Shown here: positions 1-64,000 of the stretch, piece after piece
Layout of the letters: each line of letters starts with the position of its first letter
How positions within the stretch are numbered: the first letter of the stretch is position 1
From: Thuidium tamariscinum
Lineage: Eukaryota; Streptophyta; Bryopsida; Hypnales; Thuidiaceae
Length of the DNA stretch: 64,000 nucleotides
Direction: 5' to 3'
NCBI GenBank assembly: GCA_947034885.2
Contig: OX344758.2
Coordinates: forward strand, 8,434,501 to 8,498,500
Position numbers and translations under genes: made by a program
The notes under the pieces: model-generated
What the model was told of the DNA's origin: nothing
What the model saw: only the letters and a program-made list of their open reading frames with translations
Databases searched by the model: none

Positions 1-1390
1 TTCGAGGATAGAGACTTTTTCAAGGTAAAGTAGCGTTCCACTTCCATTCAAGGTCATAATATGATACTTTGTACATGCACATTTTTAAGTGCTTGTAATT
101 TGTGTGTCAATTTAACCTTCAAGGACAGAGACTTTTTCAAGGTACAATAATTGTCCACTTCCATTCTTACTCATGAGATGATATTTTGTACATGTGTTAT
201 ATTAAGTGCTTGTACAATTGTGTGTTGATTTCACCATCAAAGAGAGAGACTTTTTCAAGGTACAATAGTTGTTAACTTCCATAATGGCTCATGAGATGAT
301 ATTTTGTCATGTGCATTTTTAAGTGCTTGTAATTTTCATATTCATTTAATGTTTGAGGACAGAGACTTTTTCAAGGTACAGTAGCGTTCCACTTCCATTC
401 TGGCTCATGAGATGATATTTTGTCAAGTGCATTTTTAAGTGCTTGTACAATAATTTGCGTGTTGATTTCACCATCAAGGACAAGATTTTTTCAAGGTATA
501 GTAGCATTTCACTTCCATTCTAACTCATGAGATGATATTTTGTCATGTGCGTTTTTAAATGCTTGTAATTTACATGTCAATCTAACCTTTAAAGACAAAG
601 ACTTTTTCAAGGTACAATAGCGTTCTACTTCCATTCTGACTAATGAGATGATATTTTGTCATGTGCATTCTTAAATACTTGTAATTTGCATGTCAATTTA
701 ACCTTCAAGGAGAGAGACTTTTTCAAGATATTGTAACCTTCTACTTCCATTCTGGATTTTTGGCTCATAAGATGGTATTTTGTCATGTACATTTTTAAGT
801 GCTTGTAATTTGCGTGTCAATTTAACCTTCAAGGATAGAGACTTTCTGAAGGTACAGTAGCGTTTCAATTTCATTTTGACTCATGAGATGATATTTTGTA
901 CATCTGAGTTTTTGAGTGCTTATACAATTTGCATGTTGATTTCACCGTCAAGGGCAAAGACTTTTTCAAGGTACAATAGTAGTTCACTCCCATTTTAACT
1001 CATGATATGATATTTTGTACATGTGTGTTTTTAAGTGCTTGTAATTTGCGTATTGATTTCACCATTAAGGAAAGAGACTTTTTTACATGCTTTTTCAAGG
1101 TATAGAGTAGCGTTCCACTTCCATTTTGGTTCACGAGATGATTTTTGTCATGTACGTTCTTAAGTGCTTGTAATTTGCATATCAATTTAACCTTTAAGAA
1201 CAGAGATTTTTTCAAGATATAGTAGTGTTCCACTTCCATTCAAAGTCATGAGATGATGTTTTGTACATGTGCATTTTTAAGTATTTGTACAATTTGCATA
1301 CTCATTCAATCTTCAAGGACAAAGACTCCTTTTCAAATGCAATAGCTATTTACTTCCATTTTAACTCACAAGATGATATCCCTACATGTG
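1..1390. repeat. Tandem array, ~118-bp unit, about 12 diverged copies
   Basis: A unit containing GAGACTTTTTCAAGGTA, then a TTCCACTTCCATTCT block, then CATGAGATGATATTTTGT, then TTTTTAAGTGCTTGTAATTTG recurs about every 115-123 bases from position 1 to about 1,390. The first copy is cut by the window edge. Copies differ by small indels and substitutions. The short ORFs inside it are by-products of the repeat. It is satellite-like, and I see no coding content. Confidence 0.9.
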
Positions 1391-1477
1391 TATTTCAAAA
1401 TATATGTCGGCTTGTACATAGCCATCATGACTAGTCTTTGGAAAAAACAAAAACACAAGATAGAAATGATCATTCTT

Positions 1478-2124
1478 TTAACCCCTAAATGCCCAAGGCA
1501 CCCAAATGTAGTGTCAAAGAAGCATTGAAGTTAAAATAAAACCTTACCAAATTTCTATTTTTAGTAGTTTATATTTTTGGAAGATTCTTTTTGAAGTCTA
1601 GTTTCACCATCAATCATCCGATTTTAAAAATGATTGATTATGATTTTTCTATTCAAGATTTCATACAAGGGTATCCACTGCAATCTTGACATTTTGTAGT
1701 GTTAAGGACTCTTGGAAATGAGCCTCAAATACACTAGATCTTAGAGAAAAAATCACACTAAAAATTCATTTAAAAAAATTGTAGAGTAGATTTTGAAAAG
1801 CCATAAATTGATTGAGGTTATGCTTGTTAGGCCCTTCAACTTCATATTTTTTTGGTGTCCAAATTTTTAGATTTGACATGCAAAAAGAGAGCTCAAAGAT
1901 TTTCATAGTTTTTACACCTTCATGATCAAACATTATAATCTTTCAATCTAAAAGTGATATTGTTGAGTTTTCTTTTCCTACATCATCTCTAATGTGTCTA
2001 CTTTGAATTTGTATGGTTACAATTAAAAAAAAAATTGATTCAACTTATCAAAATGTTGGATTTTTGTTCAATTTAGAGCGAATTCCAAAAAACTCAAAAC
2101 AAGCTTTAGGCATTTAGGGGTTAA
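1478..2124. mobile_element. TTAA-flanked TIR element, copy 1 (non-autonomous)
   Basis: The left end reads TTAA then CCCCTAAATGCC; the right end reads GGCATTTAGGGG then TTAA. It carries no coding capacity. Its interior matches, in the opposite orientation, the elements at 15,000-15,655 and 45,082-45,742; the shared block is a run reading ATTGAAAGATTA near a GATCATGAGGG-type stretch. TTAA flanks with a CCC-start terminus resemble piggyBac-type transposons. That family assignment is inference, because no transposase is present. Confidence 0.75.
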
Positions 2125-2353
2125 TTATTGAACCTAGAGGCACATAAAAAGCACTATATATGAAGCACAATGAAACATTATTATATTATATATGTCTTTG
2201 GAATTTATTTTTCTTACACTCATTTATCCTTTTATTATTTATTAGTAAAAGAATAAATTACTATAGATATCATCATTTATACATGAATATTTTATAGGTT
2301 AAGTTATTTTTCCATCACTTCAAAAAATGTCCCTATATAATTTGTAAACTCAT

Positions 2354-3096
2354 TTAACCCCTAAAGCCCCGAGGTGTGTTTTTTGGCATTATAAATTTTT
2401 TGGGCAGCTCACTATGAATGGAGTTTTTATTTTCTTTTGCTGAAATTTTTACGCAAGATGTGCCCAAGGAGTAGCTTTAAGTCCCAACAATTTTTGTAAC
2501 TTTTGACTTTGTGGTTAAAAAGTTGTGGCATGATATCTCATTTTCCTTACTTGGAGGGCAGCCCGAGCAGCTGAAAAAACTTCTTTAAATTTTTTTTTCA
2601 AAAGTGAAATTTCAAATTGATTCTTTAGGTTTTTACAAACATGGGAAGCTTTGTTTCATCCCATTTGGATTAAGGAGTCAAAAGTTAAGAGCAATTTTAG
2701 TTTGTGGGTAGGTATGGATTTCAAGAATTCCATACCTACCCACAAACTAAAATTGCTCATAACTTTTTGACTCCTTAATCCAAATGGGATGAAACAAAGC
2801 TTCCCATGTTTGTAAAAACCTAAAGAATCAATTTGAAATTTCACTTTTGAAAAAAAAGTTTTGAAGAAGTTTTTTCAGCTGCCCAAGCTGCCCTCCGAGT
2901 AAGGAAAACGACATATCATGCCACAACTTTTTAACCACAAAGTCAAAAGTTACAAAAAAATTTGGGCCTTAAAGCTACTCCTTGGGCACATCTTGTGTAA
3001 AAATTTCAGCAAAAATAAAATAAAAACTCCATTTGTAGTGAATTGCCCAAAAAATTTATAATGCCAAAAAACTCACCTCAGGGCTTTAGGGGTTAA
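2354..3096. mobile_element. TTAA-flanked foldback element, ~740 bp near-complete hairpin
   Basis: The element is one large inverted repeat. The left arm starts TTAACCCCTAAAGCCC and the right arm ends GGGCTTTAGGGGTTAA. The arms meet near 2,727-2,730 around CAAGAATTCC. Arm sequence includes GGGAAGCTTTGTTTCATCCC and its complement. The two arms are almost identical, so the element is either young or kept similar by gene conversion. The outer motif is shared with the 1,478 family, but the interior is different. Half-length relatives lie at 38,200 and 52,290. Confidence 0.8.
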
Positions 3097-3482
3097 CCTT
3101 AAAATTGAAAATGTATACATTGTAACCATATATCAACATCTTGTAGGTTTAATTGCCAGTTTGATTGTTTCTCATGAGTCCTCAGAAAGTCCATATACAA
3201 TTTGTGTATTGATTCAATGTTTGAGGGGAAAGGCTTCATTTAAGGTACAATAGCTAGCAACTTCCATAATTCTAATTCATGGAAACATATTTCATGTGTG
3301 TATGATTTTAGGTGTATATAGGCTAGTTGCCATGTACCTAGTCTTTCAAGAAAGACAATCTGGGCCCTTCAACAATAACATAGGAACAATCTTTATATAA
3401 TTGAGTCCAAAGGCACATAAAAAGCATCCATGTAGAACATGGTGATTGGGATGAATTTACAAAACACTTATACTATTTGTTG

Positions 3483-4500
3483 CATTTCGTCACACCCTAG
3501 TTTTTTATTAACTATAACTTTTTTTGTTTTAGCTCCAAATGACTTGAAATTTATAGGGTAGCTATTCATAGCTATTATATATCTATATTGAATTTTGTAG
3601 ATTTTTCAAAAATAATTTATTATTTTTAAATAGCCCCCAAAATTTCTCACAATACTTGAATTAGGGTTTTTTTGCATTTTTTATCTCCAAAAAAACGATT
3701 TTTGACTTAAAATTTGGAGTAGATGGTCTCTTAGTAGACTTATAGCTAATGTCGAAAGGAATTCTAAAAATACTTATTTTTTATGTCTTGTAGAAGTCAC
3801 AAAGAGAGCTTCATTTTGCATTTTTTTCCAAAGGTATAAAACATTATTTTGGTGAGTTTTTTAGTCCACTTCCATCACCAAAAAGTTTTTTCAAATTTTA
3901 TTTTATTTTTTTGTTTTAAAAAAATTTCTATTTTTTACAAATTAAAATGTCACAAGTTGTATTTTCTTCACCAAAACTTTGGACATAGAATTCACATAGA
4001 ATTCCAGTGAAGAAAATACAACTTGTGACATTTTAATTTATAAAAATATGATATCATTTTGAAAATACCAAAAAATTGGACATTTGAGAAGACTTTTTGT
4101 TGATGAGATTTGACAAAAAAAACTCACTAAATAATGTTTTGTACCTTTGGAAAGAAATGCAGAATGAAGCTCTCTCTGTGGACTTCTACAACACATAAAA
4201 ATAAGTATTTTTAAAATTCCTTTTGACAATAGCTATAGGTCTACTAAGAGGCCATCCTCTCCAAATTTTAGATCAAAATTCGTTTTTCTGGAGATAAAAG
4301 ATGCAAAAAAACCCTAATTCAAGTATTGTGAATATTTTTTGGAGCTATTTAAAAATAGTATATTATTTTTGAAGAATCTCCAAAATTTATAGATACATAA
4401 TAGCTATGAATAGCTTCCCTATAAATTTCAAGTCATTTGGAGCTAAAACACAAAAGTTATGGCCAAAAAACAAATAAAAAACTAAGTTATGACAAATGGC
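3483..4500. mobile_element. Foldback (hairpin) element of about 1 kb
   Basis: The left arm, beginning CATTTCGTCACACCCTAG, is the complement of the right arm, ending CTAAGTTATGACAAATG. The two run inward to a centre near 3,990, where a block reading AAGTTGTATTTTCTTCACC faces its own complement. There is no protein-coding content; the ORF on the minus strand at 4,038-4,229 lies wholly inside one arm. It is probably a foldback or MITE-like DNA element. I could not identify a clear target-site duplication. Confidence 0.7.
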
Positions 4501-5552
4501 TTTAAGTATTTCTTGAATTCACCCATTGGTCTTTGGAAAAGAGGGCCACTCTCCAACTACAAGATGGGACAATCTTTACTTAATTAGATCTCTCAAAGCA
4601 CATAAAAAAACACCTATGATAGAACATGGTGACTAGTCTTTGGATAAAGCAAGACCCTCTTCAACAATAAGACAGGCGCAATCTTTACATTATTGAATCT
4701 CAAGACGCATAAAAAGCATCAACATGGTGAATATGGTGACTAGTATTTGAAGAAGAGGGCCGCCTTCTCCAAGAAGATGGGACAATCTCTATTTTACTAG
4801 GTCTCAAGGCACGTAAAAAGCACCTATATAGGACATGCTGACTAGTCTTTGGAAAAAAAGGAACCCTCTTCAATAATAAGATAAGGACAGTCTTTACATT
4901 ATTTAGAACCTATAGGCATGTAGAAAGTATCCATGTACAATAAATTTTTTTCAATTTTTTTGTAGCCTTTGTATAGTCTTGTACATATATTTAATCAATT
5001 GTGGACTAGTTACATATTGGCTTATTTTATTACTTTATAGGATACCAAATCTATAAAGCAAAAATATCTAAAAATTCATTACAAGGGAAACTATGTCCTA
5101 TTTGACAGTAATTTTGACATAAGTTTGTCAACTCTTTTGTAGATTAGGAGTATATGTTTTGGACACTTTTTTGACAGAGTTCCGTCAATTCGGATAAAGA
5201 TATACATCAGCAAATCTTCCTCTCACTCCTTTGCTACCATGGTTTGTTTTTTTGCCAACATGGATTTTTATTCCACATCACTTATTCCAAAAAACTATTT
5301 TCCAAGGATTTATTAAAATAGTTGAAATAATGGCTAGAAAAAAAAATTAGATGAAATTTTTTCAGGTGAATGATAAATTTTTAGATGAAATGCTTTTGGA
5401 TGATTCAAAATTTTAATTATTGTTTATCAACTTCTAAGAATGTTGACCAAAACAAATTAAGATCATGGAGTTAAATTATTCAATAAATTGTTTTACTCCA
5501 TGAATCATTTGTATTTTGTGAAATGAATGGGGAAGTAAAACTTTTTATATAC
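4501..5552. other. AT-rich non-coding DNA with short diverged repeats
   Basis: The blocks around 4,500-4,950 repeat a motif of the type GACTAGTCTTTGGAAAAA followed by CACATAAAAAGCA several times, and relatives also occur at 3,330-3,440. At about 5,083 a CATTACAAGGGAAA terminus is followed by GTCCTATTTGACAGTAA, which matches (inverted) the terminus near 10,977. I see no gene. Confidence 0.5.
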
Positions 5553-6105
5553 ACATATGGAGGTAGGAGGTCAAGCAACCCATATGGGATATATGAATCC
5601 TCAAAGTTCTAAAAGCTCATAGTTAAGTTAGAAACCCAAAATTTTGTATTAAAATTAAGATTTCAAACCTCATTTAAGCATAATAAAATGTTTTTTTTCA
5701 AAAACATTTGAACTAAGACTAGTTAAAATATGAATTGGAGTTTCAAGTCAAAAAATCCGTTTGACATTTCAAGTTTCCAATCAAAAGTTATGGACAGATT
5801 TCAAAGAAGAAGTTTGAAAAAATATAATAAGAACTATTTCAAACACCTCTTTGAAATTCCATAACTTTTTATTGGAAACTCAAAATGTCAAACGGATTTT
5901 TGTAAGCAAAAATTTTATTGATTTTCTAAGTGATGTTAGTTCAATGTTTTTAGAAAAAAAACATCATACTATGCCTAAATGAGGTCTAAAGTCCTAGTTT
6001 TAACACAATTCCTATTTCTAACTTAACTATGAGCTATCACAACTTTGAGAATTCATATATCCCACATGGATTGGTCAACTTCCTAGTACTTCAAATATAT
6101 AGAGG
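5553..6105. mobile_element. Foldback element, GGAGGTAGGAGGTC family, full hairpin
   Basis: The left arm starts near ATATGGAGGTAGGAGGTC, and the right arm ends with its complement near 6,080-6,105. The arms contain CATAGTTAAGTTAGAAA and the complementary TTTCTAACTTAACTATGAG, and they meet near 5,828. A related full hairpin is at 50,580-51,140, and half copies are at about 6,880-7,210 and 10,405-10,590. It holds no coding sequence. Confidence 0.65.
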
Positions 6106-9100
6106 GAGCTTACTCTCTTATAAACAAAGAATGCTGAGCTGTTGATGATGATTGGTTGAAAATGATTAGTTGAAGATTGCAATGACATTTTGTATCTAAA
6201 ATAAAAATTATATGTAAAATCTTGTTGGATTTCTAAGAAGACATTAACCTTGTTTGTCAAAACTGATTGAGAAATTGACAAGAATTTGACAAACATTGCA
6301 ATATTGAACGCATTGACAAAGTGCCAACTTTCAAAAGTTGTGGTTGTCATTGCAGACATTAGATTGTCATTTTGGACACTTTTCTATCAAAATTTTTGTA
6401 GACTAAGGCCCATTTCACTACTAGAAAAATCGATGTTTGTTGTAGCAGAGATGTTAGTATATTTTCTTTCTACGAAAAGAGTTGGTTAAGATAGCTTGAT
6501 TCGAACACTTTTTAGCATAGTTCTGTTAATTATTCCATGTAGGATGAATGTCTTCATGAATGTGCCACGTCAGATTTAAACAACTGCCACATCATCAAAA
6601 TCATTTTCATTTTATCAACAAAAAATTTGCCACATAGACTACCACATAGGAAAAATCTTCTACATTAATTAAAGTTTTATTAATTAATTTTAATTAATCA
6701 AACTTTAATTATTTAAATTAGATATAATTTATTAAAGTTCCCAATATAGATTCTATTCTTCAAATGAAATGGGTCAAAATTACAACACTACATTCCAAGT
6801 GATACAATGGAGAGGGAAAGTGATCTTTGAAAGACATTTACTTCGGTGCTTCAATAGAGGAGAAGACAAACTCTTTATACAAGTGGGGTGGTAGGAGGTC
6901 GAGCAAACCATATAGGATGTGATTTTAGAATGAGTAGGAGTTCAACCACTTGTAGTTAAGTCAAAAACTAGAAAACATACTCTAAGTAAAATTTTAGACC
7001 TCATTTAGACATAGTAGAATGATTTTTTTCAAAAAACTTTGAACTAAAAACATGTGGTGAATCAATTCAACTTTCATCTTCAAAAATCCATTTGGAATTT
7101 GGAGCCTCCAATCAAAAGTTATAGACAAATTTCGAAGAGGATGTTTGAAATTGTCAAAGAATTTTTTTTCCAATTTCTCTTTGAAATTTGTCCATAACTT
7201 TTGATACATAGGAGGTTCAATAGATATTGAAGTCTAGTTTTAGTAGTAGAATTTTCAATTTTTAGTAACATGTTTGGAAAATTTGACAACCATTTTTCTA
7301 AAGCTTGTTTGGCCAAAGTTAGTTTAATTTATTCATTTCTACTGTATTTTTACAGTCAGCCAACTTTGCAAGACATAGTCTCCTTTGTCGTGAGTCTGCT
7401 TTTTATGAAACTTGTTGGATTTAATAGATATTGAGGTCTAATTTCAGTGGTAAAATTTTCAATTTTTTATAACATGTTTGGAGAATCTGACAACCAATTT
7501 TCTAGAAGTAGTTTGGCCAAAACTTGGAATTAAATGGTTTCATTATTAAATAGTTTTAATCTAAAAGTTTGAATAGATCAAATATTTAATTTTGAATGTT
7601 TCAAATTCAAAATTTTGAATATTTGAAAATTTACATTTTGAATAGTTCAAAGTTTACATTTTGAATAGTTCAAAGTTTAGATTTTTTAATTTTTATTTAC
7701 CAGTGTCCCTTCAAAAGACAAAATGGATTTCAAGCAAGTTTGTATGACTTCGATTTATAGTGAAACTTTGACACATAAGAAAAATCTTATTATATTTTTA
7801 TAATTATCATTTGTATTTGAATTAGTGCTTGGAAGCAAAATCTATGCCACAATAAGCTCAAAACTAAACTTGGTAGATAATACAAACAACCCCACAAATT
7901 GTCAAAATAAAATTGGTTATTTTTCACTCAAACATTGTGTTCTATGTATATGTGAAGCTTTGAGTCTCTCTAATTGTACTAGTGTTGAAAAAGTTATAAA
8001 GATTTTTAATTTATATGTATTTAAGTATTTTAGTGATAAAATAACCTATAGGATTCATATATTGATGTAATCTTCTTTTAAATCAAAATTTTATTTTAAG
8101 GTTAAATTTATTTGCTAGAATACCTAGAATATTTAGCATATGATTTAGGACAAGTAAAGTGGCCAATCCTATGAATTGATTTAAAAAAATATACATTTTT
8201 GGCTTCTTAGATGAGTGCACCAAAAATTATAATATTGAATGTTTTAGTAGAAAAATGTTGTTGACAAATTAAGGCTTGAAGAGCTCATATTCAAATAATT
8301 GAAATTTTGAAATTGAATTATAAATGGCACAAAAACTTAACTTTTTTGATTCAAAACTTAGAATTAGAATTAAATTAGAATTAGAACAAAAATATTTCAA
8401 AATATAAGTTAGAAATTCAATGAACTTGTAAGTTTGAATTCTAATCAAACTATATATTGTATTGAATAAAAATTGCACTAGAATTAGAACTAGGATTTTC
8501 ATCAAATTTGAATTAATCAAACTAAGTTGAATCAAAGTTTGAATTTTCATTAAGTTATTTGAATCAAAATTTGAGTTAGAGCTAAATTTGATCAAATTTT
8601 AAGTTTGAATCATAATTATTGAATTTCATTGGAATTCAAATTAAATTAAATTCAAATTATATTTGATAAAAATTTAATTAAAATTCAAGATTGGAATTCA
8701 TACTTTTTGAAAGATTCCAAATGATTTCAAAAGATTTTGGAAAATTAAATTTTTTCTTAAGATTTGAATAGATTCAAATAAATTTGAAAAGATTTCAATA
8801 TATTTAACAATTTTTAATGGATTTAAAAAAAGATTCTAGTAATAAAATTTAAATAGATGATTTGAAGATTTCTAAAGTACTCTAAAAGTTTTTTGAAGGA
8901 TTCAAAAGATTCTAATAGATTCCAAAAAGATTTTTGAAAGATTCTAAATCTCCTAAAAAATTACTTTAATTTTAGTTGGAATCTTTATTAGTTGATGATT
9001 GTACATTTCAAATTAATAGAAATCAACAATTTTAGTCAATCTATGTTGATTAAACTCAACATTTTTAGTTTATTGATCATTGATTTGTTTCAAATCAACA

Positions 9101-10404
9101 AAAATCTACATTGATTATACAATCTATGTTGATTGTCCAGACAAAATGGACAAATTAGCCATTTCAGCATAAATAATTGTTGAAATCAACAGTAATCAAC
9201 TCAATCTATGCGAAAACGGGCCCCATTTTCTAGTAGAGTTTTCCTTGTAGTGATTAGTTTACATTGAAATGTCATTGTATAGAACCTAGTATCTTTAGAA
9301 TTTTTTTTTATTATATTGAATTATCCTATTATTCTTTCTTATTAGGAAAAATTATTATAGATTTCATTGTCCATCTCAATAGAAAATAGAAATTGATGGT
9401 TGAATATAACACCAATTTGTTTTATTTGGGAGAAGTGTGTGTGTGAATGAGCATGACCTAAATTTTTAGTGTCACTACTCACTACAAGATGTTTTTTTGA
9501 AGAAATTGGTGTAGTAATATTTTAACCTCTATTCCTAGGGGGTGCACTTCCCATTTCTTTGATGTTGACGTGCAAACTAATGAAGGGTAGTTTTAATTGT
9601 CTTAAACCTAAATTTTATACAATTGTTCAAAGTAAATTAGCATCTATACAATGGGCTTCTAAACTTTAGAAATAATGAAGGATAATTATACAAAAATACA
9701 AAATTTTATCAATTTCTTTTTTTTAAGTAGCCCTACCAAAATTCCCTTTCAAAAACTTAAACTTTCCATAGTATACTTAGTATAGTATAAATCCATAAGT
9801 TATACACTGAATTCACAGAGGTGTGAGAATTATGGTTTACTAAGGGTCAACTAAAATCCCATGTGCTTGTTGTATAGTCAAATTTAAATCTAGATGAATG
9901 AACCTATGAATGAATGATATTCGAATTGTCTAGGCACTTCCGTTAGTTCAATTAGTGATTGAGTGCTGGGGTGAGTGGGCAACTGGAGTTATGGGTTTTT
10001 ATTTACGATGGCGGAGGTTTTTTAAGTTTTCTTGAGAGATTTCAAATTTGTGTTTGTATTTGCTTGAGAGATTTCAAGTTTATGTTCAAGTTTGGTTTAG
10101 AATTTGCAAGGATCAAGCGAAGAATTCGGATGTTTATTGTAACTATTTCTATATCAATTGTTTGTATGATTTTCTCCTATGTTGTATTTATAATGAACAT
10201 AAAGTATAAAAAATTGGCACTCAAAATTTTTTTAACTAAAAGATAGGGTGCATGAAATAAGCACCCTTTAGAAATTTAGATAAAATAAGCCCCCTTTAAA
10301 TCCCCAAAAATCACCTATATAGCCCCTAAATAATAGGGGCTTGTTTACAGGTGATCAACGGACTTTCCAAATTAATAGTGCACCCCCGAGGGGTTGATAT
10401 ATAA
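6106..10404. other. Gene-free, very AT-rich transposon debris
   Basis: This stretch holds a half copy of the foldback family at about 6,880-7,210, a CACTACTAGAAAAA terminus at 6,417, and a long low-complexity run at 8,270-8,960 built of variants of AATTTGAATT and GATTTGAAAGATTC. Near 9,220-9,255 an inverted terminus ends CCTTGTAGTG. The ORFs here (for example 8,269-8,595 on the minus strand and 9,959-10,246 on the plus strand) are low-complexity or lack any recognisable domain, so I do not call genes. Confidence 0.5.
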
Positions 10405-10710
10405 ATTGTGTTAAAATTGAAATTTCATACCTCATTTTAGCATAGTAGAATAACTTTTTGAAAAAAACTTTGAACTAAGATTAGATGGAAAATCACGTTA
10501 AGTTTCATGTTCAAAAATGCATTTGAGATTTCAATCCTCTAATCAAAAGTTATAGACAAATTTAAAAGAGGTGTTGAGAAGGAATATTTTTACCTTTACA
10601 AATAAAGGTGGATGTTAAGGAATAGAAGTTTACATCTATTAAAGTAGCAAAATAGTTGATAGAATTTTGTCAAATAATTCGTTGAAACATGTTGTCATTG
10701 ACAAAGCAAT

Positions 10711-10926
10711 CAGTAGTAGAAACCCTCGTTTAATATGACAAGGCCTAATTTTTCTTGACGGATTTTGCTAGGCATCAAAAGTAACAACTCGTGTTTTTAT
10801 GTCAAGAAAATCGTTCAACACAACATCAATGCTGACATAAAAACACGGGTTGTTACTTTTGATGCCTAGCAAAATCCGTCAAGAAAAATTAGGCCTTATC
10901 ACATTAAACAAGGGTTTCTACTAGTG
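10711..10926. mobile_element. CACTA-type MITE, 216 bp, with AAT target-site duplication
   Basis: The element is a near-perfect hairpin. The left terminus is CAGTAGTAGAAACCC; the right terminus, read in complement, is CACTAGTAGAAACCC. It is flanked on both sides by AAT (10,708-10,710 and 10,927-10,929). The duplicated locus near 50,265 lacks the insertion and has a single AAT at the matching point. TIR sequence, 3-bp duplication and small size fit a non-autonomous CACTA element. Confidence 0.85.
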
Positions 10927-12100
10927 AATTGACAAATTTTTGTTAAATTACTGTCAAATAGGACATGAATATCCTTGTAGTGAAATGCTTCAAATTTTGC
11001 TTAATTAATTACTAAGATGATCCAAATATAAGGGAGTTATAAAAGAATTAATTGGAAAGAATTAGTGATAATGAAGTAGAGATCATGGTAAAAGACTAGT
11101 GAAATAAATCTCATGCACCATATAAAAGAAAGGACATTTATGGACAATATATCAAATATGTTCATTCCAACAAGCAAAATAATGACCTCAATGAGCAATA
11201 TTGGAGTATTTGGAGGGGCATAAATTGTGTTTATCAACTTGACAACTAATAGAGTATTTGGGTCAATTTCTACTACTTCTATTGCAAATACATAAGCATT
11301 AGAGGAGATTTGGCTCCAAATAAGACTATAAATTTCTATACAATTAAGAACCCTAGAAACTACATGATTGCGGAATCTAATGTGGTCGGGAGATGGCTAT
11401 GATGTATATTTTTTTTCTCATACTTTTTTTTCAATTTTAGAACTAATTTATTTTTATTTTTAGTATTTAGTATTTATAAAGGCTAATAGCAATCAACCAT
11501 TCCCTCGATGCTACAAGAATAGCATGGGAAATTGGTCCAAAACAACTCTCTGTTTTTCCCAATCTCTTTGAAAGCATGCAAATATTTAGCATTGTGAATG
11601 TATTAGAATTTTTCTATGTACTAAATATTTAATGCTTGTTACACCATTTTGTCTTTGAATATGTTATAAATTGATTATCTTTTACTTATGAAGTAAACAA
11701 ATCCAAAGCATTTAATATTTTATAAATCTTAAAAGAATTATATTACTAGATTGTAGAAAGTAATGATGCATAGTAACCTGTCTTTTGAGTGGATAGTGAG
11801 GCATGATGCCTCACTATCCACCCTAAATAATTTTAAATTAAAATTTTTTTTAATTACTAACTCAACCCAACCCCCCAACCCCAACCCCTTGCCAAACAAA
11901 CTATTTTTTTTTTAATTTAAATTTTTTTAAATTAGAAATTAGAAATTTTAAAATTTGCATCCCCCCACACTTCTTATAATTTTCAGAAGTTTATAGGATG
12001 GACAATCAATATGGGATTTTACCTATATACGTATTTAGTATATACATTCAGTTTACATATATGCATTCAATATATACATTCAATATATGTATTCAATATA

Positions 12101-12290
12101 CATACTCAATAAATAAATAAATAAATATACATATATACATACTCAATAAATAAATAAATAAATATACATATATACATACTCAATAAATAAATAAATAAAT
12201 ATACATATATACATACTCAATAAATAAATAAATAAATATACATATATACATACTCAATAAATAAATAAATATATATACATATATATATAT
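12101..12290. repeat. 37-bp tandem repeat, 5 copies, AT-only core
   Basis: A unit starting CATACTCAATAAATAAATAA and ending TACATATATA begins at 12,101, 12,138, 12,175, 12,212 and 12,249. The period is exactly 37 bases, with a shorter, diverged last copy. It is flanked by ATTCAATATA-type microrepeats from about 12,040 to 12,360. Near-identity between units indicates recent slippage or unequal exchange. Confidence 0.9.
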
Positions 12291-14999
12291 ATATATATTC
12301 AATGTACATATTCAGTACACGTATTCGGGCACATATTCAATATTGTTTGTGTATTTAGTATTGTATTTGTATTTAGATATGTACTATATACATATCCGTA
12401 TTTGGACGATTGAGATTAAATCTCATGAGATTAACGGATTGTGATTTTTTTGAAAAATCAATGGTGATTTCGAAGGTCACCATTTAAAAATATATCAACG
12501 GCTTATAAATTTTTGGAGGGGAAGGGGCAAATGCAAACCAAGGTGGCTGCATCTTTTGAGAGGATAGTAGAAAGTAATGATGTTTTATCCTCAAGATTAT
12601 TGGCTCTAAATACCAATCAATGAAAGATGAACCAACTAAGCATTCAAAGATCACATTCTAAAATCAATGATTCTATTTTGTGAAAATTCTTCAAACCAAA
12701 TGAATTCATAATATTAAGATGAAATCTTGTCAAACACTAATTTGTCAATAGTTATGAAATATGATTTATGGATCATTTTCATACAATTAAATCAATCAAT
12801 ACGTAAACCAATTCTTTTTTAATAAATTTGAAGTCAGAAACTAATTTTTTTTTTCTAAAATCAATTGTAGATTGAATATTTTTATTTTCAAAAGGATTTT
12901 TTTTTAAGTTCAAAATGTTAAGATCTATTATAGAGATTTTTGAAGATTTTAACTTTTTATTTTTATTTTTATTTTTTTCCAAAAAGGCCATTTCTTGAAA
13001 TGAAACTCAGGGAGGGGGGGGGGGGTAATGAAAAGGTCATTTTTTGAAGTTAGACCTATGAGAACTATTACATAATAGAATATTTACAAAGAAAATTCTT
13101 TCAAATTTTTACCATCTATATCTTAAAGAATAAAAAACAAGGATTTTCAAGAATTTGATGGATGAAAGAATAGGTTTTTGTGTGCTTGGCATGGCATATG
13201 TTTGCATTCATCTTCTATTTGAATTTGAATGCTTGATCCTTTGTCTATCAAAGGACATAACATGCATACTTGCAATTGATTTACAACTTCTCAAAATCTA
13301 TTCTTAAATTTATTTAGATGAATTTTCAATGCAATGACCCCAAAGATTGAGATATTTCAAACTCATCTCTCAGAGCCTTTTATACTTAGAAATCAAGCTT
13401 TGCAATTTAAATCCTTGCAAAAAATTTGCAATAGAAAAATCATAAACACTAAATTTTTTATGTTCAAAAATAATAATAATTCCCCCCTCCAAAAAAAATA
13501 CCAGAAAACGATATTTGAATATATTTTTATGTAACTTCAAAAAAAATTTGACACAAAAATATGGTTTAAGGGGTATTTTAGAGGTTCACATCTTTTCTCA
13601 TAATGCAAAGCTTAAGAAAAGTGTAAAATTCATATTTAAGTGTAGTACATAACATAGAATCTATTTTTAAGAGGACAAAATATAGTTAATTTTTCTACCT
13701 ATGCTTGTAGAATGTGGAAATTGTAGATTTTGTATAGCTTATTTAGGTGTAAATAATTTTTAAAATTCAAGTTTTTTTCAAAGAATTTTTCAAATTTTCT
13801 TACAGTGTAATTAAAAAATATAATCTTCAAGAATCTTCATGAAATTGACATGGACCTATTTGATTTCAATTAACTACAATAGTGTTAGCATACTAAATTG
13901 CCTTTTGGACCTTCAAGAGTTCACCCTTAAAAGATGGATTGGTGACTATGAAAATCATTCATTTTGATATTGTGGGAATCTTTGGTTTACAAAATCTAAA
14001 AGCACTCAATGGAATTCAAAGTAATATAAATTATCTCTCCTCTCCAAATAAAATTCTAAAGATAAATAAGGTAGAAGTGCCCATTTTCAACCAAGGACCC
14101 ATATACAACCTATAGGGTGCATCTATTTTCAACCATGATTGAAATATATTTCCAATTGAAACTTGAAATTTGTTTTTTTTTCTTTTTCAAAGTTGGGCCC
14201 AATAATATCAGGACACATGCTCTAAAGTAGTGAGCAAGAAAATAGGAAGTAGTGAGCAAAAAAATATCTAGTTTATGATTGAAATTGGAAGAGTCTAGAC
14301 ATTAACTATTAGTTTGGACAACATTTTGGCTTCCAAAAATCTTGGTAATTTCAATTTTCAGAATAAAATTTTGAAAAATTTGCAATCATCATATTTCCTA
14401 TCTTCTTACATGGAATTTTTTTAAAATGCTTACGATCTACTTGCAAAATTGCTTAAATGATTGATTATGGTTACTTCTACCTTAGTTATACTTCTATTTC
14501 AAACAAAGAGATATTTCGTCATTGATTAGACACTAAATGTCCATGTTGACTTTTATTCTTTAAGGAATTCCCATTCCTTTGAAATTCTTTGAAAATTTGG
14601 AAAACTATTTAAAATAAATAAATTTACACTATGCTTTGGTATTGACAAGTATTCAATCCAAGAAGCAAATTTGCTTGATTCTAAAAAACTAACTTTTGAA
14701 GGACATTGCAAGCTTGATGGGCATTTTGAAAGTCAACCTTTATTTTTTCATAAAGTTTATGCTTTTAACCGTGAAAGGACACTAAGGATCTTTGTAGAAA
14801 TCATCTTTTTAAAATCCGTGGGAATCATTGGTATACAAGGATCCAAAACAACTCATTTGAAGTTAGTCTACTATAGAATATCTCCACTTTCTACCCATAA
14901 ATCTGAGGATGATAGTTGTAGTTCAGTCCTATACAAGAGAATTTCTTATCATTCATTAGAGACTAAACGTCCATGGCATCCTTTTGGGATTAAATGCTT

Positions 15000-15655
15000 T
15001 TAATTCCTAAATGCCCAAGGCCCTTTCTAAGCTTTTAGAAATTTGCTCTACATTCAACAAAAAGACAACATTTTGATAAGCTTTACTAGTTTAAGAAAAA
15101 TGTAACTGTACAAATTCAAACTAGACATGCTAGATATCACTTAGGAAAAGAACAGATGAAAATATCACTTATGGATTGAAAGATTACAATGTTTAATCAT
15201 GAGGGTGTTAAAACTACAAAAGTGACTTGAAGTCTTTTAATTCACTTTTCACATGTCAAATCTTGAAAGTTGGTTGTGAAAAAAATATGAGGTTAAAGGG
15301 CCTAGATTGCATAATCCCAATTGATTTATGGCTTATCAAAATCTACTCCACAATTTTTTTAAATGAATTTCAAATGTGTTTTTTTCTTCAAGATCTAGTG
15401 TATTTGAGGCTCATTTCCAAGAGTCGTCAACATTACAAAAAGTCAAGATTGCAATGAACACCCTTGCACAAAATCTTCAATACAAAAATCATAGTCAATC
15501 ATTTTTAAGATCAGGTTTCTCATACTTAAACTGGACTTCAAAATGATGTTTCCAGAAATATATAAACTACTACAATTAGCAACTGAGTTAGGTTTTAATT
15601 AACTTCAAAGTTTAAGAAACACCATATTTTGGTGCGTTGGGCATCTAGGGGTCAA
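15000..15655. mobile_element. TTAA-flanked TIR element, copy 2, with an empty site in the paralogous arm
   Basis: The left end is TTAA then TTCCTAAATGCCC; the right end is GGGCATCTAGGGG then TCAA (one change from TTAA). Its interior is the same as the 45,082-45,742 copy. The duplicated arm at about 47,745-47,765 reads straight through the junction with a single TTAA, so this copy inserted after the duplication or was lost from the other arm. It has no coding content. Confidence 0.8.
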
Positions 15656-15657
15656 GC

Positions 15658-15927
15658 TTACCTAAGAAAGTGTAGCTTCAATACTCTATTTTTCATTCCT
15701 AAAAAAGGTACGGAGAACTTCGTATGAAATATCTTCAGGTTTGATCCAAGCCAGTCTAACTTACATCCACATTCCCTCATCAGCGAACTTAACCTTGGAA
15801 AGACGCTGCGGACCTTCTCCACGCTCAAGAAGGTGTCCACTGCTTTGCCTCTTGTAGAATGACAAGAGCATAGATTATTTGCAACGGAGATTTGGCGAGT
15901 GTAACCACACAAATATCCTGGTCGCAC
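15658..15927 (-). other. Shared small ORF, CHSTRGKAV block, copy A
   Basis: A minus-strand frame contains CSCHSTRGKAVDTFLSVEKV followed by RSVFPRLSSL. The same frame recurs on the same relative strand downstream of the other two F-box copies, at 43,530-43,690 and 47,135-47,215. The reading frame is kept across the block in copies A and B. In copy C it closes early and is then split by an insertion. I do not recognise the protein. It may be a leftover exon of a gene carried along in the duplicated unit, or it may be non-coding. Confidence 0.3.
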
Positions 15928-17027
15928 AAATGCGCATTAGTGTGTCAAAAACAATGTTCGCAACAGATCGAGGTAGCAGACACGATCTTTCCATCAATAC
16001 AAAGGTGTAGTTACCGACGGCGTTGGTTGTTTCCTCACACTCAGGAAATTTGGAAACCCTAATTATCAGAATACACGAGGACCTCCACGCATCGCCGACG
16101 ACTCTTGAACAAAGACTGAATTAGCTCGATCGATCTGTTTCGCAGGTGCAGGAGCTGATCCAAGGACCTTTGCAGTGGAGATGGCCTTCGCAATGCAGCT
16201 CACAACTTTGTCATGCATACGGAACCTGGTTTTCCGATCCTCCAGCCCAATTTACTGCATCTCATACACCTCCCTGCAGCAATCCATACAATGGCGCAAG
16301 CAAATGGACCTACGAGCCCAACATTGTCTGCGGAACGGCACTAGAGAGATGTACTTTGTGATGTAGCACTTGCATCTGGGCTTAGTTAGCTAGTTTTCTT
16401 TCTTTTCGCAAAACTAATGCCGCGGGGAAACAAAGACGCACTTGCAATGCCATCGTGCTTCCGAATTACAGAGGACGTCGTGCTCAAGGGTTTGCTACCG
16501 CTCCTACCGCAACACATGGGTAGCCGAGATGAAGCCATCAATATAAGACTTGGACCACTTTTTCTAGTTAGAGATTTCAAACTCAATCATCAATGGATGT
16601 ACTTAAATTGCTTCAAATCAGATACCGGACAAAAAATTGAATGTATTCATTCATTCAGAACTTGGGATCAATACCATTTCACTGCACTCACGATTCGAAC
16701 TCACAATCTCCGTCTGAATTCACAATCAGTCCAAAACTCACAATGCAGACATGACCAGGAGAGCAATGGAGTCAATATCATTACACTTCACTCACAGTGT
16801 GAACTCGCAATTTGTAAAAGACACATGGACGAAAACATGTGACATCACTTCGCACCTAATCCATGCGAGTCAACGGTGTGTGAAGTTCTGGATTACAGTT
16901 CAATCGAAATTGCCAAGATGTTAAAGGTAACATCACCTTTAGCCCCAACATCAATCATTTCCCTCTGAAAACAAGAAAGTTCTGAGGAATTCCAAAGCTC
17001 CTATCCACAAAGTGAAATCAAAACCTG
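15928..17027. other. Conserved flank downstream of F-box copy A, probably non-coding or a decayed gene
   Basis: The region contains several plus-strand ORFs (16,146-16,361; 16,175-16,366; 16,417-16,842). Counterparts exist in copy B (minus strand, about 42,790-43,280) and copy C (minus strand, about 46,100-46,900). The homology is clear at DNA level, but the reading frames do not stay aligned: peptides such as RLGPLFLVRDFKLNH are followed by different frames in the copies. A CTAATTATCAGAATAC run and a TTTCGCAGGTGCAG splice-like site around 16,060-16,150 could be traces of a former transcript's 5' end. I do not call a protein. Confidence 0.45.
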
Positions 17028-18604
17028 TTACGGATGAATGTTCCAGTGAAGCTCACACATCACATTTGTCAGAAAAGAGTCAAAATGAATCGAGGACCAC
17101 CAAGGAACCCGAGGGAGTGCACGCCATTTACAGGTAGCTAATTCGTAGATCCATCCATTCTCGTGCTTCGTAGGGAGGTCGGTGTTGTCAGGCCATCCAT
17201 CCTCTTCTTCCAAAATAAACACAAACAGGAAGCCATTGCAAGCATGAATCCTGCAAGTCTGCTCACGCACCTGTGGCTGCCAAAAAACCCGTGGGAAACA
17301 ACTGTGCGTTTTCTCCTTCACCCATGATGTCGCATTCTCTGGAACAAAATACTCGGAGATAAAAGCTTCGTCCTCTCTTTTATCCCAGTAAAGTACGAAG
17401 AGACGGTCCTCCATGAGAGTATACGAAATCACGTTCCTCCCCCACCACTTGTCCTGATCCTGTCCGAAGTCGTAGTACTTTCCATCACGGCAATCATAAG
17501 CACAGGGACCTAATTTAGGTGCGCTCCAAAAGTCTTCATGCCAATTCCAATCGCATGCGATGCCAAAAATGCGACCCAGTGATGGCTTCGGCTTGGTCCA
17601 CTTTCGTATCTTAGAGTCGTATACTTCTGCTTCCACTGGCGGACCATGCTCCACTACAATGACCTTGTAGTGATATGTGTTGCGGTCCACGACAATCCGC
17701 ATCATGGTAAGCTTCGAAAACGGCAACAAGTGACAACCCGGGAGGTTTTTAACGACTCCAGTCATTGGGTTGATCACAGACATATAATTCATACCTAGTG
17801 GTTTCTTGTCAACGTAACACACTAGCCCTGCATCTGTCGCGCCATTCATGTGCACCCACTGGTATACTGTTGGAGACTTCAAGCTGCACAAAATTTTATC
17901 CGCCTGGGACAATCAGCCAAAAGTGAAGGATTTACCACAAAAAATACCGATATGAGAGTGCTAAAGTCACCCGAAAATGCCAGTGGAAAGACTAGAATGC
18001 TCTACCAAAAATGTCGATCAAAAGTTCAAGACAGAAGTAATTTGAAAAAAAGGATGAGACCAGCTCTGCACCTAAGGATAGCAAGACGATCTGGAGCATA
18101 AACATGCGATTCATGCCATCGATTGTTACTCTCATCTAAAATATGCAGCCCAAAATTGGAATATCCACCCCAAATGATTCGTGCGAACATCCTGGGAGAG
18201 GACTCTTTCAGTGCCAAGGTGAACTCCGAGGAGGAAGACTGCAAGCTCAACTGCCATTCCTTGGAAAGGGATTTGAGGCGGCAGATGCTGGAAAAGGGCA
18301 GCTTCGCAAACACGCGCTGCAGAAGCTCCATTGGCAGCGTGCTCCAGAGCGCAGGGCTCAGGACCTGCTCATGTTCGCAGCACGAATGCGTGCAAGGGGA
18401 AATCTCATCATATCGATGGGTGGCTTTGTTATTAGCCAGAACAAGGTCCAATTCTTCTTGTGATACATCGAAAAGAACTTCCCTCCGAGTCCCGAGATCC
18501 GTGTCTGCTGATGTGATTAGTCCGTCCAGCTTGTCTCGCAATGTGCGCGCGACTCGAAGGTAGTCACGCTTTTCATCTCGGGTTTTCTTGGCGGAGTGTT
18601 CCAT
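17028..18604 (-). CDS. F-box protein with beta-propeller-like C-terminal region, copy A
   Basis: The likely role is substrate adaptor of an SCF ubiquitin ligase, with the F-box binding SKP1. There are two coding exons: 18,604-18,072 and 17,883-17,028. The donor GTGCAG and acceptor TTTTGTGCAG join phase-correctly into 462 codons plus stop. The start ATG at 18,604 is the first in frame after a TGCAG acceptor at 18,634. An upstream non-coding exon ends near 19,383, giving a 5'-UTR intron. The F-box covers about residues 86-125 (LWSTLPMELLQRVFAKLP). The C-terminal ~290 residues carry a GLVCYV...INPMTGVVKNLP block and a VYDSKIRKWTKP block, as in plant F-box/kelch-like proteins, but canonical kelch repeats are not clear. 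The ligand is unknown. This copy looks intact. Copy B (40.9-42.6 kb) is a close paralogue in opposite orientation. Confidence 0.85.
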
Positions 18605-19400
18605 GCTACATGCTCCTCTTTCTAGTTTAGTGCCTGCAGTGCAACAAACAACATTCCAAATTTTCAGTGAACCTGGCAATCTGCGGGGTAACTATGGAAG
18701 GCGATATAAAAATTATGGAGGACTCTCGTGTCCTTGTGAAACCTGGAGGTCAAAGATATCAATCTGAAAGGACCCCTGTTTACAAAGCCATTACTAAACC
18801 CTACGCAGGACAGATTGCGTTGCATAGCAAGCACAGACTCTAGCCTTCTCACAAACCCTACTTGCTCTGCTCCAAAGCTAAGGAAGACCCTGAGACAGAG
18901 TTCATAATTCTTGTCTGTGGGGATCTCGAAAGCTTCAAAGGAAATTGCAGTAACTCGGCAAAGATGGCGTATTGTACTTAACCAAAAATCTAAATCGGTC
19001 ACAGATGTTAAAAGAAGACCGTTTGTGAATCTCATTCTCGGCAGTAGGAAATTGCCAATTTAGTTGAAATTGGCACTTCGAGAATTCAGATCGCACACTG
19101 GGATACCTCCACTAACTTACAGTGTAAATTAGTCAAAACTTTCCGACCATCATACTTCAGTGTTAGGGCTTTCTGGAGTCCTAATAAAGAAGTTTATGCA
19201 ACAGCGAGCATCGATTCAATCAGAGCACGAAAGTGTCGAACTGCATTTGGCATAATTCACATTGCATTCATAACTCATGCTTCCAAAATCAGCAACTTCG
19301 AAGACGAGAGAGGGAGAGGGAGGGAGAACCTATGCAATCACACTCTGGGAAAAGTGACTGCAAAACTTCAGGCGAAAATTGCCTGCGATTCTGAGACTCT
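18605..19400 (-). promoter_or_regulatory. 5' leader and UTR intron of F-box copy A
   Basis: Comparison with copy B (40,080-40,933) gives an exon ending AGAATCGCAG at 19,383 and an intron to 18,634. Copy B has a normal GT donor (GCAG then GTAATTTT). Copy A has GC at the same place (GCAG then GCAATTTT), a possible GC-AG intron. CT-rich microsatellite (CCCTCTCC-type) lies just inside the intron at about 19,300. The open frame on the minus strand at 18,664-19,035 is interrupted in copy B, so I treat it as non-coding. Confidence 0.5.
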
Positions 19401-19699
19401 CAAGGAAGGGATGAGACTTGCTAAACTTACTTACGTGCTGATTGAAGCAGATGTTTTCCCCACAAGAGTCACAGATCTGAGCTTCTTTACATGTGAGACG
19501 GACTACGGAAGGTTCTGGGAGGAAGGCAGAGTGCTCTTTACGCGACCGTTTAATTTCAGAGCTGATTGCTTTTGGAGGGAAGCTAAGCTTTTTGAAACAA
19601 TTTTCATTAAATTTTGGTTGGAAGATAAATGGAATTGGCATCTGACCCAAGTCATTTCATATTTTTTGAATCTTTGTGGAATCAGTGACAAATTTTTGA

Positions 19700-21130
19700 A
19701 TTAAAATTGCAGTAGTTACTAATAACAGCTTAAATTGTACAATGTTGGTACATTGAAGAAAGCAAAATGTACCTTGATGTCTTAATTGCTTTTAGAGCAA
19801 ACTACAGGAGTACTATAATAAACTCCATGTCTATTGGTATTAATTTACCACTAATTAAGCCACTTACATAATGGTTGTTAAGTTAATTAAGTTAGTAAAG
19901 TTATGTACAACTAATGAGGATTGGCATTGAAGTAAGAAGAAGATTTATAATTATCATATCTTCCTATTTTAAGCCAAGCTATAGGTTCTTCATATTTTGC
20001 CAACTTCCCAAGTTTGGAAATGACAATAGGAGACTTGGTAATAAAGAGTGACCAATATTGATTGGATTGGAGAGTGTTTTTGGAGTTGTACCTCCTTCAA
20101 GGCATTCAAATAGTGTTTTTTTGGTTTATTTGATGATGTTCTAATTGATTACAGATTAACTTCAACAATACATGTAGAAGAGCCCTAGTTTAGATAGATG
20201 AGTAGCTAATTAGTGTCTTCCTTAATAGCAAAAATTCTTCTGATGTGGTTCCTCTAAACTTATTTGACATTGAAACCCTTGTTATATATCCCTTTTTCTT
20301 AAAGTATAGGAATATTCATAATTGACTTATGACTTTTTAAAATCTACTCTTAAATTTTTTTTAATGATTTTTCAATGCAATTTTCTCCCCAAGTTCTATT
20401 CTATTTGAAGTTCATCTCTAAGAGCTTTTTTACACAAAAAAAAAATTTGCTATGGAAAGCTTTGCAAAAGAAAACTCATAAATATTTTTTTCAAAATTGA
20501 TTTTTTGATGCTTGAAATAAAATTTAAAGGACATTAAAGTGAAGAAGAAAGTATTGAAAATAATAATTGAGCATATTTTTATTTACCTCCAAATTTTTGT
20601 TGACACAAAATATGGTTTGCTGGACATTTTAGGGGTTCACGTCTTTTCTTGTAATGCAAAGTCTAAGAGAATTGTGAAATTCATCTTTATGAGTAGTACA
20701 TGACATAGAATCTATCTTCAAGAGAAGGCAACATAGTGAACTTTCGTTACACACGCTGACAAAGTATAGAAATTGTAGATTGCTAGCAACTTGGATGTAA
20801 AATATTTTTAAGAATTCAAGATTTTTTAAAGAATTTTCCACTTCTTTTGGTATAATTAAAAAAAGAATCTTCAAAAATGTTCATAATCCACATTTACCTA
20901 TTTCAATTTGCTTGCAATTTTTTTTTAATTTGTCACAATACTACTGGCACACTCAACTGCCTCTGAAGTCTGGACCTTCACGAGTTAAAGAATTCCTATT
21001 TCTTTGAAATTTTAGGAAATTTTGAAAAACCAATTTTTTATTTTTATTTTTATTTTTACAGTATGCTTTGGTGCCGACAAGCATTCAGTACTAGAGGCAA
21101 ATCTGTCTGACTCCAATTAGTTAACTTATG
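19700..21130. other. Intergenic DNA with a third copy of the 13.3-14.7 kb repeat
   Basis: From about 20,280 to 21,130 the sequence matches 13,270-14,690 in direct orientation. Shared landmarks are TTTTTCAATGCAAT, a CATGACATAGAATCTAT-type run, and CAGTATGCTTTGGT followed by GACAAG. The stretch 19,700-20,280 shows nothing recognisable. I see no gene. Confidence 0.5.
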
Positions 21131-21521
21131 TGTGGGTACTGCCGACCTTCAGATTTCATGACAAACTTACTATTTGATGAACCAGGGTTCCTGACGAACA
21201 GGGAATTGGTTCCATGAATTGAATGTAAAAGTTCGGTGGGATCTTTGACCGTGACTGATCAGCTCCTATCGCCGTGCCCCCCCCCCCTATGCCCGTCTCC
21301 ATGCCCGTCTCGTCTTCAGTCTTCTTCCTTCCAGCAGGGGTTGCCCAAGTCTGAAGTGTCGATTTCGCCCTGTTATCGAGTTTGCTAAACACGGAGCATT
21401 GCTCGATCTCGTCTTTCGGGGAAAATTGCTTACGCGGAAGAGCAGGTAGAGAGGAGAGAACACTGCGAGGCAAAAAAAAATTGGAGCGATGTTTGTTTTG
21501 TAGGTTTTGGTGGAGTGGACA

Positions 21522-21731
21522 ATGGGGAGCAGGCGCGGGGCTATTGGTTTCCTTGTTAGCGTACTTTGCATTACAGGCGCTGGCATTTTCTCTGTGCATT
21601 CTATGCAAAAGGAAGAACGAGTCAACCTACACCGGGGCGTCATTCGTGATCAAGCCTTGATGGCCCTCAAGGAGCAGCAGAGGAAAGAACAGCAGCTAGC
21701 GGAATTTTCTGTGCCATCTGTTCCACATTAG
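21522..21731 (+). CDS. PET117-like cytochrome c oxidase assembly protein
   Basis: This 69-residue protein starts MGSRRGAIGFLVSVLCITGA. It has one N-terminal hydrophobic segment (about residues 6-22), followed by a charged helical tail carrying the RGVIRD motif (about residues 38-43) and a Glu/Gln-rich stretch. That arrangement is typical of PET117, a mitochondrial inner-membrane protein required with other assembly factors for complex IV in yeast and animals. The length fits the family. The start at 21,522 is preferred over an in-frame ATG 15 bases upstream because the MGSR start matches the usual short N-terminus and follows a TTTTGTAG splice-acceptor-like site. The gene appears to have a single coding exon. 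Assignment rests on motif and topology, not a database search. Confidence 0.7.
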   Translation: MGSRRGAIGFLVSVLCITGAGIFSVHSMQKEERVNLHRGVIRDQALMALKEQQRKEQQLAEFSVPSVPH

Positions 21732-21779
21732 GTTTCTCAATCCTGTCGTACGCTTCATCTCCTCCTTGTTTATTTATTT

Positions 21780-22335
21780 ATTTATCTTTAAACTCTCTAC
21801 ATTTGTTCATTGATCGCGCTCTCTAAGGATTCGACTTTCGTAGGGTCTCCGACTTCCAATTCACCACTCACAATGTCCTGGGAACCGTATTGTCGCGTGA
21901 GGATCTTCAATTTGTCATGAAATGGAGTTTTTTCTTGATTTCATACGTTTTGTGAGCTGTTTGCGAATTTTCATGGTAGAGAAAGGAATGAGGGAATGAA
22001 GCAGCGCATGCAAGGGTGCACAGCGTATGACATGGAGCACCTGTTTGTAACCTCTCTACACTTCCTTTCCCTTTCCCCATTGATGTCCGAGTCCGTCCTC
22101 AAATCATTCAGCTATTAGTCCACCTAGGGTTCCGACTTCCAATGCCCGATCCACAATACTATAGGCTACTTTTTCACGCATGAGGTTCTCACTCCAATTC
22201 GTCATATAACGCGAATTGTATTCGATTTCACACTTTTCGTAATTCTCTTTCGTGCTGTTCGTATTTTTCCATGATTAAGAAAGGAATGAGGAAATGAAAG
22301 AGCGCCTGCTAGGTTGACATGGAGCACCTATTCGT
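21780..22335. repeat. Imperfect tandem duplication, ~270-bp unit, two copies
   Basis: The intervals 21,785-22,060 and 22,070-22,330 share ordered blocks: CCGACTTCCAAT, a CACAAT block, CGCATGAGG-like CGCGTGAGG, TTTTCATGGTAGAGAAAGGAATGAGG against TTTTCCATGATTAAGAAAGGAATGAGG, and CATGGAGCACCT. The copies are diverged. A weak third start (CGTCTAGGGATTTCGCTTTCC) appears near 22,408. It lies between the PET117-like gene and the ARF-GAP gene. The remainder to 23,400 shows no gene and probably holds the ARF-GAP promoter and leader. Confidence 0.6.
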
Positions 22336-23406
22336 CTTTTCTTGTCGCTACCGTATCGCGTTCAAGCAGGTTTGGAATGCATTCATTGTAGGTTGTCTTT
22401 TACATCCGTCTAGGGATTTCGCTTTCCCTTTATTCTTTTAGTACTCAATGTTTCTCAAGAAAATTGTACGTCTCTCAGGAGTCTGGTTTCGAAACACATT
22501 GGTAACTAGTAAATTTCGCTATTTGCAAGTATGATTTTCCAGTAATTGTTGCACTTCCAAGTAGTATGCCTGGGATATTCTACTTAGCGTGCTGAGGTTG
22601 CATTTGAGAGAGTGCTAGAAGTGCCGAATTTCAGTTGAAATGCTGGAAATGTAGACCTTAAATTTTTTTGCTTGGTTGAGGTGAATTTGATCGAACACCA
22701 ATCATTATATTATTGTCCACTATTTGGTGTTTTGAGAATCAGAACACAAGAGCAAACTTAGTCATTTTTGGTTTCAGATTTAGCCAATATCTGCTCTTCG
22801 ATTGGTCTACCGTTCCAGCACTTCATGGGCACAAGATTCCTGTATCATCCACAATCTTGATGTTGGCCATGAAATCGTATTTGACGAATTGATTCAAGTG
22901 ATCAATTTGAAGACCTACAGCCATGGTTTCTCCTCTTCTATACACTAATTTTGTTAGATGTTTTCTTTTGTCCACTTTGTCTTAAGGTGTGCTTGTGATT
23001 TTGCGATCACATTCTAGTAAGAATTATTCTGCACCTATTTTCAGTCTAGTTTGTGTTAGTTATGTTGAACATGCAAGCTTATCTTCTTTTTATGCTAGGC
23101 TGGGGCAGGTTCTTGGAGGTTGATTTTCATTGAACGCGATATTTGATAAAGTCGTTCACTACGGAAGCTGCTCAAAATATTGTTCATAGGGCACGTGCGC
23201 TCACAGCAGTTTTTCTCGGCAGTAACGTCTCCCTATCGTTTATTGCTTTGAAAAGCGGTGCGGAGCGACGGAGATCTAAAATAACCACAGAAGTTGGTTT
23301 TACGAATTTACCTACTCTGAGCGTACAGTTTAGCATCCTTTAGGAGACAACTGCCGACTTATGAAGATTTAATTCTACCCGTCGAGTTTTTGACAATCCT
23401 GCAGCC

Positions 23407-26400
23407 ATGCAGTTCGCCAAGCTTGACGATTCACCCATGTTCAGGAAGCAGGTAAATATATGGCTAGCCCTTCCAGATGGGGGAATGCACTCTTCTTTGA
23501 GTTTCGTGGTCTTTGTATGCTGCTAGAACAACGTCGAAAGAATTTCAATCTGAAGTTTTGTGCTGATTTGAACATCATGGGTGACAGCTTCAGGCTCTTG
23601 AGGAAAGTGCAGAGGCACTGAGGGAGCGATGTCAACGGTTCTATAAAGGGTGTCGCAAGTACACGTATGATTTTCAGCCATGACCTCACAAGTGCCTGTT
23701 AGCTCAGAGTAGTTACTGATGTGGTTCAGTCTGTTCTATATACCGTATTTTGGCATTTGTGGGCTTTCTGGTGTTGGGAAAGTGAAGGAAATGGGAAAAA
23801 CATTTTTGTCTTGAATTTTATTAATGTGTGGTTTGTTGTACCACAGAGACGGGTTGGGAGAAGCGCACGATGGTGACATTGCTTTCGCAAATGCTCTGGA
23901 GACCTTTGGAGGAGGCCATGATGATCCCATTAGTGTAGCTGTTGGAGGTTCTTCTTCTGCACTATTCTTATGCTACAATCTTTTGAATATTAAACGAATT
24001 ATTGAAAGTTTAGTGGTACCAGCTTTAGCAATTTAATCGTTACCACGAGACTTCTGGCCTCCTCCCAATTCATTTGATCGACCATGGCTTCTTGTTCAAT
24101 CATTTTGGAACTGGTACACAATTGGCAAATTGTTGTTCCTTTTATTCTGTGCCCCTCTTCCGGATCACCTTCTCGTCTGCATGTCTCGTCTTTTGTCTAT
24201 TGGAGGCTGTATTTTACATTTCATTGGTTGCACCTACAATTTGTCTTCTTTGCACACAGGGTCTGCTGCATGGTAGGTGAATTTTCAAGATTAACTTTGA
24301 ATAATTATATAATTTGAATAAAAAATTTGGAACTCATTGACTGGTTAGATCCGTTGACAGTAATCTACACTTTTGAATTACATAGGCGTCATTTGTTGCA
24401 TTTGGATACAATAATGATTATGCTCAGATGAATTCTTGTGGATAGGCTGAAAACAACCAGATACAATCATGTGGACCAAATAATGCTCATGTGTGGAAAT
24501 GTTTGGTGTGTTTCACTAAGTTGGATGTAAGAAAAAGTTCCTCGACCTCCGTGTTATTTGAGAGATCTGTTATAAAACTTAAATCTAGTGCCCAAGTTTG
24601 GGAGGGCAAACTCGCTTTTATACAATAACTTATTATTCGATGTTGGTGTCCATTTTTGAGTTGAAATATACCACTTACCTGTGGATTGTGTTCATTTCAC
24701 TTGCGGGCTAACAAGAGCTGTAAAACAGTCTCACTTAATCTGAGAATTGGATTGTTTCATCTTAACTTTGATTTGTTGCCCGTTTAGTAGCAAACTTCTT
24801 CTATTGATGTTGTCTATTCTACTCATTGATTGTTGCTGAATTTTTTTGATCTTGGATTTTTGTCAGGACCTGTGATGACAAGATTCACTATTGCGCTCAG
24901 GGAAATAGGAACGTACAAGGAAGTCCTTCGTTCACAGGTGCTTCAGAGCTGCCATATTTCTCGCTTAATTTGGATAGGGTACTTGCGTTTGAATTTGTCA
25001 TGTGTCCAGTAATCGTATGATGTGTTTGGTACTTTTGAACTTCGTCCACAAAAGTGTTGCGGGAGTGGCATCTAGGCACTAAGTGGTATTGATCATAATG
25101 TGAGGAATTATTGATCTTTCATAGGTGGAGCACATGCTGAATGATCGTTTGACGCAGTTTGTGAGTATCGATCTTCAAGACGTTAAGGTTCGTTCCATTG
25201 ATTCAAAAAATTAATACTAGAATTATCACTTGGTTATTTCTGTATATTGACTGGTTTTATGTACCAGGAAGCATTTATTGCTATCAATTTTGTGTTCATA
25301 ATGACTTGTTTGCTGACTTTTGTTTGTCTTTGATTGCAGAATGTTAAGGTTGGTGAGGAGCTTCGGATTTAACATACAATGGGCTGTTTATTCTTTGTAC
25401 CTGTGCTTACTGCCTGTTTATCTTATGCATTTATCTTTGCACTTCTCTGCTGTGGATTGAAATCAAAATCAGTTGTTGTGCCTGGCATCTGTGGCTTGTT
25501 TTGGAGTCTAAGCTTTTCCGCTCCTTATTCTGGACAGTTGCCGTCTTCTTTATGCTGTAGTTATGGAGACCTTATGAAACAATTGATAGTATAGACTGAA
25601 AAGACTGTTAGTCATTCATGTGGGGCCTGGCTCTCAATTTCTTTATTCTCCAGTTCTTTCTACGTGTCTACTGTCATAAGGTCCTGCCTCTAGTCTCGTA
25701 AGTGTTGAATGAAACTTGCGACTCTTACGGTGCATTATTAAAGTGAGGCTAAGAAATTAATTTAACCAATTTCCACAATGTGCTGACGGTTGACATGGAA
25801 TGTTATCTCTAACTTTAGGAATTGAATCTACAGGAACTTAGAAAGCGCTTTGACAAAGCCAGTGTACATTATGACCAGGTACTGTCACATCTTTTCTTCT
25901 ATCTATGTCGTATTTATTGTGCAGTTTGTACAATAAACTCGGTGTCTCGGTAGATGACGTCCGTATTGCGCGAAGTATCCTAAGCGTGTACCGTATTCTG
26001 GGATAATTTTTAGCTGCTTGTTTAACACCTTTCCCAGAGAAAATTGGTTCGATTTTCTTGATGGTATCTTGATACTAGTTAGTGCCTAATTCAGTGTGTA
26101 CTGTTAAGAGTAAGAGAACGTACTAAAAGTAAGTGCTCAAATCTTTTCATGGTCGAGTATATTCATTTGAGCTGAACTTGTAGTATATCTAATCCATACA
26201 GGTGCGGGAAAAGTTTTTATCTTTGAAGAAGGATGCCAAGCCAGAGATCGTTGTGGAGTTTGAGGAGGTAAATTGGTGCTCATCTTGGTTACACCTGGAT
26301 AGTCTATTCTTGAGATCAAGTATTTCCTGAAGAGATTCTAGTGGAAAGTCTCTCCAGTTGTCAGATATACTGATAATTCTTTTGTAAATTAAAAACTTAC

Positions 26401-29400
26401 AGCATTCTTTAAAGAAAATTTGTATAATAAAAATGATAAGAATAATAGAAATCAATCAATTAATTATTCTTATTCTTATTCTTATTCTTATTATAATGCT
26501 TTGTTTTCATTTTCCCAGGATTTGCGAAATGTGAAGTCACAATTTGAGCAAGCTCGATTCAATCTGGTATTCCCTCTTGGAAGTCATGAAATGGCGTTGA
26601 TATATTTCCTCCCTATAATTTACAATCTAGCTCTCATTTGCTCCTAGTATTGGCAAGCCTGTCTGTTCGCTGGGATTTGAAGTGCAGTTGAGCTTTTGAC
26701 ACTATCTTCACATCAGATGACGGCTTTATCCAACATCGAGGCAAAGAAAAAATTTGAGTTTCTTGAAGCTGTGAGTGGCTCTATGGACGCTCATCTCCGC
26801 TACTTCAAGCAGGTAATTGTTCTAACTTTGCCCATGGAGCACCCGGGTGCGTCAAGCTGGCTTGTCAAGGGTCTTCATTTCTTCAGGGTAGGTAATTATT
26901 AAATTGCCTAGTAGATTTTTAATTTTAACATATTGGAGATTGTTTTTATTTCGACACAGGGCTACGAGTTATTGCATCAAATGGAACCTTACATTCACCA
27001 GGTAAACCTGCCAATCTTTTTGCTCTATCTTTCCATAATCTTCTTTCTTCATGCATGTAAAACAAAAGCTGATCTAATATCATGTGCATTCTTCATTCTG
27101 GAAGCTTCTGCCAGTGTGATTACTTTCGTGCTTGTGGGAGCTAATTGTAGCTGCAAATCATACGTGGTTTTTTATTTGATGCGATGGGCCAGGTACTTAC
27201 ATATGCGCAGCAGTCACGGGAAAGGGCCAACTCTGAGCAGGTATTACTTGCAGACCGTATGCAGGAGTATCGGCGACAAATGGAGAGAGATAATCAACGC
27301 TCATTTAGTGATATCGATGCATCCCCAGGTGGCGATGGACTCCAAGCTGTTGGCCGGAGTTCACACAAGATGATAGAAGCTGTAATGCAGTCCACTCCAA
27401 GAGGAAAGGTAGAATTCAAGCACGAAGTCCTACATAAGCAGTTTTCTATGATTTGGCTAGAAGCTGCGAGCTGAACATTCTTTATTGTTTTGAAGATACA
27501 AACCATCAAGCAAGGGTACATTTTGAAGCGATCCTCGAATTTGAGAGGCGATTGGAAGCGGAGGTTTTTTGTACTGGATAGTAGAGGAATGCTATATTAT
27601 TACCGAAAACAATGGGGCAAACCAACAGTAAGTGGAGTCCTTTCAAACCCAGTTTCCTAACAGCTCTTTAGTAAGTATTTTGTTATGTCGCAGTTCTCAT
27701 TGTTAGACATTTTGCATACATCATTTTTCTTTGCTAGGTTCTTAACATTTTGAGCAAGTATTTACTTATGTGCTAATATAATTGTCAACTCACAGGATGA
27801 CAAAACGATCGCCCACCATACTGTGAATCTGCTAACTTCTACAATTAAGATCGATGCAGAGCAATCGGACCTTCGATTTTGTTTTCGTATAATATCACCA
27901 TCGAAAACTTTTACACTCCAGGTGTTACGTCTATCCTTCAGCCTATCCTGTGATTTAGGCCTAATTTTTTCATTGCTTAATTGATGCTGATGTTGTTTCT
28001 GCATCTGTCTTCAGGCAGAAAACGCAATCGACAGAATGGACTGGATGGATAAGATCACTGGAGTGATTGCATCCCTTTTAAACAACCAAGTTCCAGATGA
28101 TGTAAGTGGTAGATCATTGTGTACCTTTTCTGACAATTAAGCTTTTGACAATGGGAGGGGTGTTTGTTCCAACTCACATGACTGTAATTTGGAGTGACCA
28201 GACTTAACAGAAGCAACTGGATTTGTTTTGAAGTTTTTATTAGATTGCGATTTGGATTCTCACGATCTCTTGAACATGTGCCAGCGGCCATATCGAAGTC
28301 CAATGGGGGTTCACCAACGGACAGGCAGTGAGAGTAGTACATTGAGTGCAGCATCCTCAGAGTATGATGGTGGTGAAGACACATCAGCTTTAAGGGTGCA
28401 CTCGAGTGGTTCACGCCGAGATCACATACCTCGACGCGCCCCGAAACCTCAAGTAAAACCCCTGGATGTGTTGCAGAGAGTACCCGGCAATTGTGTTTGC
28501 GCTGATTGTGGTGCCAATGACCCAGATTGGGCTTCGTTGAACTTGGGAATTCTGCTCTGTATAGAGTGCTCAGGGGTGCACAGAAACCTCAGTGTGCAAA
28601 TTTCTAAGGTAGGATGAACTTGATTTCTGTATCTTTTATGAGAGTGTATCATCTGGTTAAATGTTCTTTGCAAGACCTTGTTTGTTTAGAGAGCTTTTGT
28701 TGACTAAGTTTCATGATGGGAAGGTACGATATACTCACAGTTTATTAGCAAGCAACGAAGTCAGCGTGATATATGAAAGAAAGTACCTGCCATAATATTC
28801 CTTGTACTTGATGTGTCTGATTAAAGTGATGCATCTCTATGGTATTCTGTCGTTTCACACAATCCTTGTATTGTTGACAGGTTCGATCATTGACACTGGA
28901 TGTTAGAGTTTGGGAGCCTTCTGTAATGAGATATTTTCAGTCTGTTGGTAACACATATGCCAACACAATCTGGGAAGAACTTTTGGCTTCGGAATCGATA
29001 GACTCGGAGGAACTAGGCCAGAGGTGCGTATCCAATCATTCCGATCACTTTAATGCTGTTCCTTCCGTTTTCCGCGTCTGAGATTTCTGATCACTATTGT
29101 GGTGTTGAATCTTTTCAGCAGAGGTACTGGTGATGACAGAAATGGATATAGCAGAGACTTGAAAGGAGTGAAACCAGAAGCCAATGACCCAATCGCTGTC
29201 AAGGAAAAGTTCATTCACGCAAAGGTTTGTTCAGTTGACTATAAAAACAAGTTGATGGCGCTCTTTTTTGTTTTTGTTTCACGATTTTGGCACGGCTTCT
29301 ATTACTGTGACCATTGTGGAGATGAATCGGGGTCCAATTTTTCCATTTGTTTGTGATTCTCTCCTTCTTTTTGTCACCATCTGTTGCTCACGAGCTACTC

Positions 29401-30644
29401 GAATCTTGAAAACTGCTCTTCCTTCGATATAGGTGCTGTTAACGGTATTATTGGTTAAGGTGAATATACTATTTCACTAGATCATCTTCCCTTTACTGTT
29501 CACAACTTCACTGTTTAAGCTGTTGTAATCAATTTACACAAAGAAGTTTCTTTTATTTTTTACCGAGAGTTATATTTGATTACTTGGGAAGAACCTCTCC
29601 GAGCTTTGATCGCTGGCATGTACGGTAATCCAGATTGTCTTCTCTCTAACTTGATTTCTCCGGTGATTGCTTGCGCAGTATGTTGAGAAAAGATTCGTAC
29701 GGAAGTTAAAGATCAAATCAGGGACTCCTTCAGTGGCACGACTAATATGGGATGCTGTTTCAAGTAATAGGCTGCCTGTAGTTCTCCGATTATTAATTAC
29801 TGCAGATGCCAACGTCAATACAACTTTTGAGCAAGCCATGGGTGCCACTGAGTCGTCTCGGTCTCCTCTAGCAAGTCTTGCAGGTGCGCTTTCAAGGAAG
29901 GGTTTTGTTTCTTCAAGTTCTCGTAGCAACTGGAGTGGACCTCTCCTCTCGTCTCACAATGCGCCACGACCCCGCTCAGCAATTTCAAGCCCATTGCGAG
30001 GTCAAGACCGGACGGAGGGTTCAAGTTCTAGCGAGCTGTCTATTGCCGACACGAGAGATTTGCAGGGTTGCAGTTTATTGCACATTGCCTGTCAGATAGG
30101 GGAACTGAGTTTAGTTGAGCTACTACTTCAACATGGTGCACAAGTTAATGCTATTGATTCACTTGGTCGAACATCTCTTCATCATTGTGTCTTAAATGGG
30201 AGGAATTCTTGTGCAAAGCTCCTTCTCACAAGGTACAAATTACACAACCTGTTTTATTTCTTTATTTTACGAGGACTATCCAATTTCTATGGAAGTAGAA
30301 ACTTGCAGAAACAGGTTCATGTTGCGCTATTTATGGTATCAACCTGCTATCCTCCATCATACTGCATTGATGACCTGCCTGAGGATGCTCCAAACGAGAT
30401 CGTTTCTGATCATACTCTGACTAGCAGTTAATGCTGGAGTACTCCCAGCTGCTAATCTTGGCGTACAAAACGCCAACATTAAGTGCTCTCAGTCCTCTCA
30501 TATCCTGGGAATTTTCTGGTATGCAGAGGATCAAAGCCTGGCGTATCAGACTGTACTGGGAAAACGCCGCTTGAGATAGCAGTGGAGAAATGTGCCGTAA
30601 CCGATGAAGAATTATTTTTGATGCTCTCTGAACCGGACAGATGA
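23407..30644 (+). CDS. ARF GTPase-activating protein with BAR, PH, ArfGAP and ankyrin domains (AGD1-4/VAN3 class)
   Basis: It activates GTP hydrolysis on ARF GTPases in vesicle trafficking at trans-Golgi, endosome and plasma membrane. Nineteen exons with GT-AG borders join in frame: 23407-23451, 23588-23664, 23847-23947, 24867-24937, 25125-25187, 25834-25878, 26202-26267, 26519-26566, 26717-26812, 26960-27001, 27193-27408, 27496-27627, 27796-27921, 28015-28101, 28285-28608, 28881-29023, 29119-29224, 29679-30232, 30527-30644. Sum is 2,460 nt, 819 residues, near the ~830 of Arabidopsis AGD3. BAR region covers residues ~5-225; PH ~294-400 ([20 protein letters not shown]); ArfGAP zinc finger Cys477, 480, 497, 500 with arginine finger Arg505; ankyrin repeats ~725-815. 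Start [13 protein letters not shown] matches the family N-terminus. In Arabidopsis, AGD3 (VAN3/SFC) acts in vein patterning and auxin transport; that role is not implied here. Exon 17 has a tandem NAGNAG acceptor. Confidence 0.95.
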
Positions 30645-31900
30645 AGCTGTTCTGATGCACTTTGTGATCGACTCTCAAGTGTATTTACTGGTTATTTTCA
30701 GAATTCCCCGTCTTCCTTTGTGAATATTTTTAGTGTTTTCTTGTAGCATATTGTCATTATCAAGATAGTGAGACATGGAACTGATGCAAAACAGAACATG
30801 CCAGTGGATATGTAAGAACCGTTTAGTATTCAGATTGGATTGAGATTTCTGGAAAACTGGTTTAGTACAAACAGGAAGTTGACTGCTTGACTTAAGATAG
30901 TTCCTCAGTTTAGTTCCAAAGTTGAGGATTCGCGTGTTTTTGTTTTGCTTTAGGTAGTCTCTCAGTTGGAATTATCCAACTCACCAGGCTTTGCATAGAT
31001 AGTTTTCCAATCTGATTACAGCTTGGAAATGTTGAGAGTTGCAGATTTCCTCATTTGTAGGAAAAGTTAGAGAAATGGTAACTTCGTCACTTAGCCCCAT
31101 TGTATTATCGTAGGACCTGGGTCATGTAAATCGAACAACTGAAACCAGTAGCCTGGTTCCTCGGTTATGGTCACTTTCCAATGGTTTGATCTTCACATGT
31201 TCTCTTCCTGGATCATTATTATCAACTTGGACATCTAAGAATATATAGTTGGTTTCTGATTAGGCAGTCGGATCAGATATGGTAGGATTTGCATGTTTTG
31301 TTTGGTAAAGCTTTTTTTCCCATGGATATGGCAACGAATATGTGAAACTGTGAGATGCTTGTGCAGGGGTAGAGTTTTAGGTGAAGCTTGAATGTATAGA
31401 GGATGAAGTCAACCGACCAAATTCTTTTGGAAACACAGGGCCGCTTCCAATGGACTTAAATTTATTTTGGTGAAGGTTAAGCCATACCTTTGCAGTAAAT
31501 TCAAGTGTATAATTAGAGTTAGGGCACAGAATATCCCATTTTCGCATAACAAAAATCGGTTTTGATTTCGGCGAAATTTGGTTATGGTGAGAGTTGCTTC
31601 TGATGATTTTGATAATTGAAGAAGGATTTGAAATGTCAAGATGTGTTTGATGGTGTGTTTTCATTTTTTCAAAGATCACTTGACCAAATGTTTGACTTTG
31701 AGCAAAAAGAAACCCATGCCAAAAAGAACTAAGAACCAAACACATTTTAGAAACCACTGAGATACATGAAAAACAATGTCTTTCTAGATAACCGGTAGTA
31801 TTCATTAATATAAACTTGTGTAAACAGTTCACAGTGCTGCACATAATCTGTTACGTGCTTGGTGTTGATGTGCTTCAGATTTTACTAAAATGCTTTTTGC
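30645..31900. other. 3' flank of the ARF-GAP gene; nothing else recognised
   Basis: AT-rich sequence follows the ARF-GAP stop codon and should contain its 3' UTR. I cannot place the poly(A) site with confidence. ORFs on the minus strand at 31,377-31,844 have no recognisable domain and are not supported by splice structure. Confidence 0.4.
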
Positions 31901-31921
31901 ATCCATCAAGTGTTGAGCCCA

Positions 31922-33028
31922 TCAAGATTTCACCCATTTCATGACATTGTCGAAGAGCTCGGCTGATTCTTGCCGCTTTTTTAGGGTTAAGGGTAGAGGG
32001 TTTAGGCCGATGCGTCGAGTCGAACAAAGCTGAAAGCGGTCTGTGTCCCTTGTCATGGTAGCAGAAAGAAACACATGCCTTTCTCCAGGAAGCTCATGAA
32101 GTTGCACCAAGTCAGTGGGCCCTGCCAACCATTTATCAACACCACAAATGATGCATATGAGCTTTGGAATCACAGACTGGAGGCGAGTTTTAGCAGATGA
32201 CTAAAATTAATTGCTGTCTTACTCTTGTAGACCTGAAAGTGCACAGAAGCACATTGAGCTTCTATCTGACAGATAGAACTTGAAATAGAAAAATGCTTCC
32301 GAAAGATGAGTTCACGCACGTGCTTCTATATCAGTTGCTGCAAGTAAAGAGACGCACACCAATTTTCGCCGGCTTGCCGAATGTGCGTGGGTCCGCGGTA
32401 TCCTGGCGGGACATCCGAGAGCTTGAAACCCCAGTTGTCAGGCAAGTCTCGTGCCATGCCAAACCCGCTCTGCTTCATTGCATTAATATTATCTCTGTAA
32501 TGCAAGCAAACAGCCTGCATAAATGAGAAGCTATGGTTCTGGAGGCTATATCTCTTTTCAGTGCAGCTACAAAGCACTTCAGCATAATACAGAGTGCAGC
32601 TGCACTGTAAATGTAGCTTATTCATATCAGGGACTTGTCTACGTTTTCGAGTAGCCACAAACACTGTACGTAAGAACGGTCTCACTTCACCAAAACTTAT
32701 ATTGATGCGATTGGCCTCCTTCCCCTTCGGTCCAGAGACAATCCATATCCTTAAGTCTTAGTGATGCAATATATACTCGAATCTGTGCATTATAACAAAC
32801 AACATACGGAAAAACTGGAATTATTACCTGTGCATGAGACCCAATTGATCTGAGCAGAGGTGCGCAGATCAGGAGGAGAGAACCGCTCTTCTTACAATCT
32901 TCAACCCACCCTTTTCCAGCAGCTCTAACTGCAAGGCGAATGTAAGAATGGATCATCCACTGTGGGGCCACCGGCAACTGTGAAACATCATCCTCATTCG
33001 TCCTGAGAGCTCTGCCATCGCCGTCTTT
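31922..33028 (-). CDS. Unrecognised spliced coding region downstream of UVSSA
   Basis: I do not recognise this protein. Two exons join cleanly: 33,028-32,828 (67 codons; includes LPVAPQWMIHSYIRLAVRAA) and 32,514-32,326 (62 codons plus stop; includes DLPDNWGFKLSDVPPGYRGP). Both borders are GT-AG with matching phase 0. A third open block at 32,200-31,922 (92 codons plus stop; contains KLICIICGVDKWLAGPTDLV) begins after a TTTTAG acceptor, but I cannot connect it in frame past the stop at 32,326. It may be an alternative last exon. There is no clear start ATG in frame; the 5' end may lie in the 33,030-33,220 gap or be shared with the UVSSA transcript, whose stop codon is followed at once by a GTAATG donor-like site. 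The non-repetitive composition and exact phase argue for real coding sequence. Confidence 0.45.
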
Positions 33029-33218
33029 CTCTCAGTACCTGCACATAACACTCCGTAAACGTCAATAATCCTTCAGAGCAATGTTATTCTTGCAGGCTAC
33101 AAATCCTACAAATCCTAAATGACTGGACAATTTACCAGTAAGCACCGCTGACAACTAACTGTGTCGATACTCCAACTTGAACCCATACTTCACAAATGTT
33201 GATGCCGCGTACATTACC

Positions 33219-36200
33219 TCAGTTCCACTGGTTGGCAGCAGCATCCCGGTGTCTAGCCTCTTCTACCCTAGCAAGCTCATTCATTGCATTCTCACTCACT
33301 CGGCTATTGAGCAGCCTTTGAGCGATTCGATCCTTCACAGTAGGAGTTTTCTTCAGCAATGCAGTCAATCCACCTCGGGCTCTCTTCTTTCCTCCTCTCA
33401 TCTTGACATCATTGTCGAACTCTTCCCCAAAGGAATCCTGAAATCCTTGATGGCTACTTGCCAAAGCGGCATCTCTCAGTACTACCTGATTATGCTCTCT
33501 ATCTCTATTGGATTGTTTTCGCTTGACCATGACCCTATCTTCTCTTTTCTTTCTCACCTCAATTTCATCCCTCTCTCGCACATTTGCAATTGCTTGAATA
33601 GCCAACTCAGCAGCAGAAATGGATGACTCAGCACCCACAGATGGACTCGAAGCAGAATGAAAGCCTGATATACTGGCCTCTGTGAACTCTCCCATAGGCT
33701 CTTTCTCGGCTGGTTTGGACTTTACTTCATCAATTTCTGGAGTTCGCAGAGGGTGTCCATTTTCGTCGCGAGGGATGATGGGACCGTGAAGTGGGCACCG
33801 GCGAATGTCCCGTCGAGGGCAAAGACCTCCCTTCTTTAATGGTGCTCGACATGGAGTGATTTCTCTTTCAGGGGGTTTGTAAAAAGAAGAACGAACATTC
33901 ATTTCCGCAACCTTCTCAACTGGAATCATTGCCTCACTGTCAAATCTACCCCAGTGATTTTCCATCTCCAAACCCCGCTGATTGGCGGGAACGTCGCTCT
34001 TTGAACCCCAACTGTCCAGGAATGCACCGTAAGAAAGCACAGGGGCCTTTTCTAACAACTCTGCTCTTGGACCGGCAACCACTTTTTCCTCGTTTGCTCC
34101 AGGTTGAGTAACTAGAGGTAAAATGCTTGGTTCCTTATTTCTCGGAACAGACTTTTCGGAATCTGCAGTCCAGAATTCACGTTAGAGATTGAAAATGGTT
34201 TGAGCAATGTGGTCCTAAGTCGTTGGTGAACATTATAGCTCGTTCAACTGATTCCAGGCTCACCTACAAATACTAATCTTTCGCTCAGTCAAAATACATA
34301 CGTACAAAGTCAAGTAAAATAGAGCAAAGTCTTCAAATGTTACCAAATAAGGGTCTGAAGGTCAAAACAACACAGTTTCAACCCTCAAATCCGCTGGGCC
34401 ACTTACCTGAGACTTGTTCAAACACGATTTGCAGGAAACAAAACAAAATCTCACCTTTTACAGTAATGACGGCATGTGAAGGAGTTGCAGATTCATCAGG
34501 AGCCTTGTACGCCTCCATGTCTCCTGCCTCCCAAATTATATCCTCATCGTCAACTTCGCCAAGTGTAGACCCGCTTGCCGAAGCTCTTTCCGTACGATCA
34601 ATTCCTAAGCTTTCGCACTTGGTGAGGGAATCCAGCAGTTGTGTACGCAAGTCAATTACCTCTTTTAGCAAGGTATCTCTAGGTCGACTATCCGAAGGAT
34701 CCACCCGCATCAGAACCGATAGCCATTCCTGGGTGGCTCTAAGATGATTTAAATCCACTAATTTATGAAGGTCCCGAAGAGTATCAAATACTGCTGAATT
34801 ATCTGTGGTTTCTTTCTGCATCAATCGGATGAACTCTTTAGGCCCACTCCATAACAAGAGACATTATCAATTTCAAGGGCAGTCAATTTCTCCATCAGGT
34901 AAGTTTCCATGTGACAGCACGTTCTCTCAGCACAGAACATCCACTTCAAGAGAATGCGAAAACTTCATAAAGAAATGCATACCGGTTTCTCAGAAACAGC
35001 GACCTCGACAGGAGCCTCCTCATGAAGTTGCCGCCTCAGACTGGAATCACCATATTCTTCATATTCATCCTCATCTCCAAATTCAAGAGTCTCCAGACCT
35101 GCCTCCAGAACAGGTTCATTGCTTTCTGGTGCCGACACAATCTCCGGCTCAAGTATCTGGCAGCATTCAGCTATTTCGTTCAGGGTTGATTGAACTTCTG
35201 CTCTCAGTTCAGGGAAATCTTGGCGTAACCTCTCATACTTCTTCTGGATCAGTGCCTAGATACAAGATTTCAAATACTCAGATACAGATAAGTAGAAAAT
35301 AAACCAAACGTATTCCGACAAAACTACAAACCCCTGCATAATCCTATCCTGAAAGATTTTCTCAAACACATAAAAGTAGGCGGCACTCAAATGTACTAGA
35401 GAACACGCCACTTGCTGAGTCACACCTGTGTTCTTGCAAGTTTTTCTTGTCGCTGCTGCTCCGCCAACGCAGCTGCTGCCCTAACATTGGGAAACTGCAG
35501 CCTAAGGGTCTTTTTCAAATATTCGTACCCCAAACGGACTTGCTTGTAGTGCAGACCGAAGGAGTCGTTCCACTTCTCTACAAGTTCCATGCTTGTGGTT
35601 CTCAGCAAGGCAGCTCGATCTGGAGGCTTTGGAAGAGGGTAGTCGTCTCTGTACCCAATCGTGAGAAGCATAAACGTCTCGAATTTTGGAACTAATAGAG
35701 ACCGGAAAAGCTTCGACCGCATGAATAGCTCATCAATAAGTAGAACTGCGAGGAAGCGCACCTGTCAAGAGACTCTTTTCATCAGCACCTTGAACGGAGC
35801 TTTCAACAATCCGTGATTAAGTGAGCACCTTTGAACGTTAGGTCTGAGCATGATGTGAACAGAAAAATGCGTAAAGCCGAAAGATCTTCCTAGCCACATA
35901 AAATTCTTCACAATTCAAATAATCTTGCTTGACTTCTAAATCAGACACTCTCCTCTTGGCAATCGAGGCCGAACTTACGCTTCGTCAATAAGGCTCAGCA
36001 CACTGCTAAGACCTAATTCCGGATTTCCAATTCTAAGATACTGCAGAAATTAAGCTAGTGCGTGGATAATGATTTTTCTGAAATAAATCCCTGATCCTCG
36101 TCAATTAGATTACACATTGAAGACAATTTCAATGAATTGACAATCAAGAAGACTCCTGAAAACACTGTACTCCCTAACGTAAATTGCTCGACTTCACAAA

Positions 36201-36572
36201 CAAAGGCACGGCAGATCATCTCGCGGTTCGTCGGATTATTCATTCCTCAAAAAGTAAGATTCGAAATCATATTAATGAAACCTAACTCTGCAATTCCACA
36301 AAGATACCACAGATAAATCCGAAAATAAAATTTCACACCTGCGAGTGATTTTTTTTCAGCTTGTCGAACAAGGTGTCGAAGGCGGTGAGCACGTTTGCGT
36401 CGGAAGAGCGCACCAGAGCTTTTACGGATTGCAGCAATCCCAGGTCCAAGCTTTTCTCAGGCGACACAGTGGCTTCCTCAATCAGGTCCACAAGCCTGCG
36501 TCGGTCTCGAAGCTCCTCTCCAGCTTCCATAACTACAGTTCGCTTGTTCTGTTTACGTTCCACCATAGACAT
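33219..36572 (-). CDS. UVSSA: UV-stimulated scaffold protein A (UVSSA) homologue
   Basis: UVSSA acts in transcription-coupled nucleotide excision repair: with CSA, CSB and USP7 it works at RNA polymerase II stalled at lesions and recruits TFIIH. Five coding exons: 36572-36339, 35761-35426, 35255-34983, 34833-34455, 34162-33219. They sum to 2,166 nt, giving 721 residues against about 709 in human UVSSA. The N-terminal VHS-like region covers residues ~15-190 (RFLAVLLIDELFMRSKLFRS; LLRTTSMELVEKWNDSFGLH). The C-terminal DUF2043 part carries the zinc motif Cys512, Cys522, Cys530, His533 within ITPCRAPLKKGGLCPRRD and CPLHGPIIPRDENG. The extreme C-terminus, ELARVEEARHRDAAANQWN, is family-like. An acidic stretch follows residue 230. 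The exon 4 acceptor (AAGAG at 34,834) is the least certain border. A second Met lies 14 residues in. The 5' leader probably extends to about 37,000. Confidence 0.93.
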
Positions 36573-37095
36573 CGAACAATTGTGATTACCATATGCACAA
36601 AATCCTCACTGACTTATGAATGATGGCTAGATTTCGATAATAAGTCTCTGATAAATCGCCGAACATCCATCTGTAAAGGATCGCTCTGACAAGATTTGTA
36701 AGGGTTTCCGGGCAACCACCGCATTCCGTTACAACTTGTGATCTACAACACCTCCATATCACCCCGAATTTCAATTCGCAATACGAATGCCAATATAAAA
36801 AATGTGACATACACAAGTAGAGAAAGTTAATGAAACGCTCGCGATACTTACCGGCAAGAGTACAATCAGCTTTGTCGCCGTCCGACTTCACCGGGACCTC
36901 CGTACGTCGCAAATGAATTCTCCACCAAATCGAAACCCTACTTCTTCTATTCTACGAAATCCATCACTCACTCCAGGAAAATCGAATAAAGCCTCGACCA
37001 AATTGAAACCCTAATTTAGGCCCATTCGACAGAGTAACGACGGAAAACCCTTCACCAAGTTGCGAAATTTCCCGCTTTGTTTTCACCATTCGGTA
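36573..37095 (-). promoter_or_regulatory. Leader/promoter region of the UVSSA homologue
   Basis: Reading on the minus strand, this stretch contains two AAACCCTA/AACCCTA runs (36,944-36,951 and 37,005-37,012 on the plus strand, where they read AAACCCTA), a motif common near plant transcription start sites. It also contains a GTAAGTATCG donor-like site near 36,850, so a non-coding 5' exon and intron are likely. No TATA box is evident. Confidence 0.35.
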
Positions 37096-37106
37096 AATTA
37101 ATGTAA

Positions 37107-37619
37107 CTACACTAAAATTGGTAAATAGTGTTGGGTGATAATTAGTGTTGTTCCCTGTCTTTTACCCCATCACTATTTTTCAACTTATGTATAAATAGTG
37201 TTGGGGCACTTAAATGCTACCATAAAAATCTGTCCCTTCTCTGCAAAACTGTAATTTTTGCCCTACACCGTAAAAATCTGTCCCTTCCCTGCAAAATTAT
37301 GATTTTTGCCTCTTGCCATGAAAATCTGTCACTTTTCAAGAAAACTGTAATTTTTGCTTCCCACTGCGAAAATCTGTCCCTTCCTTGCAAAACTGTAATA
37401 TTTGCCTCCAGTTACGAAAATTTGTCCCTTTCCTAAAAAACTGTATTTTTTGCCTTGCGCCACGAAAATCTGTCCCTTTCCTAGAAAACTATAATTTACT
37501 ATTGAGCTAAAATAGTGTTAGATTGAGTTAATAATCTTCTAACACTAACCTTGCAAATCACAATTAGTGTTATTTCAACAAATTAGTATTGCCAACACTA
37601 CTTACCAATTTTAGTGTAG
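37107..37619. mobile_element. TIR element carrying six exact-period 48-bp repeats
   Basis: The termini read CTACACTAAAATTGGTAA and, at the far end, its complement TTACCAATTTTAGTGTAG. They are followed inward by TAGTGTTGG and CCAACACTA. Between them a 48-bp unit starting AAAATCTGTCCCTT begins at 37,225, 37,273, 37,321, 37,369, 37,417 and 37,465. The target-site duplication is unclear. The element is non-coding and lies just upstream of the UVSSA homologue, so it may sit in its promoter zone. Confidence 0.8.
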
Positions 37620-38199
37620 CCTATTAGCAGTTATTTTTTTGGCAAATTGAATTTTTACCAACACTTTACATCATTTAAGTATTGGCTACTTTAGCACTAA
37701 AAATAATGGGTGGAAGAATGGGTGAAATCTTTAAAAATATTTCATAAAATAGTAGATTTGACATTTTATTTAGATTATTTGGATTCTTATCAAATATTAT
37801 TGGTGATTTTGTGAATGAAACATAAACATATGGATGATTCTATCCATTTTTCTTTGCTTGCATGCATTCCAAATACCTTTTTCAACTTTTATTTTTGGTT
37901 TTGTTTTCAAAGAGGGGATGTTGAAGGAAGGAGTAATAGATTTAGAGGGCTTGTTTTTTCACATTTTTCTTGGTGTAGGTCATAATGTCTACTAAAACAC
38001 TTGAGATGTCATTGCAGATGTTTCTCTCCTTTCAATATTACCAAGGTACAAATTGTTCAACCAACAAAAAAAATTCAAAAATAATGGTTGCCTTACATTA
38101 ATATATTTCAAATACTCATACCTTGATTCTTGAATGCCTTGAAATTCTAGGAAGCCCCTACCTCATTTGTAAACAAAGTTTAGCTAGTGAACTTTTATT

Positions 38200-38560
38200 T
38201 TAACCCCTAAAGGACCATTGTCCCTTCAGGGGACAAATGCAATTTTGGGCAGGTACCTACAAGCTGAATTTTTGTCCTAATTTTTTGAAACTGTTTTTGG
38301 AGATAGAAAAATTGAATATCTTCGTGGGGATATAATTTCTTTTTCAATCGGTGCCCGCGAACAAAAGTTATGGCCAAATATGCTCAAAACAAGGGACGGC
38401 GGGCAGTTCGGGCAGGAAAGAAAACTTTTGAATTCTTTTTTGAATTTTTTTTCTTATAGATTATATTTTTATCTATCTAGGAAGCTTTGATTCATTTTAT
38501 TTGGATTTGTTATGAGAAAGTTATAGACATCCTTGTTTTGGGGGCAATTAGAGCATTTTC
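38200..38560. mobile_element. TTAA-type foldback element, left half only
   Basis: It begins TTAACCCCTAAAGGACC and runs through a GGAAGCTTTGATTCAT-type block like the one in the arm of the 2,354-3,096 hairpin. No matching right end is visible, so it is truncated or solo. The neighbouring stretches 37,620-38,200 and 38,560-39,340 show nothing I recognise. Confidence 0.5.
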
Positions 38561-39359
38561 TTGAAAAAAATAACTTGTAGGATTCATTTCTCCAAAGTGC
38601 CTTGAAACTTGAAAAAAATGCATAGAAAAAAGTATATTGAGTTGACTCTCAATTTGTTGATGACGCGTCATTTAGCCAAGCCATCATCAAATTTGACTGG
38701 GCCCGACTTTTTTTTTGCTTCACCGTGAATGCTATGGGGCAATTCCAATGGCTAGGCCCGGCCACTTATCCAATTTCCGTTGTATTTTGCATTGAACGTA
38801 GGGATGTTCTTAATTGATTAGTAGCCATTATGTGTATTAAGAATAGTATTCTATTAATACACTCTCCACTATAGTTATCTACAATTCACTATAGTCATAA
38901 ATGCAACTAGGGATAAGATTAGAATCCTTTGGACCAATAGGAGAGAAGAACTATTCTTCTTCTCCTCTATATATGTGTTTGAAACTTCCTTCTAAAGATT
39001 ACTTTTCTTCCTGCATGCTTTGGTTTTGTTTCATTTCCTATTTTCAATAATGTGAGCAACCATTTTTTTGTACTTTTTGAGAAAGTGTCAAGATGGCAAT
39101 CACTTAAAAACACTTTTCCATCATATTCATACACTTTTTCATCCAAATTTGGCGACTTCATCTATATTTCAAAGTGAGCTAGAAATTTTCTGATGAAAAA
39201 ATATTACTTTTATTTGGTGAAAAAAAGACATTTCTTTTGAAATGGTGCAATCTAGCTCCATGGTACCGGAAAAAAAGGCTGAATGTGAGTAGCTTTTAAA
39301 AAAAAATTCAAACAAATAAAACGGAATTTCATTGCAAGGTTAAAAGTATAAGGCCCGTA

Positions 39360-39870
39360 GCCACAGGTGGCCTGCCCTAGCAACCAGGCAACCTCAAGTT
39401 TCAAGAAGGGCTCCCTTCATTGAGGCCCTTCAAGGCATTGACAGACCAGATGGAAGGGCAACTTGCTTGGGCCTAGCAGAGTAAATCTCATTTTACTAGG
39501 GGTTGACAAGGGTTTGGGGTTTATATTTGTGTTGGGTTTTTTGGTATGTTAAGGATCCCCTGAGCTTATTTGGGGTCTCTGATTTTGAATCTGAATTCTA
39601 AATATGATAAAAATAAAAAATGCAAAAAACCAAAAATTTCAGCGTTTTCTTTCAAGGTTTTGATGGTATTATTTAACACCCCCCAAAATCGTATCATGTC
39701 ACCATTTATTGAATTATTTGAATAAATGAACCAAGCCCGACCTGCCAAGCCCAACACCCAAGCACCCCGCCCTTCCATCTGGTCCGTCAATGCCCTGAAC
39801 GACCGCGATGAAGGGAGCCCTCTCGAACTGGAGACGAGGGTGGCCTGCCGGAAACAGGAGCCAGGAGCAC
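39360..39870. repeat. GC-rich diverged inverted repeat
   Basis: The block at about 39,370-39,460 (GGCCTGCC ... GGGCTCCCTTCAT ... GACAGACCAGATGGAAGGG) is the complement of 39,770-39,860 (CCTTCCATCTGGTCCGTCAA ... GATGAAGGGAGCCC ... GGTGGCCTGCC). About 300 bases of AT-rich spacer separate the arms. GC-rich sequence continues to 40,050. The overlapping ORFs on both strands here are a consequence of high GC. Confidence 0.6.
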
Positions 39871-40079
39871 AACACCCAAACCAACCCAGCAACGGACGGA
39901 GGAAAGAAGCAGCAAGCGGGCGCACCACGCAGAGGCCGGAGGCCTCTCAAGGAGAAGCGCAACTTCGCACCGCCAAGCCGGGACAAGATGCCCACGGGGG
40001 GTGAAAGGCAAACCCGTCGAAGGGCCCAGAAGGGATCCACCGGGGCTGACCCTCTAACACGTGAGTAGCTGAACTAAAT

Positions 40080-40933
40080 ATTGAGTGGCAATGCGCAGTC
40101 TAGAAGGACCGAAGTGGAGTTTACTGAATTACTCCCCTACACTTTGTAAATCATCGATCTGTCACTCCTGTGAGTGAGTAACATATCGACTTCAATCGTT
40201 GCAAACTGTCTCAGAGTCTGAGAATCGCAGGTAATTTTCGCCTCAAGTTCTCTCTCTTCGAGAGCGTGATTGCGTTGGTTCTCCCTCTCTCTCTCTTCTC
40301 TTCGAAATTGCTGATTTCGAAAGCACGCGTTATGAATGCAATGCGGATTATGTCAAATGCAGTTCGTCACTTTCGTGCTCTGATTGAATTGATGCTCTCT
40401 GTTGCATAAACTTCTCTATTAGGACTCCAAGGAGCCCTAACACTGAAGTATTATGGTCGGAAAGTTCTGACAAATTTGGCTGCACTATAAACAGTGGAGG
40501 TATCCTTGTATGCTATTTGATTTCTCCAAGCAATTCCGCCTATTGCCCAAAATGAGATTCACAAGCGAAATCTCCTTTAATATTTGTGACCGATGTAGAT
40601 TTTAAATTCAGTACAATACGCCTTCTTTGCCAAGTTACTGCAATTTGAATTCCTTTGAAGCTTTCGAGATCCCCACAGACAAAAATTCCGAACTCTGTCT
40701 CAGCGTCCTCCTTAACATTGGAGCTGAGCAAGTAGGGTTTGTGAGAAGGTTAGAAAGGTTGCTATGCAATGCAATCTGTCCTGCATAGGGTTTAGTAAGT
40801 GTTTAGCAAACAAGGGTCCTTATAGACTGACAGCATTGACCTGCAGTTTTCCATACTTTAGAAATAACCTTCCTTAGTCACCCGTTAGATTGTCAGGTTC
40901 ACTGAAAATTTGGAATTTTGTTTGTTTCTGCAG
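40080..40933 (+). promoter_or_regulatory. 5' leader exon and intron of F-box copy B
   Basis: The leader exon ends GAGAATCGCAG at 40,230, followed by the donor GTAATTTT. The intron ends TTTGTTTCTGCAG at 40,933. A CT-rich run (CCCTCTCTCTCTCTTCTC) lies near the start of the intron. Alignment with copy A supports this layout. No ATG in the leader is in frame with exon 2. Confidence 0.5.
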
Positions 40934-42569
40934 GCGATGAAATAGAACGAGGAGCTTGTAGCATCGAACTCTCCGCCAAGAAAACCCGAGATGAAGAGCG
41001 TGACTACCTTCGAGTCGCACGCACATTGCGAGACAAGCTGGATGGGTTGATCACATCAGGAGACACGGATCTCGGGACTCGGAGGAAAATTCTTTTCGAT
41101 GTATCACAAGAATTGAACCTTGTTCTGGCTAATAACAAGGCCACCCATCGATATGATGAGATTTCCTCTTGCGCACGTTCGTGCTGCGAACATGAGCAGG
41201 TCCTGAGCCCTGCCCTCTGGAGCACGCTGCCAACGGAGCTTCTGCAGCGCGTGTTTGCGATGCTGCCCATTCCCAACATCTGCCGCCTCAAATCCCTTTC
41301 CAAGGAATGGCAGTTGAGCTTGCAGTCTTCCTCCTCAGAGTTCACCTTGGCATTGAAAGAGTCCTCTCCCAGGCTATTGGCAGGAGTCACTTCGGGTGGA
41401 GTTTCCGGTTGTTGGCTGCATGTTTTGGATGGGGAAAACAATCGGTGGCATGCATTGCATGTCGAGGTTGCAAGTGGCCCGGCAAACGTCTTCAGGTGCA
41501 GAGCTGATCTCATCTTTTTTAAATTCAAATTACTTCAGTTTTGAACTTTTGATCGCTTCTTTTGTTAGAATATTCTAGTCTTTTCCTCTGGCATTTTCAG
41601 TTGACTTGAACATTTTCGACCGATCTTGGTATATTTTGTGGAAAATCCTTCACTTTTGGCTAATTATCCCAGTCGGATAAAATTTTGTGCAGAGAAGATC
41701 CTTTAGAGTGGGTGCACATGACTGGCGCGACAGATGCAGGACTGGTGTGTTACATTGAAAAGGACCCCGAATCAAGTTTGAATTATATATTTGTGATCAA
41801 TCCAATGACTGGAGTCGTTAAACCACTCCCGGTTTGTCACTTGTTGGCGTGTTCGGAGCTTACCATGATGCGGATCGTCGTGGACCGCAACACATATCAC
41901 TACAAGGTCATTGTAGTGAAGCATGGTCCGTCGGTGCAAGCAGAAGTATACGATTCTGAGGTCCAACAGTGGACCAAGCCGAAGCCATCACTGGGTCGCA
42001 TTTTTGGCATTGCACACGCTTGGAGTCGGAATCGTCGCTCAATCTGGAGGGCACATGAATTAGGTCCCTGTGCTTATGACTGCCGTGACGGAAAGTACTA
42101 CGACTTCGGACAGGATCAGGACAAGTGGTTGGGGGAAAACGTGATCTCGTATGCCCTCATGGAGGATCGTCTCTTTGTACTGCACAGGAATGAAAGAGAG
42201 GACGCAGATTTTATCTCCGAGTATTTTGTTCCAGAGAATGCGATCTCATGGATGAAGGAGAAAACGCACGGTTGTTTCCCAGGGGTTTTTTGGCGGCCAC
42301 AGGTGCGTAAGCAGACTTGCAGGATTCATGCTTGCAACGGCTTCCTGTTTGTGTTTCAAAAGGGTGGATGGCTTTTGGACACCGACCCCTCTACGAAGCA
42401 TGAGAATGGATGGATCTACAATTTGGCTACTTGTGAGTGGCGAGCACTGCCTCGGGTTCCTGGGTGGACCACCGTTCATTTAAGGTCTTTCAGAGAGGGG
42501 AATTTTGAGTTTTATGGGTGGAATTTTAAACCGTTCATTTGTGAGCTTCATTGGAGTATTCAACCGTAG
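40934..42569 (+). CDS. F-box protein with beta-propeller-like C-terminal region, copy B (start codon uncertain)
   Basis: This is a close paralogue of copy A in the opposite orientation. Coding exons are 40,934-41,495 and 41,693-42,569, joined by a GTGCAG donor and a TTTTGTGCAG acceptor in phase. The F-box reads LWSTLPTELLQRVFAMLP, and the C-terminal blocks GLVCYI...INPMTGVVKPLP and EVQQWTKPKPSLGRIFG are kept. The long frame is open to the stop at 42,569. Copy A starts at an ATG in AGCATGGAA; here the same codon is ATC, and no in-frame ATG occurs before the middle of the F-box. So either another start or leader is used, or translation has been lost recently. The C-terminal half has several small in-frame indels relative to A. 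Function is as inferred for A. Confidence 0.65.
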
Positions 42570-43487
42570 CAGGTTTTTATTTTGGCCTCGTGGATAGGAG
42601 CTCTGGAACTTTCTGGTTTGCAGAGAGAACTGACTGGTGTTGGGGCCAGAGACGATGTTGCCTTTCACATCTTTGCCAAAATGTGGAGTGAACTGCAATG
42701 CGGAACTCCACGCACCGTTGACTGGCATGGAGTAAGTGCAAAATAAGTCATGTAATATGTGTTTGTTCATGTTTCTTTTACAAATTAGGCCTCAGATTCG
42801 GATTTCAGACTGTGAGTGAAGTGTAATGATATTGACTCCATTGATCTCCCGGTCATGTCTGCATTGTGAGTTTTGTGAATTCAGACTGCGAGATAGTGAG
42901 TTCAAACTGTGAGTGCAGTAAAATCGTATTGATCCCAAATTCTGAACGAAAGAATTAGTGCGTTCAATTTTTTTACCGGTATCTGGTTTGAAGCAATTAA
43001 GTACAACCATTGATGATTGAGTTTGAAATCTCTAACTAGAAAAAGTGGTGCAAGTCTTATATTTATGGCTTCATCTCGGCTACCCTTGTGTTGCGGCAGG
43101 GGCGGTAGCAAACCCGTGAGTGTATGTATGGATTGCTGCAGGGTGTGTGGGATGCAAAAAAATTTGGCTGGAGGTTCGGTAAAGCAGGTTCCGTATGCAA
43201 GACAAAGCTGTGGCCAACTGAGTTGCATTGCGAAGCCATGTCCATTGGATCAACGACTCCTGGATCAGCTCCTGCACCTGCGAAACAGATCTATCGAACT
43301 AATTCAGTCTTTGTTCGAGAGTCTTCGGCAATGCGTGGTGGCCTTCATGTATTCTGATAATTAGGGTTTCCCATTTTCCCCAGTGTGAAAGGAAACAATG
43401 AACGCCGTCGTCAAGTAAACCTTTGGAAGATCGTGTCTGCTACCTCGATCTGTTGCAATCATCATTTATTGACACACTGATGCGCAT
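42570..43487. other. Conserved flank downstream of F-box copy B
   Basis: This is the counterpart of 15,928-17,027 and 45,905-47,100. DNA homology is clear, for example CACGCACCGTTGACT, TAATGATATTGACTCCATTG and GATCAACGACTCCTGGATCAGC. ORFs differ between the copies. It has the same splice-like and leader-like traces as copy A. I do not call a gene. Confidence 0.45.
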
Positions 43488-43736
43488 TTGTGTGACCAGG
43501 TTGTCTGTGTGGTTGCACTTAAGTTTCCAAATCTCCGTTGCAATCTGCGCTCTTGTCATTCTACGAGAGGCAAAGCAGTGAACATCTCCTTGAGCTTGGA
43601 GAAGGTCCGCAGCATCCTTCGAGGGTTAAATTCACTGATGGGAGAATGTGGATGTAAGATTTGGATCCTTGAGCTGAAAACATATCTTCCTTCTTTTACA
43701 GTAAGTTTTGTGCGTTCGGTGTATTTTCAAACCTAA
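43488..43736 (+). other. Shared small ORF, CHSTRGKAV block, copy B
   Basis: An 82-codon open frame contains RSCHSTRGKAVNISLSLEKV and LNSLMGECGCKIW. It matches the minus-strand frame at 15,658-15,927 over about 35 residues without a frame break. There is no recognised domain. It may be a relic exon or a short gene, and the evidence is limited to frame conservation between two copies. Confidence 0.3.
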
Positions 43737-43739
43737 ACT

Positions 43740-45081
43740 TTGTTGTGGGGTGGCTTGAATGCTAAAATGTCCTGGCCTGGAACTGGGGCAGAGAAGCCAT
43801 GTCTACGTAAGCCATGCTTGGCTTTGAATCCGATGCGCAAGTGAGCAATGCAGCACAGTTGCACCCATCCTTCTTGCGCAAGTTCCTTCGTAACAGAAGT
43901 CCTCCGTGCTAAGAATCTTCTGTAGAACCTGCTCCCCTTTTTTCAACTGAACTCCAATTGGATTGCGATTCCTCCCTTGAACCTCATCACATCATAAATG
44001 GAATATTTCTGTTATCTGAAGTTCTGTACCACTCCAAAGGGCACACAATCCGTTAACTTACTCCAAGTATGTTAGGAATGCAACGAGTGGCGACTAGCAC
44101 GGAATGATGGTGCAGGACTCCTTTATGAGCAAATGGAGGAACACTTGCTTTCATGAAATTGTCAAGTTTTTGTCCCTTGACATTTTGAATTTTGAAGGCT
44201 AATTTCTTAGGTTGTTGGAGGTGGATATGTTCTTGGACAAGATAGACATTGCTTTAGAGTTGGTCGAGGCAAGTGATCCTTGCTCCATTGTCCATATCTA
44301 CCTCAGGTAATGAAGTTTAGAGTTTAATTTTTAAACGAAGCATGTTTTTGAATGAAGAGGATTGTAGCTTTTGCAAATTTGAAGTGGAAGGAAATTGGAC
44401 AATGAGAATTCGATATAATTGGAGAAAACGAGCAATGGGATTTTCAAATGAGAGGAATGATGCAATTTTTGCCTTTGGAAAAACAAACTCAAATCCTTTT
44501 ATAAAGAGGAGGCAAATTACTCAGGTAGCTCCAAAAACTTCTTAAAGGTTGATTACTTCTCCACAATTAGGGATGTTGTACACCTAGTCAAAGACCAATT
44601 GCACCAATTTTAGCCTTTTGTCCAATCACAAGTGATAAGATTTCCAACCTAGCCTCTAAATGTAAAGCATTGTTTGGATATAGTAGAACCACCCATTTCT
44701 AGTGAAGGAGTTATACCTTATGTACAGAATGTAGTTCTTTCCAATTTAGGCTTAAACAAGTTTCTAATCAATACTTGGAATGTGGTTTTTTTCTTATTTT
44801 CAAGGTTAAAACTAGTAAGGTTATGACACATCATGCTCCAAATTAGTGAACAAGATAGTGGGAAATGATGAGTGGGAAAGTAGTACTTGAATTATTAGAA
44901 TTAGAAGAGTTTAGACATTGGGCCACAAGTTCTAAGCACTTTTGGGGTCCCCAAATTTATGTTATTTTCAATTCAAGGAATAAAATTACTAAAAAATTTA
45001 CAAAATATCATGAATTCTATCTTTTGATATGGTAGATAACATAAATCACCTTGTACATCTCTAAAAGATGCACAAAATTGC
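43740..45081. other. Gene-free stretch with diverged repeat flank
   Basis: The stretch 43,740-44,160 is unique, with no recognised content. From about 44,600 to 45,081 blocks resemble 13.9-14.46 kb (TGAGCAAGA-type, GAAGAGT..AGACATT, CAAAATTGCTTAA). They also resemble 51,300-51,480, inverted. The plus-strand ORF at 44,342-44,545 has no support. Confidence 0.4.
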
Positions 45082-45742
45082 TTAACCCCTAAAGGTCCAA
45101 GGTCTTTTTGGAGTTTCTATGAACTCACTCTAAATTGAATAAGAATTCAACATTTTGATAAGCTTCATCAATTTTCTTTGAAATATAACAATACAAATTC
45201 AAGCTAAATATGTAAGAGATCACTTATGATAAAAAAAAAAAAACACAACAATAGCACATATGGATTGAAAGATTATAATGTTTGATCATGAGGGCATTAA
45301 AACTGCAAAAATGATTTAAAATATTTCAATCTTCTATTCACATATCAAATATTCAAATTTGGTTACCAAAAAAGAATAAGGTCAAAGGACACAATATGCA
45401 TAGCCCCAATCAATTTATAACTTCTCAAAATCTATTTTATAATTTTTTTAAATGAACTTCTAGTGTATTTTCTTCTCCAAACTCTAGTATATTTGAGGCT
45501 CATTTTCAAGAGTCCTCAACACTATAAGAAGTCAAGATTGTAATGGGCATTCTTGCACAAAATCTTGAACACTAAAGTCATAATCAATCATTTTTAAGAT
45601 CAAATTTTTTATGCTAAAACTAGACTTCAAAAAAGAATTTCCAAAGATATAAACTACTAAAAACAACAACTTGGCTACGTTTTATTTAACCTCAAAGTTT
45701 TGCAAACACCACATTTGGGTGCCTCAAGCATTTAGGGACTAA
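45082..45742. mobile_element. TTAA-flanked TIR element, copy 3
   Basis: The left end is TTAA then CCCCTAAAGGTCC. The right end is GCATTTAGGGA then CTAA, slightly eroded. The interior matches 15,000-15,655 in the same orientation. The related stretch at 14,445-14,470 reads CAAAATTGCTTAA and then continues like the sequence right of this element, so it is a plausible empty site. Confidence 0.7.
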
Positions 45743-45865
45743 GGAATCAATTGTGGGTGTTTCTACTATAGGAAATGAGCCATTAACAAAAAAATTTAAT
45801 GATTGAAAATTGGGCCACAATCTATGTCATAGGTGACATTAATGGAGTAATTAGTTATCTAGTCA

Positions 45866-45904
45866 AATGTGATGTGTGAGCTTCGCTGGAACATTCATCC
45901 GTAA
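45866..45904 (+). pseudogene. 3' tail of a truncated third F-box copy (C)
   Basis: Twelve codons plus stop (NVMCELRWNIHP) match the last residues of copy A, followed by the same 3' flank. Nothing of the F-box or the rest of the C-terminal region precedes it. The breakpoint is therefore inside the last codons of the gene. This makes copy C a remnant that retained only the downstream flank. Confidence 0.75.
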
Positions 45905-47233
45905 CAGGTTTTGATTTCACTTTGTGGCTTTGGAAATCCTCAGAACTTTCTTGTTTTCAGAGAGAAATGATTGATGTTGGGGCCAGAGATGATGTTGCCT
46001 TTAACATCTTCGCAAAATTTGAGTGAACTGTAATCCGGAACTTCACACACCGTTGACTCGCATGGATTAGGTGCGAAGTGATGTCACATGTTTTCGTCCA
46101 TCAATGTGTCTTTTACAAATTGCGAGTTCACACTTCGGGTGAAGTGTAATGATATTGACTCCATTGCTCTCCTGGTCATGTCTGCATTGTGAGATTGGGA
46201 CTGATTGTGAACTCAGACGGAGATTGTGAGTTCGAATCGTGAGTGCAGTGAAATGGTATTGATCCCAAGCTCTGAATGAATGAATGAATGAATGAGTACA
46301 TTCAATTTTTTGGTCCGGAATCTGATTTGAAGCAATTGAAGCAATTTGAAGCAATTTTTTTGTCCGGGATGATTGAGTTTGAAATCTCTAATTAGAAAAA
46401 GTGGTCCAAGTCTCATATTTGTATTGCGGTAGAGCGGCAGCAAACCCGTGAGCACGACGTCTTCTGCTATTCGGAAGCACGATGGCATGGGAAATGCGTC
46501 TCTGCTTCCTCGCGGGGTTTGTACTACAAAGAGAAACTGACTAATTCCAGTTGCAAGAGCTACATCACAAAGTACATCTCTCCGGTGCCGCTCGCTTAGA
46601 CAAATGAATGTTGGGCTCGTAATTCCATTTGCCTGCGCCATTGTATGGATTGCTGCAAGGTGTATGGGATACAATAAAATTTGCCTGTCCAAAGGATCGG
46701 AAAACCAGGTTCCGTATGCAAGGAGGTGTATGGGATGCAATAAAATTTGACTGGAGGTTCGGAAAACCAGGTTCCGTATGCAAGACAAAGTTGTGAGCTG
46801 CATTGTGAAGGCCATCTCCATTGGATCAACGACTCCTGGATCAGCTCCTGCACCTGCGAAACAGATCGATCGAGCTGATTCGGTCTTTGTTCGAGAGTCT
46901 TCGGCGATGCATGCGTGGTGGTCTCTGTGTAATCTGATAATTAGGGTTTCCAAATTTCCTGAGTGTGAGAGGAAACAACCAACGCAGTCGGTAACTGCAC
47001 CTTTTGTATTGATGGGAAGATCGAGTCTGCTACGTACCTCATCTGTTTCGAACATCATTTTTGACACCCAGATGCGGATTTGTGTGACCAGGATGTCTGT
47101 GTGGTTTGCAAATCTCCGCAGCAAATGATCTGTGCTCTTGTCATTCTACAAGAGGCAAGGCAGTGGACACCTTTTTGAGCGTGGAGAAGGTCCGCAGCGT
47201 TCTTCTGCGGTGAAGTTCGCTGATGAGAGAACA
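45905..47233. repeat. Copy C of the F-box downstream flank, with a 66-bp internal duplication
   Basis: It is homologous to 15,700-17,027 (inverted) and 42,570-43,700 (direct). Within it, 46,658-46,723 and 46,724-46,789 are near-identical direct repeats (AGGTGTATGGGAT ... TTCCGTATGCA). A 303-codon minus-strand ORF spans 46,213-47,124, but its frame is not kept in copies A and B, so it is probably fortuitous. Confidence 0.6.
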
Positions 47234-47629
47234 GGGGTGTCACGGAAACTCAATTTCTCAGGGAAACCCAAGTTGGTGAGATTTTTCGGGAGCCAATGAA
47301 AATTGCCGTAGAATGGAGGAGCCATGACACCCCTTTTCACTGTTCACAATGATTCCCCCAAAAAATTTGGCTCACACAATTGGGTTGGAAGCTCCGATAC
47401 TTGCGCCAAGAAATTCTTCAAGAATTTTTTGAAAAACACCATTTCTTCACCCGCGGAGGAAAAGAAATGGCACTCCGTTTTCTCTAAGAATTTTGCGTTT
47501 CTTCACCTGCGGAGGAGAAGAAACGGCACTCCGTTTTCTCTGAGAATTTCACGTCCGCCTTTCGTTCCCGGTGCACCACGTACTCTTTCTCACGGAATTC
47601 TGAGGACTTTGGAAGTGCCGTGACACCCC
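47234..47629. mobile_element. Inserted TIR element, GGGGTGTCACGG termini
   Basis: Termini GGGGTGTCACGG and CCGTGACACCCC bracket 396 bp that interrupt sequence continuous in copies A and B (GAGGGAATGTGGATG in A, read on the complement). A second internal terminus, CCATGACACCCC, ends at 47,333, giving a nested ~100-bp unit. The right part contains a direct repeat of about 60 bp (GGCACTCCGTTTTCTCT twice). The target duplication is not clear. It is non-coding. Confidence 0.7.
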
Positions 47630-50600
47630 CTAATGTGGATGTCAGACTGACTTGGATCAAACCTGAAGATATTTCATACATTTTTTAGAATTAGTTCTCA
47701 GAAAAATTCAAAATGGAATGATAAATAGAGTACTGGAGCTACAGTTCCTTAGTTAAGCTTAAAAACATTTAAAATCACAAACATTATGAAAAAATTGAAC
47801 TCTTTTTTTCAAAATGCCCATCAAGCTTGCAATGTCCTACAAAACTTAACTTATTTATTTAGTGTCAAGCAAATTGCCTATTGAATTGAAAGCATAGTGT
47901 AAAAGAAAATGAAAAAAAAATGGTTTTCCAATTTTTCAAAGAATTTCAAAGAAATTGGAATTCCTCAAACTATGAAAGTCAACACGGACGTTTAGTGGCT
48001 GATAGATGAAGTATCTCTTTGTTTAAGACAAAAGTGTAACTACTCATCTTTAGAATTTTGTGTGGAATGGGGAGATCTCTTACATTAATTTGACTACTAA
48101 TCCATCCTTAAAGATTGAACTCTTGAAGGTCCAAAAGGCAATTTAGAAAGCTAACACTATTATAGTGAATTGAAAAAAAATTGCAAGCAAACTCAAATAA
48201 GTCAATGTTGATTTTGTCAAATTCTTGGAAGATTCTATTTTTTAATCATACAAAAGAAACTGAAAAAATCTTTGAAAAAATCTTGAATTTAAAAAACTAT
48301 TTTACACCTAAGCTATTGGCAATCTACAATTTCCATGCTTTATAGGCATGGATAGCAAAGTTAATTGTATTTCTTCATGTTGACAATAGATTCTATGTCA
48401 TGTATTACACTTACATATGAATTTCATGATTCTCTTAAGCTTTGCATTACAAGGAAAGATATAAACATCTAAAATGCCCAACATACCATATTTAAAAAAA
48501 AATTGAAGTTATATAAAAACATATTCAAATATTCTTATTATTTTATTTATTTAATATCCTTTTTGAACATCAAAAATTTTAGTGTTCTATGATTTTTCTA
48601 TTGGAGTTTTTTTTGCAAGGACTAAAATTGCAAAGATTGATTTCTAAGTACAAAGGGCTTTTAGGGATGAGTTTCAAATATACACAAATTGGGGGGAAAT
48701 TGCATTGAAAATTCATCTAAAAAAATGTAAGAGTAGATTTGCAAAAGTTGTAAATCAATTATGGATATGCCTTTTATGTCCTTTAGTACTTAAAGGACTA
48801 AGCATTCAAATTTCAAATAGAAGATGAATGCAAATATATGCCATGCCAAGCATACCACATCGTATTCTTTCATCTATTAAATTTTTTTAAATCCTCATAT
48901 TCAATCTTTGGGACAAATTTGGAAGAATTTTCTTTGTAAATATTCTATTCTTAATAGATTTTAAACGTCTAACTTCAAAAATGACCTTTTCAATTCAAGA
49001 AAATGACCTTTTTGAAAAAAAATTGAATCAAAATATAAAGTTAAAATCTTCACTGAAATCTCTATGATAGATCTTAGCATTTTGAACCTCAAAAAAATCG
49101 TTTTGAAAGTTACAAATATTCAATCTCCAATTGATTTTAGAAAAAAAATAGTCTTAGACTTCAAATTTATTGAATAAAAATTGGTTTATGTATGTATTGA
49201 TTTAATTGTATGAAAATGATCCATAAATCATACTTCATAACTATTAACAAATAAATGTTTGACAATCATTATAATATTATAAATTCATTTGATTTAAAGA
49301 GTTTGCACAAAATATAATCATTGATTTTAGAATATGACCTTTTAATGCTAAGGTTATTCATCTTTAGTTGATTGGTAATTACAGCCAATACTTTTTGGGA
49401 CAAAAACATCATTACCTTTCTACAACCTAGTGATATACTTTTTAAAGATTAATAAAATATTGAATCCTTTGGATTTGTTTAGTTCATGAGTAGAAGATTG
49501 TTAATTAATAACATATCCAAAGATAAAATGGTTTAATAAGCATTTGAAATTTAGCATATAGAAAAATTCTCATACATTCACAATGCTAAAATTCTTCCAT
49601 GTTTTAGAGGAGATTTGGAGAAATAGAGGGTTGTTTTGGGCCAATTTCCCAAGGTTGTTTCGGGCCAATTTCCCAGGGTTGTTCCTAGAGCAATGAGGGA
49701 ATGGTTGGCTACTATCAAACATCATAAATATCAAAAAATTTAGAAATCATTTCTATATTTTTTCTTAAAATAAGAAAAAAAAAAAAATTTGTTGTGGCCA
49801 TCATCCAACCACATCAAATTTTACAATCGTGTAGTACCTAGAGTTCCCCTTCCTATGAGAACTTAAAGTCTTATGTGGAGCCAAATCTCTTCTAATGCTT
49901 ATACCTTTGCAATAGAAGTATTAGAATTTGATCCAAATACTCTATTAATTGTTAAGTTGGTAAACACAATTTATGCACCTCCATATACTCCAATATTGGT
50001 CATTCATGTCATCATTTTACTTGTTGGAATAAACATATCTAATATATTGTCTATAAATGTCCTTTCTTTTAACTGTTGCATATTTTTTTTTCACTCGTCT
50101 TTTACCATTGTCTCTACTTTACCATCACTAATTATTTCCCATTACTTCTTTTATAACTCCCCTATACTTGGATTAGCTTAGTAATTAAGTATATAAAATT
50201 TGAAGCATTTCATAATGAGGATTTTGTGTCTTGTTTGACAATAAATTTATAGAAAATTTTCAATTGTTTTGTCAATGGAAACATGTTGATTCAACCAATT
50301 ATTTGACAAAATTTTGTCAAGTATTTTATCACTTGGATAGAATTTTTGTCAACTTCTATTCCCTTACATCCTCTTTTGTTAGTAGATCCATTGCTATATT
50401 TGCATGACTCCTAATTAGCAATAACAATTGTCTCCCTTTCTTGTGAAAGCCAAAATAACAAAATTGAATTTGCTTCAAATCATAACTTTCAAATATTGAA
50501 CAAAAAAAATAAAGATGATGTGGAATTCATTTTCTATTATGCTTTGCTTTATGAGCCATTTATGTAAGTATGGAGAAGAAAAGCTTTCTATATACACAAG

Positions 50601-51140
50601 AGGTGGTAAGAAGTAAGAAAACCTATACCGGATATATAATTTAAAAGTTGTAGGAGCTCCACCACTCACAATTAAGTTTGAATTACAAATTTTGTTAAAA
50701 CTAAATTTTCATACCTCATTTAAGTATAGTAAAATAAATTTTTGAAATTTTTTCTAAAATAAAGATTAGTTGGAAAATCAAGTTAAGTTTCATTTCCAAA
50801 AATCCATTTGAGATTTCAACCCTCAATCAAGAGTTATAGACAAATTTCAAACAAGATGTTTGAAAAGGTCAAAAAAATTCCCTTTCAATGCCTCCTTGAA
50901 ATTTGTCTATAACTTTTGATTGGAAGATCAAAATCTCAAATGGATTTTTGAACATGAAACTTAATTTGATTTCCCAACTAATTTTATTTCAAAGTTTTAT
51001 GAAAAAGTTATTTCATTGTACTTAAATGAGGTACAAATTTTTTGTTTTAGCACAATTTGTAATTCAAACTTAACTATGAGTGGTGGAGCTCCTACAACTT
51101 CTAAATTACATAAGGTAGAACCATCTATAACCAATTAGTA
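47630..51140. repeat. Right arm of the large inverted duplication, with foldback element 50,580-51,140
   Basis: It is inverted relative to 10.4-15 kb. It contains the NTIYAPP-type ORF (49,873-50,181, plus strand), which is also present on the minus strand at 11,037-11,237 with diverged ends. It also has a complete hairpin of the 5,553 foldback family (arms GGTGGAGCTCCTACAAC and GTTGTAGGAGCTCCACC). It lacks the MITE at 10,711 and the TIR element at 15,000. No supported gene was found. Confidence 0.6.
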
Positions 51141-53267
51141 AAGGTATTCTAGACATAATCTAATGTAGTGCAAGGCAAAGCAAATATTTTAGGGGGTGCA
51201 ATGATAGAAATGGTAGGGTTTGCAAAAACTTTGGTGATTTTATCACACAAATTGAACTCACATTTTGAAAGGCAAAAAGTGTTACAAACCCATAACCAAT
51301 GTCTAGACTCTTTCAACTACAATCATTGAAGAACTCCTTTTTATTCATCACTTCCTACTTTCTTGCTCACTAGTTTGGAACATGTGTTATGATTTTATTA
51401 GTTCCAATCTTAAAAAAGTAAAAAACATGCATTCCAAGCTTTGGTTGGAAATTTGTTTGATCCTTACTAGAAATAAATGTAGTCTATAGGTTGGAGATGG
51501 GGTGATGATTGGTTACGGATGGATCTACATTATTTCACATGGGTTGTTCTACCTCCTACCATTCCATCTATATTTAGATATATTTTCTTCTCTATAGACA
51601 AACTAACTATAACATTGATGGAAAATGGTTACAAATTACATTGGTTAAATATTCAATGAATTCTTTGTGTTTTTGGCAAATCAATTATCTTTACAATCAT
51701 TTGTTTCTCTTCATATCGTTCATGGACAATTATTGCAAGCCTTGAAAAGGAGAAGGGGATCAAATATCAATTAAGAATTTGACAACAAGTTGACAAAAAA
51801 ACTAGCAAGTTCTCGCCAATTGACAAGACAAGGATGCAAAGGCATGGTTGTTGTCATTTTGGGCAATTATTTGTCATAAACTTCTCATCTTGAACTACAT
51901 TTCCTTGTAGTGTAAACAAGACAAGTTGGTGAATATGAAGAGTCCATTCAATCCTTTCAAGGGAATGATCACTATGGGACCAAATTGTACCATTTCAAAA
52001 TAGATTTATATTTTCTACTAGATAAGGATTTAATTTTTTGGCTAAGAATCTAGCATTTCCATTAAAATATTGATGAAGTCATAAATTTGGATGAAAAGTC
52101 TATGAATATGATTGAAAAGTGTTTCTGGTCCAAGAATTGAATGAATGTTGTCATACAATGCTTTACTAAATTTTAAGTGATTGTTGTCTTCAAAAAGTTA
52201 AAAAAAGGACGAAGCCCAAACTTATCTTACAATAGAAAGGTATAACAATTGCAAAATATTCTATTAGTTTAGTATCAATTGTATCTTGATTAACCCCTGA
52301 AGGAACAACTTGCTAAATTTGGCAATATAGTAATTTTGGGCAAGTACATGTAACTAGAGATTTCCATATTTTTTGCCCAGGGTTGCTAGCAGGCGAGCGG
52401 GGGAGCAGGAGCCTGTGAGCTTGTGAGCGGGAAATTAATTTTGAAAAAAATTTCAGTTGACCACCTATGATCGTGGATTTTAGGGTAACAAGAATTAGAG
52501 TTTAGTACCTATGATCGTGGACTTTAAACGTTTAGGCGACGAAGAAGATATGATGTCTATTTCAAAGATGTGACTACAAAAGTCACTTTTTGTTTTCTTC
52601 TTCATTTTCTCTTTGCATACACCTATGATCATGGACATTGTATACACAAGAGTAGGGGTATAAAATCTAATTGTGAGAACCAAAGCACTTAGGTTTATAT
52701 TGTCGATTAGCTGTAATTTAGAATATTAAATCTTTTTTATATAGAGATAAATTAAGGAATGTGAAGGCAAAATGAAAACAGCAAAGAACATCTCATAAAT
52801 ACCCAAACCTTGAAATTACAAAAGGCATCAATTTGAAATACTCTAATTTGATGCAACTCATTCACTAAATAAGTCAATCTAGGTGTTGTTGAAAGAAGAT
52901 TGATTTTGAGATGTATAATGAAGAGAAAGAATTGGATGGTCAATACGTAAGGGTTTGTCGAATCCGACAGAATTGTACGTGTTGCCTTCTTGCCTCAAAA
53001 TTTATTTATTTATTATTTTTGGTGTAGGTTTTGGGAGAACTAGCAAGAGCCATTGCCTTAGATGTTTTCAAAACAAAAATTAAATAAATGGAAAGAGGAA
53101 TTTGAGACTTCCAGAAGTAGCCATAAAACACACAAATCCAATCCAAATAAAATCCAAACAATACACAATAGTAAGATTCAAGAGATTAGTCAATCTCAAG
53201 AATCTAAGTGGTTGTGGACTCAGTCACTGAATCTGACCCTATAGAGGACTCTGAGGACTCTCGTCCC
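51141..53267. other. AT-rich intergenic DNA with repeat fragments
   Basis: The stretch 51,280-51,500 is an inverted fragment of the 14.1-14.3 kb repeat. A CCTTGTAGTG terminus lies near 51,917. A TTAACCCCTGAAGG terminus starts at 52,290 (truncated TTAA-type element), followed by a short G-rich run (GGCGAGCGGGGGAGCAGGAG) at about 52,392. The palindrome GTCGAATCCGAC is at 52,957-52,968, just past the 3' end of the ParB/methyltransferase-like gene. No gene is seen. Confidence 0.45.
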
Positions 53268-56200
53268 TCAGATGTAGAAGCATCTATAAACTGTAAGACA
53301 TTGAGGGCGTAAGTGTCTTTGCGTCATTTGGATTTGGAACAACCAAAATTTGCAACAACCAAAATTTGCAAAGGCACTTGCCATCTGCTCAGCATACGGT
53401 GGTAGCTCGAAAGGCTTCTCTGGACTAACGACAAGCCTTTGATTTTGTTCCATGACCTCTCTCAAGATCAATCCACAACCTCTGCAAAAATTGAAGACAT
53501 TATATTAGTCTTTGCAAATGTGATATGAAGAAAAATAATAAAGAATGAAAGAAGTTTCCACTTACTTACTGGATTTTCCCTTGCGAACAAACTTGCGAGG
53601 CACAATAGGCGCATCTTGCACATCCATTGTCAAGTCCACTGTTGCCTCGGGGGTTGGAGCCACTGCCATTGATGTTGATGACTTCTTCATGGGCTTCAAA
53701 ATGGCATTGAAAACATCTTTGTCCCCCTCAAAAGCTAGAATGTTGCAGCCAATTCCTCTACAAGCCAAAATGCAAGCACCTAGGGCATTCATGTAATGAA
53801 AATGTGTTAGAGAGATGACAAAATTCTTACAATGACATAGAAGTGTGAAATATTAAAATTGAAGACAAACCTGTGGATGCCGTGCAGTCCACAATGACAT
53901 CGCCTTCATTGCTTGTGGCTTCAAGGAGGAGGGTGAAGAACCTTGGATCTTTTTCACGTGGGCCTCTCCATGGCTTCTTCCCATTCATGGAGATGTCATC
54001 TGCATGCATGTAATTCATCAGCATGTCATCATTCTCAACATCCACCCCAGCCTTCTTCATCATCTCAGTACGCTTGAAAGAAAATTTGGATTCGCCTTTT
54101 GCTTTGAGGTCCTTGACAAGGAGAGTGACTCCAAACTTCTATGTCTGCAACATATATGACACAAGAACATTAGAGATCAATAAATAGAATTTTAAAAGAA
54201 AATAGGTTACAAAATTGAAGCATCTGTACTAAAATTACCGTCTTTGTGGTGTCCGTTGGCGAGGTGAGATGCATGCGGTTCATGCCTAGCCAGTCCTTCT
54301 TCTTCTTGAAGTCAAATGCTTCGCAAACTCCTGCTAGATCTTCCCTGGATGCAATGCTGAAGGAGTGAAACACAATGATGCATCCATCATCGTGCAGATG
54401 CTCTACTGCAAAGGTGCATGCCGATTGCAAAGCATTAGCTTCTAAATCCGCATTCCAATTTGGCACCTCCTTCGACGTAAGAGAAATGCCTAGCACAGGC
54501 AAGTTCTCTAGACAGTCAACGAAGATGACATCAACACCAGCCCTTGCATTTGCTACACCTTCAAACATGCGAGTTTTGCCCACTGCCATCTGCAAAAGCA
54601 CATTTCAATAGAATTTCAATATATTAGTATTGCATACTTTTCTATCTTTCAAAGCAGATTCATAATATTTAGTACAACATTAGGAATTTTAGGGTCATTT
54701 AAATAAAAGTCTGAGCTGAAAAAGAAATTACATTTGTCAAAATGTTCAACAATTTCTAGAGAAAACAAAACCATATGAAAGTAGGTAATGTTGAGTAGGG
54801 AAAAACAGAACAAAATAGTGGTTTAGGTGATTCCGTCGGATCTGACGGAATTGTAAATTCTGCCTTGTTGTCTTCCTAATTTTTTCAAATACAAAAATTC
54901 TTCAATACAAAATGTAATTGTGGACCACATAGAAATTTTTCTTCAATGTTTCATTATAGCAACTTTGGTACATAGCATTCATATCATTGACAAGAAGTAA
55001 AATAAATTTTAGCAAAGATGTTCAAATAGATCACCTTAACCAAGTACTTCAAGACCTCGTTGTAGGCACCCTGTCTTTTGTCCTCCATATCCATGGCAAT
55101 GTCCTCAATGCAAATATTAAGGATTAAATCCTCAGTCTCTGGCACATCATCGTCGGAGAGGACCATGGCTTGAGTGACTCGTGAAATGACATCTTCAGTG
55201 AGCTGTGAGATGGTGACTTTCCTTGGTACCCGCCTTGTGTTTGATCTACAGTGGAGGAAGCTAAGACTTGCCCTTTCTCTTCCACTTTCTTCTTTCCCTT
55301 GGCCTTAGTCTTCTCTTCCTTCTCCTTCTCTGCTTCTTTCTCCGCCTTCTCGGCCTCTTTCTCCGCCTTCTTTGCTGATTTCTCTGCTTGCTTTTTCTCC
55401 TTGGCCTCCACGATGAGTTGATTCTTCACTTCTTTCTTTCGGTCCAGTGCATCCCTCTTGTTGATGGCCCTCTTCCTGGCATCATCATCCATGCCGATGA
55501 ACTCGTCAACATCCTCCAAATCTACTACCCCTTTGCCCTCCAATGATGCCCTGAGCTGAACCTCCGAATTATGGGTGAACTCCAATGTGCAGTCCAAGTA
55601 CCAACCCGCGCCAGAGAGATGAGCAGTAGTGTAGGTGCGCAATTGATGTAGGCTGAACATGCATGAAGGCGAGTTGCGGTCGAGGAAGCGTGGAGGGAAT
55701 TGAGGGAGGTCCAGTTTTGCAATGGCCCCCTTTGCTTCAAGCTCTAACTTGAAGTACCTGTAATTCAATCATAATGAGTTATAAGGAGCACTGTTCAATC
55801 TCAAAATGAAAGAGTAAGAGCAAAATATATCATGGAAGTTGTAAATTGCAGTCCTTTAAAGGGTGGAAAAGTAGCCAAGACAATACGAATTCAAGATTTA
55901 TAATGAAGTAGAAGATGCTATAGAATTTCTATAATTAAAAAGTATACAATGATGCCACAAAATTCCAAGTAGTAAAGAAAATGACATACCGATAAAGGAC
56001 TCTACGCACCACAGCGTTAGAGCCTTCGTGAGATGAAAAAGTTTGGCCCCTCTTGAAGTACTTCGAGCCCTTGAAGTAATTCATGAAGCCATGTTCCCAA
56101 ATCTTTTGCCTCCATCCTTCAGTGTACTCTGGTAGTCGCTCTGGTTCTGGTTTTACGTTGTAGTCGATGGAAAGGTTGTCTTCCTTTACAATTTTGTCGA

Positions 56201-59200
56201 AGAACTCCACTGCAGCATCTTCTATCTGAAAAATGGGATATAGTCAAGAAGTTCAGTTGTATCACCAAATATTTAAATGAAAACAACTACCAAGTGTTTT
56301 ATTATTCAATGAAAGGAATTAGATATTGAACACTTACCCCAGCGTACCAAGTGCACTTCACTAGAAATTGAGGAAGTAAGAGTTCGGAGACAGGTTTGGG
56401 TGGCAACTTCCTTGATTCGCGTGAAAGAATAGAAGAGTTCCACCATTGAAGTATCTTTGTCTTGTGCTTTGCAGTCATCTTGCAGGTGGCGACCAACTGG
56501 AGCTTCTCCAAAGTCATTTCAGGCACCTCGTAGTTGCCCCAATGCTTTTCCACCTACAAGAAGATTTCAGTTAATTTTTCAATACGGATTTGAACTGACT
56601 TTTGAAGAATTTCAGTGAAGATGGAGACTAATTACTGAATTGTACCTCTTTAAGGAAGTCCACTCTGTTTGCTGGGTTGGCCACCGCTAGCAATTTGAAC
56701 ATCTTGACCATGGCTGCCTTTGTTCGTTCCCTTGCTCCCAACCTCATTGCTTCGGCTGCTTGTAGTGGTACACTTCCAGTCTCTTGTGTGGCCTCCATAT
56801 ACCTTCTTACAGCTGCATCTGCAGCTTGTGAAATTTCTTGCTGCACAAAAAACCCAGATAGATGTAAAGTCAATATGGACATTGATGATTTTAAAAAATA
56901 TAAATATATTTATCAAAAACAAGTTGAAAGACCTTACCCGGAAGATGAAAGATGTGAAGACCTCGGGTTGAATTGAATACCACTTTTTAGTGACCTTGTG
57001 CTCAAGGCACCTCTTCCTCTCTGCAGGCCTAAGTAAAGCTGCAAACTTTGCTATGGGTAGCATCCCGTACTTCTGAATTTGGTACAAGGTGTGTACCAAG
57101 TTCGTCTTCACGTGGGAGTCTTCTACAGACCTAAAAACCATTCAATGCAACATAAGCCGAAGATCTAAACTACCTCCAAGAAAGTACAACATTCAAATTG
57201 AATATTTTTTTGAAAAATAAAAACAATAAGAAAGAAAGAACTTACTTGTTTACGTCATGCATGACTTGCATGACAAGTTCATTCCGACCTTTCGTGTCTA
57301 ACATGATAGAATCAACACTGCAGTGCTCCTCCGAGTGCTTAGAGATGTAGTTCATCCACGCAATTCGTCTGTGGTTCCCATCGCAAATGAAGATCTTCAA
57401 GTTCTTCAAGAACTGAAGCTCTGTCTTGGACTCAAACTTCTGTTTGAAGACTTCATTCTTCTCCTTCCAAATGGGGGCCCAACTATCCATCTCCTGTTGG
57501 GTGAACTCTTTAGTGTTTCCATCTTTGTTTGTAGCTGACACATAGAATACCGCAGCACCATCTCGATACCCTCCACCTGCAAACTCTTGCTCTAGCTGTA
57601 GGATATCAGATGCCAATGCGGGTCTGACCATTGGCATTGCCACAAGCCTGCACAATGGTATGTGCATTCGAAATACCTCCTCAGGCTTCATCCGAAGTTG
57701 CCCCAAAAGCTTCACAACATCACCTTTTTGAATGTGCCGGAGTTCTTCTTCTGACATCACCTTCTCCTCCTCACGGTCTTGAATGACAATGTCCATGTCT
57801 TCTCCTTCCTCTCCTTCTCCTTCTCCTTCTCCTTTCTCAATCTCTGGTTGTCTCTGGTTTTGAGAGGAAGGCGTTTCAAAAATTGTTTCCACTTCCACGG
57901 TTTTGGCTGGGGAAATGTCCATCTAGAAGAACAATTTCAAGTTCAATTAATGGAATGTTCATAGAAAACAAAGGCAATATAAATTGCAATGAAACTGTTG
58001 GAACAACAACAACAATGGTTTACTTCAAGTGGAAAATAGTACTTGCAATTGCATTGTCAAATACATCTACAAAAATGAAGTAGCTTGAATAAAGATAAAG
58101 CCTAGCCTGGTATATAGTGTTTTTGAGAACAAAACTCTACCTAGTCTATGATTTGAACATCCTCATCCTCATCCTCATCAGAGCTGAGGATGATGATTTC
58201 ATCGGACTGAAACAAGTCCATATTCACCACACTCTCCCCTGTGTACAAATCAAAAAACTCTACACTGTTGGAGTTGGAGGGCTCATAATCAGAGGGATAC
58301 TCCTCTTCCTCACTGAAAGATGAGAACCACGGGCCATTGCCCCTAGTCCCACTAAGCACACTTGTTTGAAATGCGTCAACGGCATACTCCGCAGCATCCA
58401 TGACGTCATCAAAACTCACCAAATTTTGGTTTGCATCACTTTGGTCAAGTGAAATGGACACCCCTGGCTGAGGCCACATCTGGGGCTTGGATGGTCCACC
58501 AACGTCCATATCTGGGACAGTCTGCTTCACAGGACTCTCTTCCTCCATAGATAAAACCTTCTGACGCTTGCCCCTTCCTTGGCCACCCTGGACACAAAAG
58601 ATTAAACTTAGCATTCATTTGCAAAAAAATTATTCAATAAAATATAAACAATGCATTTAGCTAAATTTCCAGTTTCAAATTAGATTTTAATTAAATATTT
58701 CCTATCATTTAAATCATGTCTTTAGGGTCACTTTATGAAAGTCAATAGCAAATCAAAACATTACTTCAAGATATTTCAACACTGTGATTGTAAGTGTACC
58801 TGTTGCCTCAATTCTTCACTTTTCTTACCAACACTTTTATCTGCAACAGAAGTCTGAACAAACAGAAATATATGTGAGTAACAAACCGTAATTAAATAAA
58901 AAAGTGAAAAAAAAGATTTGAGTGACGTCCATGGGTACCATGAGGCTCACTGAAAAACCAAGTCGGATCCGACTTGGTTTTTCGGTGAGCCCCGTGCTAC
59001 CCATGGACATCACTCTTTTTTTTTAGTTGCCTGCAATGAAGCTCCAGGGCTCGCTCACACAACTAGACACTTTGGAAAAAATCGGGACACCCCAGCCGGC
59101 GCAAGCAGGGAGTCACCACGACGCGGGAACTCCAGGGTGCGCTCACGCCGCGACACTCTACCAAGCTGAATCCAATACTTAGAAAAAAATCGGGTCTACC

Positions 59201-59825
59201 CCAGTCCACGCGAGCACGGTGTCACCACGACGCAGGAACTCCAGGGTGCGTACACGCCGCGACACTCTACCGGGCTGAACCCGACACTTAGAAAAAAATC
59301 CGGTCTACCCCAGCCCATGCGAGCACGGCATCACCACGACGCGGGAATTCTAGGGTGCGCTCACGCCGCGACACTCTACCAAGCTGAACCCAACACTTAG
59401 AAAAAATCGGGTCTACCCCAACCCACGCGAGCACGGCGTCACCACGACGCGGGAACTCCAGGGTGCGCACACGCCGCGATACTCTACCGGGCTGACTCAT
59501 GGAGGGAGGAAGGGACGAGAGTCTCATGGATTCAGATCACCCTAAGATCTTTCAAAGCAACTAAACTTGCGCACTTGTGCACTAGGCTGAGGTCCCCAAG
59601 TGCCGTGCAAGGGCTGAACTGAACACGCACCGTGCACAAGGCACAGCTAAACACCCGCGGTGCATAGGAATGCGCATCACGTGCGCCTTGAGGACGGGTG
59701 CACATCACACGACCAACTGGAGCTCAAGAAAACAAGATATGGTTAGGAGATCTTACCTCTTGCTGCACCTCCGGCCCATCTGCATTGTCTCCAACTCGCG
59801 CCCGGCTCCTCGTAGTGCGCACCAT
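53268..59825 (-). CDS. ParB-like domain plus permuted DNA-methyltransferase-like fusion gene, 13 exons, possibly interrupted
   Basis: Exons by GT-AG borders: 59825-59757, 58853-58800, 58587-58141, 57922-57246, 57130-56938, 56840-56646, 56553-56338, 56225-55990, 55757-55035, 54589-54239, 54138-53871, 53779-53566, 53481-53268. Order: basic start MVRTTRSRARV; acidic region ending SSDEDEDEDV; ParB-like region with DGNHRRIAW near 57,382; helical middle; Lys/Glu coiled coil near 55,380; then VDVIFVDCLEN near 54,530 and, downstream, VDCTASTGACILACRGIG across exons 11-12 with FEGDKD. The last resembles the SAM-binding loop of beta-class methyltransferases, in which the catalytic DPPY-type motif comes first; here that place reads DCLE, so catalysis is doubtful. 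The frame is interrupted about twice (end of exon 3, within exon 9), so it may be a decaying gene or have an independent start at exon 4 (ATG 57,922). Function is unknown. ParB-methylase fusions are best known from phages and plasmids. Confidence 0.7.
58921..59014. repeat. Near-perfect 94-bp palindrome centred on GGATCC
   Basis: The left arm starts AGTGACGTCCATGGGTACC and the right arm ends with its complement, GACATCACT. The centre at 58,967/58,968 is the 12-mer GTCGGATCCGAC. It lies in the first intron of the ParB/methyltransferase-like gene. Flanking A-rich and T-rich runs extend the potential stem. Confidence 0.85.
59040..59500. repeat. GC-rich tandem array, ~109-bp unit, about 4 copies
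   Basis: The unit AACTCCAGGGTGCGCTCACGCC ... CGACACTCTACC ... GAAAAAATCGGGTCTACCCC ... GTCACCACGACGCGGG begins near 59,129, 59,238, 59,347 and 59,455, with an incomplete diverged copy from 59,041. It is strikingly GC-rich against its surroundings and lies inside intron 1 of the fusion gene. The ORF on the minus strand here is a repeat artefact. Confidence 0.85.
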
Positions 59826-61356
59826 CTGTTGCAAGACTGAATGAAACCTCTGCGAGGACTGAATGTGGAACTTGTTGCGGCAGCCGATTCTTGTTAGAAA
59901 AAGCACTTTGGAGCAGTGGCTTGGAGCGCAGAGGTGCGCAATCCTCAACCGCCACCATTTCAGCGCTATCTTAATCAAAAAGTACCTTTCAAAGTCCTAA
60001 TTGCCGGATTCTCGTGGTTGCAAGGTGGGAATGAGCTGGGACGCGCTACAAAGGTGGCGGCGCGCATAGGTGTCTCTTCTCGCTCAGGTACTGAGCTACA
60101 GTTTCGGCACTGGTTGACTTTTGAGATTCTACTAAAGTCACGCAATTGGGTGGCCTAGGATTATTCCCGGATACTTTCAGATTTTTGTGAGTGTATTCGA
60201 TTCGGTAGGTGAGAGTATTCAGGCTCTTCAGAATTTCAGAAACTAGGAAGGAAATTCTTCCAACATTCCTTGCGGAATTTGAATCATCCACGCTATTTTC
60301 TATTTCAGTATGCTTGATTTTGGGTAAAAGACTTCCTCTTCTGGATTTGAAATCCGAAATCTAATTTTGGATGAGTCAAGAATGCGTACAAACCAATCAC
60401 CTTTGGACTGATCCGGCTTTTTCATGTATTCCCTAAGCTTAAAATATTTTTAGTATATTTTTCACTGAAAGAGAAATGAATGAGGAATCCAACACAAGTT
60501 GTTTCATATTTTTTTAATCATTATTGAATTAGTTATGAATTTTCAAACACAAACACGACTAGAATTCCTATACACAATTATAGGCACTTGTGAATGCATC
60601 TATGCAAATTTTTAAAGATTTTAAGTCTAATCCAAAGAAATGGCACTACTCTTTTTATAAAGTCTTTGAAATGGTTTCTGGAAGTGTATCTTACTTCATG
60701 TAAAGTGAATAATTGAATTTCACATTATTTCAAATTTTATCATTATTCATAATTACTTGTAGCATGAGAGTTATTTGACCTATAATAATTTTGAAGTAAA
60801 TTATTAGACACCTAGACACTTAGTTAGGAACAAATGACCCATTATTCTTCAACCATACATTCAAGAATAGAAAACAAATCATATAAAGCTCCATCACAGG
60901 AGAGAATAAACTTTTCCAAAATGTTTATGTCTTTTTTAGTGCCCCTCTTGCGTGGTTGCAAAAGCTAGTGTAAGATCTACAATCCAGAACCCTACACTGA
61001 TATTGAAATCTCTCAATTTCTACGGTAGGTTCCAATGAATATAGACAAATCTCTAAGCTCTTTTAAAATAGTACTCAAAAAATTTCTTTAATTTCTACAA
61101 TAGAATGTCTAAACTTCTCTTCCGACTGTAAGCCTCAATCAGAGCTCAATGTTCATATTGATTATAATTTCTATCTCAATCCTCTCCGTCATTTCTACTC
61201 TAAGAAATGTCCTGACAATGTTCTCATAGTTGGCATTCAAACATGATGCAAAAGAATGGCTCCTCTGTTTCTACTTACTACTACTGCATCACCTTCAATA
61301 GCTCTTATTAACCAAATTGTTAATGACAACTATGTTGGCAGCCTAAGACCTGCTAT
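59826..61356. other. Leader/upstream region of the fusion gene; no gene recognised
   Basis: The first few hundred bases upstream of the ATG at 59,825 probably contain its leader and promoter. I see no TATA box at a convincing distance. From 60,300 to 61,350 the DNA is AT-rich without recognisable coding sequence or repeats. Confidence 0.35.
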
Positions 61357-61432
61357 TCATTGAATTGATTCAATGCTTGCAACTCTAACAACGAGGAATG
61401 CAAAAGATTGGAAAGATGTGTGCAATGGACTT

Positions 61433-61629
61433 ACACTAGTCGTTTCCGGTGACCTTTTGCCCTCGACCTCGGCATGCGCCTCCTCCAGGTACTCTTGGAT
61501 AGGATCAACATTTTGGACCTCAGCACTTGTCATATAGTCGCGTCCCTCTCCCTCGATAGAATGAGACCTCTGCGACTCACTCGACTGACCACGACCTCGT
61601 TTTGACACAGTCTTCTTCGCACGAGTCAT
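61433..61629 (-). other. Possible first exon of a separate small basic/acidic gene
   Basis: A start at 61,629 gives MTRAKKTVSKRGRGQSSESQ followed by an acidic region (EYLEEAHAEVEGKRSPETTS). The frame meets a GTAAGT donor right after ACTAGT near 61,433. The basic MTR..K start is loosely like the MVRTTRSRARV start of the fusion gene, suggesting a related but fragmentary 5' end. I cannot find downstream exons between 60.0 and 61.4 kb. Low confidence. Confidence 0.3.
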
Positions 61630-61904
61630 CTTGGCTCTCCTCAAAGCTTTTCTAGAAGAATAGAAGAAAGAAGAGTGTTTCCTATGACTCTTACTTTGCT
61701 CTGAAAGGCTAGAAAGTGCACTTGATTGTTCTAAACTCATGAGCATGTAGAACAAGTACTTACTCCTGCTCTATACAGAAATGAACGCTCTCCTCCAAAG
61801 GTGACAATGAAATGAGTTCTTGTGTTCCAAGAATCCCTTGTATAACCCTCTACATTACGTCTCCTTTGTACTTCACGCGTGTCTTATGACATATCAATTC
61901 TGGC

Positions 61905-62085
61905 GCCGGCATTTCTCAAAATTTGAAAAGTGCACTGCCCGAGGCAACTTGATGAGATAGCGCTGGCAATTCTTGATATTCGAAATTTACACTGCTCGAG
62001 GCAACTTAACGGGACAATGCCGGCAATTCTTGAAATTTGAAATTGGCACTGCCCGAGGCAACTTCATGCGACTGCGCCGTCAATG
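61905..62085. repeat. 57-bp tandem repeat, three copies
   Basis: CACTGCCCGAGGCAACTT (one copy reads CTCG for CCCG) starts at 61,933, 61,990 and 62,047. Each is preceded by a GGCAATTCTTGA(T/A)AT-type block. The array lies about 0.5 kb upstream of the divergent gene that starts at 62,548. Confidence 0.8.
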
Positions 62086-62466
62086 TCAGTAGAATTACAG
62101 ATTTGGATATTGAATGAGATGTTTTGGAGACTTGAAGCCGTTTCAATCGAGTCGCCAGGGTAATAATCATTCTGCCAACCGCCACGAATGCAATGCCAGA
62201 ATAGCTAAGTTCCCTAGACTTCAGTACAGATAAGATCATTCTATAATTGAAAACCTAATTTGTACATGGAAAATTAACGGCGCTACATTCAACTACACTA
62301 AGTAATGATTGTAGTACAAACCTTGTATTCACTAATTGTAATGTAATATTTACATTTGAAACTATTGTTAAACTTTATTGCTTCTCTACCCTTAATCCAT
62401 GAACCCTAAACCCATATTGTCCTACCTGCCATCATATTCAAATAATCAATGCACCCTTGAGAACCC

Positions 62467-62474
62467 TATATAAA
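62467..62474 (+). promoter_or_regulatory. TATA box upstream of the gene at 62,548
   Basis: TATATAAA lies 81 bases upstream of the start codon, at a spacing that would place transcription start near 62,500 with a short leader. It is the best TATA candidate in this region. Confidence 0.6.
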
Positions 62475-62547
62475 TCCATATGTCTATTTTTCACTCTCTC
62501 AAGCCATTTCTTCCTTCATTTCTATCTTATAGTGTATTGTGAGCGAC

Positions 62548-64000
62548 ATGGCAAGCATTCGCGTAGATGGTCATCAGGTTCCGTTAGTCTTTCCTTTAGA
62601 CCTAGAAGGTCATGCTACTGTATTCAGCCACTTGCTTCATGTTCGATTCAAGTTTCTAGAGTCATCTATCTATGTTGAAGAAGAGCTCTATTCTGAGTCT
62701 GGTGAATTACTTCAGTCAATCCCGCTTTCAAAATGTCTCTCTGATGAAGGGCATTGCTGGTATCTAGGTCTTGGGAACTATAGGGCTTACAGTCTCCCTT
62801 TGTCCATGTTAGCTTTGTCCACTAAGATAGCAAGTCGCCAGTCTGATAATTCTACAGTGAACAAATCTTCTGCACCTGAGAGTGCTAATCCTACTACTCT
62901 TGTAGGATGCTTCCCTACATTAGTACGAAATGAATTGCCTACTAAAGCAAAGGTAGAGTTGTTAGGGACTATTGTTGAACTATCTAGTGAGTCTGAAGGC
63001 GAGTTTCCTTCCTTGACTCCTGACATGGAACCTTCCTTCGTCAAGAAAGAGTCCAATGACATCAGTCTTACGTACTCTATACAGAACATCTCCACTAGTA
63101 CTTCTGAGCAACATACCTTTTCACAACAAGTTTGTCATTCAAGTGTGGCTAGTATAACCAGTATAATGAAATGCTTAAAGGGACTTTCTGGTCTTCACCG
63201 TTCAAGAAATGAACTCTCCACATTAGATATGAACGCTGTGAAGCACCACCAAGTGGAGTTTCTACCACCTACTTACAACGGAGATGCCATCTTTGAACTA
63301 CCGCCGTGTCGGGCCTCTTCTTCTTCATCTGCAGCTAAGAACTTGGAAGGAATGGACAAGCGGTACGACGGACATGGTTGGTGCAAGCTAGTGACAACAA
63401 ACATCCACAACTCGGACAATTTGAAGTTTCGTAAGTCATTATGTGCTGGCCATCTGATTTGTGAAAACCCTAGCTGCGAGTACTTGTCTAGGACTTCTAG
63501 GAAAAATGAAACAGAATGGATAGGTTCTACAATACTTCCTTTTGCAGTAGGAGTCGTTCCACCAAAAGATTGCAAACTAGTTTGTAAAGTTTGCAAAACA
63601 ATACCTACATGCTTGAGCACCTGTGATGCTAGAATTTACTACTGCTACAATGATAACGCAAATATGACTAGGGCTGCTATTCACCTAGGAAACCACACTC
63701 ACCCAGTAGCAAAAGGCATGTATAGAGATTCTACAAAAGAAATTACCGAACTCATAGCAGAACAAGTTGCCAAAACTCCTTCAGCTACAAATTCCGCCAT
63801 AGCTTTATCTGCTAGCAAAGACTTCCTTACGAACCACCTTTTTCACCACGGAGAAGGAGAGAAGAAGATATTGAAGGGAGAAGAAATGGAAGAGGTCATG
63901 GATCGCTTTCAGTTGCTAAGTAGTCCTAGTATACGAAATATTATCTCCTCTTTCCGATCAAACAACCAAGGAGGGGTCATTGACAACATCATGACCATGA
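62548..64000 (+). CDS. Long open gene with Cys/His zinc-binding cluster, runs past window end
   Basis: An uninterrupted frame of 484 codons runs from ATG 62,548 to the window end with no stop; the 3' part lies outside. An in-frame TAG about 18 bases upstream and a G at +4 support this start, and a TATA box is 81 bases upstream. The first ~260 residues are Ser/Thr-rich without a recognised domain. Residues ~278-390 hold clustered metal ligands: Cys299, 305, 310, 342, 346, 349, 355, 359, 366, then His379, 383 and 385 in RAAIHLGNHTHPV. Cys pairs ending in H-x-H resemble the WRKY-GCM1/FLYWCH zinc-binding domains at the front of Mutator-like and related transposases. That family link is inference. 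After this comes a helical region (EITELIAEQVAK). It is divergent from the ParB/methyltransferase-like gene. Confidence 0.8.
   Translation, partial: MASIRVDGHQVPLVFPLDLEGHATVFSHLLHVRFKFLESSIYVEEELYSESGELLQSIPLSKCLSDEGHCWYLGLGNYRAYSLPLSMLALSTKIASRQSDNSTVNKSSAPESANPTTLVGCFPTLVRNELPTKAKVELLGTIVELSSESEGEFPSLTPDMEPSFVKKESNDISLTYSIQNISTSTSEQHTFSQQVCHSSVASITSIMKCLKGLSGLHRSRNELSTLDMNAVKHHQVEFLPPTYNGDAIFELPPCRASSSSSAAKNLEGMDKRYDGHGWCKLVTTNIHNSDNLKFRKSLCAGHLICENPSCEYLSRTSRKNETEWIGSTILPFAVGVVPPKDCKLVCKVCKTIPTCLSTCDARIYYCYNDNANMTRAAIHLGNHTHPVAKGMYRDSTKEITELIAEQVAKTPSATNSAIALSASKDFLTNHLFHHGEGEKKILKGEEMEEVMDRFQLLSSPSIRNIISSFRSNNQGGVIDNIMTM

Follow-up and report, generated by a model that had tools for sequence, protein, structure and literature searches.

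The coding region at positions 53268-59825 of the window, a 64,000-nt stretch of Thuidium tamariscinum contig OX344758.2, belongs to a larger unit, a transposon that starts at 52378 and extends beyond the window, and its second open reading frame (ORF2) is accessory to this multi-copy DNA transposon of autonomous type. The ORF2 product combines a probable ParB/Srx-like domain with a well-supported methyltransferase-like domain, and a palindrome with the core TCGGATCCGA, a new observation, recurs in the noncoding DNA of the elements. The reading favored here, with a probability of about 0.45, is that ORF2 encodes a VANC-like accessory protein that would bind the element's own parS-like palindromes.

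The transposon is 14,895 bp long; it begins at 52378, and its right end is located 3,272 bp outside the window (adjoining stretch L065, 1-3272). Its left end (52378..52440, CAGGGTTGCTAGC...), at which the homology of two other copies also ends, carries a short imperfect terminal inverted repeat matching the right end in inverted orientation at 83% over 42 columns. The element is flanked by 10-bp target-site duplications, ATTTTTTGCC on the left (52368..52377) and ATTTTTGGCC on the right (L065 3273-3282, outside the window), with one mismatch between them, and a perfect 10-bp duplication (TCAAATGAAT) flanks a copy at C1:48.04-48.06 Mb. Duplications in the 8-11 bp range typical of MULEs were found in 2/2 copies for which the two ends were read. 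The mobile nature suggested in the initial annotation is borne out by the place of ORF2 in a multi-copy DNA transposon.

The transposase gene, with a first large exon on the plus strand (62548..64000) starting MASIRVDG and continuing to L065 2737, is transcribed divergently, head-to-head with ORF1/ORF2. By its sequence blocks it is a SWIM-type, MULE-like transposase, the D-D-C/H layout being our own reading; the search against Pfam gave no MULE match and SWIM only, under cut-off (E 0.1). The window copy of the transposon is broken, and its transposase is interrupted by an in-frame TAG at ~L065 155, a position that is open in two other copies. The transposase intron of the window copy contains another TCGGATCTGA site (L065 1063). 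The ParB exon of ORF2 was identified at no fewer than 235 distinct genomic places by two copy searches, with no pair less than 2 kb apart; the copy counts are lower bounds because 150 candidates were scored per search (150 of 603 and 150 of 636 for the ParB exon, 150 of 751 for the transposase, and 150 of 1439 in another search). Of the 150 transposase matches listed, 122 have a listed ParB copy no more than 25 kb away, in head-to-head orientation for 119 of the 122 and at a median distance of 7.7 kb, while at most 3.2% of the genome is that near to a listed ParB copy; conversely, a listed transposase accompanies at least 128 of the 235 listed ParB copies at this distance or less. A divergent copy on one 17-kb stretch (C11:79-96 kb) has ORF2 matches that reach exon 3 only, and neither the methyltransferase half nor the left end was found within that stretch.

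The thirteen exons of the initial annotation stand, all on the minus strand with GT-AG boundaries and fitting phases, but their assignment to one gene does not. They form two ORFs, ORF1 (59825-58141) and ORF2 (57922-53268), and a single fused 13-exon gene was rejected because of the ORF1 stop, which is kept along with the ORF2 ATG in 30/30 aligned close copies (the window and L032-L060). The GT donor after the ORF1 TAG is absent in 5/30 of these copies, the ORF2 ATG is preceded by AG in all 30, and ORF1 exon 2 could splice to ORF2 exon 1 as an alternative. ORF1 encodes 189 aa in three exons (59757..59825; 58800..58853, phase 0; and 58141..58587, ending ...EIIILSSDEDEDEDVQIID and then the conserved TAG at 58141). 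ORF2 comprises ten exons from the ATG at 57922, with a product of ~1,000 residues including a long middle part. Exon 1 (57246..57922) encodes the ParB/Srx-like domain (DGNHRR; core at ~57772-57246) after an acidic N-terminus and is followed by exons 2 (56938..57130), 3 (56646..56840), 4 (56338..56553), 5 (55990..56225), and 6 (55035..55757), the last with a Lys/Glu-rich linker and with a one-base frame break near 55234 that is private to the window copy and absent from the 29/29 other aligned copies. The permuted methyltransferase-like domain includes exon 7 (54239..54589; motif IV region, VDCLENLP here and mostly DCPENLP in the family), exon 8 (53871..54138; motif I, DCTASTG, at its end), and exon 9 (53566..53779; remainder of the SAM-binding half, ACILACRGIGCNILAFEGD), with the C-terminal tail and stop in exon 10 (53268..53481). 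The start of exon 8 was placed 6 nt past the first AG because a TAG would otherwise be included. Substitution ratios show purifying selection on the ParB exon, with dN/dS of 0.09-0.16 between the window and six close copies, 0.11 against L085 (dS 1.25), and 0.30 in one subfamily pair; synonymous sites were saturated against the other 11 copies compared. Chance is excluded by the number of ParB-exon places together with the dN/dS values against the six close copies.

The DGNHRR motif was confirmed in a ParB-like context, with D131, G132, N133, and H134 invariant and R135 at ≥90% among 16 family sequences, and is read here as Box II (P motif) with its conserved arginine. Assignment of the N-terminal part to the ParB/Srx-like domains is probable on the basis of weak profile matches to DUF1015 (a ParB-fold family; 4/16 members, best E 0.0041), phrog_1033 “ParB-like partition protein” (4/16 members, best 0.005, on the GNHRR core), and DUF6551 (1/16 members, 0.17). 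The best PHROG value among real members (0.005) is close to that reached by the reversed controls (0.024 at best, three sequences only, to a family of unknown kind), and phrog_1033 was matched by 2/5 members given to that comparison. PF02195 matched 0/16 members and gave no match in a single-frame profile search of the whole genome; hhalign of the ParB part against one and against four ParBs found nothing, no ParB was among the matches of its profile to the PDB, and NCBIfam gave nothing for two members. Against the family profile, between a third and half of the shuffles scored at least as well as three canonical ParBs (a fourth was unreported). Two AlphaFold models had mean pLDDT of 37.7 and 38.7, too poor for a fold search. 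A single phage-record match to this part was at chance level (E 4) and was dropped. Pfam searches of the 680-aa N-terminal part identified neither an HTH nor a C-terminal dimerization domain, only a sub-threshold RPC4 match (E 1.1), and membership of the canonical ParB (ParABS) family was rejected.

The palindrome core TCGGATCCGA was found at 1,507 genomic sites compared to 124 for the control, with 580 forward and 582 reverse matches to the form MGTCGGATCYGACK (2 and 3 for the reversed-pattern control) and 115 matches to AGCTCGGATCCGAGCT (0 in the control). Among the first 100 matches listed per search, from which 51 and 50 sites were used, a listed copy is found no more than 15 kb away from 41/51 chromosome-1 MGTCGGATCYGACK sites, such zones making up 0.9% of that stretch, and from 36/50 AGCTCGGATCCGAGCT sites; the remaining 10/51 and 14/50 are far from every listed copy and may adjoin unlisted ones because each copy list covers 150 of a longer set of candidates. 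In the window, the palindromes include a site 3' of ORF2 (52955..52970), degraded to GTCGAATCCGAC here and GTCGGATCCGAC in many copies; a 22-bp site in ORF2 intron 6 (54830..54851), with one change here (ATTCCGTCGGATCTGACGGAAT) and 19 occurrences of the perfect 22-mer among the loci sampled; and a long module in ORF1 intron 1 (58911..59024, center AACCAAGTCGGATCCGACTTGGTT), present three times in at least one other copy (L064) and adjoined by tandem repeats of a ~108 bp unit (59025..59495, from self-matches of L031). In an alignment of 30 copies, departures from the majority base average 1.7% of copies per site within the intron-6 palindrome and 6.1% in the rest of the intron, and motif CpGs (7 columns) were intact in 190/207 readings compared to 69/110 for other noncoding CpGs (4 columns), while the 3' site was no better conserved than its surroundings (4.7% vs. 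4.1%). In a divergent element, with ~62% ParB-exon identity, the core is retained and the flanks differ. The conserved palindrome occupies introns and other noncoding DNA of elements from subfamilies whose synonymous sites are saturated.

Under the favored VANC-like reading, the ORF2 product would be an element-encoded protein that binds DNA sequence-specifically and recognizes the palindromes as a dimer, by analogy with ParB loading at parS. Its binding or spreading there may keep the noncoding DNA of the element transcribable, an anti-silencing effect such as that of VANC in Arabidopsis VANDAL MULEs; alternatively, it may mark the element for transposition. Both the binding and the anti-silencing are inferred. 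A more specific version, in which a ParB-parS-like system acts on a eukaryotic transposon through an NTP-dependent clamp of ParB fold with a dead methyltransferase, loading at the core TCGGATCCGA palindromes (with flanks varying by subfamily), spreading, and fending off silencing or organizing dispersed copies in the nucleus, is rather doubtful.

An alternative of lower probability than the VANC-like reading is that the palindromes are sites for the transposase or a host protein and that ORF2 is an accessory with another job, such as a repair or integration helper, that does not read them. The motif also lies in the transposase intron in addition to the ORF1 and ORF2 introns, and the transposase is spread as widely as ORF2 (751 candidates, of which 150 were scored). 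MULE transposases are known for terminal-repeat binding, whereas the palindromes of the window element are internal, the nearest lying ~580 bp from an end.

Less probable again is that the palindromes act as RNA, forming loop-less intronic hairpins (≥90 bp in ORF1) for splicing control or small-RNA pathways unrelated to ORF2. When 18 different 90-bp ORF1-type sequences are compared, each position remains paired in 11-18 of them, involving up to four kinds of Watson-Crick pair, and perfect palindromes reach 108 bp, whereas ORF2 intron 6 and the transposase intron have sites of just ~22 bp. Perfect arms could also arise free of selection by quasipalindrome correction, the mechanism of which is template switching. 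The core is common to sites with different arms, which pairing alone would not demand, although its invariance among the 18 sequences is by construction as these were picked by a 16-base core.

The C-terminal part of ORF2 is well supported by sequence profiles as a circularly permuted amino-methyltransferase-like domain, and the order of motif IV before motif I described in the initial annotation was seen again in exons 7-8. PF01555 matched 8/9 members (best E 6.4e-5), in member 1 over profile positions 41-218 in order, at 14.8 bits against a curated cut-off of 26.7 bits. PHROG methyltransferases matched at 4e-4 and PDB profiles of DpnA (0.018 and 0.021) and MboIIA (0.56) were recovered; NCBIfam gave CcrM only (0.091, far below its cut-off), and phage records gave nothing beyond weak matches for this part. 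The proposed pairing of both domains in one ORF is supported, with the methyltransferase-like half well supported and the ParB-like half probable; of the profile checks suggested for it, PF01555 gave matches and PF02195 did not. The architecture makes a prokaryotic or viral origin plausible, although the viral and prokaryotic contigs searched yielded no close relative of the ParB part, nor the viral contigs searched one of the methyltransferase part. Two LEAFY C-domain matches above the cut-off mark the host as a land plant or a near relative of land plants.

The domain retains the SAM-side blocks and lacks the DPPY/SPPY catalytic tetrapeptide: motif IV reads DCPE in 33, DCLE in 5, DCPK in 1, and NCPK in 1 of 40 methyltransferase loci, and a [DNS]PP[YWF] form was found in 0/40. 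Methylation by ORF2 is unlikely because motif IV is DCPE-like and never DPPY in all 40 loci, in agreement with the earlier suggestion of binding in place of methylation, and the fold may serve as a SAM or DNA-recognition module. That ORF2 is instead an active methyltransferase marking its own element DNA (4mC or 6mA) for protection or activation is improbable, even with a PF01555-type permuted fold, adenine methyltransferases as the closest PDB matches, and GATC at the palindrome center. A bacterial permuted amino-methyltransferase does function in bdelloid rotifers, although in passages of the same source the change of SPPY to APPA abolishes 4mC addition (PMC8885841). The least probable alternative by far, a domesticated host gene of foreign origin beside which the transposon merely lies, as domestication had been proposed initially, fits the many introns and purifying selection but is contradicted by copy number (at least 235 and not low-copy, at least 128 with a transposase within 25 kb, 119/150 listed transposases head-to-head) and by the two copies whose termini were both read, in each of which the gene sits between element ends flanked by target-site duplications.

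Among known systems, VANDAL MULEs with VANC in Arabidopsis share, in layout, a DNA transposon with an accessory ORF and a SWIM-type transposase, and a short motif in introns and noncoding DNA that is partly in tandem repeats and varies by subfamily (as described in parts of PMC5735166, PMC10398659, and PMC6446971). Unlike the palindrome here, the VANC21 motif YAGTATTAY is not palindromic, the word “methyltransferase” is absent from the main text of that report (PMC5735166), and anti-silencing by ORF2 is putative. Fusions of the ParB-CTPase fold with N6_N4 methyltransferases, described as enriched in phages, join the same domain pair in one protein of phages and prophages (PMC12704722), whereas ORF2 is nuclear, intron-rich, of ~1,000 residues, devoid of the catalytic tetrapeptide, carried by a eukaryotic transposon, and has no close sequence relative found. 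ParABS systems share a ParB-like domain with a GxHR box and palindromic sites on a mobile element, but ORF2 lacks a canonical ParB profile match and no partition role is claimed. The bdelloid rotifer N4CMT is likewise a permuted bacterial-type amino-methyltransferase in a eukaryotic nucleus but, as described in part of its report, keeps SPPY, methylates, and is a host gene with a chromodomain in place of a transposon ORF (PMC8885841). Fungal DNA transposons with TET/JBP dioxygenases also carry a DNA-modification-type accessory gene, although of another enzyme and apparently on fungal elements (PMC12730594).

Transposons with their own chromatin- or DNA-modifying accessory proteins and ParB-methyltransferase fusions in phages were already known; no paper combining the two was found in the literature searched, and “plant” and “transpos” are absent from the main text of the 2025 ParB-fold survey (PMC12704722). 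The palindrome offers a ready test, with one protein, one short DNA site, and hundreds of genomic targets. If ORF2 binds it, phage-type parts would make up a VANC equivalent in a plant, and ParB-like clamps could perhaps be studied in a eukaryotic nucleus by this route. The palindrome sequences GTCGGATCCGAC and CTCGGATCCGAG are candidate protein-binding sites.

The minus-strand coding region at 53268-59825 belongs to a transposon whose left end was placed at 52378 by comparison with two other copies and whose right end lies 3,272 bp past the window edge. The transposon's termini carry a short, imperfect inverted repeat matching at 83% over 42 columns. The target-site duplication reads ATTTTTTGCC/ATTTTTGGCC around the window copy and, as a perfect pair, TCAAATGAAT around the copy at C1:48.04-48.06 Mb. 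A transposase gene runs on the plus strand from 62548 to position 2737 of L065, the locus continuing the window beyond its right edge; in its product we read a zinc-finger-like block and two D residues with a C/H block, and a Pfam match under the cut-off (SWIM 0.1) points to a SWIM-like finger. Its Pfam search returned no MULE profile match. A MULE is the best fit to the element class, given the duplication length, SWIM, and layout; excerpts of PMC6446971 give MULE target-site duplications of 8-11 bp and tabulate extra motifs or ORFs including FAR1, PMD, DUF, SET, OTU, MutB, and unknown ORFs. Among 150 listed transposase matches, 122 were at most 25 kb from a listed ParB-exon copy (119 head-to-head), and at least 128 of the 235 listed ParB copies had a listed transposase within 25 kb.

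The spliced coding sequence has consistent phases, and the thirteen GT-AG exons of the initial annotation were retained but not their assignment to one gene, as the region comprises two ORFs. ORF1 has three exons (59825-59757, 58853-58800, and 58587-58141) coding for 189 aa and terminates in an acidic tail followed by TAG; ORF2 extends over ten exons from an ATG at 57922 to 53268. Both the ORF1 TAG and the ORF2 ATG were kept in all 30 aligned close copies (window plus 29 loci), and the GT donor for running ORF1 exon 3 into ORF2 was absent in 5/30. Since AG immediately precedes the ORF2 ATG in 30/30 close copies and the phase at the end of ORF1 exon 2 is 0, the first ORF1 exons may be shared with ORF2 through exon skipping. 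The end of ORF1 (58141-58200) reads EIIILSSDEDEDEDVQIID, which we take to resemble a SUMO-interacting motif.

ORF2 ends in a permuted amino-methyltransferase-like domain. The N6_N4-type methyltransferase relationship proposed earlier was recovered by PF01555 in 8/9 copies (best 6.4e-5; member 1 under the curated cut-off), and PHROG methyltransferases matched at 4e-4. The top PDB profile matches were DpnA (0.018 and 0.021) and MboIIA (0.56), followed by an unrelated hypothetical protein at 0.77. A related query gave 177 weak matches to phage records, with methylase or methyltransferase annotation in 19 of the 20 listed. Motif IV tetrapeptides in 40/40 loci were DCPE (33), DCLE (5), DCPK (1), and NCPK (1), and motif I was DCTASTG or DCTTSTG in 30 contiguous readings.

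Exon 1 of ORF2 probably encodes a ParB/Srx-like domain; 16 copies, the most distant at 60% identity, preserve I-P-x-C ... V-R-P ... D ... L-E ... Y ... G ... F-Y ... D-G-N-H. Profile libraries lent weak support, in one direction, to a ParB-type fold: among 16 ParB-exon members, DUF1015, which presumably itself covers the ParB/Srx-type (SerK) fold, matched four (best E 0.0041), phrog_1033 “ParB-like partition protein” four over the GNHRR core (best 0.005), and DUF6551 one (0.17), with a best E of 0.024 for three reversed members as control. PF02195 matched none of the 16 members, a PDB profile search with the ParB part found no ParB, hhalign against ParBs gave no match, and canonical ParBs scored no higher than shuffles against the family profile. 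Two fold models of the ParB part were unusable and were counted against the assignment. DUF1015 and DUF6551 are among the domains in ParB-CTPase-fold fusion proteins (excerpts of PMC12704722).

The ParB exon occurs at at least 235 distinct places in the genome, the listed copies falling into several subfamilies whose identity to the window is roughly 95, 70, and 62%. It is under selection, with dN/dS of 0.09-0.16 between the window and six close copies, 0.11 at dS 1.25 against the fetched locus L085, and 0.30 for one within-subfamily pair; synonymous sites were saturated against the other 11 copies. Per-site variation in 30 aligned copies was 1.6% in exon 7, 2.8% in exon 6, and 2.3-6.4% in introns. 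A frame break in exon 6 of the window copy was absent from 29/29 other copies, of which 19 read exon 6 open, and its transposase has an in-frame TAG at a point that the C1 and C6 copies leave open. These two lesions make the window copy dead or non-autonomous; copies with open versions of the broken exons exist, a statement concerning those exons and not whole elements.

The palindrome TCGGATCYGA occurs three times, plus one variant, in introns or 3' of ORF2 within the window element, and was absent from the other 59 kb examined. Genome-wide forward counts were 580 for MGTCGGATCYGACK, 115 for AGCTCGGATCCGAGCT, and 1507 for TCGGATCCGA versus 2, 0, and 124 in the reversed control. On chromosome 1, 41/51 listed MGTCGGATCYGACK sites lay no more than 15 kb from a listed copy, a zone occupying 0.9% of the stretch, as did 36/50 listed AGCTCGGATCCGAGCT sites. 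Five of the ten far MGTCGGATCYGACK sites (C1:12.00 Mb) adjoin a listed transposase and repeat the exact spacing of the C1:11.93 Mb element cluster, and two of the 14 far AGCTCGGATCCGAGCT sites (C1:37.90 Mb) are 9 kb from a listed transposase; the others (5/10 and 12/14) are without explanation. At least one palindrome site was present in 30/30 methyltransferase-side and 25/30 ParB-side loci.

In 30 aligned copies the intron-6 site varied by 1.7% versus 6.1% elsewhere in the intron, and motif CpGs were intact in 190/207 readings versus 69/110 for comparison CpGs; the 3' site did not differ in conservation from its surroundings (4.7% versus 4.1%). Of the five palindromic 10-mers common to the window element and the divergent C11 element (C11:79-96 kb), two have a G+C content of 50% or more, namely TCGGATCCGA and, from the terminal repeat, ACGCTAGCGT; 34/1000 base-shuffles shared any 10-mer of this kind. 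The C11 copy of the core is embedded in a perfect palindrome of 62 bp with different flanks. ORF1-type sites (AAGTCGGATCCGACTT) form perfect palindromes of 16 to 108 bp with arms differing between copies, and in ORF1 intron 1 (58911-59024) and like sites elsewhere the arms stay complementary around a common core. Across 18 distinct 90-bp ORF1-type sequences, chosen by their 16-base core, pairing held at each position in 11-18 of the 18, and as many as four pair types occurred beyond the core; template-switch correction and hairpin selection are both possible causes.

In the best reading of these analyses, ORF2 would be an accessory protein binding the palindromes of its own element, and we infer that once bound it might counter silencing or assist transposition, a role like that of VANC for VANDAL (excerpts of PMC5735166 and PMC10398659). 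Among the top-ranked matches in the open-licence PMC literature, no report was found of a eukaryotic transposon carrying a ParB-methyltransferase ORF.

Listed ParB-exon copies numbered at least 4.3 per Mb on C11 (17.5 Mb) versus 0.2-0.9 per Mb on C1-C10, which might mark C11 as a sex chromosome or a heterochromatic one. In the divergent C11 element (L099 1-4900, C11:79.2-84.1 kb), the sequence after ORF2 exon 3 is unmatched to the window element and holds a 374-aa open frame, the junction suggesting a nested insertion or gene capture. Just outside the window element, a long inverted repeat at 50633-51112 (111-nt arms, 86% complementary, 258 nt apart) is probably a MITE-like insertion. Elsewhere in the window, domain matches identified two oppositely oriented F-box ORFs (18026-18679, minus; 40918-41544, plus) and, after the second of them, a Kelch ORF (41685-42569, plus), possibly representing a duplicated F-box/Kelch gene; a minus-strand ORF at 33219-34082 strongly matched DUF2043 (E 3e-30).
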